Below are positions 1-43,561 of a DNA stretch of 43,561 nucleotides, piece after piece (position 1 is the first letter of the stretch; each line of letters begins with the position of its first letter). Source of the stretch: a virus; IMG/VR virus record IMGVR_UViG_3300030385_001578, positions 1-43,561 of that record. One strand, written 5' to 3'. Under the pieces are notes generated by a model that was given only the letters and a program-made list of their open reading frames with translations, did not search any database and was not told the origin of the DNA. Position numbers and translations under genes: made by a program.

Positions 1-57
1 GTGGTTCATCCCTCCCCGGGCTCCTGACCAGGGGTCGCGCGCGAAAGGCGGTGCGTC

Positions 58-399
58 ATGTCCGATCTCGTGCAGGCCACCGAGGACGCGATCAAGGCCG
101 CTGACCACCTGACCGACATGGACGACGGCGCCGTGGAGGCGCTTCGTGCCCTCGCTCGCAAGATCGACGCCTGGGACCAGATCGTCGAGTGGGCGCTGGA
201 TGACGCGAGCAGCCAGGACGGCAAGCGTCCGACCGTGCCGCAGAACGACAACGTCTCCATCTCGGCCTACCTCAAGTATTGCGACCAGCTCGGCCTCACG
301 CCGGCCGGTCGCAAGTCGCTGGATCTCGACAAGGGCGGTGAGTCGGGTGGCAGCAAGCTCGGCAAGCTCCGCACGGTCCACGGCGGCAAGTCGGCGTAA
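58..399 (+). CDS. terS: Terminase small subunit
   Basis: A 113-aa acidic, mainly helical protein, first gene of the window, followed by the large terminase, which it overlaps. Small subunits bind the packaging site and load the large subunit. The ATG follows a GAAAGGCGG ribosome site at 42-50. The C-terminal half (AYLKYCDQLGLTPAGRKSLD) resembles P27/HK97-like small terminases, and the tail is Gly/Lys-rich. The call rests on position and size plus this motif; no DNA-binding residues can be proved by eye. The product should act in the cytoplasm with the HNH protein encoded at the other end of the window. Confidence 0.85.
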   Translation: MSDLVQATEDAIKAADHLTDMDDGAVEALRALARKIDAWDQIVEWALDDASSQDGKRPTVPQNDNVSISAYLKYCDQLGLTPAGRKSLDLDKGGESGGSKLGKLRTVHGGKSA

Positions 400-1939
400 G
401 CCTCTCGTTGGGTCGGAGTCGCCGCGAATCTTCACCCCTCCGCTGCGGCGCCTGACTCCGCAGACGTCGCTTGGGTTCGCAGCAATCGAGTTCGCCGAGG
501 ATGTCTGCCAGGTCACGCTCTACCCGTGGCAGAAGTGGCTGCTGGTCCACGCGCTCGAGTTGCACCCTGACGGCGGCTTCCGGTTCCGCACGATCGTGGT
601 CCTAGTTGCTCGCCAGCAGGGCAAGTCGATGCTCTCGGTCATCCTGAGCCTGTTCTTCATGTACGTGCTCGGCCGCGAGCTGGTCATCGGCACCGCACAG
701 GATCTCGACGTCGCCGAGGAAATCTGGCAAGAGGCCGTCGACCTGGTCGAGGAGACCCCCGACCTGGACGCGCTCAAGGAGCGGGTCGTCAAGGTCAACG
801 GCAAGAAGGCCCTCGAACTCTCGACCGGCGAGCGCTACAAGGTCAAGGCTGCCAACCGTCGCGCCGGCCGCGGACTGTCGGGCGAGTTGATCCTGCTCGA
901 CGAGCTCCGAGAGCACCAGTCGTTCGACGCCTGGGGCGCGATCACCAAGACCACGATCGCCCGGCCCGACGCGCAGGTCTGGGCGCTGTCCAACGCGGGC
1001 GACGCAACCAGCCTCGTGCTGCGCTACCTGCGCGAGAAGGCCCACGAGGCAGTGGGCGACCCTGACGGCATCCTGCAAGACGGGCCAACCCTGTCCATCG
1101 AGGATGTCGACGAGCTGGACCCCGACGATGAGCCCGACGACTCCACGCTGGGGATCTTCGAGTGGTCGGCCAAGCCTGGCGCCAGCACGAAGGACCGCGA
1201 GGCGTGGGCGATGGCGAATCCCGCACTTGGTCATGGCTACGTCACCGAGCGAACCCTGGCGAGTGCCGAGGCGACTGACCCCGAGTGGGTCTTCCGCACG
1301 GAGTGCCTGTGCCAGTGGTCGGACGGCACGCTCGAGGGTCCGTTCCCGCCTGGCTCGTGGGACGTGGGCCGCTGGTCCAAGGATGACCCGAACCCCCCGC
1401 AGATCGTCGGCAACGTCGTCGCCTGCGTGGACATGAGCCAGGACCGCATCAAGTCCTATATCGCCTTCGCCGGTCGCCAGGCTGACGGTTCACTACAGGT
1501 CGAGATCGTCGCCGAGCGCGCCGGCTCCGAGTGGGTTGAGGGCTGGCTGCGAGAGCGCGCCGACCTGATCGACTCAGTCACCGGACAGACCCGCGGCGCC
1601 CCGGTTTCCTCGCTGATGGCCGACCTCAAGCAGTCCCTCTCCGACGCAATCCCAGTGCTCGACCTTCAGGGAAGCGACCTGACCGCCGCGACCGGCAAGT
1701 TCTACGACCTGGTGCGCGAGAAGGCCCTGACGCACAACCCATGGCCCTCACTGGACCTCGCTGCCGCCACCGCTGTCCCCAAGCTCACCGAAGGCGGCGC
1801 CTTCATGTGGGACCGAAAGCGCTCACCCACCGACGTCGCCCCCCTGCAAGCCGCTACGGGCGCCGTGTGGCTACTCAATCGCCCTGTCGAGGCTCCCGCA
1901 GTCTCGGCATACGAGGCCCGCGGCGTTCTGACTGTCTGA
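347..1939 (+). CDS. terL: Terminase large subunit (ATPase/nuclease)
   Basis: Packaging motor, about 530 aa. The Walker A-like motif is VARQQGKSM (encoded near 601-630) and the Walker B is ELILLDE (near 886-906), followed by a typical coupling stretch. A conserved VDMSQDR (near 1429-1447) supplies a candidate catalytic Asp of the RNase H-like nuclease domain. The frame stays open further upstream inside terS. I place the start at GTG 347 because GGTGA lies five bases before it; GTG 338 is also possible. Either gives a product of normal family length overlapping terS by about 50-60 nt. It should act with the portal at the procapsid vertex. Confidence 0.92.
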   Translation: MAASSASSARSTAASRRKPLVGSESPRIFTPPLRRLTPQTSLGFAAIEFAEDVCQVTLYPWQKWLLVHALELHPDGGFRFRTIVVLVARQQGKSMLSVILSLFFMYVLGRELVIGTAQDLDVAEEIWQEAVDLVEETPDLDALKERVVKVNGKKALELSTGERYKVKAANRRAGRGLSGELILLDELREHQSFDAWGAITKTTIARPDAQVWALSNAGDATSLVLRYLREKAHEAVGDPDGILQDGPTLSIEDVDELDPDDEPDDSTLGIFEWSAKPGASTKDREAWAMANPALGHGYVTERTLASAEATDPEWVFRTECLCQWSDGTLEGPFPPGSWDVGRWSKDDPNPPQIVGNVVACVDMSQDRIKSYIAFAGRQADGSLQVEIVAERAGSEWVEGWLRERADLIDSVTGQTRGAPVSSLMADLKQSLSDAIPVLDLQGSDLTAATGKFYDLVREKALTHNPWPSLDLAAATAVPKLTEGGAFMWDRKRSPTDVAPLQAATGAVWLLNRPVEAPAVSAYEARGVLTV

Positions 1940-1960
1940 CAGATGAGGAGGTGACTTTGG

Positions 1961-3907
1961 ATGGGCTTCTGGTCTGACGTCATTCGCGGCGGCATCCCGA
2001 CCGCTTGGATGCAGCCGCGCGTGGAGTACATCAACAACTCCAGTGACGCCTTTCCGTCATCCCTGGCCGGCTTGGCGGACCCTGGGCAGTTGAGCGTTTC
2101 GCAGCTGTGGGCGACTCAGCCCCACCTGCGAACCGTCATCACGTTCCGCGCCAGGAATGTCGCCCAGCTCGGCCTTCACGTCTTCGAGCGCGTGTCTGAC
2201 ACTGACCGTCGCCGCGACCAGTCGAGCCCCCTGACCGTAGCGCTTCGTCGACCCGACTTGGCGATGACCGTCTACGACCTGATCTTCTCGCTGGTGGGCG
2301 ATCTGGACCTCTACGACCGGGCCTACTGGCTCGTGGCGACCGCCGAGGACTCCCGGCCGCTCCTCCGGCGACTGCCGCCTTCGTGGGTCGAGCCGATCTT
2401 CAGTGACCCGTTCACCGTGAAGTCCTACCGGGTCAAGCGTGGCGCTCGTTTCGTGGATGTCGCCCCGGATCAGGTGTTGGCCTTCTCGGGCTACGCGCCG
2501 GCCTCGCCGATTGGCGCATCCCCGACGATTGAGTCTCTGAAGGACACGCTGCGCGAGCAGATTGAGGCTTCCGCCTACCGCGCCCAGGTGTGGAAGCGCG
2601 GCGGCCGAGTCTCTGCCGTCCTCGAGCGACCGAAGGATGCTCCGCAGTGGTCGGAGGGCGCACGCGAGGCGTTCCGCGAGGATTGGTACGCGAAGTTCAC
2701 GGGCCGGGGCGCGAAGGCTGGCGGCACGCCGATCCTTGAGGACGGCATGACGCTGCGGCGCATCGACTTCAACGCCCAGGAGCAGCAGTTCGTCGATGTG
2801 GCGAAGCTGGCCCTGGCGACCGTGGCGAGCGCCTACCACGTCAACCCGACGATGATCGGCCTGCTCGACAACGCCAACTACTCCAACGTGCGCGAGTTTC
2901 GCCGGATGCTCTACGGCGACACTCTCGGCCCCCTTCTGGCGCAGATCGAGGCTCGGATCAACGCCTTCCTGCTGCCCATGCTTGGCATGGACCCGGAGCG
3001 CTACTACGCCGAGTTCAATCTCCAGGAGAAGCTGCAAGGCTCCTTCGAGGAGCAGGCGGCCGTCATGTCGACGATGGTTGGCAGGCCGCTCATGACGGCA
3101 GATGAGGGTCGCGCCCGATTCAACCTGCCCGCGATGGGCGGCGACGCTGAGCAGTTGGTGACGCCGCTGAACGTCCTTGTGGGAGGCCAGGCTTCGGCGC
3201 AGGACAGCGGCTCGCAGAATCGCACGGACGGCCAGAGGGTCGGAGAGTCGGCTGCGGCGCCGAATCTCAAGGGCCGAGCAAAGTCGCGCGCCCCAGAGGC
3301 GCAGGAGGAGCGGTTCGCAGACCTGCTCAAGTCCTTCTTTGAGCGTCAGGGCCGCGTCGTGCAGTCCCGCATGGGCGCTGGCGAGGACTGGTGGGATGCG
3401 AAGCGGTGGGATGACGAGCTGAGCGCCGATCTGCTCCGCATGTATGCCCTGTCTTCTGAGACGGCCGCCCGGTCGGCCCTCGAGGCTGCTGGCGTCGAGG
3501 GATACGAGGTCGACCAGACGCTCGCCTTCCTCTCCGAGGCCGCTCGCCTGTCTGCGGGTGACATCAACGAGGCCACCAAGGGGCAACTCGACGAGGCGAT
3601 TGCCGACCCGGACGGCGACCCCGAAACGGTCTTCGAGAACGCCCAGTCTCAGCGCGCCTTAGAGATCGCCGCCACGGCAGTCACCTTCGCCTCTGGGTTC
3701 GGCGTCGTCGAGGCAGCCAAGCAGAACGGCGCCGGCACGAAGACATGGCGCACCACCTCGAGCAACCCGCGCTCCTCGCACGCTCGCCTGAACGGCGAGA
3801 CGGTCCCGCTCGACGACGACTTCAGCAACGGACTCAAGTGGCCCGGCTCAATCGGCGACCCCGCCGAGACTGCCGGCTGCAAGTGCGCCGTCGACATCAA
3901 CTTCTGA
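1961..3907 (+). CDS. Portal protein fused to MuF-like C-terminal domain
   Basis: 648 aa, longer than a usual portal (roughly 400-500 aa). The N-terminal about 430 residues look like an HK97-family portal (hydrophobic core, NPTMIGLLDNANYSNVREFRR near residues 290-312). The final about 55 residues match the MuF/head-morphogenesis pattern: W-T, R-SHARLNGE, then a Gly/Pro stretch and a terminal CKC. The portal forms the dodecameric vertex for DNA entry, while MuF domains are minor capsid or injected components. The ATG has a strong GAGGAGGTG site seven bases upstream. No separate MuF gene follows, which supports a true fusion rather than two genes. Confidence 0.88.
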   Translation: MGFWSDVIRGGIPTAWMQPRVEYINNSSDAFPSSLAGLADPGQLSVSQLWATQPHLRTVITFRARNVAQLGLHVFERVSDTDRRRDQSSPLTVALRRPDLAMTVYDLIFSLVGDLDLYDRAYWLVATAEDSRPLLRRLPPSWVEPIFSDPFTVKSYRVKRGARFVDVAPDQVLAFSGYAPASPIGASPTIESLKDTLREQIEASAYRAQVWKRGGRVSAVLERPKDAPQWSEGAREAFREDWYAKFTGRGAKAGGTPILEDGMTLRRIDFNAQEQQFVDVAKLALATVASAYHVNPTMIGLLDNANYSNVREFRRMLYGDTLGPLLAQIEARINAFLLPMLGMDPERYYAEFNLQEKLQGSFEEQAAVMSTMVGRPLMTADEGRARFNLPAMGGDAEQLVTPLNVLVGGQASAQDSGSQNRTDGQRVGESAAAPNLKGRAKSRAPEAQEERFADLLKSFFERQGRVVQSRMGAGEDWWDAKRWDDELSADLLRMYALSSETAARSALEAAGVEGYEVDQTLAFLSEAARLSAGDINEATKGQLDEAIADPDGDPETVFENAQSQRALEIAATAVTFASGFGVVEAAKQNGAGTKTWRTTSSNPRSSHARLNGETVPLDDDFSNGLKWPGSIGDPAETAGCKCAVDINF

Positions 3908-3922
3908 GCTTAGGAGAAGCGC

Positions 3923-4738
3923 ATGAAGGTAAAGAGCCTCCCGATCGGGCAGGTGAAGGCTGGCCCCGATGACGGGCTCAAGGAGGGGGAGTTCCTTGTC
4001 TACCCCTCGACCTTCACGCGCGAGCCTGACGCCTACGGCGACGTGGTCGCCAAGGGCGCATTCCTCGACGACATCGCCGCGTGGAAGGAGTCGGGCAACG
4101 TCCTTCCGGGCCTGTACGGGCACCGCATGGATGACCCGGACTACTTCGTGGCTGGCGCCATCGAGGAAGGCGAAGACGAGCACGGCTGGTGGGTCAAGGG
4201 CGAGTTCGACCTGGAGAACCCGAAGGCCCAGCAGGTCTACCGGCTCGTCAAGGGTCGTCGCCTCAACCAGCTTTCCTTCGCCTACGACGTGATCGACGAG
4301 GCGGGCGTGGAGCTCGAGGGTGGTCGCAAGGCCAACGAGCTCCGCAAGCTCAAGCGCTACGAGTTCAGCTTCGTCCCAGTTGGCGCCAATCAGGACACGT
4401 CCGTGGTGGCCGTCAAGGGCATCATTGACGGACTCAAGGCCGGCCGCGTCCTCTCGTCCAAGAACGAGACCGCGTTGCGCGAGGCGCGCGACGCCATCGA
4501 CTCCGTCCTCGTCGCCCTCGGTGACGACGACGGCAAGGCTGCACCCGCAGCCAATCCGCATGACCAGGAGAAGGCCAACGGCGAAGCCGAGGCCAAGTCC
4601 GGCGCCAGCGACGAGGAGCCCGAAGGGGCCAAGTCGTCCGCGTCCGACGAGGAGCCGAAGTCGCGTCCGTCCGTCGCTCGCCTGGCGGCACAAGCAACCA
4701 TCTACGCGCTCACGGGCGCAGAGAGGGGTTCACGATGA
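3923..4738 (+). CDS. HK97-type prohead (capsid maturation) protease
   Basis: 271 aa. The N-terminal about 165 residues match the prohead serine protease family: a strand-rich start, then GLYGHRMDDP with the catalytic His, and LNQLSFAYD with the catalytic Ser, followed by KRYEFSFVPVGAN. The remaining about 90 residues are low-complexity, Glu/Ala/Ser-rich, and may be removed during maturation or act as scaffold. It cleaves the capsid delta domain inside the procapsid. The ATG has AGGAGAAG upstream, and the stop overlaps the major capsid start (ATGA), as expected for translational coupling. Confidence 0.92.
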   Translation: MKVKSLPIGQVKAGPDDGLKEGEFLVYPSTFTREPDAYGDVVAKGAFLDDIAAWKESGNVLPGLYGHRMDDPDYFVAGAIEEGEDEHGWWVKGEFDLENPKAQQVYRLVKGRRLNQLSFAYDVIDEAGVELEGGRKANELRKLKRYEFSFVPVGANQDTSVVAVKGIIDGLKAGRVLSSKNETALREARDAIDSVLVALGDDDGKAAPAANPHDQEKANGEAEAKSGASDEEPEGAKSSASDEEPKSRPSVARLAAQATIYALTGAERGSR

Positions 4739-5961
4739 ACCTCAAGGCAATGCGCGCCGCCGCGCTCAAGGCGGCGCAGGACATCATCGACGGCGCCAAG
4801 GCTGACGGCGACCGCGACCTGACCGAGGCCGAGCAGGCTGAGGTCGAGGTCAAGTTCGCCGAGGTCGAGGACCTCGACAAGAAGATCAAGGCCGCGACCA
4901 AGTCGGCCGACATCATGAGCCGCATCGGCTCCCTGGCGCCCGCTGGGGACTCGGACGAGCCCGAGGCCGCCAAGAGCCTCGGCGAGCACTTCGTCAAGTC
5001 CATCGGCACCGAGGGCCTGACCCGCCTCAAGACCGTCACTGGCACCACCGCGGCGGCCCCTGAGTTCAAGGCCGCCACGGACACGCACGTCACCCCGGCG
5101 ACCCTGGGCGACTACCTCACCACCTTCGATCGGACCATCGTCCGTGGCTTCCGCCGCCCGGTGATCTCCGACCTGTTCGGCTCGGGCACGCTCGGCGCCA
5201 ACAGCAACGCGATCACCTACCTGGTCGAGAGCGCCATCGAGGGCGCGTTCGCCACGGTCGCGGAGGGTGGTGCCAAGCCGCAGCTCCACGCGGTCGACCC
5301 GACCACTCGCACCGACGCTCTCAAGAAGATCGCCGGCTTCATCAAGTTCACCGACGAGATGGCCGAGGACTCCGAGTTCTGGGTGTCCGAGATCAACCAG
5401 CGCGGCCTGTACCTGCTGGCTCTGGCCGAGGAGGCTCAGCTCCTGACCGGCGCTGGCACGGGTTCGACCGTGCAGGGCCTGCTGAACCGTTCGGGCGTGC
5501 AGACCGAGGCTGCCGCGAACAACGTCGACAACGCCGACGCCCTGTTCCGCGCCATGACCAAGGTTCAGACCGCCACCGGCCTCCCCGCCGATGGTCTGGT
5601 CATCAACCCGGCCGACTACCAGCAGCTCCGTCTCGAGCGCGACAACAACGGTCAGTACTACGGCGGCGGCTTCTTCGCCGGCCAGTACGGCAATGGCGGC
5701 ATCCCGGAGCAGCCCCCGGTGTGGGGCCTGCGGACCATCGTGTCGGCGGCCGTTCCCTCCAACACGGCCGTCGTCGGCGCCTTCGGCACCGCCGCCACCG
5801 TGTACCGCAAGGGCGGCGTCCGCGTCGAGTCGACCAACTCGCACAGCGACGACTTCACGAACAACCTCATCACCACCCGGATCGAGGAGCGCGTGGCCCT
5901 GGCCGTTCGCAACCCCTCCGCGTTCGTGAACGTCACCCTGTCCGACACCGCCCCGGTCTGA
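4735..5961 (+). CDS. Major capsid protein (HK97 fold)
   Basis: 408 aa. The first about 80 residues are charged and probably coiled-coil (scaffold-like delta domain), followed by an SIGTEGLTRLKTVTG linker. The rest fits HK97 capsid proteins: LGDYLTTFDRTIVRGFRRPV, AEGGAKPQ, an IAGFIKFTDEM P-domain helix region, VINPADYQQLRLERD, and a C-terminal ITTRIEERVALAVRNPSAFV. The start overlaps the protease stop by four bases. Codon choice is strongly C/G-ending, as expected for a highly expressed gene. Confidence 0.95.
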   Translation: MNLKAMRAAALKAAQDIIDGAKADGDRDLTEAEQAEVEVKFAEVEDLDKKIKAATKSADIMSRIGSLAPAGDSDEPEAAKSLGEHFVKSIGTEGLTRLKTVTGTTAAAPEFKAATDTHVTPATLGDYLTTFDRTIVRGFRRPVISDLFGSGTLGANSNAITYLVESAIEGAFATVAEGGAKPQLHAVDPTTRTDALKKIAGFIKFTDEMAEDSEFWVSEINQRGLYLLALAEEAQLLTGAGTGSTVQGLLNRSGVQTEAAANNVDNADALFRAMTKVQTATGLPADGLVINPADYQQLRLERDNNGQYYGGGFFAGQYGNGGIPEQPPVWGLRTIVSAAVPSNTAVVGAFGTAATVYRKGGVRVESTNSHSDDFTNNLITTRIEERVALAVRNPSAFVNVTLSDTAPV

Positions 5962-5966
5962 TCTCG

Positions 5967-6140
5967 ATGGATGAGCGCAAGCTCTACACCGTCCTGATCG
6001 GCGGCCTCCCTCACTCGATGCTGCTCGACTCCGCAGACGCCAAGCGTCTCGGTGGCCGTGCGGTTGAGGCCAAGCAGGCCGAGCCGGAGAACAAGTCGCG
6101 GAAGCCGGCGAACAAGTCGGCTTCGGTGTCCAAGAAGTAA
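5967..6140 (+). CDS. Small lysine-tailed protein after capsid gene
   Basis: 57 aa, starting MDERKLYTVLIGG, five bases after the capsid stop. The second half is Lys/Ala/Ser/Pro-rich and ends SVSKK. I do not recognise the family. Its layout resembles the 49-aa product encoded at 8451-8600 after the major tail gene: a short beta-like start, an Ala/Arg-Leu segment, then a basic tail. It could be a head accessory or decoration peptide, but that is only inference from position. The ATG lacks a strong ribosome site and may be coupled to the capsid gene. Confidence 0.65.
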   Translation: MDERKLYTVLIGGLPHSMLLDSADAKRLGGRAVEAKQAEPENKSRKPANKSASVSKK

Positions 6141-6157
6141 CGAGCGAAGGGGGCGTC

Positions 6158-6640
6158 GTGGCCGATCTGGTCAGCAACTCTGAGATGGCCGGATTTCCCG
6201 GCGCCCCCTACGCCGAGGCTGTACTTCAGGCGGCTGGCGAGTCCATCCGGGACGACTGCGGGTGGCACATCGCACCTGCCGTCACCGAGACCCTGGAGAT
6301 CCAGTCGACGGGGCCGATTGTGCTCATCCCGTCGCTGCTGGTCACGACAGTGACAGCCGTCCGCGATGCCGAGACTGCCGAGCTGGTCGAGGGATGGAGT
6401 CTCGACAAGCGGGCCGGGGTACTCAGCCGCAACTACGGCTGGTGGCCCAAGGTCGTCGAGGTCGACCTCACTCACGGGCACGAATCATGTCCCGCGGGAC
6501 TCAAGCCGGCCATCGCCGAGCGCGCGCGGGCAATCGCAGCGGGCGGTCACGTTCGACAGGAGTCCCTTGGCTCCCGCTCCATCTCCATAACCCCGCTCGA
6601 GAGCGCGGCGGCTCGCTACGCCCTTCCGCCGAGGCCCTGA
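6158..6640 (+). CDS. Head-to-tail adaptor (gp6-like connector)
   Basis: 160 aa with GTG start and an AAGGGGGCG site. The sequence ESIRDDCGWHIAPAVTETL followed by strand-rich VLIPSLLVTTVTAV and WSLDKRAGVLSR is typical of the actinophage gp6/YqbG-like head-tail adaptor that docks under the portal. It is the first of four short overlapping connector genes, in the order usual for siphoviruses. The stop shares one base with the next start (TGATG). Confidence 0.78.
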   Translation: MADLVSNSEMAGFPGAPYAEAVLQAAGESIRDDCGWHIAPAVTETLEIQSTGPIVLIPSLLVTTVTAVRDAETAELVEGWSLDKRAGVLSRNYGWWPKVVEVDLTHGHESCPAGLKPAIAERARAIAAGGHVRQESLGSRSISITPLESAAARYALPPRP

Positions 6641-6972
6641 TGGGTCACCTGATGACCGAGACGGTCGCGCTGCGTTCGTGGGCGGCGGGTGACACCTACG
6701 ATGACTTTGGCAACCCGATCCCCGGCGCACCGAGCGACGTGGCGAGCGTCGCCTGGTACGAGCCGCTGACATCCCGCGAGGCCAGTGACCGCCAGATTCA
6801 GCAGACCTACGGCTTCGTGGTCTACCTGCCCCTAACTGCCGACCTTGACGGCGCCGACGCGGTAGTCATCGAGGGCGACGAGTACGAGGTTGTCGGCGAG
6901 CCCCAGCGCCAGCCCGGAGGCTTCATCGTCGAGGGCTACCTGCGCGCGATCGTCGAGAGGGTGACTGGCTGA
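6640..6972 (+). CDS. Head-to-tail stopper
   Basis: 110 aa. Position (second after the capsid), size and a beta-rich composition (GDTYDDFGNP, VVIEGDEYEVVGEPQRQPGGFIVEGYLRAIVERV) fit the small barrel stopper proteins (SPP1 gp16-like) that close the connector until injection. The start and stop are both TGATG overlaps with neighbours, so expression is probably coupled. Confidence 0.72.
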   Translation: MGHLMTETVALRSWAAGDTYDDFGNPIPGAPSDVASVAWYEPLTSREASDRQIQQTYGFVVYLPLTADLDGADAVVIEGDEYEVVGEPQRQPGGFIVEGYLRAIVERVTG

Positions 6973-7244
6973 TGGGCACCTTCCGAATCTCCTCCGACCT
7001 GATCGAGCGGGCCATGCAGTCCCAGCCCGTCCGCGACTCCCTCGCGTCCCGCGCCCGCACCATCGCCTCCCGCGCCGACTCCCTGGGCGCCTCTGAGGAC
7101 GTGGAGATCAACGCCCGCGTTGTTGAGGGCACGCGCCCCAAGGGACGCCCCTACGCCAACGTCGAGTCCGACAACGTCGGGCAAGAGTGGGGCAGCCGCT
7201 ACACCGAGCGCCGTCGCATCCTCGGCCGGGCGGCGGGTCTGTGA
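6972..7244 (+). CDS. Neck/minor head-tail protein, HK97 gp10-like position
   Basis: 90 aa, shorter than typical gp10-like proteins. The N-terminal half is helical and basic (RARTIASRAD); the second half contains strand-like VEINARVVEG and GRPYANV. It lies between the stopper and the tail terminator, where neck proteins are encoded. Function is assigned by position only. TGATG overlaps lie on both sides. Confidence 0.6.
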   Translation: MGTFRISSDLIERAMQSQPVRDSLASRARTIASRADSLGASEDVEINARVVEGTRPKGRPYANVESDNVGQEWGSRYTERRRILGRAAGL

Positions 7245-7615
7245 TGCGCTGGCCGATCCTCGAGAAGGTCGCTGTGGCCGCTCTCAACGAGGCTCTGGAG
7301 GTCCGCGCCGGCACGAAGGTGCCCGGCGACGTGGACACCCTGCCCGGCTTCGTGCGCGTCTCTCGTGGCCCCGGTAGTGACGACGGGATCACGGACTCGC
7401 CCGGCCTCGACGTCGAGACGTTCGCGCCCTCGCAGATGGCTGCCGCTGAGCTGGCCGAGGACTGCCGGCAGATCATCCACGACCTACAGGGCGGGCTCGC
7501 TGGCGGCGCGTTCGTCGACTCTGTCCGCACCGCTGTCGGCCCCGTGCGCGTCGACTACTCCCCGAACGTCGAGCGGTACGTGGCTACCTACGTGCTCGAC
7601 TTCCGCCGGTCCTGA
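7244..7615 (+). CDS. Tail terminator
   Basis: 123 aa, ATG at 7244 overlapping the upstream stop; GTG at 7241 is an alternative. The sequence MRWPILEKVAVAALNEAL then VPGDVDTLPGFVRVSRGPG and the terminal strand VATYVLDFRR fit tail-terminator proteins (lambda gpU-like role) that cap the tail tube before head joining. It is the last gene before the major tail protein, which supports the call. Confidence 0.72.
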   Translation: MRWPILEKVAVAALNEALEVRAGTKVPGDVDTLPGFVRVSRGPGSDDGITDSPGLDVETFAPSQMAAAELAEDCRQIIHDLQGGLAGGAFVDSVRTAVGPVRVDYSPNVERYVATYVLDFRRS

Positions 7616-7644
7616 CCGGCACCTAGTTCCGCCCACCCCACCAG

Positions 7645-7659
7645 CCCCGCTTGTCGGGG
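7645..7659 (+). terminator. Small hairpin before major tail gene
   Basis: CCCCG and CGGGG arms separated by CTTGT, followed by TTT. The five-pair stem is short, so it may only moderate read-through between connector and tail genes in the 83-base gap. Confidence 0.35.
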
Positions 7660-7698
7660 TTTCCAACCGAGGCCCCAACACGAAAGGCAGGGCGGACG

Positions 7699-8349
7699 AT
7701 GCCCAGTTTCAGCGACCTCCAGAACCACGTCGACTCTCTCATCCGGAAGGGCGCGACCGGGTCCGTGTTCGTCAAGCGCCACGAGTCCAGTGACGCCGAG
7801 ATCGCCGCACTCAAGGACGCCACCGGCCTCCTGGCCCTCCCGACCGGCTACACCGACGTCGGCAACATCACCAAGGACCAGGGCGTCTCCTGGACCCGCG
7901 AGGTCGAGACCTCTGACGTGATGTCGCTCGGCTCCGCGTCCCCGACCCGCACCGACATCGTGTCGGTGACCTCCGGGATGTCCTTCACCATGCAGGAGTC
8001 GAAGCGCCAGGCTTTCGAGCTGCACGAGGGCGTCGACCTCTCGACCGTCACCTACGACGTCAACGGGAACATCTCCTGGGACGCTCCCGACCTTCCCGCC
8101 GACACCTACTACCGGGTGCTCGCACTGTTCAAGGACGGCGAGGGTGCCGACGCGGTCTACCTGGCCAAGTGGCTGCCCCGCGCCAAGGTCATCGACACGG
8201 GCGAGCAGTCATGGAACCAGCAGAACGAGATCCAGCGGCCCGTGACCCTCCGCGCGTTCGTGGACGACACCGCTGGCACCGCCGTCCGCAACCTGTGGGC
8301 CGGCTCGACGGCTCGCCTGACCGCAATGGGCTTCGACGCCGCCGTCTGA
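7699..8349 (+). CDS. Major tail protein
   Basis: 216 aa, starting MPSFSDLQNHVDSLI after a CGAAAGGCAGG site. It is beta-rich throughout (YTDVGNITKDQGVSWTREVETSDVMSLG and later strands), with the acidic N-terminal region and length of tail-tube proteins in actinobacterial siphoviruses. The position between tail terminator and gpG/gpGT chaperones is diagnostic. A stable hairpin follows the stop. Hexameric rings of this protein form the tail tube. Confidence 0.85.
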   Translation: MPSFSDLQNHVDSLIRKGATGSVFVKRHESSDAEIAALKDATGLLALPTGYTDVGNITKDQGVSWTREVETSDVMSLGSASPTRTDIVSVTSGMSFTMQESKRQAFELHEGVDLSTVTYDVNGNISWDAPDLPADTYYRVLALFKDGEGADAVYLAKWLPRAKVIDTGEQSWNQQNEIQRPVTLRAFVDDTAGTAVRNLWAGSTARLTAMGFDAAV

Positions 8350-8354
8350 CCAAT

Positions 8355-8401
8355 CTTCGACGCGGCGGGGACTCAGGGGTGGGCGCCCCGCCGTGTCGGA
8401 G
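8355..8401 (+). terminator. Strong stem-loop after major tail gene
   Basis: Bases 8355-8370 pair with 8386-8401, giving about 16 pairs including two G-U pairs and a 15-base loop. No U-run follows, so it may be an attenuator or an mRNA-stabilising end rather than a classic terminator. It sits five bases after the major tail stop. Confidence 0.6.
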
Positions 8402-8450
8402 TTCCACCCCCACGCCCCCTCACCCGTTCTGACCTCACGAGGAGTTCGTC

Positions 8451-8600
8451 ATGGCGAAGGCCGAGAAGTTCACGCTCTACAGCCCCAAGGGCGAGCAGTA
8501 CGACACCACCAGCAAGGTCGAGGCGACCCGCCTGCGCGCCTACGGCTACACCGACCAGGCCCCCAAGAAGTCTCAGGCGCCCGCCGCCGACAAGAAGTAA
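8451..8600 (+). CDS. Small lysine-tailed protein after major tail gene
   Basis: 49 aa, MAKAEKFTLYSPKGEQYDTT then EATRLRAYGYTD and a Lys/Pro/Ala tail ending ADKK. The ATG has an ACGAGGAG site. I do not recognise the family. It looks like a shorter relative of the 57-aa product at 5967-6140. Both follow the gene for a highly abundant shell or tube protein, which suggests related accessory roles. This is inference. Confidence 0.65.
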   Translation: MAKAEKFTLYSPKGEQYDTTSKVEATRLRAYGYTDQAPKKSQAPAADKK

Positions 8601-8631
8601 CCCACCACCTCCACAGAGAAAGGCCCACCCC

Positions 8632-9021
8632 ATGACTCAGAGCGCTTACCGCAAGTGGGACCAGTACGTCGACGAGGCCAAGATCGAGCCGTTCAAGCTC
8701 GAGATCTCCGACGACGAGACGCTGGTCTTCGAGGCCCCGAGCGGGGTTGGTCTGATGGCGATCATGCGGGGTCTCCGCATGGGCGACATCGAGGTCATCC
8801 TGTCCAACCTCGCCGGGGACCAGTGGGAGCGTCTGCTGGAGCTGTTCGGCGGCGCCGGCCACAAGGCGATGCCGGCGCTGTGCGAAGACCTCATGGACCA
8901 CTTCCAGCTCTACGACAAGGTCACCCTGGTCGGCCCCGGTGGCGGCAAGGTGACGCGGTCGCGGCCCACTGAGATCCAGGCGATGCTCAACCAGGGTTAC
9001 CGCCCGGTGGGGGAAGGCTGA
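8632..9021 (+). CDS. Tail assembly chaperone gpG
   Basis: 129 aa, unshifted product. The ATG follows an AGAGAAAGGC site. The sequence (FKLEISDDETLVFEAPSG, then IMRGLRMGDIEVILSNLAGDQWERLLELF) matches gpG-like chaperones that coat the tape measure protein. It ends seven codons after the IQAMLNQGY region with PVGEG, just past a GGGGGAA slip site, and the zero-frame stop lies at 9019-9021. Confidence 0.85.
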   Translation: MTQSAYRKWDQYVDEAKIEPFKLEISDDETLVFEAPSGVGLMAIMRGLRMGDIEVILSNLAGDQWERLLELFGGAGHKAMPALCEDLMDHFQLYDKVTLVGPGGGKVTRSRPTEIQAMLNQGYRPVGEG

Positions 9022-9518
9022 GCCTCGCCGATCTGGTCGAGCTAGTCGACCGGTACGGCGAGGCAATCGAGTACGACCTGCATGACAGGTTCGGGCTCGA
9101 CCTGATCGACTTCTTCCGGGGGCTCCACTCGTGGCGGAAGCTGGGCAACCTCATCTCGCGGCTGCCCGTCTCGTCTGCCTTCATGGAGGCGCGGCTGAAT
9201 GACCCGGAGGTCGCCGAGGCGATACTGGACACCGACGACGGTGCCGGCCCCCCGCCGCGCCCGTCTCTCGCGGACTACACCCCCGAGGTGGCCGTGATGA
9301 GTCAGGCGGTCAACCGTCTCGGCGAAGTGGTCGCGGCAATCACCTGGCTCGGTGGCGGCAAGCCTCCGCGCGTCACGCCGCTGCCCACTCCGGTGACCGG
9401 CGTCGAGATCGCTCGAGCCCGCCGCGACGAACGACGCCACCGGGACCTTGTCGACGAGGTCGCCGAGGCTCAGAAGCGGTGGGCGGCTACGAAGGGAAGT
9501 CAGCCAGCTCATCCCTGA
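8632..9518 (+). CDS. Tail assembly chaperone gpGT (programmed -1 frameshift)
   Basis: The frame in which the downstream segment is open, 9012-9518, lies -1 to gpG and has no good start before 9183. GGGGGAA at 9009-9015 allows the P-site GGG codon to re-pair fully. After the slip, translation reads on as RLSLADLVELVDRYGEAI and then DLIDFFRGLHSWRKL, a typical gpT start. The fusion is about 295 aa. In lambda and most siphoviruses a fixed gpG:gpGT ratio is needed for tail assembly. The 3' end overlaps the antisense lipoprotein gene by 32 bases. Confidence 0.85.
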
Positions 9519-9906
9519 GCAGGTCGCTGCACGTCGCCAGGTTCTCGGTGTCGGCATAGAACTCCACGCCGGCCGATCCTTCCGAGTTCAGCACCGCGCT
9601 CGAGCCAGCCATGTCGGCCTCCCCGGCGCTGGTGATCATGTTCGACAGGAAGCACACCTCCCCGCCCGGAGACTCCCAGCGATAGTCGGCGATGTGGCTG
9701 CCGTAGATCAGGAAGTCGGGCGGCACGTCGTCCCCATCGGGGCGCACCTTGACGCCGAGGTGGTCGATGACCTCGCTCTCGTCGAACACGGCGGGCGGGG
9801 CTGAGGCGTCCTCGACGGGCGCGGGTTCCGCGGCCTGCCCGCCATTGGAGCACGCCGTTGTCGCGAGCGTCAGTGTCGCTGCGGCCATGGCCTTCTGAAT
9901 CTTCAT
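9487..9906 (-). CDS. Predicted secreted lipoprotein (antisense moron)
   Basis: 139 aa, transcribed against all surrounding tail genes. The N-terminus has MKIQK, a hydrophobic Ala/Thr/Leu stretch, and a lipobox ending TTAC at Cys19, then a Gly/Ala/Pro-rich acidic linker, as in exported lipoproteins. The mature part has two further Cys (VCFLSN, ATCSDLL) that could form a disulfide, and is beta-like. I do not recognise the family. A lone, oppositely oriented gene with its own promoter is the hallmark of a moron expressed in lysogens. A role at the host surface, such as superinfection exclusion, is plausible but unproved. Confidence 0.75.
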   Translation of the reverse strand: MKIQKAMAAATLTLATTACSNGGQAAEPAPVEDASAPPAVFDESEVIDHLGVKVRPDGDDVPPDFLIYGSHIADYRWESPGGEVCFLSNMITSAGEADMAGSSAVLNSEGSAGVEFYADTENLATCSDLLRDELADFPS

Positions 9907-9912
9907 TCGCTC

Positions 9913-9942
9913 AGGGTAAAGGCGTGCGCGCCACCCTGCCCA
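9913..9942 (-). promoter_or_regulatory. Putative promoter of the lipoprotein gene
   Basis: Reading leftward, TGGGCA (9942-9937) and TACCCT (9918-9913) are separated by 18 bases, and the -10-like box lies six bases before the ATG. This predicts a leaderless mRNA. No other transcription start for the antisense gene is apparent. Confidence 0.4.
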
Positions 9943-9960
9943 CGGAAAGGCGGTATTTCC

Positions 9961-12900
9961 ATGCCTAGTGCATCGGATGCGGTATGGATTTCCGTCTTGC
10001 CCGCGATGGACAAGTTCGGGCCTGCGCTATCGAAGGGCGTGGACTCCGAGGCGGAGAAGGCCGGCAAGTCTGCGGGCTCGCGCATGGGTGGCGCCATGAA
10101 GCTGGCGCTGGTTGCGGGAGGCGTGGCGATCGGTGCCGCGCTCTCCAAGGGCGTCATCGACAACATCAACATCGGCAAGGCCAACGACAAGCTCGCCGCC
10201 CAGCTCGGACTCTCGGCGAAGGAGTCCAGCCGGGTCGGCAAGGTGGCCGGCGACCTGTACCGCGACGCCTACGGCGACTCCATCGAGGGCGTTAACGACG
10301 CCGTCGGTGCGGTCATGTCCGGCATCAAGGGCATGGCAGACGCCTCGAGCGAAGACCTCAAGACGGTCACCGCGACGGCGCTGGACTTCGCTGCCGCGTT
10401 CGAGGTTGATGTCACCCGCGCCACTCAGATCGCCGGGCAGATGATGAACACCGGCCTGGCGTCGGACGCAACTGAGGCGTTCGACCTCATCACCGCTGCC
10501 TCGCAGCGGGTGCCGGCGTCGCTGCGTGAGGACATGCTCGACGCGACCGACGAATATGGGCAGTTTTTCGCGACGCTGGGCTACTCCGGCGAAGAGGCGA
10601 TGGCGCTGCTGGTCGACGGCGCAGAGAAGGGCATGTTCGGCATCGACAAACTCGGTGATGCGGTCAAGGAGTTCACGATCCGCTCCACCGACATGTCGAC
10701 CGGCAGCAAGGACGCCTACAAGGCGATCGGGTTGGACGCCGACGAGATGGCCAACAAGATCCTCAAGGGCGGCGACAGCGCACAGAAGGGCACCCAGCAG
10801 GTCATCGACGGTCTGTTGAAGATGAAGGACCCGGCGAAGCAGGCCGAGGCCGCCATCGCCCTCTTCGGCACCCCCCTCGAAGACCTCAATACCTCCGAGA
10901 TCCCCGACTTCCTCGAGTCCATGCAGGGCGGCTCGGACGCCATGGACGGCTTCAAGGGGTCGGCCAAGGAGATGGGCGACACCCTTAACGACAACTTCGC
11001 GACCCGCATGGAGGGTTGGAAGCGGACGGCTGAGGGCTTCGTCCAGGACGGTCTAATGAAGATCGCCGACTGGGGCGGCAAGGCTTTCGCGTGGGCGAAG
11101 GACAACCAGACGACGGTCGCGATCCTGGCTGGCGTCCTGGGTGGACTCACCGCCGGCATTGCCGTCTACAGCGCGACCGTGAAGATCGTGACGGCCGTGA
11201 CGGCTGCATGGAACACGGTGCAGAAGCTCCTCAACGGCACGATGCGACTCAACCCCATCGGCCTCGTCGTGACCGCTCTGGCCGCGTTGGCTGCGGCTGC
11301 GGTGATTGCCTACAAGAAGTCCGACACGTTCCGGGCGATCGTCGACAAGGCGTGGGCGGTCATCAAGCAGTCGGTGTCGACGGCTTGGGAGAACTACATC
11401 AAGCCCGCATTCAAGGCCATGTCCGACTTTGTTACGGGCACCCTGATCCCGGTCACTCAGCGACTGTGGCGCGACAACATCAAGCCGGTGTTCGAGCAGA
11501 TCGGCCGGATCATCCAGGTCGCCTGGAACAACGTCATCAAGCCCATCTTCCAGATCTGGAAGTCGTACTACGAGAACGTCCTCTTCCCGGTCATCCGGTT
11601 CCTGTGGACCAACGTCGTCAAGCCCGTCATGGAGCAGCTCGGGTCCGGCATCAAGAAGGCCTGGGAGAACGTCATCAGGCCGGTCTTCAACGCCCTCGGC
11701 GGGTTCATCGAGGGCAAGGTTGCCCCCGCGTTCAAGACCGGCGTCAATGCGATCAAGGACATCTGGAACGGCCTCAAGGAGATCGCCGCCAAGCCCGTCC
11801 GGTTCTTGGTGAATACGGTGTACAACGACGGTCTCCGCAAGATGATCGGCGCGATCCCCGGTGTCGACACCCCGCCTGAGATCAACCTCGGCTTCGCGTC
11901 TGGCGGCTACACCGGCAAGGGCGGCAAGTACGAGCCCGCCGGTGTCGTCCACAAGGGCGAGTTCGTGTTCTCCTCTGAGGCCACGCGCGGCAACGAGCGC
12001 GCCCTCCACGGCCTGCACAAGCAGCTGCGCGGGTACGCGAGCGGCGGCTACGTGTGGCCCGCCGTCGGCACCACCACGCAGCACACGAGCGGCTACCCGT
12101 GGGCGACCTGGGCGGGCGACATCAACCAGCCCGGCTCCGGCGACTACGGCAACCCCGTGCGCGCCTACCGCTCTGGGTCGGTGGCCTCGGCGCTGTGGAA
12201 TGGCAATGACGGCTCCTACGGCAACGTGATCCGCCTGAACCACCCCGGCTTCGGCTCGACCCTGTACGCGCACCTGTCCGACATCCTTGTCAGGGCGGGC
12301 CAGAGCGTCACGGCGGGTCAGCAGATCGGCCGCGTGGGGTCGACGGGTAACTCGTCGGGGCCGCACTTGCACTTCGAGATCAGTGGCGGGTCTGCGTCTG
12401 CCGGCGCCAGCGGCAATGCGGGCATCGGGTCGTCGGGGTCCGCGACGATCGCCGGTCACAGCGAGGGCAGCTGGCTCTCCGCGATCGGCAACATCAAGGA
12501 GACCTTCTCGAACGTGAAGGACGGCATCGCCAAGCTCGCCAACATGTCCGGTGGGTTCGCGGGCATGATCTCGGGCGCTGCGAGGAGCCTCGGGAATAGC
12601 GCGATCCAGTGGATCAACGACAAGATCCCGAACCGCCTGCTCCCCGACAACCCCATCCCGAAGTTCGACAACGGCGGGTGGATGATGCCGGGTTCGATGG
12701 GTGTCAACCACACGTCGCGTCCTGAGCCGGTGTTCACCGACGCGCAGTGGTCGACGCTGCGGATGGCTACCCGTTCGGCGATGGTCGGCGGCGGCAGGCT
12801 CGAGGGCAAGTCGATGCTCGCTGAGCAGAAGGCTGCCACGGCCGCCACTCGCGCTGCCGTCGACGAGCTCCGCGCACTTCGCGCCGAACTCCCTCCCAGC

Positions 12901-12966
12901 ATCCGCGGTGAGGCTACTCGCGTCATGGATCGCGCCGCTGCTGAGGGCGCAAGGAGGCGTAACTGA
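9961..12966 (+). CDS. Tape measure protein with M23 peptidase domain
   Basis: 1001 aa, the largest product; at about 0.15 nm per residue it predicts a tail near 150 nm. The N-terminal third is helical (phage tail tape measure type, SRVGKVAGDLYRDAYGDSIE). Hydrophobic segments lie around residues 385-455. Repeated N-IKP-F units occupy about residues 475-585. Residues about 705-810 form an M23/LytM-like metallopeptidase, with H708 and D720, H771 (YAHLS), and H802/H804 in PHLHFE. That domain should cut peptidoglycan cross-links during DNA entry. The ATG follows a GGAAAGGCGG site. Confidence 0.93.
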   Translation: MPSASDAVWISVLPAMDKFGPALSKGVDSEAEKAGKSAGSRMGGAMKLALVAGGVAIGAALSKGVIDNINIGKANDKLAAQLGLSAKESSRVGKVAGDLYRDAYGDSIEGVNDAVGAVMSGIKGMADASSEDLKTVTATALDFAAAFEVDVTRATQIAGQMMNTGLASDATEAFDLITAASQRVPASLREDMLDATDEYGQFFATLGYSGEEAMALLVDGAEKGMFGIDKLGDAVKEFTIRSTDMSTGSKDAYKAIGLDADEMANKILKGGDSAQKGTQQVIDGLLKMKDPAKQAEAAIALFGTPLEDLNTSEIPDFLESMQGGSDAMDGFKGSAKEMGDTLNDNFATRMEGWKRTAEGFVQDGLMKIADWGGKAFAWAKDNQTTVAILAGVLGGLTAGIAVYSATVKIVTAVTAAWNTVQKLLNGTMRLNPIGLVVTALAALAAAAVIAYKKSDTFRAIVDKAWAVIKQSVSTAWENYIKPAFKAMSDFVTGTLIPVTQRLWRDNIKPVFEQIGRIIQVAWNNVIKPIFQIWKSYYENVLFPVIRFLWTNVVKPVMEQLGSGIKKAWENVIRPVFNALGGFIEGKVAPAFKTGVNAIKDIWNGLKEIAAKPVRFLVNTVYNDGLRKMIGAIPGVDTPPEINLGFASGGYTGKGGKYEPAGVVHKGEFVFSSEATRGNERALHGLHKQLRGYASGGYVWPAVGTTTQHTSGYPWATWAGDINQPGSGDYGNPVRAYRSGSVASALWNGNDGSYGNVIRLNHPGFGSTLYAHLSDILVRAGQSVTAGQQIGRVGSTGNSSGPHLHFEISGGSASAGASGNAGIGSSGSATIAGHSEGSWLSAIGNIKETFSNVKDGIAKLANMSGGFAGMISGAARSLGNSAIQWINDKIPNRLLPDNPIPKFDNGGWMMPGSMGVNHTSRPEPVFTDAQWSTLRMATRSAMVGGGRLEGKSMLAEQKAATAATRAAVDELRALRAELPPSIRGEATRVMDRAAAEGARRRN

Positions 12967-14717
12967 TGACCGCGACCTGGGAAGCATCCTTCGGCGATCT
13001 CGACTTCTCACCTGCCGCCCAGCATGGCGAGGTGACGGTCGAGGTCCACGGCCTCCAGCGCGGCAAGCACACTCGCATCACGGCGGTGGCTGACTCGCTG
13101 ATCCAGGACGGGTCGATCGAGCGGGTTGTGCGTGACGACAACCGCGACGTGCAGCTCGTTCTTTGTCTTGACGGCTCGGATTCGGAAGCCCTCGCGCAGT
13201 ATGAGGCGACTTTGTTCCGTGAGGTCAACAAGGGTCGTAACGAGTTCCGTTGGACGCCCCCGGATGGTTTCGGGGCGACGGCGGTGTTCGATGTGCTGTG
13301 GGCTGACCTGGCGTTCGCGGACGACGACAATGTGTGGGATCTGGATGAGATCCGGGGCCGCCGTAACTATGTGTTGACGTTGCGGTGTCTGCCGTTCGCG
13401 CGGTCGGTGGAGCCGTTCACGGTGGAGGGTTTGACGTCGGAGGCTTCGGCGTCGACCACTGTCATTGACGACGCTTCGTCTGCTGCGGCTTGGTCGTCGT
13501 CGGATGGGACTGCGGTCACGGCGGCGGGTGGCGCCGTGTCGATGCCGATGCCCGTAGTGAATGGTGCAGTCAACTACGGCAACCGCCGACTCTATCGGGA
13601 TGGGTCGGTGACCATTCCGGGTGGCTCCTACGTCTACCTTGATTGGCGCGTCGTGTCGTCGTCGCCCGCCAAAGACATTCGGGTTCGTGTTGACGACGCC
13701 ATCGGAAACGGCACCCTGATCGAAGTGGGCAACTCTGGCGTTGCGCCTCGCCCCGGCTTTGTCAGGACCATTTTCCGCGCGGTCCTTGAGTTCACGACGA
13801 CGAGGCTGCTCGCTGATGCGTGGGGGTCGTTCACCGACGCGGATGCGACCGCTTCATTCGAGGTCGACGGCATCGCGTACACGAACCAGGCGCCGTTCGT
13901 GGGGACTCTGCGCCAGAAGGTGTCGGGGGTGGATGTGCCGGGTTCGGCGCGGACCCCGGCGTCGTTGGCGATCACTCACCCGTCGTCGGTGCTGGGGAAC
14001 GTTCTGGTTTACACGGGCAAGAGCGCCCGTCCTGGCTACCTGCCCGCCTTGTCGCCCTACCAGTCCGCCTCGTTCCTGAACGACTCGACCTATGTGGCCG
14101 GTCGCCGCGCGAGGGCGTCGACGGCGGAGTACGACGTCCCGGTTGCGAACCTGAATCCTGGGCTGCACCAGATCCTGATGCGCGCCCTGCCGGGCACCTA
14201 TGACGTGTCGGCTTCGCTGCGGGTTGGCGGGGTGGATGTGGGCGTGCCGGTCGTCGGGCGCAGGTCGTCGATCCTGCTGGCGGCCGACTCTGCTGGGTTC
14301 CCGATCTACTCGCTGGGTTCGATCACACTGCCGCCTAGCGAGGTTCCGGCCGTGTCGACCGCCACGGTTCGAGTCACCGTGACGCGGGTCAGTGGGAGCG
14401 TCGACTACCCGATCGACGAGGTGTGGGCGTTCCATCTTCCCGACGACGGCTCCGCTCACCTGTCCGCGGTCCCGGCTGGCACGGCTCGCCGCGTTCGGTT
14501 CGACGTGCCGACAGTCAACTCGCCGCACGCCGCCTGCTACATCGGGACCGCCGCCGACGACACGGACGCCTACGCAGTGTCGGGCGCGGACTCCAACTGG
14601 GATGAGCACGAGGTGAGCGCGGGGATGAACCAGATATTCTCGGTGACTACGGAGGCGCTCGACGCGGCTGTGACCGCCACGGGGTTCGCTCGCTGGCTGA
14701 CCCACCCGGCCGCCTGA
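12966..14717 (+). CDS. Distal tail / minor tail protein
   Basis: 583 aa, overlapping the tape measure stop (TGATG). The N-terminal about 150 residues (VTVEVHGLQRGKHTRIT, WDLDEIRGRRNYVLTLRCLPFAR) resemble distal tail proteins that form the hub joining tube and tip. The rest is Ser/Thr/Val-rich beta structure, perhaps carbohydrate-binding-like sandwiches. It is the first gene after the tape measure, the usual Dit location. The distal-tail role of the first domain is fairly likely; the function of the long C-terminus is unknown. Confidence 0.72.
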   Translation: MTATWEASFGDLDFSPAAQHGEVTVEVHGLQRGKHTRITAVADSLIQDGSIERVVRDDNRDVQLVLCLDGSDSEALAQYEATLFREVNKGRNEFRWTPPDGFGATAVFDVLWADLAFADDDNVWDLDEIRGRRNYVLTLRCLPFARSVEPFTVEGLTSEASASTTVIDDASSAAAWSSSDGTAVTAAGGAVSMPMPVVNGAVNYGNRRLYRDGSVTIPGGSYVYLDWRVVSSSPAKDIRVRVDDAIGNGTLIEVGNSGVAPRPGFVRTIFRAVLEFTTTRLLADAWGSFTDADATASFEVDGIAYTNQAPFVGTLRQKVSGVDVPGSARTPASLAITHPSSVLGNVLVYTGKSARPGYLPALSPYQSASFLNDSTYVAGRRARASTAEYDVPVANLNPGLHQILMRALPGTYDVSASLRVGGVDVGVPVVGRRSSILLAADSAGFPIYSLGSITLPPSEVPAVSTATVRVTVTRVSGSVDYPIDEVWAFHLPDDGSAHLSAVPAGTARRVRFDVPTVNSPHAACYIGTAADDTDAYAVSGADSNWDEHEVSAGMNQIFSVTTEALDAAVTATGFARWLTHPAA

Positions 14718-15781
14718 TGTTGCGTATCCGCGTCAACGGGCGCTGGCTCCACGCGTTCACCCACGTCTCGGGCGTGAAGTACCGCCACGGCGCGGACGGC
14801 GGCTGTCTCGAGGCGTCGTGGTCCATCTCGCAGCGACCGTCCGCTCTCGCGAACCCGACCCTTCTGCGGGGTGCGCGAGTGGAGGTTTTCAACGGCGTCA
14901 ACCGTGTCTGGGTGGGGCGGCTCACCGAGGGCGGCGAGGCGTCGTCGGAGTGCTACGCGACGGGGTTCATCAACGACACCCACCGCCTGCTCGCGCTCAG
15001 TGGCGACCTGAACGCCGACCTGAACACTGCGGTCGCTAACGGGGCGGGGTTCACTTACGCCAACGGGACCGCACCCCCCGCACAGCCGACCGACACCCCT
15101 GGCGGCTACCTTCACGATGCGGTCACCCTGGCAGCCACGGCGGCATCCAAGCGGGCCACCGTGCGCGCTGACGGGGTGCTGCGGTTCGAGTCTGACTCGA
15201 CCGCCCCCGCCTACTACGTGGTGCCCGGTGTGGGTGTCATTGGTCGCGCCGACGAGGACTACATCACCCACGTCACCGTCCTTTACGTCTCGGCAGTGGC
15301 GGGGACGCCGCCGACGCCGAGCGCCACGGCAACCGTGACTGCCTCGAGTGCTAGTGCGGCGGCGCTGTATGGCCGCTCTGACTACTTCGTCGACCTCCGC
15401 GACCGTGGCTTGCACACGTCCACGGAGGCGATGAATGTCGCCCAGGGTGTGCTCGCGAAGGGCGGCGCACGGCTGTCGTTCGCGAACAGCATCACCCTGA
15501 CTGGCGACCAGCTCCGCACGGCGGGCGGGCAGCGGGTGTCGCTGGCGGAGATGCGCGCCGGCCACATGGTGCGCTTCATGGGCGTGCAGACCCCCGAGCG
15601 GGTTGCCCGCGCCTCGTTTGACGTGATCGTGGGCGCCACCGACTACGAGGCTGGCAGCGGTCAGATCACCCTCTCGCCGCTGGGTCTGGCCCCCCGCAAC
15701 CTCGCCGACATCATCGCCACGGTGCCGTCGCGGTTCTCGAAGCTCAACCCGAATCCCGGAGCGGGGGCGACAGCAGCATGA
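14717..15781 (+). CDS. Minor tail protein (tail-tip hub candidate)
   Basis: 354 aa, starting MLRIRVNGRWLHAFTHVSG, overlapping the previous stop. Segments such as WSISQRPSALANPTLLRGARVEVFNGVNRVWVGRL and a C-terminal MVRFMGVQTPERVARASFDVIVGATDYE are like the second tail-tip protein of actinobacterial siphoviruses, related to tail-associated hub proteins. No lysozyme or peptidase motif is visible. It follows the Dit-like gene, consistent with a baseplate hub role. Confidence 0.68.
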   Translation: MLRIRVNGRWLHAFTHVSGVKYRHGADGGCLEASWSISQRPSALANPTLLRGARVEVFNGVNRVWVGRLTEGGEASSECYATGFINDTHRLLALSGDLNADLNTAVANGAGFTYANGTAPPAQPTDTPGGYLHDAVTLAATAASKRATVRADGVLRFESDSTAPAYYVVPGVGVIGRADEDYITHVTVLYVSAVAGTPPTPSATATVTASSASAAALYGRSDYFVDLRDRGLHTSTEAMNVAQGVLAKGGARLSFANSITLTGDQLRTAGGQRVSLAEMRAGHMVRFMGVQTPERVARASFDVIVGATDYEAGSGQITLSPLGLAPRNLADIIATVPSRFSKLNPNPGAGATAA

Positions 15782-15812
15782 CCACTCGACCTTACACATC
15801 TAGGAGCTGAAC

Positions 15813-16133
15813 ATGGCGGGGACGCTAGACATTGGCAATGAGCCGTTGGGGCTGAACGTCACGCTCGCTGCTGGCACCGACTTCGTGTCCGAGGTCGAGT
15901 ACATGGTGGCGGGTGCGGTGGCGGATTGGCCGGTGGGGACGTCGCTGTCTCTGCTGTTCGACGACGGCAACCTCGCGACTTGGGCGGCGACCATCACGGG
16001 TGCGGTTGCCCGATTCGACGTCGACAAGGCGGACACGGCGGCGATCCCGAAGGCGTCGCGGGTGCGGTTGCAGTACACGAACGGGTCAACGGATCGTGCG
16101 CTCGCGGTCGGAAGGGTGCGTCGCTTTGACTGA
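15813..16133 (+). CDS. Minor tail protein, LtfC/Gp6-like beta domain
   Basis: 106 aa, ATG after TAGGAGCTGAAC. The whole protein fits a small beta sandwich: IGNEPLGLNVTLAAGTDF, WPVGTSLSLLFDDG, ATWAATITGAVARFDVDKA. It resembles the LtfC/p132/Gp6-type domain found in tail-tip regions of actinophages; that match is from memory of the pattern. It probably decorates the fibre or tip. Confidence 0.6.
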   Translation: MAGTLDIGNEPLGLNVTLAAGTDFVSEVEYMVAGAVADWPVGTSLSLLFDDGNLATWAATITGAVARFDVDKADTAAIPKASRVRLQYTNGSTDRALAVGRVRRFD

Positions 16134-16998
16134 TCTGGCGAACAACTCACAGGTTCGGATCTCGCAGCCGGGGCTCCGTAGCGGCATCTATGTGCTCGAG
16201 GGACCTCCGGGTCGGGGCATCGAGTCGATCGCCCGCACCGCGGGCTCTGGCGCCCCCGGCACCGTCGACACGTACACAATCACCTACGAGGGCGGCGGGA
16301 CGACGACCTATCAGGTGACGAACGGCGAGGATGGCACGAGCGGCCGCGCCGTCTCCACGATCGCCCGCACCGCGGGCTCTGGCGCCCCCGGCACCGTCGA
16401 CACGTACACAATCACCTACTCGGATGCGACGACCTCAACCTTCACAGTTACTAACGGAGCCGACGGCACTGACGGGACCGATGGGGTCGGCCTCCCCGCG
16501 GGCGGGACTGCTGGGCAGGTTGTAGCCAAGGCCAGCGGCGCCGACTATGACTATGAACTGGTCGCGCCGCCGTCTGGCGGTGGCCTCGCCCTAACCCGGA
16601 AAACCCACGATCCAACCTCCTCGACCGATGTCGGGACCACCTCAACCTCGGCTGTGGATGTCAGCGCCTCCAACCTCGTCGTCACGTTCACAGTGCCGAC
16701 CAGTGGGACTGTCCGCGTGACCCTGCAAGCGATGCCGTCCGGACCTAGTAACGCCAACATCTTTTGGACCCTGCGAGAGGGGACCACTGATTTGGCGGTA
16801 GGCCGCCCAGTTGCCTTCTCCACTACCCAAGTGCGGGCACACGTCGAGTTCGTCATCACCGGCCTGACGCCCGGCGCAACTAAGACGTGGAAGTGGGCTC
16901 ATTACGTGAACAGTGGCACCGGCTATACCTCGTTTGGCGGCGGCAGGACTGCCGGCAGCGCTAGGGGTCCGGCAGTGATGGAGGTTTACCCCGCATGA
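16126..16998 (+). CDS. Tail fibre-like protein with repeated module
   Basis: 290 aa from a TTG at 16126 with GGAAGGG nine bases upstream, overlapping the previous gene by eight bases. After MTDLANNSQVRISQPG come two copies of a 44-residue unit containing IARTAGSGAPGTVDTYTITY and a TVTNG-DGT turn, a module common in phage fibres. Then a Gly-rich linker and a C-terminal beta domain of about 140 residues ending VMEVYPA. It probably contributes to receptor contact. The next gene overlaps by ATGA. Confidence 0.72.
   Translation: MTDLANNSQVRISQPGLRSGIYVLEGPPGRGIESIARTAGSGAPGTVDTYTITYEGGGTTTYQVTNGEDGTSGRAVSTIARTAGSGAPGTVDTYTITYSDATTSTFTVTNGADGTDGTDGVGLPAGGTAGQVVAKASGADYDYELVAPPSGGGLALTRKTHDPTSSTDVGTTSTSAVDVSASNLVVTFTVPTSGTVRVTLQAMPSGPSNANIFWTLREGTTDLAVGRPVAFSTTQVRAHVEFVITGLTPGATKTWKWAHYVNSGTGYTSFGGGRTAGSARGPAVMEVYPA
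16226..16419 (+). repeat. 62-bp perfect direct repeat in fibre gene
   Basis: Bases 16226-16287 recur without a mismatch at 16358-16419, exactly 132 bases (44 codons) apart. The intervening bases differ. Perfect identity, including third codon positions, points to recent duplication. Confidence 0.9.
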
Positions 16999-17612
16999 GT
17001 ATCGTGACCACCAACCGCGAGATCGACTTGCCTCAGCTCGACGCCGAAGTCGCCGCCGCCGCAGGACTCGCTGAACCCCCCGGCCTGTCTGCGCGCACCA
17101 CCGAGACCAGCGACGGCATTGAGGCGATCGTGCGCTGCGACCACCCCGCAGTCACGCAGACCATCCTCGGCGACGCGATCGACGCGCACGTCCCGATCCA
17201 GGCGCCCGACCCTGCCGCCGCACAGGCCGCCGTCACCGCGGTCGCCGCGATGGTCGTGCAGTCCCGTGCCGCCGCCGGGGACCTCACCGAAGCGGAAGCT
17301 GTGGCGGTCGCCCCCGCGTTCCCCGTGTGGGCGCCCGGCGAGCCCGTCACCCCCGGGGACCTGCGCTACCACCAGGGCGCGCTCGTGGAGGCGATCCAGG
17401 GCCACACCACCCAGGCCGACTGGGCGCCCGAGGCCACCCCGGCGCTGTGGAAGACCTACCGCGACCCCGACGTAGCCGCGGCCTGGGTGCAGCCGGGATC
17501 GGCAGACGCGTACCCCAAGGGGGCGAGAGTGACCTTTGGCGGATCTACCTACGAGTCCACGATATCCGCGAACGTTTGGGCTCCCGATGTGCATGGATGG
17601 GTGAAGATTTAG
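16995..17612 (+). CDS. Minor tail protein with two chitin-binding-like (CBM5/12) modules
   Basis: 205 aa. The N-terminal half is helical and Ala-rich. PVWAPGEPVTPGDLRYHQGA through QADWAPEATPALW is a clear CBM5/12-like module (aromatics spaced as in W-x-Y-GD-V-Y). A second, degenerate copy starts at AWVQPGSADAYPKGARVTF and ends WVKI. Such modules bind surface polysaccharide, so this is a good receptor-binding candidate. It is the last gene of the tail operon, and its stop overlaps the stop of the antisense HNH gene by four bases. Confidence 0.75.
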   Translation: MSIVTTNREIDLPQLDAEVAAAAGLAEPPGLSARTTETSDGIEAIVRCDHPAVTQTILGDAIDAHVPIQAPDPAAAQAAVTAVAAMVVQSRAAAGDLTEAEAVAVAPAFPVWAPGEPVTPGDLRYHQGALVEAIQGHTTQADWAPEATPALWKTYRDPDVAAAWVQPGSADAYPKGARVTFGGSTYESTISANVWAPDVHGWVKI

Positions 17613-18028
17613 GCCACGTTGACCCACGTCTCGCGGCGCACGATTCGACTGATGCTTGTCTGGTCGATGCCGAACTCGTCGGCGAGATCGACTTGGCGAG
17701 CTCCGGCCGCATACTTCACGCGGATTCGCTTGACCATTTCCTCTGTAACCTTGGCTCGACCATTCCCCTCTCCAATGACGTCAAGCAGCTTGTTGGCGCG
17801 CGCGTGCAGTACGTTCTCGAGCCCCGTTATGTACTCAAGATTGTCGACATGGTTGTTGGTCTTTACGCCATCTTTGTGATTGACGTTGTACTCGCCGCGC
17901 CGCGATCCCAAGATGCCCGGTGGCCGGGGAAGGAATGCTTCAGCCACCAAGGAGTGCATTGCACCTGAACTCGGTCCGGGTGAAGCCCACAACTGAACAG
18001 CGACAGGAGCCCCCATGCCCCGACTCAT
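17609..18028 (-). CDS. HNH homing-type endonuclease, N-terminally short
   Basis: 139 aa on the opposite strand, between tail and lysis genes. LVAEAFLPRPPG, then VNHKDGVKTNNHVDNLEYIT and ENVLHA, is the classic HNH homing endonuclease signature. The C-terminus GRAKVTEEMVKRIRVKYAAGARQVDLADEFGIDQTSISRIV is a DNA-binding helix-turn-helix of the kind attached to these enzymes. A TAG at 18040-18038 closes the frame upstream, so the usual N-terminal NUMOD-like region is missing. The start may be ATG 18028 or ATG 17959; I prefer 18028 because AVQLWASPGPSSGAMHSLVA aligns with the family. Confidence 0.82.
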   Translation of the reverse strand: MSRGMGAPVAVQLWASPGPSSGAMHSLVAEAFLPRPPGILGSRRGEYNVNHKDGVKTNNHVDNLEYITGLENVLHARANKLLDVIGEGNGRAKVTEEMVKRIRVKYAAGARQVDLADEFGIDQTSISRIVRRETWVNVA

Positions 18029-18386
18029 GCTGCTGCCCTACCCGCTGCTCGCCGTAGCGATGGGCCTCGGCTACCTGCTCGGCGAGGAACGCCGCACTGC
18101 CAGCCAGTCGTTCCGTGCCGCCAAGTCCGTGGCCCCGATGGATGCCTGGGGCGTGATGTTCCTCCTCGGCGCCCTGGCCCTCACCCTCGCCCTGCTCACC
18201 GCGCACCGCCACGCCCTCGGCGCAGCCCTGTTCGTCGGCGGAGCCATCTACTCCTGGTGGTCCCTGTGCTTCCTGCTCTCAGCCCTCAACGACCCCAACG
18301 CCTCCGTCGCTGCCCCAGCGGTCCACGGCTTCATCTCAGCGATGCACTACCTCGCGGGCTGGGCAGTCTGGGCCGGGCACCGATGA
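18015..18386 (+). CDS. Membrane protein, four helices (lysis region)
   Basis: 123 aa with about four hydrophobic helices (around residues 4-20, 45-63, 70-88 and 103-120). The ATG follows GACAGGAGC and overlaps the divergent HNH start by 14 bases. I do not recognise the family. Its place before the endolysin suggests a membrane role in lysis, but small membrane proteins here are often of unknown function. Confidence 0.75.
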   Translation: MPRLMLLPYPLLAVAMGLGYLLGEERRTASQSFRAAKSVAPMDAWGVMFLLGALALTLALLTAHRHALGAALFVGGAIYSWWSLCFLLSALNDPNASVAAPAVHGFISAMHYLAGWAVWAGHR

Positions 18387-18823
18387 CCTTCCACGTCCCG
18401 CACCCCCGCCGCTGGACCGGTCTCCGGCCCTGGCGCCGCCACTCGCTGGTCCTGACCCTTGGCGGGTTCATCTACCTCTCGGTCGGCATCGTCTACGTGA
18501 TCTCGGACGCCACCCCGTCGCGCAACGCCTCCCTCGAGCTGGCGCTGAACGTCGCGCCCTTGCAGGTGTGGGGACTGATCTGGTGCGCGGCCGGGATCGC
18601 CGGCGTCATCTCCGCGCGCTGGCCACCGGCGAACGAGAAGTGGGGCTACACCGTCATGTCGTCGATGTCCGCGCTTTGGGCCGCCGCCTACGCGCTCGGC
18701 GTCCTCGTCCTCGACACACCCCAGCAGGGACTCTCGGGCGCCGCCGTGTGGTCGCTCGTGGCTCTGCTGTGGTGGGGAATCTCTGGTCTGGAGAACCCCG
18801 GACGCGTGCTGCGGAAGGGGTGA
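18383..18823 (+). CDS. Membrane protein, four helices (lysis region)
   Basis: 146 aa, ATGA overlap with the previous gene. A basic N-terminus (PHPRRWTGLRPWRRH) precedes about four membrane helices at roughly 20-41, 58-77, 88-110 and 120-138. Topology resembles the 123-aa membrane protein encoded upstream, so the two may work as a pair. The family was not recognised. Confidence 0.75.
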   Translation: MTFHVPHPRRWTGLRPWRRHSLVLTLGGFIYLSVGIVYVISDATPSRNASLELALNVAPLQVWGLIWCAAGIAGVISARWPPANEKWGYTVMSSMSALWAAAYALGVLVLDTPQQGLSGAAVWSLVALLWWGISGLENPGRVLRKG

Positions 18824-18825
18824 CC

Positions 18826-19173
18826 ATGCCGCCCATCGGCGACACCGCACTTGCCACCATCATCGCCGCCGCCATCGCGGGTCTAGTCGGATGGGCCACC
18901 AACCGGTCCTCGGCCCGGGCGCAGCGCGTCACCGCCGCCACCTCCTCGCGTGCCGACGTCGAGAAGGAGGCCTTTGAGCGGGCGGCGACGTACTACACCG
19001 GGGTCATCGACCGGCAGAACACCGAGGCCGTGGAGGACCGCGCCGAGATCGCCGGGCTCAAGGTGCTGCTGGCGATGGCGAAGGGCTACGTGCGCATCCT
19101 CACCGCCCACATCCGCTCGCGTGGTGACGTGCCGCCCGACCCGCCGGCCGGGCTCGACCTCGACTCGCCCTGA
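18826..19173 (+). CDS. Single-helix membrane protein with coiled coil
   Basis: 115 aa. One N-terminal hydrophobic helix (ALATIIAAAIAGLVGWA) is followed by a long charged helical region likely to be coiled coil, and a Pro-rich end (PPDPPAGLDLDSP). This is the layout of phage hemolysin XhlA/spanin-like or LysB-accessory proteins just before the endolysin. An accessory lysis function is likely but unproved. The start lies two bases after the previous stop, with GGAAGGGG upstream. Confidence 0.68.
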   Translation: MPPIGDTALATIIAAAIAGLVGWATNRSSARAQRVTAATSSRADVEKEAFERAATYYTGVIDRQNTEAVEDRAEIAGLKVLLAMAKGYVRILTAHIRSRGDVPPDPPAGLDLDSP

Positions 19174-19238
19174 TCCGCACCCACCTAGCCCGCGCCGTCT
19201 GGTGGTTGGGCCGACCTCGCATGTCCGAAGGAGCACCG

Positions 19239-19967
19239 ATGGCCCTCACTGACCTAGCCGCCGCCTGTCGCAAGTCCGGCCTGACCGTCGTGGAGGTCCC
19301 CGGCTGGCAGGGCCGCACCCGCCCCGGCTCGTTCGCCCCCCGCGGCATCCTCGTGCACCACACGGGCGGTTCGTCAGACTCGCGCGCCTACGTCGACTGG
19401 ATGGCCCTTGAGGGCCGCAGCGACCTGCCGGCGCCCCTCAGTCAACTAGCCCTCTCCCGTACAGGGATCGTGTACGTCTGCGCCGCTGGTCGGGCCAACC
19501 ACGGCGGCGAGGCCAAGGCGACCGGACCCATGCCCGCGGGGGACGCCAACGCGCTCTACGTCGGCATCGAGGCCATGAACACCGGCTCCGAGGGTTGGAC
19601 CGCCACCCAGTACGACGCCTACGTGGCCCTGTGCGCCGCCCTCTGCGAGCACTACGGCTGGCCCGCCACTCACGTCCGCGCCCACCGCGAGACCTCCGTC
19701 ACGGGCAAGTGGGACCCCGGCCTGCTCGACATGGACCGCTTCCGCAACGACATCGCCAACCACGAAGGAGCCGACCCGATGGCCGACTACGCAGACCAGC
19801 TCGACGACATCCAGGGTGGCATCGACGCCATCCTCTCCGGCCAGGCGAAGGCCCAGCGCCAGAACGCCGCCATCCGCAGCAAGGTCACCAAGCTCGTCAA
19901 GAAGGGCAACGCGACCCGCGCTGACCTCGAGGACGTGCTGGCCGCACTCGACAACGAGGAGAACTGA
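19239..19967 (+). CDS. lysA: Endolysin, N-acetylmuramoyl-L-alanine amidase (Amidase_2)
   Basis: 242 aa, ATG 19239 after GAAGGAGC. Residues about 30-165 form an Amidase_2/PGRP fold: ILVHHTGG with zinc ligand H41, YVGIEAMNTG with E111, AHRE with H149, and KWDPG with D159. It cleaves the lactyl-peptide bond in peptidoglycan. The C-terminal about 70 residues (ADYADQLDDIQGGIDAILS, then KVTKLVKKGN) are helical and may bind the wall or oligomerise. No signal peptide is present, so export needs the holin next door. Confidence 0.92.
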   Translation: MALTDLAAACRKSGLTVVEVPGWQGRTRPGSFAPRGILVHHTGGSSDSRAYVDWMALEGRSDLPAPLSQLALSRTGIVYVCAAGRANHGGEAKATGPMPAGDANALYVGIEAMNTGSEGWTATQYDAYVALCAALCEHYGWPATHVRAHRETSVTGKWDPGLLDMDRFRNDIANHEGADPMADYADQLDDIQGGIDAILSGQAKAQRQNAAIRSKVTKLVKKGNATRADLEDVLAALDNEEN

Positions 19968-19968
19968 C

Positions 19969-20178
19969 ATGAGCCTTCCCGCCACCACCAAGACCGAGCC
20001 CGCCCTGGTCGCCGGCATCACCGCAGCCGTCGCCGCCGTCCTCGCGCTGCTGGTCGCGTTCGGCCTCGACATGACCGCCGAGCAGCAGACCGCGATCCTT
20101 GGCGTCGTCGCTGTCGTCGCCCCTCTCGTCGCCGCGATCGTGACCCGCTCCAAGGTCACCCCGGCCAACCGGCCCTGA
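19969..20178 (+). CDS. Holin (two transmembrane helices)
   Basis: 69 aa, ATG two bases after the endolysin stop with GAGGAGAACT upstream. Two hydrophobic helices (VAGITAAVAAVLALLVAFGL and TAILGVVAVVAPLVAAIVT) flank a short acidic loop (DMTAEQQ), with a basic tail (RSKVTPANRP). This is the standard actinophage class II holin layout. It forms inner-membrane holes that time lysis and release the endolysin. Confidence 0.88.
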   Translation: MSLPATTKTEPALVAGITAAVAAVLALLVAFGLDMTAEQQTAILGVVAVVAPLVAAIVTRSKVTPANRP

Positions 20179-20180
20179 CG

Positions 20181-20906
20181 ATGGTGCAGGTCTGGCAGGC
20201 CCACCTCAGTGGCCGCTACGACGCCACCCGCGGGCAGTGGTGGAACGCGCTGTCCTACCTCTCCGAGCAGGCCGACGTCATCACGCTCACCGAGGGCTTG
20301 CAGGCGCGCGAGTGGATCGCTGAGTGGGCGATGGCTCACGGCTGGGAGCACGTCCAACCCAAGGGCGCTGAGAACGGCATCCTGTTCCGTGGCCTCGAGC
20401 GCGACCGGGACGGCCAGCGAGACGCAGCGGTGCGGGCGGAGGGCGTCACCGAGCTCAGCCAGCGCCTCCCGTCCGGCAAGCGCGTCACCGCCACCTGGGC
20501 CAAGGTCAACCTGCACCAGCGCGCCAGGCCCGTTGCGTTCGTCGTGGCCCACCTGCCGGCGAAGGTCGAAGGGCGGTCGTGGTTCGCGCGCGGTCGCCAC
20601 TACGCCACGCACGTCCAGGCGGTGCGGGGACTCAAGCGGGTGGCGGCTGAGCAGAATCGGCGCGTCTCGCTGACCTTCGACGCCAACCTCAACCTCCGCC
20701 GACCGTGGGTGCGCGCCTGGGAGCGGGTCGCGTTCCGGCGCTACCAGCCCGCCTGGCGTGGACGACTCCCCGAGGCCGGCACGTTCAAGGGGCGCATCAT
20801 CGACTGGCTGCTCGTCGGCCGCGGCATCAGGTGCGACCAGGCCGAACCGCTGCGACGAATCGACGGCTTCGACCACCGCCCGTTCGTGGTGACGCTGCGG
20901 GTGTGA
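20181..20906 (+). CDS. Endonuclease/exonuclease/phosphatase (DNase I-fold) protein
   Basis: 241 aa, GTG/ATG region directly after the holin. Motifs in EEP order: VITLTEG (metal-binding Glu), FVVAHLPA, LTFDANLN (equivalent of GDFN), IDWLLVG and a final FDHRPFVV (equivalent of SDHRP). The overall length fits the family. It should hydrolyse phosphodiester bonds in a metal-dependent way; the target could be host DNA. It is the last gene of the late operon, just ahead of two terminators. The D to N/F shifts in the motifs leave activity uncertain. Confidence 0.75.
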   Translation: MVQVWQAHLSGRYDATRGQWWNALSYLSEQADVITLTEGLQAREWIAEWAMAHGWEHVQPKGAENGILFRGLERDRDGQRDAAVRAEGVTELSQRLPSGKRVTATWAKVNLHQRARPVAFVVAHLPAKVEGRSWFARGRHYATHVQAVRGLKRVAAEQNRRVSLTFDANLNLRRPWVRAWERVAFRRYQPAWRGRLPEAGTFKGRIIDWLLVGRGIRCDQAEPLRRIDGFDHRPFVVTLRV

Positions 20907-20917
20907 GGTGCTAGGCT
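20889..20917 (+). promoter_or_regulatory. Putative promoter after the late operon
   Basis: GTGACG (20889-20894) and TAGGCT (20912-20917) are separated by 17 bases. It overlaps the last codons of the EEP gene and points into a region with no convincing gene that ends in a strong terminator. Confidence 0.4.
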
Positions 20918-20923
20918 GATCCG

Positions 20924-21034
20924 ACCGACCTGATGCGGCACACACGTCAGGATGGAGCGCCCCACCAAGACGCTCAATGCACCGCCCCGTCGCCCTGAGT
21001 CATAGGCTCAACAGGTGGCGGGGCGGTTGCTTTG
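20924..21034 (+). ncRNA. Possible small RNA ending at a strong terminator
   Basis: The segment downstream of the putative promoter carries no convincing protein gene and ends in an intrinsic terminator. CCTGA and TCAGG (about 20928-20953) can pair. A 17-codon ATG ORF at 20952-21005 lacks a ribosome site. Transcript ends are inferred only. Confidence 0.3.
20981..21033 (+). terminator. Strong intrinsic terminator
   Basis: ACCGCCCCGTCGCC (20981-20994) pairs over 14 positions, two of them G-U, with 21014-21027. TGAG/CTCA closes an inner stem, and TTGCTTT follows. It ends the late rightward transcript. Confidence 0.8.
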
Positions 21035-21050
21035 CCACCTGCACACACCG

Positions 21051-21097
21051 ACGCCCCGCGTCGTCTCGCTACGGCGGGGCGGTGCGGGGCGTTTGTG
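21051..21097 (-). terminator. Second terminator, probably for the leftward operon
   Basis: ACGCCCCGC (21051-21059) pairs perfectly with 21084-21092, and TTGTG follows on the plus strand. It lies just beyond the stop of the leftward gene at 21103, so it can serve either direction. Confidence 0.65.
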
Positions 21098-21102
21098 CGT
21101 TG

Positions 21103-21462
21103 CTAGGGCTCGATCGACGGCAACCCACGCGCTTCACGGACGACGGCCACCGATTCGGGGGAGCCGTCGAGTAGGTAGTCGGTGCGCTTTGCGGCCGGAA
21201 TGACGACGCGAGTGATCTCGCAGTCCGCGACGTCGCCCGTCTGTCCGGCGGCGTCGTAGACGGCAGCACAGACCTCCCAGTCGTCACCGGCTACGAGGTA
21301 CTCCTTGAGGAGTGTCGGCAGGTCAGCGGGGTTGTGGGGGCCTGCCCACTCCTCGAAGTCGCGCCGGTCGATCTGGTAGCGCGCCTTGCTCTCGATGGTG
21401 GTCTCGATTGTCACTTCGACCTCGAACGTCTGGTCATTCTCGGCGCCATGCTCAGCACTCAC
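21103..21462 (-). CDS. Hypothetical protein, last gene of leftward operon
   Basis: 119 aa from GTG 21462, chosen because GAGGAGGAGGGG lies just upstream and the start overlaps the previous stop (GTGA). The sequence is beta-like at first (TFEVEVTIETTIESKARYQI) then helical. Its N-terminus MSAEHGAE is shared with the protein starting at 38374, suggesting a swapped 5' segment. Function not recognised. Confidence 0.65.
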   Translation of the reverse strand: MSAEHGAENDQTFEVEVTIETTIESKARYQIDRRDFEEWAGPHNPADLPTLLKEYLVAGDDWEVCAAVYDAAGQTGDVADCEITRVVIPAAKRTDYLLDGSPESVAVVREARGLPSIEP

Positions 21463-21578
21463 AACCCCTCCTCCTCGCACGCCGAGCACGTCCACTCGTC
21501 GAGGTGGCAGATGCCCGCCTCGTGGTTGGCGCGCGCACGGTCCTCGGCTGCGGTGACTGCGGCGATGAGGTCGGTCAT
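21459..21578 (-). CDS. Small CxxC protein
   Basis: 39 aa: MTDLIAAVTAAEDRA, then ICHLDEWTCSACEEEGL. The Cys/His pattern (C-x-H, C-x2-C) could bind one zinc. AAGGAG lies upstream, with ATGA and GTGA overlaps on either side. Function unknown. Confidence 0.6.
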   Translation of the reverse strand: MTDLIAAVTAAEDRARANHEAGICHLDEWTCSACEEEGL

Positions 21579-21658
21579 GGCTTCTCCTTCACGTAACGCT
21601 CGAGGTGTTCACGGATGACGGCCGAGAGGTTGGTGCCGGTCGCGGCTGCCTTGGTCAC
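21575..21658 (-). CDS. Tiny helical protein, ribbon-helix-helix-like
   Basis: 27 aa: MTKAAATGTNLSAVIREHLE then RYVKEKP. NLSAVIREHLERY resembles the second half of a ribbon-helix-helix motif, but the size makes this tentative. It is held in a chain of four-base overlaps, which supports translation. Confidence 0.5.
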   Translation of the reverse strand: MTKAAATGTNLSAVIREHLERYVKEKP

Positions 21659-21876
21659 GACGCCTCCCGCTTCCAGCGTTGCAGCGTGTTCGTGCTGAGA
21701 CCCGTCGCGGCGGACACCTCCGAGAATGATCCACCCTCGGTCAGCACGCGCACCACGGCGGCGCGGTACTCCGCCTGGGCCTTCTCCGACTTCTCGGCGG
21801 TGCGCGTCAGGAGCCGGATCTGCGCGTCGGTCAGGGTTCCGCGAGGTCGAGACACGCGGCGAATCGTAGCGGTCAC
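21655..21876 (-). CDS. Small helix-turn-helix protein (paralogue of the product at 24090)
   Basis: 73 aa from GTG 21876, which overlaps the upstream stop; GTG 21855 (66 aa) is the other choice. The core SRPRGTLTDAQ, a charged helix and GGSFSEVSAATGLSTNTLQR with final W form a classic HTH. It aligns along its length with the 64-aa product encoded leftward from 24090, so the phage carries two copies. It probably binds DNA, perhaps regulating its own operon. An SFGP junction repeat lies upstream. Confidence 0.68.
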   Translation of the reverse strand: MTATIRRVSRPRGTLTDAQIRLLTRTAEKSEKAQAEYRAAVVRVLTEGGSFSEVSAATGLSTNTLQRWKREAS

Positions 21877-22559
21877 TGCTCTGAATTCGATCGGTTGGGA
21901 CCGAAAGACTCGATCTCGGCGGTCAGCGCCTCGACCTTGCGCTCGAGCACGCGGTTCGCGTCGATGGCGTCTTGCAACTGCCGTCCCTGCTCGCTGGACC
22001 GAGCGGACCAGGCGGCGTAGATCCGGTTGAAGGCGTCGGCGATCGACGACCGGCCCCACCGGGGACCGGTCGGGTCGTAGTAGCCGACGCAGGAACGCAT
22101 GGCCTCATGGGCCGCGTCGCGCTCCTCCTCCATCTCTCGGACCGCCCGGTTGATGCGGGACAGTTCCCACTCGTAGGGCAGGACGATGAACGGGCCGCCG
22201 TCGAAGGGCCACTCGTAGCGCATCTGGCCGCGCTCCGAACTGGCGGCGTTGATCCACATGTCGCCGTCTGGGGCTCCGTTGCGCATGGCCCGCACCCAGG
22301 CTCGACCATCAGAGAGATCGAGGAGTGCGGCAGCCTCGGTGGGCGCGTCGTCGGTGGAGCAGATGATCTGGTGGTCGCCCAGGTTGAGCCTGGCGCGCAG
22401 TTGGTCCGCCTCGCGCTCGGCGACGGAGCGGTGGAACTCCTCATCGGCGAGGCGCTCGGTCAGGGCTTCGATGCGCCCCTCGGCGTCCGCGGCAGAGGCC
22501 AGCGCCTCGGCGTAGCGCCGCGCCGCCGGGCGGAGCGTGGGGTCACTGGCGGCGCTCAC
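21873..22559 (-). CDS. Hypothetical protein with coiled-coil ends
   Basis: 228 aa, GTG overlapping the previous stop. The N-terminal about 65 residues are helical and charged (coiled coil). A middle segment (YEWPFDGGPFIVLPYEWELS) looks globular, and the C-terminus is again helical, ending EIESFGPNRSNSEQ. That SFGP ending recurs at other gene ends here. The family was not recognised; such proteins are common in early regions of actinophages. Confidence 0.65.
   Translation of the reverse strand: MSAASDPTLRPAARRYAEALASAADAEGRIEALTERLADEEFHRSVAEREADQLRARLNLGDHQIICSTDDAPTEAAALLDLSDGRAWVRAMRNGAPDGDMWINAASSERGQMRYEWPFDGGPFIVLPYEWELSRINRAVREMEEERDAAHEAMRSCVGYYDPTGPRWGRSSIADAFNRIYAAWSARSSEQGRQLQDAIDANRVLERKVEALTAEIESFGPNRSNSEQ
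21897..21908 (-). repeat. SFGP junction repeat, copy 1
   Basis: TCTTTCGGTCCC (leftward), 20 bases before the GTG at 21876, read in frame as SFGP at the end of the upstream gene. Confidence 0.8.
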
Positions 22560-22717
22560 AGGAACACTCCCGCGCCTGCCTGGGCGCAGCCCTGGCAGTA
22601 GAGCGAGCCGTCGTCGGCGAAGTCGAAGAACTGTTCGCGCACAGTCTCGCGGTCGCCGAGGTCATCGGGCAGGTCGTGGACGCTGAGGCCGCACTCTGTG
22701 CACTCGGTCTGGTACAT
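22556..22717 (-). CDS. Small zinc-ribbon protein
   Basis: 53 aa, MYQTECTECGLSVHDLPDDL then YCQGCAQAGAG. Two C-x2-C pairs about 35 residues apart fit a zinc ribbon. The start follows GGAAGGAGCG and overlaps the tiny upstream reading frame by one base (TGATG). It is probably the first main gene of the leftward operon. Confidence 0.65.
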   Translation of the reverse strand: MYQTECTECGLSVHDLPDDLGDRETVREQFFDFADDGSLYCQGCAQAGAGVFL

Positions 22718-22764
22718 CAGGCGCTCCTTCCGGTCAGGTCTGACGTGGGCGGTTGACTTGTCAT
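22717..22764 (-). CDS. Leader micro-ORF MTSQPPTSDLTGRSA
   Basis: 15 codons plus stop. The ATG sits seven bases after the -10-like TAGGGT (22777-22772), so the transcript could begin at the start codon. The stop overlaps the zinc-ribbon gene start (TGATG), and its AAGGAG codons double as that gene's ribosome site. The PTSDLT core recurs in other leaders here. Confidence 0.5.
   Translation of the reverse strand: MTSQPPTSDLTGRSA
22718..22750 (-). repeat. PTSDLT junction repeat, copy 1
   Basis: Starts GCCCACGTCAGACCTGACCG (leftward) and spans exactly 33 bases to the ATG at 22717. Confidence 0.85.
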
Positions 22765-22767
22765 GCC

Positions 22768-22813
22768 TCGAACCCTAGCGCACATCGCCACGGAACTCTA
22801 GCGACACTCGCCA
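22768..22813 (-). promoter_or_regulatory. Two adjacent 23-bp direct repeats over leftward promoter
   Basis: Leftward, 22813-22791 and 22790-22768 both begin TGGCGA and carry GCTAG-purine-GTTC; 16 of 23 positions match. The second copy contains the -10-like TAGGGT. The arrangement suggests a repressor bound side by side over the promoter. Confidence 0.5.
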
Positions 22814-22901
22814 TGAAACCGGGGTGAGTCACGCGCCGACCCGCGCAAGAGGCGGGCGGGGTTGGGGGGTGGCCGATAAGTGTCCTAATGCGTTCTTGTG
22901 G

Positions 22902-22907
22902 TACTGT
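22902..22907 (+). promoter_or_regulatory. Putative -10 box of the rightward 22.9-kb operon
   Basis: TACTGT lies six bases before the ATG of the 18-codon leader at 22914, predicting a leaderless transcript. No good -35 box is visible. Confidence 0.4.
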
Positions 22908-22913
22908 AAGGCA

Positions 22914-22970
22914 ATGTCGCAATCTGAACTTTCGCCCACGAGAGACCTGACCGGAAGGACCGCCCGATGA
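22914..22970 (+). CDS. Leader micro-ORF MSQSELSPTRDLTGRTAR
   Basis: 18 codons plus stop. The ATG is six bases after TACTGT, and the stop overlaps the next start (ATGA). Its codons GGAAGG serve as the next gene's ribosome site. It is the rightward counterpart of the divergent leader at 22764. Confidence 0.5.
   Translation: MSQSELSPTRDLTGRTAR
22934..22966 (+). repeat. PTSDLT junction repeat, copy 2
   Basis: GCCCACGAGAGACCTGACCG begins this copy; 33 bases to the ATG at 22967. Confidence 0.85.
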
Positions 22971-23335
22971 GCGCTTCGATCACCGAACAGGACGTGCGCC
23001 AGGCCGCGCTCCAAGATGCTCGACGGGCGGCCGTCAATGCGGTGCTCGCCACCGGCATCAGCCGCGGCGCTGGCCTGTCGGAGATGCCCCAATGCCACGC
23101 CAATCGGTGCTGGTGCGGAGGGGGAGAAGACCTGCTGAACAACCTCGTCAACCTCGTGCTCACTCGCGCCGCCGACGAGGTGTCCCGTGCGCTGCTGCTG
23201 GAGGGCGACGAGGACGCCGCACGGCTCGACCACCAGCGCGCCGCCTGGGACGAGGGCTACATGCACGTCATGCAGCACGGGACGGGCCGCAGCACCCGGA
23301 GCATGAACCCCTACCTGACGGCGGCAGACCAGTGA
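22967..23335 (+). CDS. Hypothetical protein with AWDEGY...NPY ending
   Basis: 122 aa. An Ala/Arg-rich helical start is followed by CHANRCWCGGGE, a possible small metal site, and a C-terminus with AAWDEGYMHVMQ and NPYLTAADQ. The AWDEGY/NPY pattern also occurs in products starting at 39968 and 40428, so it marks a small family in this phage. Function unknown. First main gene of a three-gene rightward operon. Confidence 0.65.
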   Translation: MSASITEQDVRQAALQDARRAAVNAVLATGISRGAGLSEMPQCHANRCWCGGGEDLLNNLVNLVLTRAADEVSRALLLEGDEDAARLDHQRAAWDEGYMHVMQHGTGRSTRSMNPYLTAADQ

Positions 23336-23574
23336 GCGCGCAGGCCGAAGCCCTCCGCACCGCCGCCCGGCGATTCGTCGAGGACATGGCACCCGCATGG
23401 GGTGGCGACTCGCAGCGGCTCACGACCGGGACCCGGGTGGCCGAGGTGGTCGCCTGCGTGCTCCGCGAGATGGCTGCCGGCCTGGAGGGCGACGAGTGCG
23501 CCCACGAGTGGCTCGATCGACCCGAGTCCGACACCCGCGAGTGCCTCATCTGCGGGACGGAGGTGGCCGGATGA
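23332..23574 (+). CDS. Hypothetical protein with shared CxxC C-terminus
   Basis: 80 aa, GTG overlapping the previous stop. A helical N-terminus (AAALRTAARRFVEDM-like) leads to ECAHEW then LDRPESDTRECLICGTEV. That ending is almost identical to the end of the Cys-rich protein at 37165-37437, about 14 kb away, although the N-termini differ. The C-x2-C plus CAH may bind zinc. Confidence 0.65.
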   Translation: MSAQAEALRTAARRFVEDMAPAWGGDSQRLTTGTRVAEVVACVLREMAAGLEGDECAHEWLDRPESDTRECLICGTEVAG

Positions 23575-23891
23575 GCGCCTGCCTGAACGTCTGCATCGTC
23601 AGCGATGACGAGGGCCGCGGCTACTACTGCGACGAGTGCCCCGAGCGGCGCCCCGTCCGACTGCCCACCCTGCCGGGCAAGGTCGACGGGATCGTGGGCT
23701 GGGACCCGCTGGTCCTCCAGTGCCGCGACTGCGGCGCCACCTATACCGGCACGCGCCGCAGCGTCGCCGCCGACGTGATCCTGTCCGGCTACCACTTCCA
23801 CATCTGTGAGGGCCAGGGCGGGAACCGCCGCTGCCCGGACTGCCTCGCCGCCGTCGAGGCGGCGTGCCCGAACCGAGGGAGGCACCAGTGA
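23571..23891 (+). CDS. Cysteine-rich (multi zinc-ribbon) protein
   Basis: 106 aa with at least three C-x2-C pairs (YYCDECPERRP, LQCRDCGATY, RRCPDCLAA) and extra Cys/His (HFHICEG, AACPNRG). It probably holds two zinc ions and may contact nucleic acid or protein. Starts with an ATGA overlap and ends four bases from the convergent HTH gene. Confidence 0.65.
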   Translation: MSACLNVCIVSDDEGRGYYCDECPERRPVRLPTLPGKVDGIVGWDPLVLQCRDCGATYTGTRRSVAADVILSGYHFHICEGQGGNRRCPDCLAAVEAACPNRGRHQ

Positions 23892-23895
23892 TGGC

Positions 23896-24090
23896 TCAGT
23901 CCTTGGCCCAGAGCTGCACTGTGGACTTCGCGAGTCCCGCAGCCTCCGCAACGGCGGTGTACGACCCGCCGGCCTCAATGGCGGCCACCACAGCTTCCCG
24001 CAGCCGGGCCTGCGCCCGGTCGGAGGCCGTGCGTGCCCGCCGGAGCTCCCGTAGCTGTTCGGCGGGCACCTCGCCTCGAGGGCGGGGCAC
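23896..24090 (-). CDS. Small helix-turn-helix protein (paralogue of the product at 21876)
   Basis: 64 aa from GTG directly abutting the previous stop. MPRPRGEVPAEQLRELRRAR, then AGGSYTAVAEAAGLAKSTVQ with a final W, is a compact HTH. Shared RPRG start, charged helix and GGS-x3-V-x2-A-GL-x2-T-Q-W spacing with the 21876 product show common origin. Probably a DNA-binding regulator. Confidence 0.68.
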   Translation of the reverse strand: MPRPRGEVPAEQLRELRRARTASDRAQARLREAVVAAIEAGGSYTAVAEAAGLAKSTVQLWAKD

Positions 24091-24339
24091 TCAGACCGCC
24101 GCCGCGTCGAGCTTGGCCCAGGTCAGCGAGTGCGACCGACCGACGATGTTGCCGGCCGCGTCGAAGATGAACCAGTCGTGGCCGGTCATGCGCCACGACT
24201 TGCGGATCGCCATGCCGTTCCAGGGGTTCACGTACTCCGAGATGTACAGCTCGCCGTTGACGTGGAAGGACTTGCCCTTCGTCTTCATCCAGGCGATGTC
24301 GTTGCGGTGGGCCTTGTTCTGCGCAGTGGTGGTTTCCAT
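24091..24339 (-). CDS. Hypothetical protein, leftward from the recombinase promoter
   Basis: 82 aa, METTTAQNKAHRNDIAWMKT, with aromatic beta-like segments (HVNGELYISEYVNPW, HDWFIFDAAGNIVG). The ATG lies six bases after TACGTT, implying leaderless expression. Family not recognised. It is transcribed away from the tyrosine recombinase gene at 24415 and shares its palindromic control region. Confidence 0.65.
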   Translation of the reverse strand: METTTAQNKAHRNDIAWMKTKGKSFHVNGELYISEYVNPWNGMAIRKSWRMTGHDWFIFDAAGNIVGRSHSLTWAKLDAAAV

Positions 24340-24343
24340 GGGA

Positions 24344-24370
24344 GTAACGTACCGCGTATCGGTACGTTAC
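24344..24370. promoter_or_regulatory. Perfect 11-bp inverted repeat over divergent -10 boxes
   Basis: GTAACGTACCG (24344-24354) and its exact complement (24360-24370) flank CGTAT. Each arm holds TACGTT, a -10-like box, one per direction. The leftward one has TTGCGT 17 bases upstream (24374-24369). The site therefore probably is an operator that controls both directions. Confidence 0.7.
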
Positions 24371-24388
24371 GCAACCCCTAAGATCGAG

Positions 24389-24400
24389 TCTTTCGGTCCC
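24389..24400 (+). repeat. SFGP junction repeat, copy 2
   Basis: TCTTTCGGTCCC, 14 bases before GTG 24415, in frame with an upstream 26-codon ORF (ATG 24338) ending IESFGPDRSAQ. The frame stops inside the recombinase start (GTGA). Confidence 0.85.
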
Positions 24401-24414
24401 GACAGGAGCGCCCA

Positions 24415-24417
24415 GTG
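24415..24417 (+). promoter_or_regulatory. GTG start set by AGGAGC
   Basis: GACAGGAGC at 24401-24409 is the ribosome site that fixes this GTG; the AGG-AG bases are also codons of the overlapping upstream frame. Confidence 0.5.
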
Positions 24418-25212
24418 ACCCTAGTCGACGACTTCCTCACCTGGGCCGAGCGCGACCGCAACAGGTCCCGCCACACTCTCGCCCGATACCGCACCGTCCT
24501 CGCCAAACTGGGCGCCACCTGCGACCCCGCCACCGCCACCGTCGAACAGGTAGAGGCGTGGTGGGCGACGCGCTACGACGCCGCACCCGGTACCCGCGAG
24601 AACGAGCTCGCCTGCCTGCGGTCGTTCTACCGCTGGATGATGCGCTTCGACCACCGCCCCGACGACCCCACGCGCCGACTCGACGCGCCCAAGGTGCCGA
24701 ACAAGGTTCCGCGGCCGATCGGGCAGTCCGACCTCGACCGGCTCATGGGGCCGCTCACCGAGGACGCTCCCGACGTGCGCCGGGCCATCGCTCTCGGCGC
24801 CTACTCAGGGATGCGCGTCAGTGAGGTCGCGGGACTCGACTGGTCGATGATCGACCAGGAGTCGCGGCGCATCTACGTCCGGGGCAAGGGGCGCAAGGAA
24901 CGAGTGTTCGGCCTCTCCCCCATCCTGCTCGACAAGCTGCTACCCGAGGTGGAGGGCAACGTCGTGTGCGCCGGGGGCAAGCCTCACAGCGCCGACACCT
25001 TGCAGCGACGGGTCAACCGGCTCATGGAGCGCAACGGCATCCACCACACCTTCCACGACCTCCGCAAGCGTGCCGCCACCCTCGCGCTCGCCAAGGGCGT
25101 CAATCCCGTGGCGGTGACCCAGGCGTTCGGGTGGTCCAGCATCCAGACCGCGCAGGCATACGCGGTCGTCGGCGACGAAACCCTCGACGAGATCGCCGCC
25201 GCCATCGTCTGA
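24415..25212 (+). CDS. Tyrosine recombinase A (XerC/D-like)
   Basis: 265 aa. The N-terminal SAM-like core-binding domain spans about residues 1-85 (DFLTWAERDRNRSRHTLARY). The catalytic domain shows GMRVSEVAGLDWS (Arg I), RGKGRKER (Lys), HDLRKRAATLAL (H-x-x-R) and FGWSSIQTAQAYA (Trp in place of the second His; nucleophile Tyr). It is compact, like Xer or small integrases without an arm-binding domain. It converges on a second tyrosine recombinase 38 bases away. Which of the two integrates the phage is unclear. Confidence 0.88.
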   Translation: MTLVDDFLTWAERDRNRSRHTLARYRTVLAKLGATCDPATATVEQVEAWWATRYDAAPGTRENELACLRSFYRWMMRFDHRPDDPTRRLDAPKVPNKVPRPIGQSDLDRLMGPLTEDAPDVRRAIALGAYSGMRVSEVAGLDWSMIDQESRRIYVRGKGRKERVFGLSPILLDKLLPEVEGNVVCAGGKPHSADTLQRRVNRLMERNGIHHTFHDLRKRAATLALAKGVNPVAVTQAFGWSSIQTAQAYAVVGDETLDEIAAAIV

Positions 25213-25250
25213 GCGCGATGGTGGCTCCCTCCCGCGAGCCTCGACCGTCC

Positions 25251-26147
25251 TCATGCGACCAGCCCCGCGATAGCCGCACGCCGCTCAGAGTCGTCCACGG
25301 CGATGTAGCGCTGCGTCGTCTCGAGCGAGGAGTGCCGCATCAACTCCTGCACGACCCGCATCCCCACGCCCGAGCGCGACAGGTTGGCGCCGAACGAGTA
25401 GCGCAGGCGGTGGACAGCCCCCCGGCCACCGATGCCGCACGCGCGGAAGTGGGCGCGCATCTCGTTACCGACCAGCGACGGGGACACGTGGTCGCGGTGG
25501 TGCTGCGGGGAAGGGAACCAGTAGTCGGCGCGCGGGTAGTCCTGGGCGCGCTCCCACAGCAGCGGGTGAGTCGGCAGGACAGCCTCACGCCCACCCTTGC
25601 CGCACACGTACAGCTCGCGCTTGTCGATGTCCTTGCCGCTGAACTTGGCGATCTCGTGCGAGCGGAGGCCGGCGAGGACTCCGAGCAGGAGCCACGTCTT
25701 CATCCGGTCATTGGCGGTGGCGAGGACGGTGGTCATCTCCGTGCTACTGAGCGGCTTCGGCTGGGGCGGCGGGGCGCTTGGGCGACGCATCTTCTCGATA
25801 GGCGATGACGACACCGCGCCTGTCTCGAGGAGGAACGTGTAAAGCGACTTGAGGTGTGACATGTAGGTGCCGCGGGTCCAGCCTCGGTAGCCCATCAGCC
25901 AGTCGGCGACGTTGTGCGCGGGCGGCTCGAACGTGCCGAATCGACGCAGGTAGATCGCAGCGAACTTGACGCGCTGCTCGACGGTGGTGGGCGCGTAGCC
26001 CTGGACGGTGAGCCAGTTCTTGTAGAGAGGGAGCATGCGCTTGGGGTCTACGGACCCAAGGTTGGTCGCGGGTTGGTTATCCCGCACGACCGAAAGGCGC
26101 GGATGGGTGAGCCCGCCGCCCTCCTGATGTGCCACCTCAACGCTCAT
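25251..26147 (-). CDS. int: Tyrosine recombinase B (phage integrase candidate)
   Basis: 298 aa. After an N-terminal extension of about 35 residues, a core-binding domain (YKNWLTVQGYAPTTVEQRV) leads to the catalytic domain: AGLRSHEIAKFSG (Arg I), CGKGGREA (Lys), HRLRYSFGANL (H-x-x-R), MRHSSLETTQRYI (His and Tyr nucleophile). It lies three bases after the repressor gene in one leftward transcription unit, the usual integrase position, so I favour it as the integrase. The attP core could not be found by eye. Confidence 0.88.
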   Translation of the reverse strand: MSVEVAHQEGGGLTHPRLSVVRDNQPATNLGSVDPKRMLPLYKNWLTVQGYAPTTVEQRVKFAAIYLRRFGTFEPPAHNVADWLMGYRGWTRGTYMSHLKSLYTFLLETGAVSSSPIEKMRRPSAPPPQPKPLSSTEMTTVLATANDRMKTWLLLGVLAGLRSHEIAKFSGKDIDKRELYVCGKGGREAVLPTHPLLWERAQDYPRADYWFPSPQHHRDHVSPSLVGNEMRAHFRACGIGGRGAVHRLRYSFGANLSRSGVGMRVVQELMRHSSLETTQRYIAVDDSERRAAIAGLVA

Positions 26148-26150
26148 GGA

Positions 26151-26453
26151 TCAGGCCGCGAATCGCAGGTGCGCCAGTTGGGCATTACCGCGCGTACTAC
26201 GAACCGGCCCACCGTCAGGGCCGTGATCGCCCGACTGCTCGCCCGTCTTGAGCCAGGTGTGGTCCACGCCCGTCATGAGCGCCCACTGGGCCAGGATCGC
26301 CGGCCGCGGCTCGTCCTGGTCGTTGAGCCAGCGAGAGAGCGTCGAGCGGGAGTAGCCGAGGTCGTCGGCCATCTTCCCGACCGGGATGTCGCCGAGGGCG
26401 AGGCGCATTCGCCAGCCGAGCGTGATTGTCGGGATGTGGCCCGAAGTGGTCAT
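26151..26453 (-). CDS. Immunity repressor candidate, Cro/CI-type HTH
   Basis: 100 aa from ATG 26453. Earlier in-frame ATGs lie upstream of, or within, the predicted promoter, so they are unlikely. GWRMRLALGDIPVGKMADDL then GYSRSTLSRWLNDQDEPRPA is an HTH with the recognition helix SRSTLSRWL. WALMTGVDHTWLKTGE is typical of the region after the HTH in actinophage repressors. It faces an Xis/Cro-like gene across a divergent promoter, the classic lysogeny switch. Confidence 0.8.
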   Translation of the reverse strand: MTTSGHIPTITLGWRMRLALGDIPVGKMADDLGYSRSTLSRWLNDQDEPRPAILAQWALMTGVDHTWLKTGEQSGDHGPDGGPVRSTRGNAQLAHLRFAA

Positions 26454-26468
26454 CGTCGTCGTGTGACC

Positions 26469-26498
26469 ACTATGGGGCATGTGTCGCAATACCGTCAA
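26469..26498 (-). promoter_or_regulatory. Repressor promoter
   Basis: Leftward TTGACG (26498-26493), 18-base spacer, CATAGT (26474-26469). A start near 26462 leaves only about eight untranslated bases before ATG 26453. Confidence 0.6.
26478..26488 (-). promoter_or_regulatory. Operator candidate 1
   Basis: TGCGACACATG (leftward) lies in the spacer of the repressor promoter and matches TGCGACATTTG at 26545-26555 at nine of 11 positions. Confidence 0.4.
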
Positions 26499-26534
26499 GG
26501 AACCACACTGGTGGAATTAGCCCAGCACGGGGGG

Positions 26535-26563
26535 TTGCCCATCCTGCGACATTTGTCGTAAGT
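26535..26563 (+). promoter_or_regulatory. Rightward early promoter
   Basis: TTGCCC (26535-26540), 17-base spacer, GTAAGT (26558-26563), then seven bases to ATG 26571, predicting leaderless mRNA. Confidence 0.55.
26545..26558 (+). promoter_or_regulatory. Operator candidate 2
   Basis: TGCGACATTTGTCG contains the inverted repeat CGAC-ATTT-GTCG between the -35 and -10 boxes of the rightward promoter, so a bound repressor would block it. Confidence 0.45.
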
Positions 26564-26570
26564 TCGGCGC

Positions 26571-26783
26571 ATGCCCAAAATTGATGACGAGCTGATCGGC
26601 ACCGCCGAGGCAGCCACGATCCTCGGACGGGACCGCCGAACCGTGCAGCGACACGTGCTCTCCGGCGCCCTCGTCCCAGCCCACACGCTCCCCGGACGCA
26701 CCGGAGCCCACCTGTTCAGGCGGGGGGACGTTCTGGCGCTGGCGGAGGCAATCGCTGAGCGAGCGAAGGCCAAGGCGTCATGA
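26571..26783 (+). CDS. Xis/Cro-like MerR-type HTH protein
   Basis: 70 aa, MPKIDDELIGTAEAATILGR then RRTVQRHVLSGALVPAHTLP and a basic tail. This is the excisionase/MerR winged-helix layout (helix_turn_helix_17 type). It is the first gene of the rightward early operon, divergent from the repressor. It may act as excisionase for a recombinase, as Cro, or both. Confidence 0.75.
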   Translation: MPKIDDELIGTAEAATILGRDRRTVQRHVLSGALVPAHTLPGRTGAHLFRRGDVLALAEAIAERAKAKAS

Positions 26784-27094
26784 GTCCTCCTGGCCTCACC
26801 GCCACCACGGAGTCTCCCGGCGAACAGATCACCGGGGAGAGGGTCACCGACCTCTCAACCAAGAGCGGCCAGGAGCGCTATCTCGTCGACGGGCTCGGCA
26901 TGACCTACCCACAGGCGAAGGCCATGCTCCGCGCCTACGAGCGCGACATAGCCGACGCCCACCGCATCGGCAACACCACCGCCCGCTCGGACGCCTCGTT
27001 CATCGGCTGGCTGATGTCCCAGGCCCCCGGTCACCGCAACCGCCCCGTCCGCAAGTGGCGCGTGGGCGAGGCGGGATGGAGGACGGCGGGATGA
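26780..27094 (+). CDS. Hypothetical early protein
   Basis: 104 aa, ATGA overlap on both sides. The centre, ERYLVDGLGMTYPQAKAMLR then AYERDIADAHRIGNTTARSD, is helical. Function not recognised; the N-terminus is Thr/Glu-rich and may be disordered. Confidence 0.6.
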   Translation: MSPPGLTATTESPGEQITGERVTDLSTKSGQERYLVDGLGMTYPQAKAMLRAYERDIADAHRIGNTTARSDASFIGWLMSQAPGHRNRPVRKWRVGEAGWRTAG

Positions 27095-27621
27095 GGGCGC
27101 GTTCGATGGGGTCGCATCACTCTCACCGCGCAGGGACGACCACTTGGCTCACTCCGCCGCACATCATCGACGCGCTTGGCCCCTTCGACCTTGACCCATG
27201 CGCGGCGCCGGGATGGCAGACCGCCGACGAGCACTACACCTTGCCGACTGACGGCCTCGCACAGCCCTGGCGCGGCATGGTGTGGCTCAACCCGCCCTAT
27301 GGCGCTGAGGCGTGGACTTGGCTCGACAGGCTTGCTGAGCACGGCGCAGGCATCGCACTCATCTTCGCCCGCACCGAGACTGCCGGATTCGTCGAGCAGG
27401 TCTGGCGGAAGGCCGACTCGGTGCTGTTCCTGCACGGTCGTCTGCACTTTCACTACCCGGACGGCACCCGAGCGCCCGCCAACAGTGGCGCCCCCTCGTG
27501 CCTTGTCGCCTACGGGCGTGAGGCGGCGCAACGTCTCGCGGAATGCAACCTGCCCGGCTCTCTGGTCGGCACATGGCACTCCGCACCACTCACCACCTCC
27601 ACCACCAGGAGCCACCCATGA
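27091..27621 (+). CDS. DNA N6-adenine methyltransferase (Dam-like)
   Basis: 176 aa. TTTWLTPPHIIDALGPFDLD then PCAAPGWQTADEHY and DGLAQPW-GMVWLNPPYG match the phage DNA N-6-adenine methyltransferase family; NPPY is the catalytic motif IV. A distal FLHGRLHFHYPDG is also typical. It would methylate adenine in phage DNA, perhaps against host restriction. Starts in an ATGA overlap. A longer in-frame GTG start upstream is unlikely. Confidence 0.85.
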   Translation: MRARSMGSHHSHRAGTTTWLTPPHIIDALGPFDLDPCAAPGWQTADEHYTLPTDGLAQPWRGMVWLNPPYGAEAWTWLDRLAEHGAGIALIFARTETAGFVEQVWRKADSVLFLHGRLHFHYPDGTRAPANSGAPSCLVAYGREAAQRLAECNLPGSLVGTWHSAPLTTSTTRSHP

Positions 27622-27935
27622 AACCCACTCACCTTCGAGACGCCGCCCTCGAAGCCCAGACCCACGCCGCCGACCCGAGGCTGATCGCGGCGGTCGACAT
27701 CGCGATCGAGCGGCTGATCGACTCGGGCGAGGCGTTCAGCGCTGACTCAGTGCGCGACCTCATCCCCGCCGCAGCCCTGCCTCTCGTTGGCGGCAGATTC
27801 CGGTCGTACATGATGCGCCGTCACCCGCGCATGGTCGACGTCGTGGGCGAAGTTCAGTCCACCTGGCCGGCGACCCACGGCAAGAAAATCTGCCTCGTGA
27901 GGGGCGCCGACGAGGCCGAGCAGGTGGCGTCGTGA
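27618..27935 (+). CDS. Hypothetical early protein
   Basis: 105 aa, MKPTHLRDAALEAQTHAADP. It is helical, with LIPAAALPLVGGRFRSYMMR and a C-terminal STWPATHGKKICLVRGA. The pattern is seen in actinophage early regions next to methyltransferases, but I cannot name it. The start overlaps the previous stop. Confidence 0.6.
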   Translation: MKPTHLRDAALEAQTHAADPRLIAAVDIAIERLIDSGEAFSADSVRDLIPAAALPLVGGRFRSYMMRRHPRMVDVVGEVQSTWPATHGKKICLVRGADEAEQVAS

Positions 27936-28033
27936 GCGCCCTGCACACCCTCGCCTACGCCACCGCCCGCCTCCTAGGCGAGACCTGCAACGCGCTCGCT
28001 CGACGCATCGGGAAGCCGGGGGTGCGGTCGTGA
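27932..28033 (+). CDS. Tiny protein
   Basis: 33 aa, GTG start: MSALHTLAYATARLLGETCN then ALARRIGKPGVRS. One amphipathic or weakly hydrophobic helix. Supported by GTGA overlaps at both ends. It resembles the 33-aa product at 32658 in size and position of one Cys-Asn. Confidence 0.45.
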   Translation: MSALHTLAYATARLLGETCNALARRIGKPGVRS

Positions 28034-28332
28034 GTAGATCCATGCCGCCGTTCGTCGAGCGGGAGCGAAAGGCGGACGACCCCCGCTGCGGTACCACCAC
28101 CGGCTGGGCGCGTCACCAGAAGGCCGGGGAGCGACCGTGCGACGCCTGCTTTGCTGCCAAGTCGGCCTACGACAAGCGCTACCGATCGGCGGACGACAAG
28201 ACCCGCCGCAACCGCCTGCACTCCAAAGCGCAGGCCAAGGCGCTTCGGGCGTTGAAGCACGCACACGAAAGCGAGTACCGCGCCCTCTATCTCGCCTACA
28301 AGGAGCAGTTGCTCGGCGAGGTCACCACCTAA
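28030..28332 (+). CDS. Hypothetical protein with CGT...CxxC motif
   Basis: 100 aa, GTG start. RCGTTTGWARHQKAGERPCD then ACFAAKSAYDKRYR is a short Cys-containing motif widespread in actinophage proteins and also present at the start of the 280-aa HTH protein encoded at 33973. The C-terminal half is a basic helix. It may bind nucleic acid. Confidence 0.6.
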   Translation: MSRSMPPFVERERKADDPRCGTTTGWARHQKAGERPCDACFAAKSAYDKRYRSADDKTRRNRLHSKAQAKALRALKHAHESEYRALYLAYKEQLLGEVTT

Positions 28333-28450
28333 AACCACCGCCGCGTCCGGCCGGAGAACTAGCCCCGGCCGCGGCGGCACCAGACAGCACGAACGGGCCG
28401 CACCCATCACAGCCGGCCCGCTCGCAATCAACCCTGCAAGGAGTCTACGC
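28333..28450 (+). other. Gap with two GC hairpins upstream of a 53-aa gene
   Basis: CCGCCGCG (28338-28345) pairs with 28370-28377, with an inner four-pair stem after one mismatch. CGGGCCG (28394-28400) pairs with 28414-28420. AAGGAG then precedes ATG 28451. It may be a terminator/leader region, as no coding potential is seen. Confidence 0.5.
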
Positions 28451-28612
28451 ATGACCAGCAGATCGCACATCCAGCTCGACGACCCGGACATCTTGGAGCG
28501 CATGGCGTGGGACCTCGAACTCCCCGTCGAGCCTGATGCTGCCCGCGGCCTGATGTTCCTGCGCGTCGGGACCACCACGTTCGCCGCGCCGATGCGTGAG
28601 GTGACCGGATGA
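28451..28612 (+). CDS. Small hypothetical protein
   Basis: 53 aa: MTSRSHIQLDDPDILERMAW then LELPVEPDAARGLMFLRVG and a terminal PMREVTG. It follows a structured gap and a good AAGGAG site, so it is well placed for separate control. Function unknown. Confidence 0.55.
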   Translation: MTSRSHIQLDDPDILERMAWDLELPVEPDAARGLMFLRVGTTTFAAPMREVTG

Positions 28613-28779
28613 CCCACCACCACCTCACCCGCGCCCGCGAGCAAGCAGAGACCGCCGCCGCGCGAATCGAGCTTCGTACCCACGACCCGCGACCACGACT
28701 CATCGACGGACGCGAGCCCCGACCCCTGGGGTGGGTCTTTAGTCAGCCCGGCAGCAACATCGCAAGGAGGAAGCCATGA
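28609..28779 (+). CDS. Small basic hypothetical protein
   Basis: 56 aa, MTHHHLTRAREQAETAAARI then a Pro/Arg-rich segment (DPRPRLIDGREPRPLGWVF). ATGA overlaps on both sides. The AGGAGG near its end serves the next gene. Function unknown. Confidence 0.5.
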   Translation: MTHHHLTRAREQAETAAARIELRTHDPRPRLIDGREPRPLGWVFSQPGSNIARRKP

Positions 28780-29027
28780 CCGCGCTCCTGTACGCCCCGT
28801 CCATCTGGGCGCTCATCGGCATCGTCTACGGCGGCCTCGCTGTCGCCTGCTGGTGCGAGGGCCGCAAGAACCGGACCCTCACCACCTACACCCTCCCCAA
28901 CGGCGACGGCACCTTCACCGACATCACCCCCGCCGACCGTGACGCACTCCTCGCGCAGGGGTGGCACGAGATCGAGGTGGCGGCACTTTTGCCCACGTCA
29001 GACCTGACCGAGAGGGGCGCCCGGTGA
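28776..29027 (+). CDS. Small membrane protein ending LPTSDLTERGAR
   Basis: 83 aa. One N-terminal hydrophobic helix (SIWALIGIVYGGLAVACWC), then a basic patch and a soluble part resembling a short adaptor domain (FTDITPADRDALLAQGW). The last 12 residues are encoded by a PTSDLT junction repeat, and the stop overlaps the next start (GTGA). Function unknown. Confidence 0.6.
   Translation: MTALLYAPSIWALIGIVYGGLAVACWCEGRKNRTLTTYTLPNGDGTFTDITPADRDALLAQGWHEIEVAALLPTSDLTERGAR
28991..29023 (+). repeat. PTSDLT junction repeat, copy 3
   Basis: GCCCACGTCAGACCTGACCG begins this copy; 33 bases to GTG 29024. Confidence 0.85.
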
Positions 29028-29830
29028 AGCATGTCGTGATGTTCTCCGGGGGCCTCGGCTCCTGGCTGACCGCCCGGCGCGTCGCCGCCGAGCACGGCAC
29101 CGACGACCTGGTGCTGCTGTTCGCCGACGTTGGCTCCGGTCGCTCCCCGCACGTCGGCGAGGACGAGGACGCCTACAGGTTCATCAACGAGGCCGCCGCG
29201 AACGTAGGCGGCGAGCTGGTGATCGTGGCCGATGGCCGCGACATCTGGCAGGTGTTCCGTGACGACAGGTTCCTCGGCAACAGCCGCCTCGCCAACTGCT
29301 CCAAGTTCCTCAAGCAGAAGCCGTGCCGCGACTGGCTGGAGGCCAACGCCGACCCCGACGAGACCATCGTCTACGTCGGGATCGACTGGACCGAGACCCA
29401 CCGCCTGCCCGCCATCGAGAAGGGCTGGGCGCCCTACCCGGTGCGCGCCCCCATGACCGAGGCGCCGCTGCTGGACCGCGACGACATGCAGGAGCTGTGC
29501 GCCGAGGCCGGCATCGCCCTACCCCGCCTCTACCGCGCCGGGTTCGCGCACAACAACTGCGGTGGGTTCTGCGTCCGTGGCGGCCAGGCGCAGATGGAGC
29601 TACTGCTGCGCGAGCACCCCGAGCGGTACGCCTTCCATGAGGCCGAGGAGCAGAAGCTCCGCGACCATCTCGACAAGGACGTGTCGGTCCTCAAGGACCG
29701 CACGCGGGGCACCACGACCCCCCTAACGTTGCGGAAGTTCCGTGAGCGCCTGGAGGACCAGCCGGACCTGTTCGACCCGCTCGACGTTGGCGGCTGCGGA
29801 TGCTTCGTGGCCGAGGAGGTGGGCGCATGA
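29024..29830 (+). CDS. PP-loop ATPase, PAPS reductase-like family
   Basis: 268 aa, GTG start. KHVVMFSGGLGSWLTARRV carries the PP-loop SGG-x-S near residues 8-12, as in adenine-nucleotide alpha hydrolases and PAPS reductases. Several Cys clusters (LANCSKF, NNCGGFCVRGG, GGCGCF) could hold a metal or Fe-S centre. Such enzymes activate with ATP for sulfur or amido transfer; the target might be a nucleotide or tRNA base, but this is not shown. No dnd partners are visible nearby. Confidence 0.75.
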   Translation: MKHVVMFSGGLGSWLTARRVAAEHGTDDLVLLFADVGSGRSPHVGEDEDAYRFINEAAANVGGELVIVADGRDIWQVFRDDRFLGNSRLANCSKFLKQKPCRDWLEANADPDETIVYVGIDWTETHRLPAIEKGWAPYPVRAPMTEAPLLDRDDMQELCAEAGIALPRLYRAGFAHNNCGGFCVRGGQAQMELLLREHPERYAFHEAEEQKLRDHLDKDVSVLKDRTRGTTTPLTLRKFRERLEDQPDLFDPLDVGGCGCFVAEEVGA

Positions 29831-30018
29831 TCCCGATATTGTTTGTCGCGCCCGATGGCGAGGATGAGCCGACGCTCTGGCGCGCGACCCGCGGTCCCGA
29901 CCTCCCGGCAGCCGTCCTGCGCCGCTGCGACTTGCCAAGTGAACACCGCGACCTGTGGGAGCACATCGCGGGCTCCGTCGCGGTCCGCTCTTTCGGTCCC
30001 GAGGGAGCCGACCAGTGA
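29827..30018 (+). CDS. Small hypothetical protein ending in SFGP
   Basis: 63 aa, MIPILFVAPDGEDEPTLWRA then a helical C-terminus ending VRSFGPEGADQ. The SFGP segment is a junction repeat. ATGA overlap at the start and GTGA at the end. Function unknown. Confidence 0.55.
   Translation: MIPILFVAPDGEDEPTLWRATRGPDLPAAVLRRCDLPSEHRDLWEHIAGSVAVRSFGPEGADQ
29989..30000 (+). repeat. SFGP junction repeat, copy 3
   Basis: TCTTTCGGTCCC, 14 bases before GTG 30015, in frame with the end of the upstream gene. Confidence 0.85.
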
Positions 30019-30164
30019 CCCCCGACCTCCGCGCCGCCCTCGCCACCATTGGCGTCGACCCAGACGGGCCGCGCGACTACCACGACCCCGAGTGGACCGC
30101 CTGGGGGGAAGTGCTCGCTGACCGGCGCGCTGACCAGGGTCGAGGGGTGGTGGGGCGGGGATGA
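30015..30164 (+). CDS. Small hypothetical protein
   Basis: 49 aa, MTPDLRAALATIGVDPDGPR then DYHDPEWTAWGEVLADRRAD and a Gly/Arg tail. Starts GTGACC directly after a junction repeat whose GAGGGAGC gives the ribosome site. Function unknown. Confidence 0.5.
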   Translation: MTPDLRAALATIGVDPDGPRDYHDPEWTAWGEVLADRRADQGRGVVGRG

Positions 30165-30304
30165 GTGCCCACCTCCGCGTGCTGCCCGAGTGCGACTACA
30201 CCTGCCGATCCTGCGGGCTCGACACCTGCCGCGATACCGACCCCTCACCGGGCGAAGACGACCACCTGTGCGCCGACTGTGCGCCGTTCGAGGAGACCGC
30301 ATGA
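30161..30304 (+). CDS. Small zinc-ribbon protein
   Basis: 47 aa: CDYTCRSCGLDTCRDTDPSP then LCADCAPFEETA. Two C-x2-C pairs about 20 residues apart fit a single zinc ribbon. ATGA overlaps on both sides. It precedes the exonuclease gene. Confidence 0.6.
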   Translation: MSAHLRVLPECDYTCRSCGLDTCRDTDPSPGEDDHLCADCAPFEETA

Positions 30305-31161
30305 AGATCACTCAGCCCGGCCTCGTGTTTGACATGAGCGACGAGACCTACCACTCCGACCCGGTGCCTGGTGGCTCGCTGTCATCGTCGCTCGCACGTC
30401 GCCTCACCGAGCACGTCCCGGCCAAGGCGTTCGCGTGGCACCACAACCGCAAGCCCACCGCAACCATGAACCTCGGCAAGGCTGCCCACCTGCACGCACT
30501 GGGTGCCGGTCCCGAGCTGGTCGTCTGGCAGTACGACGGGCGCACCAAGGCGGGCAAGGAGGAGCGCGCGGCCAGAGCCGACGACGTGGAGGCCGAGCGC
30601 ATCATCGCCGTCACTGAGGACGAGCGCGACCAGGTGCTCGGCATGGTCACAGCCCTGCGCGCCAACCCCGAGGTCGCGGCCATGCTCGACGCCGGCACCC
30701 CCGAGGTGTCCGTCTTCTGGCAGGAGTACGGCGCCTGGTGTCGTGGGCGCTTCGACCTGCTCGGCGAGGTCGGCGACGACTACAAGACGACCGACGACGC
30801 ATCCGCCCGAGGCTTCGAGCGGGCGATGTCGACCTATGGCTACCACCAGCAAGCCGACTTCTACCTCCGCGGCCTGCGAGCGATCGGTCACCCGGCAGGC
30901 GAGCGCCCCATGCGCTTCATCTGCCAGGAGAAGACCTATCCCTACCTCGTGCAGGTCCACACCTGCGACGAGTTGGCGATGGAGATTGCGTCCGAGCTGA
31001 ACGACCGCGCCATCCGCATCTTCGCGGAGTGCGTCGAGAGCGGTGAGTGGGCGGGCTACCCGACCCTGCACGCCGAGCCGACCGCGCTCCCCAACAGCTA
31101 CTTCTTCCGCTACGCCGACGTGATCCCGGAGCGGCTTAACCCATTCGTAGAAAGCGCCTGA
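30301..31161 (+). CDS. RecE/YqaJ-like exonuclease (PD-(D/E)XK)
   Basis: 286 aa. TATMNLGKAAHLHALGAGPE and SVFWQEYGAWCRGRFDLLGE, then DDYKTTDDASARGFERAMST and YGYHQQADFYLRGLRAIG, match phage PD-(D/E)XK exonucleases; D in GRFDLL and DYKTT (D-x-K) are the probable catalytic pair. It should chew DNA ends during recombination or replication. The next gene is its frequent companion. ATGA overlap at the start. Confidence 0.82.
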   Translation: MKITQPGLVFDMSDETYHSDPVPGGSLSSSLARRLTEHVPAKAFAWHHNRKPTATMNLGKAAHLHALGAGPELVVWQYDGRTKAGKEERAARADDVEAERIIAVTEDERDQVLGMVTALRANPEVAAMLDAGTPEVSVFWQEYGAWCRGRFDLLGEVGDDYKTTDDASARGFERAMSTYGYHQQADFYLRGLRAIGHPAGERPMRFICQEKTYPYLVQVHTCDELAMEIASELNDRAIRIFAECVESGEWAGYPTLHAEPTALPNSYFFRYADVIPERLNPFVESA

Positions 31162-31163
31162 AC

Positions 31164-31754
31164 ATGGACCTAACGCAGACCATCATCGCCAAGAGTGACC
31201 AGTTGAACGCCGACGACCTACTCAGTGGGCCGCGCACCTTCACCGTCACTGAGGTTCGCCAGGGTGACGCCGAGCAGCCGGTGAGCATCGTCCTCGCCGA
31301 GTGGCCGAGCAACCGCCCCTTCAAGCCATCCAAGACGGTCACGCGCATCCTCGTGCACGCCTGGGGCAAGGAGACCGACGAGTGGCCCCAGGGCGCTCGC
31401 ATGACCCTGTTCCGCGACGCCGACGTGAAGTGGGCGGGGCAGGCTATCGGCGGCATCCGTGTGAGCCACCTGTCCCACATCAAGGGCAAGCTCAAGATCG
31501 CGCTCCAGGAGTCCAAGGGCAAGAAGACGCTCCACACGATCGACCCCCTCCCTGACGCCACCCCCGAGCCCACGCCCGACGAGCTCGGCGCGCAGGTCGT
31601 GTCCGCACTCGCCGACGCCACCACCGAGGACGAGGCCCGCGAGTGGGGCAACCGTGCCCACGCCCGCAACCTGCTCGACGTGCAGGTCGACGGCCAGAGC
31701 GTCCGCGACCACGTCACCGCCCGACTGGCCGCGCTGACCGAGGAGTCCGCGTGA
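31164..31754 (+). CDS. Companion of phage exonuclease (possible ssDNA-binding role)
   Basis: 196 aa starting MDLTQTIIAKSDQLNADDLL. The first about 125 residues (GPRTFTVTEVRQGDAEQPVS, RMTLFRDADVKWAGQAIGGI) are beta-rich and familiar from actinophages, where the gene usually follows the exonuclease. I know no proven function; single-strand binding or annealing is a guess. The C-terminus is acidic and helical (TPDELGAQVVSALADATTED). Confidence 0.7.
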   Translation: MDLTQTIIAKSDQLNADDLLSGPRTFTVTEVRQGDAEQPVSIVLAEWPSNRPFKPSKTVTRILVHAWGKETDEWPQGARMTLFRDADVKWAGQAIGGIRVSHLSHIKGKLKIALQESKGKKTLHTIDPLPDATPEPTPDELGAQVVSALADATTEDEAREWGNRAHARNLLDVQVDGQSVRDHVTARLAALTEESA

Positions 31755-31804
31755 GTGCCGGGCGCAGAACAAGTCAATCGCCCACGAGTGAGGTGACGGC
31801 ATGA
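31751..31804 (+). CDS. Possible micro-ORF MSAGRRTSQSPTSEVTA
   Basis: 17 codons plus stop, bridging the two flanking genes through GTGA and ATGA overlaps. SPTSEVTA looks like a degraded PTSDLT leader. Translation is uncertain because no ribosome site is obvious. Confidence 0.35.
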   Translation: MSAGRRTSQSPTSEVTA

Positions 31805-32037
31805 GCGCCTACGCGGCCGACGACCTACCCCTTGTCGACGTGGTGGGCGCCGAGAGCAATCGCCCGCGCGGCCACATAGCCCTCGGCGAGCCCGACAGTC
31901 AGGCAATCGCCGTGTTCACCGACATGGGCCGCCACCTGACCTTCCGGTCCTACCAGCGCGGCCAGTTCGACGCCGCTGGCGCCCGCAATCTCGCCCACGA
32001 GCTGACCCTCTGGGCCGACCGACAGGAGAACCGATGA
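31801..32037 (+). CDS. Hypothetical protein
   Basis: 78 aa, MSAYAADDLPLVDVVGAESN, then strand-like segments (HIALGEPDSQAIAVFTDMGR) and a helical end. GAGGTGACGG precedes the ATG. Function unknown. Confidence 0.55.
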   Translation: MSAYAADDLPLVDVVGAESNRPRGHIALGEPDSQAIAVFTDMGRHLTFRSYQRGQFDAAGARNLAHELTLWADRQENR

Positions 32038-32525
32038 ACTGGCTTGCACAGGCCGCAGGAGCGATGGGCGACGAGAGCGCCCGCCGCCAGAAGATCATGA
32101 CCCTCGGCGAACTGCGCGCGGCGCTCCAGATGCTGCCGCTCTCAACGCCCGTCACCGTCAACGGCCAGCCGCCCGCCTCGCTCGCCTCCTACCGGGGCAT
32201 GTACGAGCGCCTGGCGATCGGCACCAAGCGGCACCGCGACGACTACGAGACCCGCGTCAACAGGTACACCGCGCACCCCGACTACGACCCCGACCCGGCA
32301 GTCGCTGACGTGACCATCGCCGAGCCCGTAACGGCGGAGGAGATGGTCAAGGCACTCGACCTCGCCGACGGGCTGGACTTCGGTGGCTACAAGGGCGGCG
32401 TCTTCGAGATGCACGCCGGGACGTGGATGCACGTCGCCGAGTCCGGTGACTGCGGCCTGGCGGTCTACGGCGTGCGGCTCGACGGCGAGACGGCGGTCAT
32501 CGTGGCCGGTGAGTACGAGTGGTGA
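32034..32525 (+). CDS. Hypothetical protein
   Basis: 163 aa. KIMTLGELRAALQMLPLSTP then VTVNGQPPASLASYRGMYER is a pattern repeated in actinophages. The later part (VTAEEMVKALDLADGLDFGG, then FEMHAGTWMHVA) is alpha/beta. I cannot assign a function. ATGA overlap with the previous gene; GTGA with the micro-ORF at 32522. Confidence 0.6.
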   Translation: MNWLAQAAGAMGDESARRQKIMTLGELRAALQMLPLSTPVTVNGQPPASLASYRGMYERLAIGTKRHRDDYETRVNRYTAHPDYDPDPAVADVTIAEPVTAEEMVKALDLADGLDFGGYKGGVFEMHAGTWMHVAESGDCGLAVYGVRLDGETAVIVAGEYEW

Positions 32526-32560
32526 TCCGCTCTTTCGGTCCCGAACGAGGCCCACAGTGA
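32522..32560 (+). CDS. Micro-ORF MIRSFGPERGPQ
   Basis: 12 codons plus stop. Its GTG overlaps the previous stop and its TGA overlaps the next GTG, so it exactly bridges two genes. Nearly all of it is an SFGP junction repeat. It may be translated by coupling. Confidence 0.4.
   Translation: MIRSFGPERGPQ
32531..32542 (+). repeat. SFGP junction repeat, copy 4
   Basis: TCTTTCGGTCCC, 14 bases before GTG 32557. Confidence 0.85.
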
Positions 32561-32661
32561 CCCGCCCCCTCGAAGTCGTCGCCATCCTCACCCTCGGCGC
32601 CTTCGCAATCGACTGGCAGCTCGCCGCACTCCTCACCGCGCAGGCCGGGTGGGGGTCGTGA
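32557..32661 (+). CDS. Tiny hydrophobic protein
   Basis: 34 aa: MTRPLEVVAILTLGAFAIDW then QLAALLTAQAGWGS. A single, likely membrane-associated helix. The start is GTGACC after a junction repeat; overlaps at both ends support translation. Function unknown. Confidence 0.45.
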   Translation: MTRPLEVVAILTLGAFAIDWQLAALLTAQAGWGS

Positions 32662-32759
32662 GGGCCGCACTCGCACCGCTGCTCATCGCCTGGGCTGCGG
32701 TGTGCAACGCCGTCAGTCGGTGCGACTCGTGGCTGTGCGACTACGGGGACGACTCGTGA
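32658..32759 (+). CDS. Tiny protein with Cys residues
   Basis: 33 aa: MRAALAPLLIAWAAVCNAVS then RCDSWLCDYGDDS. A short hydrophobic helix with three Cys. GTGA overlaps at both ends. Function unknown. Confidence 0.45.
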   Translation: MRAALAPLLIAWAAVCNAVSRCDSWLCDYGDDS

Positions 32760-33088
32760 GCACCGCCCGCAACGGTCGCGCTCGAGAGCACCGCATCAGC
32801 AAGGCCATGCAGACCCACGGCTGGCACCAGATCATGCGAGCCGCAGCCAGCAAAGGCCCCGCCGATCTGCTCATGGCCCACGCAGACCACGGCGCCGCGC
32901 TAGTCCAAGTCGGCACCGCCCGCAGCAAGACCCTCGGTCCCGCCGACCGCGACCGCTTCGTCACCGCCGCCGAACTGATCGGCGCCCTGCCGTTGCTCGC
33001 CACCAGCGGCCCCGGCATCCCAACCCGTTACTGGCACGTCACGAGAGACGTCGCCTCGACCTGGCAGGAGTACCAGCCCAATGCCTGA
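32756..33088 (+). CDS. Resolvase-like PD-(D/E)XK protein
   Basis: 110 aa, GTG start. AREHRISKAMQTHGWHQIMR then AAASKGPADLLMAHADHGAA and LVQVG resemble Hjc-type Holliday-junction resolvases: Glu in an N-terminal helix, Asp in PADLL, then a strand expected to read (E/Q)-x-K. Here it reads QVG, with no Lys, so activity may be lost or shifted. It would act on branched DNA in recombination. Confidence 0.62.
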   Translation: MSTARNGRAREHRISKAMQTHGWHQIMRAAASKGPADLLMAHADHGAALVQVGTARSKTLGPADRDRFVTAAELIGALPLLATSGPGIPTRYWHVTRDVASTWQEYQPNA

Positions 33089-33230
33089 CAACAAGTCCAT
33101 GATGCAGCGCCTCGAAGCGCTCGGCCCAGTGCGCCCCAACCCGTCCGGCGAGGAGTCCGTGCGGCGGCTGGTTGCCGAACAGCCTGACGCCGACGTGCTG
33201 CTGGGGATGATCCTGGGGGGTGCGGCGTGA
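33081..33230 (+). CDS. Small hypothetical protein
   Basis: 49 aa: MPDNKSMMQRLEALGPVRPN then EESVRRLVAEQPDADVLLGM. Overlaps the previous gene by eight bases. Helical and acidic. Function unknown. Confidence 0.5.
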   Translation: MPDNKSMMQRLEALGPVRPNPSGEESVRRLVAEQPDADVLLGMILGGAA

Positions 33231-33538
33231 AGATCTACATCGCCGGACCCATGACCGGCTATCCCGAGTTCAACTACCCCGCGTTCTTCGGCGCCGCCGA
33301 ACGACTGGCCGCTATGGGCATCGAGACGATCAACCCTGCCCGCACTGAGGGTCGCGAGGACTGCCGCGACTGGCTCGACTTCATGCGCGCCAGCCTCCAC
33401 GACCTCGCCAACTGCGACGGCATCGCCTTCCTCTCCGGCTGGCACGACTCCCGTGGCGCCTCCCTCGAGGTCCACATCGCCCGCTCGCTCGACCTGCCCG
33501 TCCGCAGCGTTGAGTCGTGGCTGGAGGTGGCGGCATGA
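33227..33538 (+). CDS. DUF4406-like nucleoside 2-deoxyribosyltransferase-fold protein
   Basis: 103 aa, GTG start. KIYIAGPMTGYPEFNYPAFF then GIETINPARTEG, DCDGIAFLSGWHDSRGASLE and HIARSLDLPV match the DUF4406 family related to nucleoside deoxyribosyltransferases. It may handle nucleotides, but the substrate is unknown. Common in phage early regions. Confidence 0.82.
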   Translation: MKIYIAGPMTGYPEFNYPAFFGAAERLAAMGIETINPARTEGREDCRDWLDFMRASLHDLANCDGIAFLSGWHDSRGASLEVHIARSLDLPVRSVESWLEVAA

Positions 33539-33735
33539 CCCCACCACCCACCCAGCCCCACACGGCGCCCGAGACCCACGTCTCCGGCGCCGCTCTCGTC
33601 TCCGCACTCCGCGAGTGGACCGCCGCCAACGAGCGGGCGCGTCGGGAGTACGCCGAGCACCCGCTGGCGAAGTCGTGCAGTCGCCAGCACCAATGCACCG
33701 CCATGTACCTCAAGCGAGCGGCGGCGGTCGCATGA
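33535..33735 (+). CDS. Small hypothetical protein
   Basis: 66 aa, Pro/Thr-rich start then a helical segment (AALVSALREWTAANERARRE) and KSCSRQHQCTAMYLKRAAAV. ATGA overlaps both neighbours. Function unknown. Confidence 0.55.
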   Translation: MTPPPTQPHTAPETHVSGAALVSALREWTAANERARREYAEHPLAKSCSRQHQCTAMYLKRAAAVA

Positions 33736-33983
33736 GCTTCCTACCCGTCGCCGCCCTGCCCGCAGACGAAGCGCCGCCCTGTAGCGGCCTCTGGGCGATC
33801 TTCGACAGCAACGCCCCCTCTGACCACAAGGCAGCGCGGCAACTTTGCGCCCGCTGCCCCGTTCGCCGCGAGTGCGACGACGTCCGCGCCGAGTCCACCG
33901 CCCGCTCCCTGCCCGGCTTCGGCCCGCGTGGGACCTGGGCGGGACGACTCCACAGTAGAACAGGAGCACGAGATGTCGCCTGA
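33732..33983 (+). CDS. whiB: WhiB-family transcriptional regulator
   Basis: 83 aa. Four Cys in WhiB spacing (PPCSG, then LCARCPVRREC) coordinate a 4Fe-4S cluster in this family. GPRGTWAGRLHSRTGA corresponds to the G-x-W-(G/A)-G turn and basic C-terminus. WhiB proteins bind sigma factor and tune host promoters; phage versions can alter host gene expression or immunity. This gene is firm evidence for an actinobacterial host. Confidence 0.88.
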   Translation: MSFLPVAALPADEAPPCSGLWAIFDSNAPSDHKAARQLCARCPVRRECDDVRAESTARSLPGFGPRGTWAGRLHSRTGARDVA

Positions 33984-34815
33984 CGACAACCGCCACGGCA
34001 CCTACGCCGGAGCCGTCGCGCACTACGCCCACAAGGAGCCGCTGTGCGAGCCCTGCCGCGAGGCTAAGCGGTCCTACTCGCGGCGCCAGCACAAGGAGCA
34101 GCAGATGGGTCGCGCGCGTTACGTCGACACCACGCTCCTGCGACGACACGTCCGTGCGCTGCTCAACGCGGGTATGACCCAGGCCGACATCGCACGCGCG
34201 GCCGGACTGTGCGACGAGACCGTGCGACTGGTCCGCAACGGTGGCCCGCTGGTCAACATCAAGACCTTCCGGGCCATCGCGGCGGTACAGGTCGGCGCCT
34301 CTGAGACGTACATGCCGCGCGAAGGTGCCGCCCGCAAGATTCGTGCGCTCGCTGCCGCTGGCCACGAGCTGCGATCCATCGCGGCGGAACTGGGGATGAA
34401 GCCCCAGGCGCTCGCCAACATCATCCACGACTACAAGCCGAGCGCCGGCCGGGTGACGCGCAAGACCTGGGACAAGGTCGACGACCTCTACCAGCGCCTG
34501 CACATGACGCCGGGACCCTCGAGCCGCACGAAGGCCATCGCCGCCAAGCGTGGCTGGCCCCCGCCGCTGGCCTGGGACGACATCGACGACCCGAACGAGA
34601 CCCCGACCGACTGGCACTACCGCCCCCCGACGCGCCTGGAGCAGTTCGACGCGCTGGTGGAGCGAGGTGCCGGGCTGACCGAGATCCTGCGGGACCTGCG
34701 GGTCGGTCGTGACGCGCTGGAGAAGTGGGCCGCGCGCAACGGTCGCAACGTCGTCTACTCCGCGCTCAAGGCTGGCGAGTACGTGCCGACGCGGCAGGGG
34801 AAGTGGGCGTCGTGA
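33973..34815 (+). CDS. DNA-binding protein with several HTH segments
   Basis: 280 aa, ATG 33973 after CAGGAGCACGAG, overlapping the whiB gene by 11 bases. The N-terminus (HGTYAGAVAHYAHKEPLCEP then CREAKRSY) has the motif seen in the 28030 product. At least three HTH-like segments follow: MTQADIARAAGLCDETVRLV, HELRSIAAELGMKPQALANI and GLTEILRDLRVGRDALEKWA. It is probably a sequence-specific regulator acting in the early region. Confidence 0.75.
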   Translation: MSPDDNRHGTYAGAVAHYAHKEPLCEPCREAKRSYSRRQHKEQQMGRARYVDTTLLRRHVRALLNAGMTQADIARAAGLCDETVRLVRNGGPLVNIKTFRAIAAVQVGASETYMPREGAARKIRALAAAGHELRSIAAELGMKPQALANIIHDYKPSAGRVTRKTWDKVDDLYQRLHMTPGPSSRTKAIAAKRGWPPPLAWDDIDDPNETPTDWHYRPPTRLEQFDALVERGAGLTEILRDLRVGRDALEKWAARNGRNVVYSALKAGEYVPTRQGKWAS

Positions 34816-34910
34816 GGGGGGTCGATGTGGGCTCTGACCTGCGCAAACACGCCGACGAGCGGGTGGAGTTTACCGGCCACCCGTGCGAGAATTGGGACAC
34901 AAGTAAAGAC

Positions 34911-34975
34911 GGCCCGGACGCGGAGTTGGTACCTCCGGCCGGGCCTACCGATCAGCACTTAAGGAGAGTGATCGG
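34911..34975 (+). ncRNA. Structured leader A (before PD-(D/E)XK nuclease)
   Basis: GGCCCGG (34911-34917) pairs with 34939-34945, and CGGAG (34921-34925) with 34933-34937, giving a hairpin. CCGATC (34948-34953) can pair with GATCGG (34970-34975), placing AAGGAG (34961-34966) in the loop just before GTG 34977. It shares layout with leaders at 41952 and 42663. Confidence 0.6.
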
Positions 34976-34976
34976 C

Positions 34977-35456
34977 GTGGCCAGTATGCCACCCACCCTG
35001 TTCCCGCAGGCAACCCCCGACCCATCGCAGCCCGTCACGGATCTTGTGGCAGGCGTTGCGGCCGAGCACATCGTCTGCGCAGACCTTCTGCTCGACGGCT
35101 GGCGCGCATTCCTGACCGACCAATACTGCCCCTACGACCTTGCCGTCGAGGTTGATGGTCGGCTGCTGCGAGTTCAGGTGAAGGCCACCCGCACCAGTAA
35201 GCCGATCCCGCAACGAACCGCGCAGATTCCCGCCTATCAGTGGCACATCCGCCGCGCGGGGAAGGGTGGCGCGCGCGTCTACGGCGCAGGCGAGTTCGAC
35301 ATGTTGGCACTGGTGGCACTCGACATCCGACGCATTGCCTACCTGCCCCCATCTCTCAAGCTCCAAACGGTTCACATTCGACCGCCTGGGGCGCCCGGTG
35401 GCCGACAGTTTGATGACTTCCCGTTCACGCGGGCGATCGAAGGGGTGGCGGCATGA
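34977..35456 (+). CDS. PD-(D/E)XK endonuclease, possibly mobile
   Basis: 159 aa from GTG 34977, chosen because of AAGGAG and the leader hairpins. The frame is open back to a GTG at 34812 that overlaps the previous stop, so a 214-aa product cannot be excluded. GVAAEHIVCADLLLDGWRAF then DLAVEVDGRLLRVQVKATRT gives D-x(n)-(Q)VK, like the group I intron-type PD-(D/E)XK endonucleases. The stop overlaps the methyltransferase start, so a restriction partner role is the alternative. Confidence 0.7.
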   Translation: MASMPPTLFPQATPDPSQPVTDLVAGVAAEHIVCADLLLDGWRAFLTDQYCPYDLAVEVDGRLLRVQVKATRTSKPIPQRTAQIPAYQWHIRRAGKGGARVYGAGEFDMLALVALDIRRIAYLPPSLKLQTVHIRPPGAPGGRQFDDFPFTRAIEGVAA

Positions 35457-37168
35457 GCGAGCCTCACTTCAAGGATGCGACCGTGACTCTCTACGCGGGA
35501 GACTGCCTCGAGATTCTGCGAGAGTTGCCGGATTCCAGCGTCGACTCAGTCTGCTGCGACCCGCCGTATGGGCTCAGCAACACCAGCCCGCAGCAGGTCG
35601 CCGACACCCTGGTCCGCTGGGTCAACGGCGACCGCGACTACATCCCCACCGGCTCGGGCTTCATGGGTCGCCCGTGGGATGCGTTCGTGCCCCCGGTTGC
35701 GGTGTGGGATGAGTGCCTGCGGGTCCTCAAGCCGGGCGGGCATGTCCTCGCGTTCGCCGGCTCGAGGACGCACGACCTGATGACTCTGGCACTGCGCCTG
35801 GCGGGGTTCGAGATCCGCGACTCGGTTGCCTGGCTGTACGGCTCCGGCTTCCCCAAGTCGCTCGACGTGTCCAAGGCGATCGACAAGGCGCGCACCGAGG
35901 ACCGCGCGCCCGTCGATGCCGTGCGGTCGTGGCTCAACGCCCGACGCCTAGATGCGGGGCTCAGTCACGACGCGGTAAACAAGCACTTCGGGCACGCGAG
36001 CAACGGCGGCGGTTCGTCATCCGCATGGATGACCAACCCGACGAGCAAGAGCCTGCCGACGTGGGACCAGTGGCAGACGCTCAAGGCGCTGTTCGACTTC
36101 GGTGACGAGATGGACGCCGAGGTCTGGCGGCTCAATGGCCGCAAGGGCAAGCCGGGTGACAACTTCGAGAGCCGCGAGGTTCTGTCCGAAGTGGTTCGCG
36201 AAGTCAAGGGCGGGTCATGGGCGGACAACGCCGCGACGGGCCGCTACTCGCTCGGCGAGAAGGTCATCCGCGACACGGCCCCCGCCACCCCCGACGCCGA
36301 ACACTGGCAGGGCTGGGGCACGGCGCTCAAGCCCGCCTTCGAGCCGATCGTCATGGGCCGCAAGCCGCTGGCCGGGACCGTTGCCGCGAACGTCCTGGCG
36401 CACGGGACTGGGGCGCTCAACATCGACGGGTGCCGGACTGGTTACACATCCGACGCTGACAAGGCTTCCGCTCGCCCGGGCGGTAAGGCAACTTCACTCA
36501 ACGGCGCCCTCGCCGGAAAGGCTCAGACATGCGAGACCCCGAGTACCGCTGCACCGACGAAGGAATCTTCCACGACCTCCGAGACTGGGCCTGCACTCAC
36601 TGCGCCTTCGTCGTTGAACCCGAGGACCGAGTTCAAGGTTGAGCAAGGCGCCGGCCGCTGGCCCGCCAACGTCATCCTCGACGAGTCGCAGGCTGCCGAG
36701 CTTGATCTGATGAGCGGGGAGTCTGTCAGCAAGCGCAGCGCGGGAAGGCAGACACCCAAGAGCGGGACGGACGCCTACGGCGAGTTTGCAGGCACTGACA
36801 ATGAGGCGGGCCACGACGACACGGGCGGTGCGTCCCGATTCTTCTACGTCGCCAAGGCCGACAGCAGTGAGCGAGTCCGTGTCGACGGCATCGCTCACCC
36901 CACCGTCAAGCCGCTGAGCATCATGCGGTGGCTCGTTCGGCTCGTGACCCCACCAGGCGGGACCGTCCTCGAGCCGTTCGCTGGCAGTGGGACCACCGTC
37001 GAGGCGTGCATCCTCGAAGGCTTCCGCTGCATCGCCATCGAGCGCGAGGCGGAGTACCTGCCGCTCATTCAGCAGCGCATCCACCGACGCCGTGACCCCG
37101 TGGCCGCCGTCAAGGCGACCGGGGATGACGGCGGCCTGTTCGACCTGCTCGGGGAGGCGACGGCATGA
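35453..37168 (+). CDS. DNA methyltransferase (N4/N6, beta-class order)
   Basis: 571 aa, long for the family. DSVCCDPPYGL near residue 36 is the catalytic motif IV; PGGTVLEPFAGSGTTVEACI near residue 505 is the AdoMet motif I; HPTVKPLSIMRWLVRLV precedes it. Motif IV before I is the beta-class order. Residues about 140-240 form a helical insert (RSWLNARRLDAGLSHDAVNK) that may recognise the target, and residues about 330-400 are low-complexity Ser/Thr/Ala-rich. It may modify phage DNA against restriction. Confidence 0.88.
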   Translation: MSEPHFKDATVTLYAGDCLEILRELPDSSVDSVCCDPPYGLSNTSPQQVADTLVRWVNGDRDYIPTGSGFMGRPWDAFVPPVAVWDECLRVLKPGGHVLAFAGSRTHDLMTLALRLAGFEIRDSVAWLYGSGFPKSLDVSKAIDKARTEDRAPVDAVRSWLNARRLDAGLSHDAVNKHFGHASNGGGSSSAWMTNPTSKSLPTWDQWQTLKALFDFGDEMDAEVWRLNGRKGKPGDNFESREVLSEVVREVKGGSWADNAATGRYSLGEKVIRDTAPATPDAEHWQGWGTALKPAFEPIVMGRKPLAGTVAANVLAHGTGALNIDGCRTGYTSDADKASARPGGKATSLNGALAGKAQTCETPSTAAPTKESSTTSETGPALTAPSSLNPRTEFKVEQGAGRWPANVILDESQAAELDLMSGESVSKRSAGRQTPKSGTDAYGEFAGTDNEAGHDDTGGASRFFYVAKADSSERVRVDGIAHPTVKPLSIMRWLVRLVTPPGGTVLEPFAGSGTTVEACILEGFRCIAIEREAEYLPLIQQRIHRRRDPVAAVKATGDDGGLFDLLGEATA

Positions 37169-37437
37169 GCGAGCGCGAAGCCTGCTGCGACTGGTGCGGC
37201 CACGACAACGGCGAGCACCAGAACGGATGCCGCCTCGGGCTCGGACCCGACGAGCGGGGCGCGCACCGAACTGACTGCAACTGCGCTCCCCCTTACGCGG
37301 ATTGCAGACACCCAGCCTGCGACTGCACCGAGTGTGTGTACGACTGTCCGGGAGCCTGTGGCGATCACCACTGGCTCGACCGGCCCGAGTCCGACACTCG
37401 CGAGTGCCTGATCTGTGGAACGGAGGTGGTGGACTAA
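37165..37437 (+). CDS. Cysteine-rich protein with shared C-terminus
   Basis: 90 aa with about 14 Cys, including CCDWCGHDNGEH, CNCAPPYADCRH and CDCTECVYDCPG. The ending WLDRPESDTRECLICGTEV matches the product at 23332-23574. It could bind several zinc ions. ATGA overlap at the start and TAATG at the end. Confidence 0.65.
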   Translation: MSEREACCDWCGHDNGEHQNGCRLGLGPDERGAHRTDCNCAPPYADCRHPACDCTECVYDCPGACGDHHWLDRPESDTRECLICGTEVVD

Positions 37438-37610
37438 TGAGCGACGAGCAAGAGCCGCCGACCCTGACGGTCATCTGCCCCAAGTGCCGGACCACCTATC
37501 CCGTGGCCGTGACGATGGACTACGCAGGCCGGATCATTGAGGACCCGCTCGACTATGCCGACATGTGGGCGCACTACTGGACCCACACGCACTCGTGGGG
37601 GCGGTCGTGA
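37437..37610 (+). CDS. Small CxxC protein
   Basis: 57 aa, MSDEQEPPTLTVICPKCRTT, then YPVAVTMDYAGRIIEDPLDY and a His/Trp-rich end (WAHYWTHTHSWGRS). One C-x2-C and the C-terminal His could make a zinc site. Starts one base inside the previous stop. Confidence 0.6.
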   Translation: MSDEQEPPTLTVICPKCRTTYPVAVTMDYAGRIIEDPLDYADMWAHYWTHTHSWGRS

Positions 37611-37611
37611 C

Positions 37612-38238
37612 ATGGGAGTCGAGATCGTGAAGGCCGCCGTCGTGCACGGCCGCAGCCTCTCCGGGAACGCCCACAAGGCGCTCGTGGCGATGTCGCTCAG
37701 CGCCCTGGACAAGCCATCGAACGGGCGACCAGCGAGCCTCTACTGGGGCGGCTGGGACGCTCTCGCGCTGGCCCTGGGTTACGAGAACGCCGACCGAAAT
37801 AGCGCTGGACACAACGCCGTCGCCAGGGCTGTGCGCGAGCTCAAGAAGGGCAAGCACATCACGCCGATGGTCGACGCCGGACGCGGAACTAGGCAGTCCT
37901 ACCTCGTGCATCCGGGAGGCATCAAGGCCGCTACTCAGGGTGAGCAAAACGCTCACTCTGGGGGTGAGCAATCTGCTCACGCTAAGGGTGAGCAAAACGC
38001 TCATCAAAGGGTGAGCAAAACGCTCCCGCCTAGGAAGGAACAAGGATCAACGGGACTTACCCAGGACATATCGATCGCCCATGAGCCTCAGCTACAGACC
38101 GCGCGAGGCGAGGTCGAATCCAAGCCTGATCCACATGGGTTTAGGGGGCGACCGGGTGAGGACTGCGAGCGCTGCGGAGTCTCCCACCTCAACCGCACCG
38201 TTCACCCGCTCTGGCTGCTCAACGAAGGGACCGCCTGA
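37612..38238 (+). CDS. Replication initiator, lambda O-like, carrying internal iterons
   Basis: 208 aa from ATG 37612. The N-terminal about 100 residues look like a winged helix (LSGNAHKALVAMSLSALDKP, YWGGWDALALALGYENADRN, AVARAVRELKKGKHITPMVD). The middle is encoded by four iterons (GEQNAH repeats), and the C-terminus has a conserved-looking CERCGVSHLNRTVHPLWLLN. This copies the design of lambda O, in which the origin lies inside the initiator gene. No helicase or polymerase gene is visible, so it presumably loads the host replisome. Confidence 0.75.
   Translation: MGVEIVKAAVVHGRSLSGNAHKALVAMSLSALDKPSNGRPASLYWGGWDALALALGYENADRNSAGHNAVARAVRELKKGKHITPMVDAGRGTRQSYLVHPGGIKAATQGEQNAHSGGEQSAHAKGEQNAHQRVSKTLPPRKEQGSTGLTQDISIAHEPQLQTARGEVESKPDPHGFRGRPGEDCERCGVSHLNRTVHPLWLLNEGTA
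37940..38027 (+). repeat. Four iterons: candidate origin of replication
   Basis: Units begin at 37940, 37964, 37988 and 38011. Each is GTGAGC, five bases (AAAAC or AATCT), then GCTCAC or a variant, so each unit is itself an inverted repeat. Spacing is 24, 24 and 23 bases; the 23-base step breaks the peptide repeat, so the DNA rather than the protein is conserved. A less GC-rich stretch follows at about 38034-38085. Confidence 0.75.
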
Positions 38239-38239
38239 C

Positions 38240-38377
38240 ATGCACGACCACCGCTACTGCGAGCAGCAGATCGCCGCCGCAATCCGCACCAACAACACCG
38301 GACGCGCCGAGTACCTGTCGACCAGGTGCGACAGGGAGCACGGAGACCTCACCGACGAGCAGCAGGGGGAAGCATGA
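38240..38377 (+). CDS. Small hypothetical protein
   Basis: 45 aa, MHDHRYCEQQIAAAIRTNNT then TRCDREHGDLTDEQQGEA. Helical, with two Cys. One base separates it from the initiator stop, and the next gene overlaps by ATGA. Function unknown. Confidence 0.5.
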   Translation: MHDHRYCEQQIAAAIRTNNTGRAEYLSTRCDREHGDLTDEQQGEA

Positions 38378-38769
38378 GTGCGGAGCATGGCGCCGAGAAA
38401 GCGCGGACCTGCTGCGCGACCGTGCGCGGCCAGGACCACCGGGCGTGCGCCGAGACCGCGCACAACGAGCACGGCGTGGCCATGTGCGCCTGCCGAGGCC
38501 GAGGCCGTGTCCACGCCTTCGAGCCCGGCGAGGCGTGCTACCCGACGCGAGTCCTTCCGCCCCAAGGCGAGGGCGCGGGTTGCGACTGCGCCGAGTTGTG
38601 CAGCATGGGGCCGACCTGTCCGGGTGGGATGCTCGCCCGACTGCCGGGGTCGGGCTGCTGGCGGATGGCCTGCCCTGACGGACGACAACACTCGTGGATG
38701 CAGTGGCCAGACGGGGCCACACGGTGCCGTCACTGCGGGGAATGTCGGGATGAGGCCCCCAATGCCTAA
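38374..38769 (+). CDS. Cysteine-rich protein starting MSAEHGAE
   Basis: 131 aa with about 14 Cys in groups (RTCCATV, MCACRGRG, CDCAELCSMGPTCPGG, RCRHCGECRD). The last group is a C-x2-C-x2-C. The N-terminus MSAEHGAEK matches that of the leftward protein at 21462. It probably binds metal; function unknown. Confidence 0.62.
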   Translation: MSAEHGAEKARTCCATVRGQDHRACAETAHNEHGVAMCACRGRGRVHAFEPGEACYPTRVLPPQGEGAGCDCAELCSMGPTCPGGMLARLPGSGCWRMACPDGRQHSWMQWPDGATRCRHCGECRDEAPNA

Positions 38770-38821
38770 CCAGCCCCGCGAGGACAACCCGCTCCTTCCG
38801 GCCGAGAGGAGTGACCGATGA
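38762..38821 (+). CDS. Micro-ORF MPNQPREDNPLLPAERSDR
   Basis: 19 codons plus stop, overlapping the previous gene by eight bases and the next by four (ATGA). The end PAERS is encoded by CCGGCCGAGAGGAG, which supplies the next ribosome site and is repeated at 38928-38941 region. Translation is likely but unproved. Confidence 0.4.
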   Translation: MPNQPREDNPLLPAERSDR

Positions 38822-38946
38822 CCGCCGAGAAAGACCACAGTGTCGGATGCGTCATATGGCGCGACAAGGGTGACTGGCGCGTGTGCGTTTGCTCCCGAGA
38901 CGACTCCATGTTTCCCGACACTCCGGCCGAGAGGAGCAACCCGTGA
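38818..38946 (+). CDS. Small protein MTAEKD... (first of two)
   Basis: 42 aa: MTAEKDHSVGCVIWRDKGDW then RVCVCSRDDSMFPDTPAERS and NP. The first six codons are identical to those of the next gene, and the end again contains PAERS. It appears to be part of a tandem duplication at gene boundaries. Function unknown. Confidence 0.5.
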   Translation: MTAEKDHSVGCVIWRDKGDWRVCVCSRDDSMFPDTPAERSNP

Positions 38947-39182
38947 CCGCCGAGAAAGACGTGACTGCCACCACGCCCGAGTTCGGATTTCCGATTGGCC
39001 CGTGGTTCGAGTGGTTCGCGTGGCACCCCGTGAAGACCACAGACAGGGGTTGGCGCTGGCTGCGCCCCGTGTGGCGTCGCCGCTGGCAGACCGAGCGGCA
39101 CCTCAGTGGACCGACGTTCCAGTGGTTCACTGAGCAGGTCGCCCGCCCGCGCATTCCGGCCGCAAAGGCTGGTGACGCATGA
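38943..39182 (+). CDS. Trp/Arg-rich small protein MTAEKD... (second of two)
   Basis: 79 aa, GTG start. After MTAEKDVTATTPEFGFPIGP come many Trp/Arg residues (WFEWFAWHPVKTTDRGWRWL, RPVWRRRWQTERHL). No membrane helix is clear. The protein could sit at a membrane surface or bind nucleic acid. Function unknown. Confidence 0.58.
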   Translation: MTAEKDVTATTPEFGFPIGPWFEWFAWHPVKTTDRGWRWLRPVWRRRWQTERHLSGPTFQWFTEQVARPRIPAAKAGDA

Positions 39183-39466
39183 GCACCGAGAGCACCGAGG
39201 CGCTGATCGAGCGGGTGCTGGCGGAGCATGAGTGGGACTACCCCGACTCGTTCTGCAAGTGCGACGCGTGGGTATCACTCGACACCCCGTGGCGCGCCCA
39301 CGTTGCCGCCGCCATCACCCAGGCGCTCGCTGAGCAGCCCACCGTCGAGCAGCCCCGGCGACTGTGCGACCCGATCGACACCACCTGGGCCGAGGACGCA
39401 GCCGCATCCCACCGCGCCCTCTACGACACCGACAGCGGACGACGAGACAACTGGAGTGAGCGATGA
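39179..39466 (+). CDS. Hypothetical protein
   Basis: 95 aa, ALIERVLAEHEWDYPDSFCK then CDAWVSLDTPWRAHVAAAIT resembles a common actinophage pattern (H-x-W, CxC, HVA). Possibly zinc-binding. Overlaps both neighbours by ATGA. Confidence 0.6.
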   Translation: MSTESTEALIERVLAEHEWDYPDSFCKCDAWVSLDTPWRAHVAAAITQALAEQPTVEQPRRLCDPIDTTWAEDAAASHRALYDTDSGRRDNWSER

Positions 39467-39525
39467 GCGCCGCACCCGAGACCAGCCCTTTGCCCACGTC
39501 AGACCTGACCGAAAGGAGCCGCTGA
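39463..39525 (+). CDS. Leader micro-ORF MSAAPETSPLPTSDLTERSR
   Basis: 20 codons plus stop. Starts in an ATGA overlap, and its stop overlaps the next start (TGATG). The second half is a PTSDLT junction repeat, and GAAAGGAGC is both ERS codons and the next ribosome site. Confidence 0.5.
   Translation: MSAAPETSPLPTSDLTERSR
39492..39524 (+). repeat. PTSDLT junction repeat, copy 4
   Basis: GCCCACGTCAGACCTGACCG begins this copy; 33 bases to ATG 39525. It is identical to copy 3 over the first 20 bases. Confidence 0.85.
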
Positions 39526-39971
39526 TGCCGACGTACATCGTCAAGGCCACCCCCGACGAGGACTGGTACTGCATGTGGTCCACCGTCGTGGACGCCCCCA
39601 CCTACTGGGGCACGCGGCGCGAGCTGGAGCAGGCGGCACGAGACCCCCGCGAGATCGCCGCCGAGCGGTTCCACCGTGCCGACGACAACGGCAGCAGCGC
39701 CGCCTGGCCGGGCTGGCCCGCCGCCCGGCAGCCGTTCGCGTGGGCAGACGACGAGTTCCTCCTCATGAACGACACCCCACCGATGCCTGACCCGCTCCCC
39801 GACGGGGCGGACGGCGCCTGCTGGCTGCTGCCGCGCGCCAACCTGCGCGCCTTCTGCGAGGCGCTGGACCAGCCCGACGGCGACCTGGCCCCGCTCCTGC
39901 GGCTGAACCTCTACGACGCCGACGGCAACGAGATCGAGTCTTTCGGTCCCGAGAGTGGTGACGCCCGATGA
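39525..39971 (+). CDS. Hypothetical protein ending in SFGP
   Basis: 148 aa, MPTYIVKATPDEDWYCMWST. It starts with a beta strand and aromatic residues, and has an acidic, Pro-rich centre. The C-terminus reads NEIESFGPESGDAR, supplied by a junction repeat. It thus begins after a PTSDLT repeat and ends in an SFGP repeat. Function unknown. Confidence 0.6.
   Translation: MPTYIVKATPDEDWYCMWSTVVDAPTYWGTRRELEQAARDPREIAAERFHRADDNGSSAAWPGWPAARQPFAWADDEFLLMNDTPPMPDPLPDGADGACWLLPRANLRAFCEALDQPDGDLAPLLRLNLYDADGNEIESFGPESGDAR
39939..39950 (+). repeat. SFGP junction repeat, copy 5
   Basis: TCTTTCGGTCCC, 17 bases before ATG 39968, in frame with the end of the upstream gene. Confidence 0.85.
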
Positions 39972-40147
39972 CCGCCTGGACGCACCACGACCCCGCCGTC
40001 CGCAGGTTGATCCGTGAGGCGCAAGCGGTGGCTTGGGACGAGGGCTACGTGACGGCCGACCGCGAGTGGCAGAGCAGCGAGTACAGCGACCCCGACGCAT
40101 GGCCGTCCGATCTGAGCCGCAACCCGTACCGCAAGGAGACCCAATGA
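39968..40147 (+). CDS. Small AWDEGY...NPY family protein
   Basis: 59 aa: MTAWTHHDPAVRRLIREAQA then VAWDEGYVTADREWQSSEYS and SRNPYRKETQ. The AWDEGY and NPYR motifs also mark products at 22967 and 40428. Probably a small helical protein; function unknown. Confidence 0.55.
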   Translation: MTAWTHHDPAVRRLIREAQAVAWDEGYVTADREWQSSEYSDPDAWPSDLSRNPYRKETQ

Positions 40148-40431
40148 GCACGTACCTGAGCATCTACACCGACCACGGCCGCGTTCCCCATATCGACGAC
40201 ACCTCCGGTCTCCTCATGCTCGACAAGGGGGCCACGCTCATGCCGCCGGTTCAGCAGCTCGACCGCGCCGCCTGGTGCCGCGAGTTCGCTGCCGTGCTGA
40301 TCGCCGAGGCTGAGGCGTCGGAGGAGCGCCACGAGCAGCAAGTCCGCGATCTGGTGGAGGCGCGGGCTGAGGTGGCTCAACTTCGAGCCCAGAAGCGCGA
40401 GCGAGACGAGAAGCGCGAGGAGACGCCATGA
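40144..40431 (+). CDS. Hypothetical protein with coiled-coil end
   Basis: 95 aa. MSTYLSIYTDHGRVPHIDDT, a hydrophobic-helical middle (REFAAVLIAEAEASEERHEQ), then a charged coiled coil (ARAEVAQLRAQKRERDEKRE). May oligomerise. ATGA overlaps on both sides. Confidence 0.58.
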   Translation: MSTYLSIYTDHGRVPHIDDTSGLLMLDKGATLMPPVQQLDRAAWCREFAAVLIAEAEASEERHEQQVRDLVEARAEVAQLRAQKRERDEKREETP

Positions 40432-40592
40432 CCACCACCGGCTGCATCTGCGACTCGAACGCACCCCACTGGCACAGGAGTGCCGTCCGTGAGCGCGAGG
40501 CGGTGGCGTGGGAGGTCGGCTACCTGCGCGGCGTGCGTGACCAGGAGGGCGAGATGGACAGGGCTGACAATCCGTTTGAGGAGGAGCGATGA
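40428..40592 (+). CDS. Small AWxxGY...NP family protein
   Basis: 54 aa: MTTTGCICDSNAPHWHRSAV then REREAVAWEVGYLRGVRDQE and DNPFEEER. A Cys/His start (CIC, H-x-H) may bind metal. AWEVGY and NPF relate it to the 39968 product. ATGA overlaps on both sides. Confidence 0.52.
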   Translation: MTTTGCICDSNAPHWHRSAVREREAVAWEVGYLRGVRDQEGEMDRADNPFEEER

Positions 40593-40963
40593 GCACCGCA
40601 CCCGACAAGGCTCTGACCGACGTCGCCGATCGCATCAAGAGCGAGGCGGCTACGGCATCGAGGGCCGGACAGATGGCCGCACTCGACCGACTGGCCGACG
40701 ACGTGCAGGAAGGCGCCTACCGCATCGCTGCTGTCACCGCACGGGCTGATGCTGCCGAGGCCAAGGTGGCCGCTGTCGAGGCGCTGCTGTGGATGTGGGA
40801 GGCCGGCCAATCCCATCTCGGCACCGAACGCGGCCATTGGGGGCCGTCGTCCAACGCACTCCGTGCCGCGCTGGCTGACGAGGAGACCCAGGAAGGCCCG
40901 CAGGAGGCGTTTGCAGCCGATCTGACGGGCGTGCAGGGCGAGATGGACCGGGAGGGCCAGTGA
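40589..40963 (+). CDS. Helical hypothetical protein
   Basis: 124 aa, Ala-rich and helical (LTDVADRIKSEAATASRAGQ, AALDRLADDVQEGAYRIAAV). A middle WMWEAGQSHLGTERGHWG is aromatic, and the end is acidic. Function not recognised. Confidence 0.6.
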   Translation: MSTAPDKALTDVADRIKSEAATASRAGQMAALDRLADDVQEGAYRIAAVTARADAAEAKVAAVEALLWMWEAGQSHLGTERGHWGPSSNALRAALADEETQEGPQEAFAADLTGVQGEMDREGQ

Positions 40964-41658
40964 GCGAGACGAGCGCCTGTGTGCGCGGATGCACGATGTA
41001 CCGCTACCACGTCGCCGAATGCGAGGGAGCCGAGGACGAGACCTGCCGCGGCTGCCTGCCCCGACGAGCAAGCCACGGCCGACTGTGCGACACCTGCCAC
41101 CGCCGCCTCGAGCTGATGGTCCACGACGCGCCGGGGGTCATCCGGTGGCTGACGGGGAACATGCGCGCTGGCGACAGTGCAGCCCGCGCCAAGGAGGATC
41201 ACGAGCGGGTTCACGGCGGTGACGAGGACGTGCCGGCGCCGCTCAAGATCGACCTGATGGACCTGCGCGACCTACTGCGGGACAGGCTCACGCTGTGGGT
41301 GGACGACTGGTGCGAACACAAGGGCCTTCACGGACCCGACGAGCACACGCCGGAGAAGGATGCCGCCTACCTGCTGATGTGGCTACCCGGCGTCTGTGGC
41401 GTCGAGTGGATCGGCGACTGGTGGACCGAGATGGCCGAGACGATGAGCGAGGCTCACGCGCTCGCACCGTGGCGACCAGCCATGCGGCGAGTGCCACGGG
41501 TGCCATGCCCCGGATGCGCCGAGACCAACCTGGCGATCTTCGGCGGCGAGTCGGACATCACCTGCCTGTCGTGCCGGATCGTGATGACCGAGGAGCGGTT
41601 CGGACTGTGGGAGCGCGTGCTGCGTGAGGAGCAGGAGACCGAGGAGGAGGCATCGTGA
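40960..41658 (+). CDS. Zinc-finger-containing hypothetical protein
   Basis: 232 aa, GTG start. Cys/His clusters lie at the N-terminus (CVRGC, CRGCLPRRASHGRLCDTCHR) and C-terminus (VPCPGCAETNLAIFGGESDI then TCLSCRI). They are separated by a helical central region with a long, conserved-looking stretch (DLMDLRDLLRDRLTLWVDDW, KDAAYLLMWLPGVCGVEWIG). Similar proteins are frequent in actinophages, just before a MerR-like gene. Function unknown. Confidence 0.65.
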   Translation: MSETSACVRGCTMYRYHVAECEGAEDETCRGCLPRRASHGRLCDTCHRRLELMVHDAPGVIRWLTGNMRAGDSAARAKEDHERVHGGDEDVPAPLKIDLMDLRDLLRDRLTLWVDDWCEHKGLHGPDEHTPEKDAAYLLMWLPGVCGVEWIGDWWTEMAETMSEAHALAPWRPAMRRVPRVPCPGCAETNLAIFGGESDITCLSCRIVMTEERFGLWERVLREEQETEEEAS

Positions 41659-41894
41659 CCGTGACCACCGACGAGGCTGCCGAGCTCGCAGGCATCGACC
41701 CCAGTGTGATCCGCAAGTGGGTCATGCGCGGTGACCTCGAGCCTGTGCGTCGAGGAGCCAGGCCGCTGCGCTTCGACTACGAGGACGTGGCCCGAGTGCA
41801 GCGGGAGAAGCGACCGAAGGCATGGCGGCAACGACACGAGGAGGCTGCGACACGCTGGCTTGGTGGACTTCCGGGTGACAATCTGGCACGATAG
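41655..41894 (+). CDS. MerR-like HTH protein
   Basis: 79 aa, GTG start overlapping the previous stop. TTDEAAELAGIDPSVIRKWV then MRGDLEPVRRGARPLRFDYE is a short winged HTH of the excisionase/MerR class. A basic helix follows. It is the last gene before a terminator and may be a regulator. Confidence 0.68.
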   Translation: MTVTTDEAAELAGIDPSVIRKWVMRGDLEPVRRGARPLRFDYEDVARVQREKRPKAWRQRHEEAATRWLGGLPGDNLAR

Positions 41895-41910
41895 CCGCGT
41901 AGATAAGTGC

Positions 41911-41940
41911 GCCCCGAAGTCGATCTGACTCGGGGCGTTT
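41911..41940 (+). terminator. Intrinsic terminator of the early operon
   Basis: GCCCCG (41911-41916) pairs with CGGGGC (41931-41936), and AGTC with GACT inside, with one bulged A; GTTT follows. Confidence 0.75.
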
Positions 41941-41951
41941 CCCATTTAAGT

Positions 41952-42009
41952 GACCCCGCGACGGCGGTAACCGTCCGGGGTCTTGGCCGAACTGGTTGAG
42001 GAGTTCGAC
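41952..42009 (+). ncRNA. Structured leader B (before GIY-YIG gene)
   Basis: GACCCCG (41952-41958) pairs with 41976-41982, and GACGG (41960-41964) with 41971-41975, around CGGTAA: 12 pairs with one bulged C. TGGCCGA, GAGGAG (41998-42003) and GAC-GTG follow. Leader C at 42663 has nearly the same sequence. Confidence 0.68.
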
Positions 42010-42399
42010 GTGGACCACGTTATCGCAGACAAGCAACGGATCGTTGATGGGTCCGGCTACACAGTCCTGGTTGGTCCAGGTCGAGCTTCTGCCAGGCCGG
42101 CGACTCGACGCTCGGCACTACTCGCACTCACTGGTGGGCGTCGAGTCGTGTACGCGATGCGAGTGCCCGATGGCGCTATCAAGATCGGCACCACGGTCGA
42201 TCTCCCGAATCGCCTCAGTGCGCTTCACGCCGAACTGCTCGGCTTCACTTTCGCCGACCTGGCTCACGAGCGCGCACTTCAGTCCCTATTGGCTGCACAT
42301 CTCTTACGTGGGCGGGAGTTCTTTAGGCCGACGCCCGAGGTGTTCGCTGTCGTCAATGAGATGCGCGACGAGTGGAATCTTCCGCACATCGCCGCCTAA
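42010..42399 (+). CDS. GIY-YIG-type nuclease (T5orf172-like)
   Basis: 129 aa from GTG 42010. I prefer this to the TTG at 41983 because GAGGAG and GACGTG align with the HNH gene at 42720. VVYAMRVPDGAIKIGTTVDL then PNRLSALHAELLG, ERALQSLLAAHLLRGREFFR and PTPEVFAVVNEM match the T5orf172/GIY-YIG family: Tyr, Gly-Thr and the Glu of REFF. A stand-alone homing endonuclease is likely. The N-terminal about 45 residues are specific. Confidence 0.75.
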   Translation: MDHVIADKQRIVDGSGYTVLVGPGRASARPATRRSALLALTGGRRVVYAMRVPDGAIKIGTTVDLPNRLSALHAELLGFTFADLAHERALQSLLAAHLLRGREFFRPTPEVFAVVNEMRDEWNLPHIAA

Positions 42400-42414
42400 G
42401 TCGGGAGGTTCGCC

Positions 42415-42618
42415 ATGACCGCGCAAGCCTTCCGCATCACCGACGAGACCACCGCGGCCGAGCTGATCGAACTGCTGGGCCACCTGAATGCGAACGCGCG
42501 TCGTCTGCCTCGCATCGTGGGCGACGACGTGATCCCGACCGCGTGGGACCAGGCGCACCGCAGGATGGACGGGCCGATCGACGACGTGCTTGAGGCGTTG
42601 GCGAGGGAGCGGGGCTGA
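42415..42618 (+). CDS. Small hypothetical protein
   Basis: 67 aa: MTAQAFRITDETTAAELIEL, then LGHLNANARRLPRIVGDDVI and a helical end. GGGAGG precedes the ATG. This short protein, often found in actinophages near the genome right end, has no function I can name. Confidence 0.58.
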   Translation: MTAQAFRITDETTAAELIELLGHLNANARRLPRIVGDDVIPTAWDQAHRRMDGPIDDVLEALARERG

Positions 42619-42662
42619 GCAAGCAACCCGCCCGCCTGCTCCACTGATTCATCCCAAAGCAA

Positions 42663-42719
42663 GACCCCGCGACGGCTGCAACCGCCCGGGGCTATGGCCG
42701 ATCTTCTGAGGAGACCGAC
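42663..42719 (+). ncRNA. Structured leader C (before HNH gene)
   Basis: CCCCG (42665-42669) pairs with 42687-42691, and CGG (42673-42675) with 42682-42684, around CTGCAA. TGGCCGATC and GAGGAG (42708-42713) follow, with GTG at 42720. Same order and spacing as leader B, with several base changes. Confidence 0.65.
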
Positions 42720-43235
42720 GTGCCGAACCCTACATGCAGCGTGCCCGATTGCGACAAGCCCAGCCGCACCGCAAAGGCTGACTACTGCCCGATGCACTAC
42801 CACCGCTGGTATCGACACGGCAGCGTAGATAAGACCGCCTCTGGCTCCGGCATCACCGCCAGCCTAGGCCGGCGCTACCGGACTATCTACAATCCGACCC
42901 ACCCCCTCGCCGGCAAGAACGGCAAGGTCTACGAGCATCGTGCGGTGCTGTACGACCAGATCGGTCCCGGTCCCCACCCCTGCCACTGGTGTGAGGATGA
43001 AGTGGACTGGCTACCCAAGGGCACCCCCGGCGCACTCCAGGTAGACCACCTCAACAACGACGGGGCGGACAACGCCCCTGCCAACCTGGCCCCCTCTTGT
43101 GCCGGGTGCAACACCGCACGGGGCCAGCAGCGCAAGGCGGCAGCTCTCGCTAGCCAAGGTTGGTGGTCAAGCCACGACACGATCGCTCGCCTCAAGAGCG
43201 GCGGTCGTCGTGCTCCTATTGAGCGGGCAGCGTGA
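42720..43235 (+). CDS. HNH endonuclease with zinc finger
   Basis: 171 aa, GTG start set by GAGGAG. The N-terminus CSVPDCDKPSRTAKADYCPM then HYHRWYRHG is a zinc-finger type seen in phage HNH proteins. The HNH core is CHWCEDEVDWLPKGTPGALQ then VDHLNNDGADNAPANLAPSC and AGCNTARG. It is probably a homing endonuclease, since it has the same leader as the GIY-YIG gene. The GTGA overlap with the next HNH gene couples them. Confidence 0.85.
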   Translation: MPNPTCSVPDCDKPSRTAKADYCPMHYHRWYRHGSVDKTASGSGITASLGRRYRTIYNPTHPLAGKNGKVYEHRAVLYDQIGPGPHPCHWCEDEVDWLPKGTPGALQVDHLNNDGADNAPANLAPSCAGCNTARGQQRKAAALASQGWWSSHDTIARLKSGGRRAPIERAA

Positions 43236-43516
43236 CGGCCAAGCGCAACGGTCGGACCAGGCGCGAGCGACAGAACGCCGACAACCTCAAGGCTCAGCGT
43301 CGTCAACCTTGTGCTCGCTGCGGTCAGAAGATCGACTACAGCGCTGAGAGTGGCGATCCAAGCTCCTTCATTGCAGGTCACATCAAGTCGTGGATCGACC
43401 ATCCTGAACTGCGCGCCGATCCTGCGAACCTGCAACCCGAACACGAGCGCTGCGGCAAGTCGGCTGGAGCTGACGACGGCGGCGCGCTCAACGGCTCGAC
43501 CTCTCGCCAGTGGTGA
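43232..43516 (+). CDS. HNH endonuclease (packaging-associated type)
   Basis: 94 aa, GTG start. RRQPCARCGQKIDYSAESGD, then FIAGHIKSWIDHPELRADPA and NLQPEHERCGKSAG form an HNH with C-x2-C and H-x-x-C zinc knuckles; the usual DH is GH here. If the window is circularised, terS follows directly, and such HNH proteins are known to help terminase at cos in several siphoviruses. The GH substitution leaves activity uncertain. Confidence 0.82.
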   Translation: MTAKRNGRTRRERQNADNLKAQRRQPCARCGQKIDYSAESGDPSSFIAGHIKSWIDHPELRADPANLQPEHERCGKSAGADDGGALNGSTSRQW

Positions 43517-43561
43517 GGGGTAGGGGGTTCGGATCACGACGACACGACGACCGAGGACCAC
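43517..43561. other. Right end; possible packaging junction with base 1
   Basis: No gene is seen here. Joined to base 1, the ends form ACCACGTGGT, a ten-base palindrome with one mismatch further out (GGACCAC/GTGGTTC). Together with the terS-adjacent 57 bases this may be a cos-like site. Confidence 0.35.

Follow-up and report, generated by a model that had tools for sequence, protein, structure and literature searches.

A conserved element in front of homing-type nuclease genes of actinobacterial phages is most likely the gene for a cis-antisense RNA

The window analysed here is the whole of a 43,561-nucleotide viral DNA (IMG/VR record IMGVR_UViG_3300030385_001578). It carries a GIY-YIG-type and an HNH nuclease gene, each preceded by a short structured leader (leaders B and C, respectively; Table 1), and a PD-(D/E)XK gene behind a third leader, A. 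Leaders B (41952-42012) and C (42663-42722) share an order of parts in which a hairpin beginning GACCCCGCGACGG is followed by TGGCCGA, GGAG and GAC-GTG. Both nuclease assignments rest on weak profile matches, in that MUG113 (E 0.005) for the GIY-YIG protein and HNH_3 (E 0.0025) and HNH (E 0.0095) for the HNH protein all fall short of the cut-offs. The GIY-YIG protein groups with 27 other GIY-YIG proteins encoded downstream of the same element, and a translated search found no relatives of it. A 62% identical relative of the HNH protein is encoded on another contig (L458), where the element is also present. The CCGATC/GATCGG pairing of leader A has counterparts in CGAACT/AGTTCG of leader B and CGATCT/AGACCG of leader C.

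Table 1. Coordinates of leaders, predicted RNAs and genes in the window
Feature	Position	Strand	Remarks
Leader A, before PD-(D/E)XK gene	34905..34990	.	similar plan on either strand; candidate member
Predicted antisense RNA B	41943..42009	-	first base 42009 (G); from R2 match and fold; predicted layout: 5' hairpin GUCGAACU/AGUUCGGC, linker, GC terminator hairpin, tail CACUUAAAUG
Hairpin P1, leader B	41952..41982	+	GACCCCG, bulged C, GACGG, loop CGGTAA, CCGTC, CGGGGTC; terminator hairpin when read on minus strand
Hairpin P2, leader B	41988..42007	+	CGAACT ... AGTTCG; Shine-Dalgarno GGAG inside, 42000-42003
GIY-YIG-type nuclease gene	42010..42399	+	T5orf172/MUG113-like; GTG start
Predicted antisense -10 box B, TAACGT	42017..42022	-	A...TA at +8 to +13 of GIY-YIG gene
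Predicted antisense RNA C	42654..42719	-	first base 42719 (G); from R2 match and fold; predicted layout: 5' hairpin GUCGGUCU/AGAUCGGC, GC terminator hairpin, tail UCUUGCUUUGG
Hairpin P1, leader C	42663..42691	+	A·C at 42672/42685, a minus-strand G·U
Hairpin P2, leader C	42699..42717	+	GGAG inside, 42710-42713; A·C at 42701/42715, a minus-strand G·U
HNH nuclease gene	42720..43235	+	GTG start
Predicted antisense -10 box C, TAGGGT	42727..42732	-	A...TA at +8 to +13 of HNH gene

Leaders B and C are true members of one conserved structured element, far beyond chance. A covariance model (R1) built from 75 diverse copies, with the sequences of the window excluded, nevertheless finds leader B at 75.8 bits (E 5e-25) and leader C at 68.1 bits (E 3e-22), its sole strong matches within the window, and membership follows from this. 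The scores bear out an earlier interpretation of this DNA made from its letters (the sequence-only reading), which had described the two leaders as near-identical in order and spacing. A model of the minus strand (R2) matches leader B at 41946-42023 (minus strand, 70.1 bits) and leader C at 42657-42733 (minus strand, 66.4 bits).

More than 230 distinct copies of the element were gathered from phages, IMG/VR contigs and Streptomyces genomes. A blastn search with the two leaders gave significant matches in Gordonia, Arthrobacter, Brevibacterium and other phages, in front of HNH, endonuclease VII and unnamed genes, and pattern scans of IMG/VR pointed to at least about 240 further places. One scan of ~85,000 bacterial and archaeal genomes returned 87 stretches; almost all of these were in Actinomycetes, and Streptomyces supplied the majority. 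In that genus 92 of 121 genomes have at least one copy and the maximum is 18; copies also occur in 65 of 395 genomes sampled from the class. Several phages hold two, and in Squiddly both are strong. The search patterns demanded TGGCC for many copies, plus GAC-RTG in two scans, and the invariance of these positions is therefore partly imposed, while the bases at +8, +12 and +13 and the inner P1 stem were free of any pattern requirement. Six pattern matches (L014, L020, L026, L042, L169 and L194), a minus-strand match in L082 and five genome matches that lacked P1 were discarded as chance. Against Rfam 15, the whole window had no match with E of 5 or less, and in 20 other loci the element had none with E of 1 or less. 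As an RNA family, the element would be large and new to Rfam.

The sequence-only reading suggested that the leader itself is selected, or moves with the genes, and proposed a search for compensatory pair changes with a covariance model. Covariation is indeed strong in the 75-copy alignment, which includes no copy from the window, but it places the structure on the opposite strand from the one that had been assumed. Sense-strand combinations at P1 and P2 together include 158 A·C against 7 G·U: P1 contributes 117 and 6 (86 and 5 without a doubtful loop-closing position), and P2 contributes 41 and 1. Because an A·C on the sense strand is a G·U on the minus strand, the RNA that pairs is the minus strand. 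At the base of P2, for example, the sense A·C is a U·G in 70/70 minus-strand copies. In the corresponding minus-strand alignment (n=70), 99.1% of cells are paired and double changes occur at 13 of 18 pairs, a degree of pairing that none of 500 shuffles reached. The antisense strand also folds better in 99 of 100 copies, with means of -33.3 versus -27.5 kcal/mol for the sense strand.

Within the window, leader B folds at -34.6 kcal/mol (z -6.0) in antisense and -31.1 (z -3.2) in sense, and leader C at -31.0 (z -2.65) in antisense and -20.5 (z -0.69) in sense. Mutual information calculated with no structure supplied ranks the pairs of P1 and P2 highest and gives no further long-range helix. A sense-strand extension of P2 over the start codon, drawn by RNAalifold, was rejected: the start codon dictates its G·U pairs, and on the minus strand these are A·C. 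The strand bias of the wobble pairs and that of the folding thus agree in placing a structured RNA opposite its target, the arrangement of a cis-antisense RNA. The folded RNA is most likely encoded on the strand opposite the nuclease, so that what appears to be a leader would be the gene for an antisense RNA.

Conservation of the element extends into the coding sequence. Coding positions +8, +12 and +13 are A, T and A in more than 90% of 213 distinct copies, even though these encode unrelated proteins; beyond +13 the conservation ends. The A...TA pattern lies at +8 in 200 of 223 copies, with any other position accounting for at most 7; among 5931 other starts of genes from this DNA, the rate is 0.76%. 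A protein-level cause is unlikely, given that +12 falls on the third base of a codon and that the encoded proteins are not related to one another. Read on the minus strand, however, A...TA is TANNNT, a predicted -10 promoter box, whose hexamers include TACGCT and TAGGCT. If the element is an antisense gene, this is coding-sequence conservation that amounts to a promoter for the other strand. No conserved antisense -35 box was found in the copies, TTGACA ranking a weak fourth among 180 permutations.

The distance from the -10 box predicts that the RNA starts with the G opposite position -1, and a 5' hairpin (GUCGACU/AGUCGGC) opens exactly there, which would also account for the lack of variation in GGC and GAC on the sense strand. 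Next come CAYG, a GC hairpin of 11 pairs that carries a single bulged G, and a U-rich tail with 3.9 T (U) per 8 bases, versus 1.7 in a control stretch. The predicted RNA would be about 60-67 nt long; the median of the predicted lengths is 60 nt. To judge from sequence, it would possess its own promoter, the TANNNT box, and its own terminator, the GC hairpin with its U-rich tail. Its geometry makes it complementary to the region of the Shine-Dalgarno site and start codon, merely abutting the start codon if transcription begins at -1. A riboswitch or ribozyme was considered as the source of the conserved A8, T12, A13 and GGCC but was dropped, since the first three belong to the minus-strand -10 box and GGCC is the base of the minus-strand 5' hairpin.

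The sequence-only reading placed one leader type in front of three nuclease folds, and this stands for the GIY-YIG and HNH genes. Leader A does show the proposed plan, with a hairpin, CCGATC...GATCGG and a GTG start, and its minus strand has CATACT near the start, a hairpin at the ribosome-binding site, a GC hairpin and a tail of GUCUUU, with an antisense fold of -37.7 (z -4.6). However, R1 gives no match at leader A when run over the window, and R2 scores it at 9.8 bits (E 1.2 across the window, or 0.005 over a local stretch of 201 bases), which is suggestive but too low to establish membership. No comparable leader precedes the relatives of the A protein found elsewhere. The A gene is assigned to PDDEXK_5 and adjoins an N4/N6 DNA methylase gene, which suggests a component of a restriction-modification pair, not a homing enzyme. 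Leader A is thus like B and C in plan and a candidate for membership in their element.

In phages, the element is enriched in front of homing-type nucleases, yet it is not exclusive to them. Among 229 proteins encoded downstream of it in phages and viral contigs, 144 fall in an HNH/endonuclease VII cluster and 28 in a GIY-YIG cluster, so that at least 172 belong to one or the other; the element is not, in this sample, equally placed before ordinary genes. Small Cys-rich proteins of a Streptomyces type account for 21 and the remainder are mixed, with Pfam adding LAGLIDADG, BRO, DUF6415, FtsK gamma and integrase. Bacterial copies precede 655-residue serine recombinases and many small proteins to which no function is assigned. 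A strict tie to homing enzymes is consequently rejected, because serine integrases, BRO proteins and function-unassigned Streptomyces genes also follow the element.

The suggestion that the leader moves with its genes fared better. Compared with Ailee, Shivanishola and Stultus, phage Keitabear has a 605-bp insert that runs from ~55 bases before P1 to ~11 bases past the annotated HNH stop and holds the upstream region, the element and the HNH gene. The insert of Squiddly, absent from Budski and Phistory, starts ~45 bases before P1 and includes a TATGAT, the element and an endonuclease VII gene. These empty-site alleles, in which gene and leader are present or absent together as in a homing cassette, indicate that in these phages the two are gained and lost as one unit. 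Co-inheritance of the element with one nuclease family is unsupported: for GIY-YIG copies, with close protein relatives excluded, the nearest element also belongs to a GIY-YIG gene in 3 of 19 cases, which equals the base rate in a test whose power is limited by the short sequences. This suggests that the module is exchanged between unrelated nucleases, and it appears to have been shuffled between HNH and GIY-YIG genes.

We propose that leaders B and C are copies of a mobile control module that produces a cis-antisense RNA opposite the nuclease gene and keeps nuclease synthesis low, a reading to which we give a probability of roughly three in four. Transcription would start from a TANNNT box inside codons 3-5 of the nuclease gene and begin one base before the start codon, so that the 5' hairpin forms from the first nucleotide. 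After the short CAYG linker, the 11-pair GC hairpin and U-rich tail would end transcription. The resulting RNA would be complementary to the entire 5' leader, including the Shine-Dalgarno site, and would abut the start codon. Pairing would then block ribosome binding, and the duplex might be cleaved by RNase III. Nuclease synthesis would be held low, more so as copies multiply in phage replication, which may serve to limit toxic nuclease expression. The covarying minus-strand structure, the fixed promoter box, the U-rich tail, joint insertion and exchange between nuclease families are all computed from the copies; from them we infer that the RNA is produced, that it pairs and that it represses.

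The main rival to the cis-antisense reading is translational control on the sense strand, in which the nuclease mRNA would conceal its start codon and Shine-Dalgarno site within a folded leader, in the manner of T4 homing endonucleases, the fold perhaps being opened by a ligand, protein or temperature. The sense strand of the element is indeed able to fold over the Shine-Dalgarno site. Hairpins that hide the ribosome-binding site are known for I-TevI, segB and mobE (PMC2988022), GGAG lies inside P2 in most copies, and the sense strand of leader B does fold better than its shuffles. Yet pair changes track the minus strand: sense G·U is nearly absent and A·C common, which is not the pattern of selected sense-strand pairing. 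Moreover, the sense strand of leader C barely folds while its antisense does, and the coding-region A...TA is left unexplained. We therefore regard sense-strand control as unlikely.

Other explanations accept a minus-strand feature but give it a different role. The chief targets of the RNA might be other copies of the element, on which it would act in trans or as a decoy, with the cis overlap incidental. Antisense RNA B is calculated to pair with leader C at -91 kcal/mol, where shuffled targets reach about -46; this would allow one copy to act on another, and there are phages in which two copies coexist. Cognate pairing is nonetheless far stronger (-146 for RNA B with its own leader, with a range of -146 to -150), and hardly any copy departs from an exact overlap with the Shine-Dalgarno site and start codon; we judge a primarily trans-acting RNA to be improbable. 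The role could instead be at the level of DNA or transcription, where divergent promoters and a bidirectional terminator would insulate the inserted gene and no regulatory RNA would be involved. In 123 of 218 copies a sense TANNNT lies between 8 and 30 bases ahead of P1, versus 12 in a control window (in leaders B and C, no clear sense TANNNT promoter was seen by eye), and P1 is terminator-like with a U-rich minus-strand tail. Such insulation would need neither a second covarying hairpin, P2, nor a promoter that faces a terminator 60 nt away, and we consider it very improbable indeed.

Free-standing homing nucleases are common in actinobacteriophages, and to our knowledge little is known of how they spare their own phage. 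A shared antisense module, if real, would be one general answer to that question. The cis-antisense reading could be carried further, although this extension is doubtful: portable antisense RNA genes may have been adopted by unrelated selfish nucleases (HNH, endonuclease VII, GIY-YIG, LAGLIDADG and serine integrase, in actinobacterial phages and Streptomyces), and resident copies may, through the shared 5' half of the RNA, also repress incoming nucleases that bear the module. This would amount to incompatibility or immunity among homing elements. More practically, the element offers a way to flag selfish genes by sequence when their proteins have diverged beyond recognition, and the starts of a number of nuclease genes are probably misannotated.

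A full-text search of open-access journal papers returned no description of the element, which makes its novelty likely but uncertain. Vardy's 50-bp motif and the SAS/ESAS sequences are set apart from it by their descriptions. SAS/ESAS of Cluster K mycobacteriophages resemble it as repeated, start-associated sequences with an inverted repeat in actinophages (PMC3203893; PMC11373665), but they have the consensus GGGATAGGAGCCC, ESAS carries a sense promoter, and they have no tie to nucleases; the consensus is absent from leaders A-C when these are read for it. Leaders of the I-TevI, segB and mobE type similarly limit translation of phage homing endonucleases (GIY-YIG and HNH), but their hairpins are on the sense strand, specific to each gene and not one homologous element, and no antisense promoter is reported for them (PMC2988022).

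Closer in arrangement are antisense RNAs of bacterial insertion sequences. Asr9 of ISPpu9 is a stable antisense RNA whose target is the structured 5' leader of a nuclease from a mobile element, but it raises translation (PMC8450116), belongs to Pseudomonas and serves only one gene family. Its activity is a warning that antisense RNAs of such layout can activate. RNA-OUT of IS10 is a 69-nt RNA from the opposite strand that is complementary to the translation start of the transposase, keeps nuclease expression low and exerts stronger control as copy number increases (PMC5006887). Like the proposed RNA, it is an opposite-strand antisense RNA across the translation start of a mobile element's nuclease; the likeness is one of arrangement, as no sequence relation is known. 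Unlike RNA-OUT, the element described here has two hairpins, including a terminator, within ~60 nt, a predicted promoter fixed in codons 3-5, and one RNA family that is distributed over many unrelated genes of actinobacterial phages.

The GIY-YIG-type gene of the window is preceded by leader B, a copy of the conserved element that is predicted to encode a ~60-nucleotide antisense RNA at gene starts. The stretch GCGCCCCGA...TCGGGGCGTTTCCC that abuts this leader looks, from its sequence, like a sense terminator for the upstream HTH gene, and therefore scant space is left for a sense promoter of leader B. Leader C, another element copy, precedes an HNH gene, and the second small HNH gene that follows has no element copy of its own. 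The PD-(D/E)XK gene, preceded by the similarly organized leader A, shares 4 bases with a neighbouring gene whose product has an N4/N6 DNA methylase domain; instead of encoding a homing enzyme, it may belong with this neighbour to a restriction-modification pair.

Coordinates of features in the window and in related loci
Feature	Record	Position	Strand	Context
Terminator-like stretch	window	41909-41943	sense	immediately 5' of leader B
Second small HNH gene	window	43232-43516		3' of leader C's HNH gene, 4-base overlap
PD-(D/E)XK and methylase genes	window	34977-37168
Element copy	MZ923504.1 (Microcystis phage MinS1)	40377-40451		ahead of HNH gene
Flank of HNH insert	L006 (Keitabear)	2048-2110		immediately past the insert

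MinS1 shares an amidase stretch with the window (83% identical). This phage is listed for a cyanobacterium, whereas every other carrier of the element is actinobacterial, and its host assignment merits checking.

For the genes that follow the element in Keitabear, Malisha and Guacamole (L006, L010 and L003), the annotated starts fall within it. The fixed start farther downstream is more likely the true one, so these starts are probably misannotated. The sequence flanking the Keitabear HNH insert differs from that of empty-site relatives, a divergence of the kind expected of co-conversion following homing.

The element also accompanies ~10 Streptomyces serine recombinases of ~655 residues (L264, L270, L313 and similar loci), in which the antisense -10 box lies 1 base nearer the start codon (T11 A12). 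Other copies in Streptomyces and further Actinomycetes (L433-L452 and L376-L432), which number up to 18 per Streptomyces genome, precede genes for small proteins, such as GRHR-motif, DUF6415 and Cys-rich proteins. One possibility is that element and small-protein gene together form a pair resembling type I toxin-antitoxin systems.
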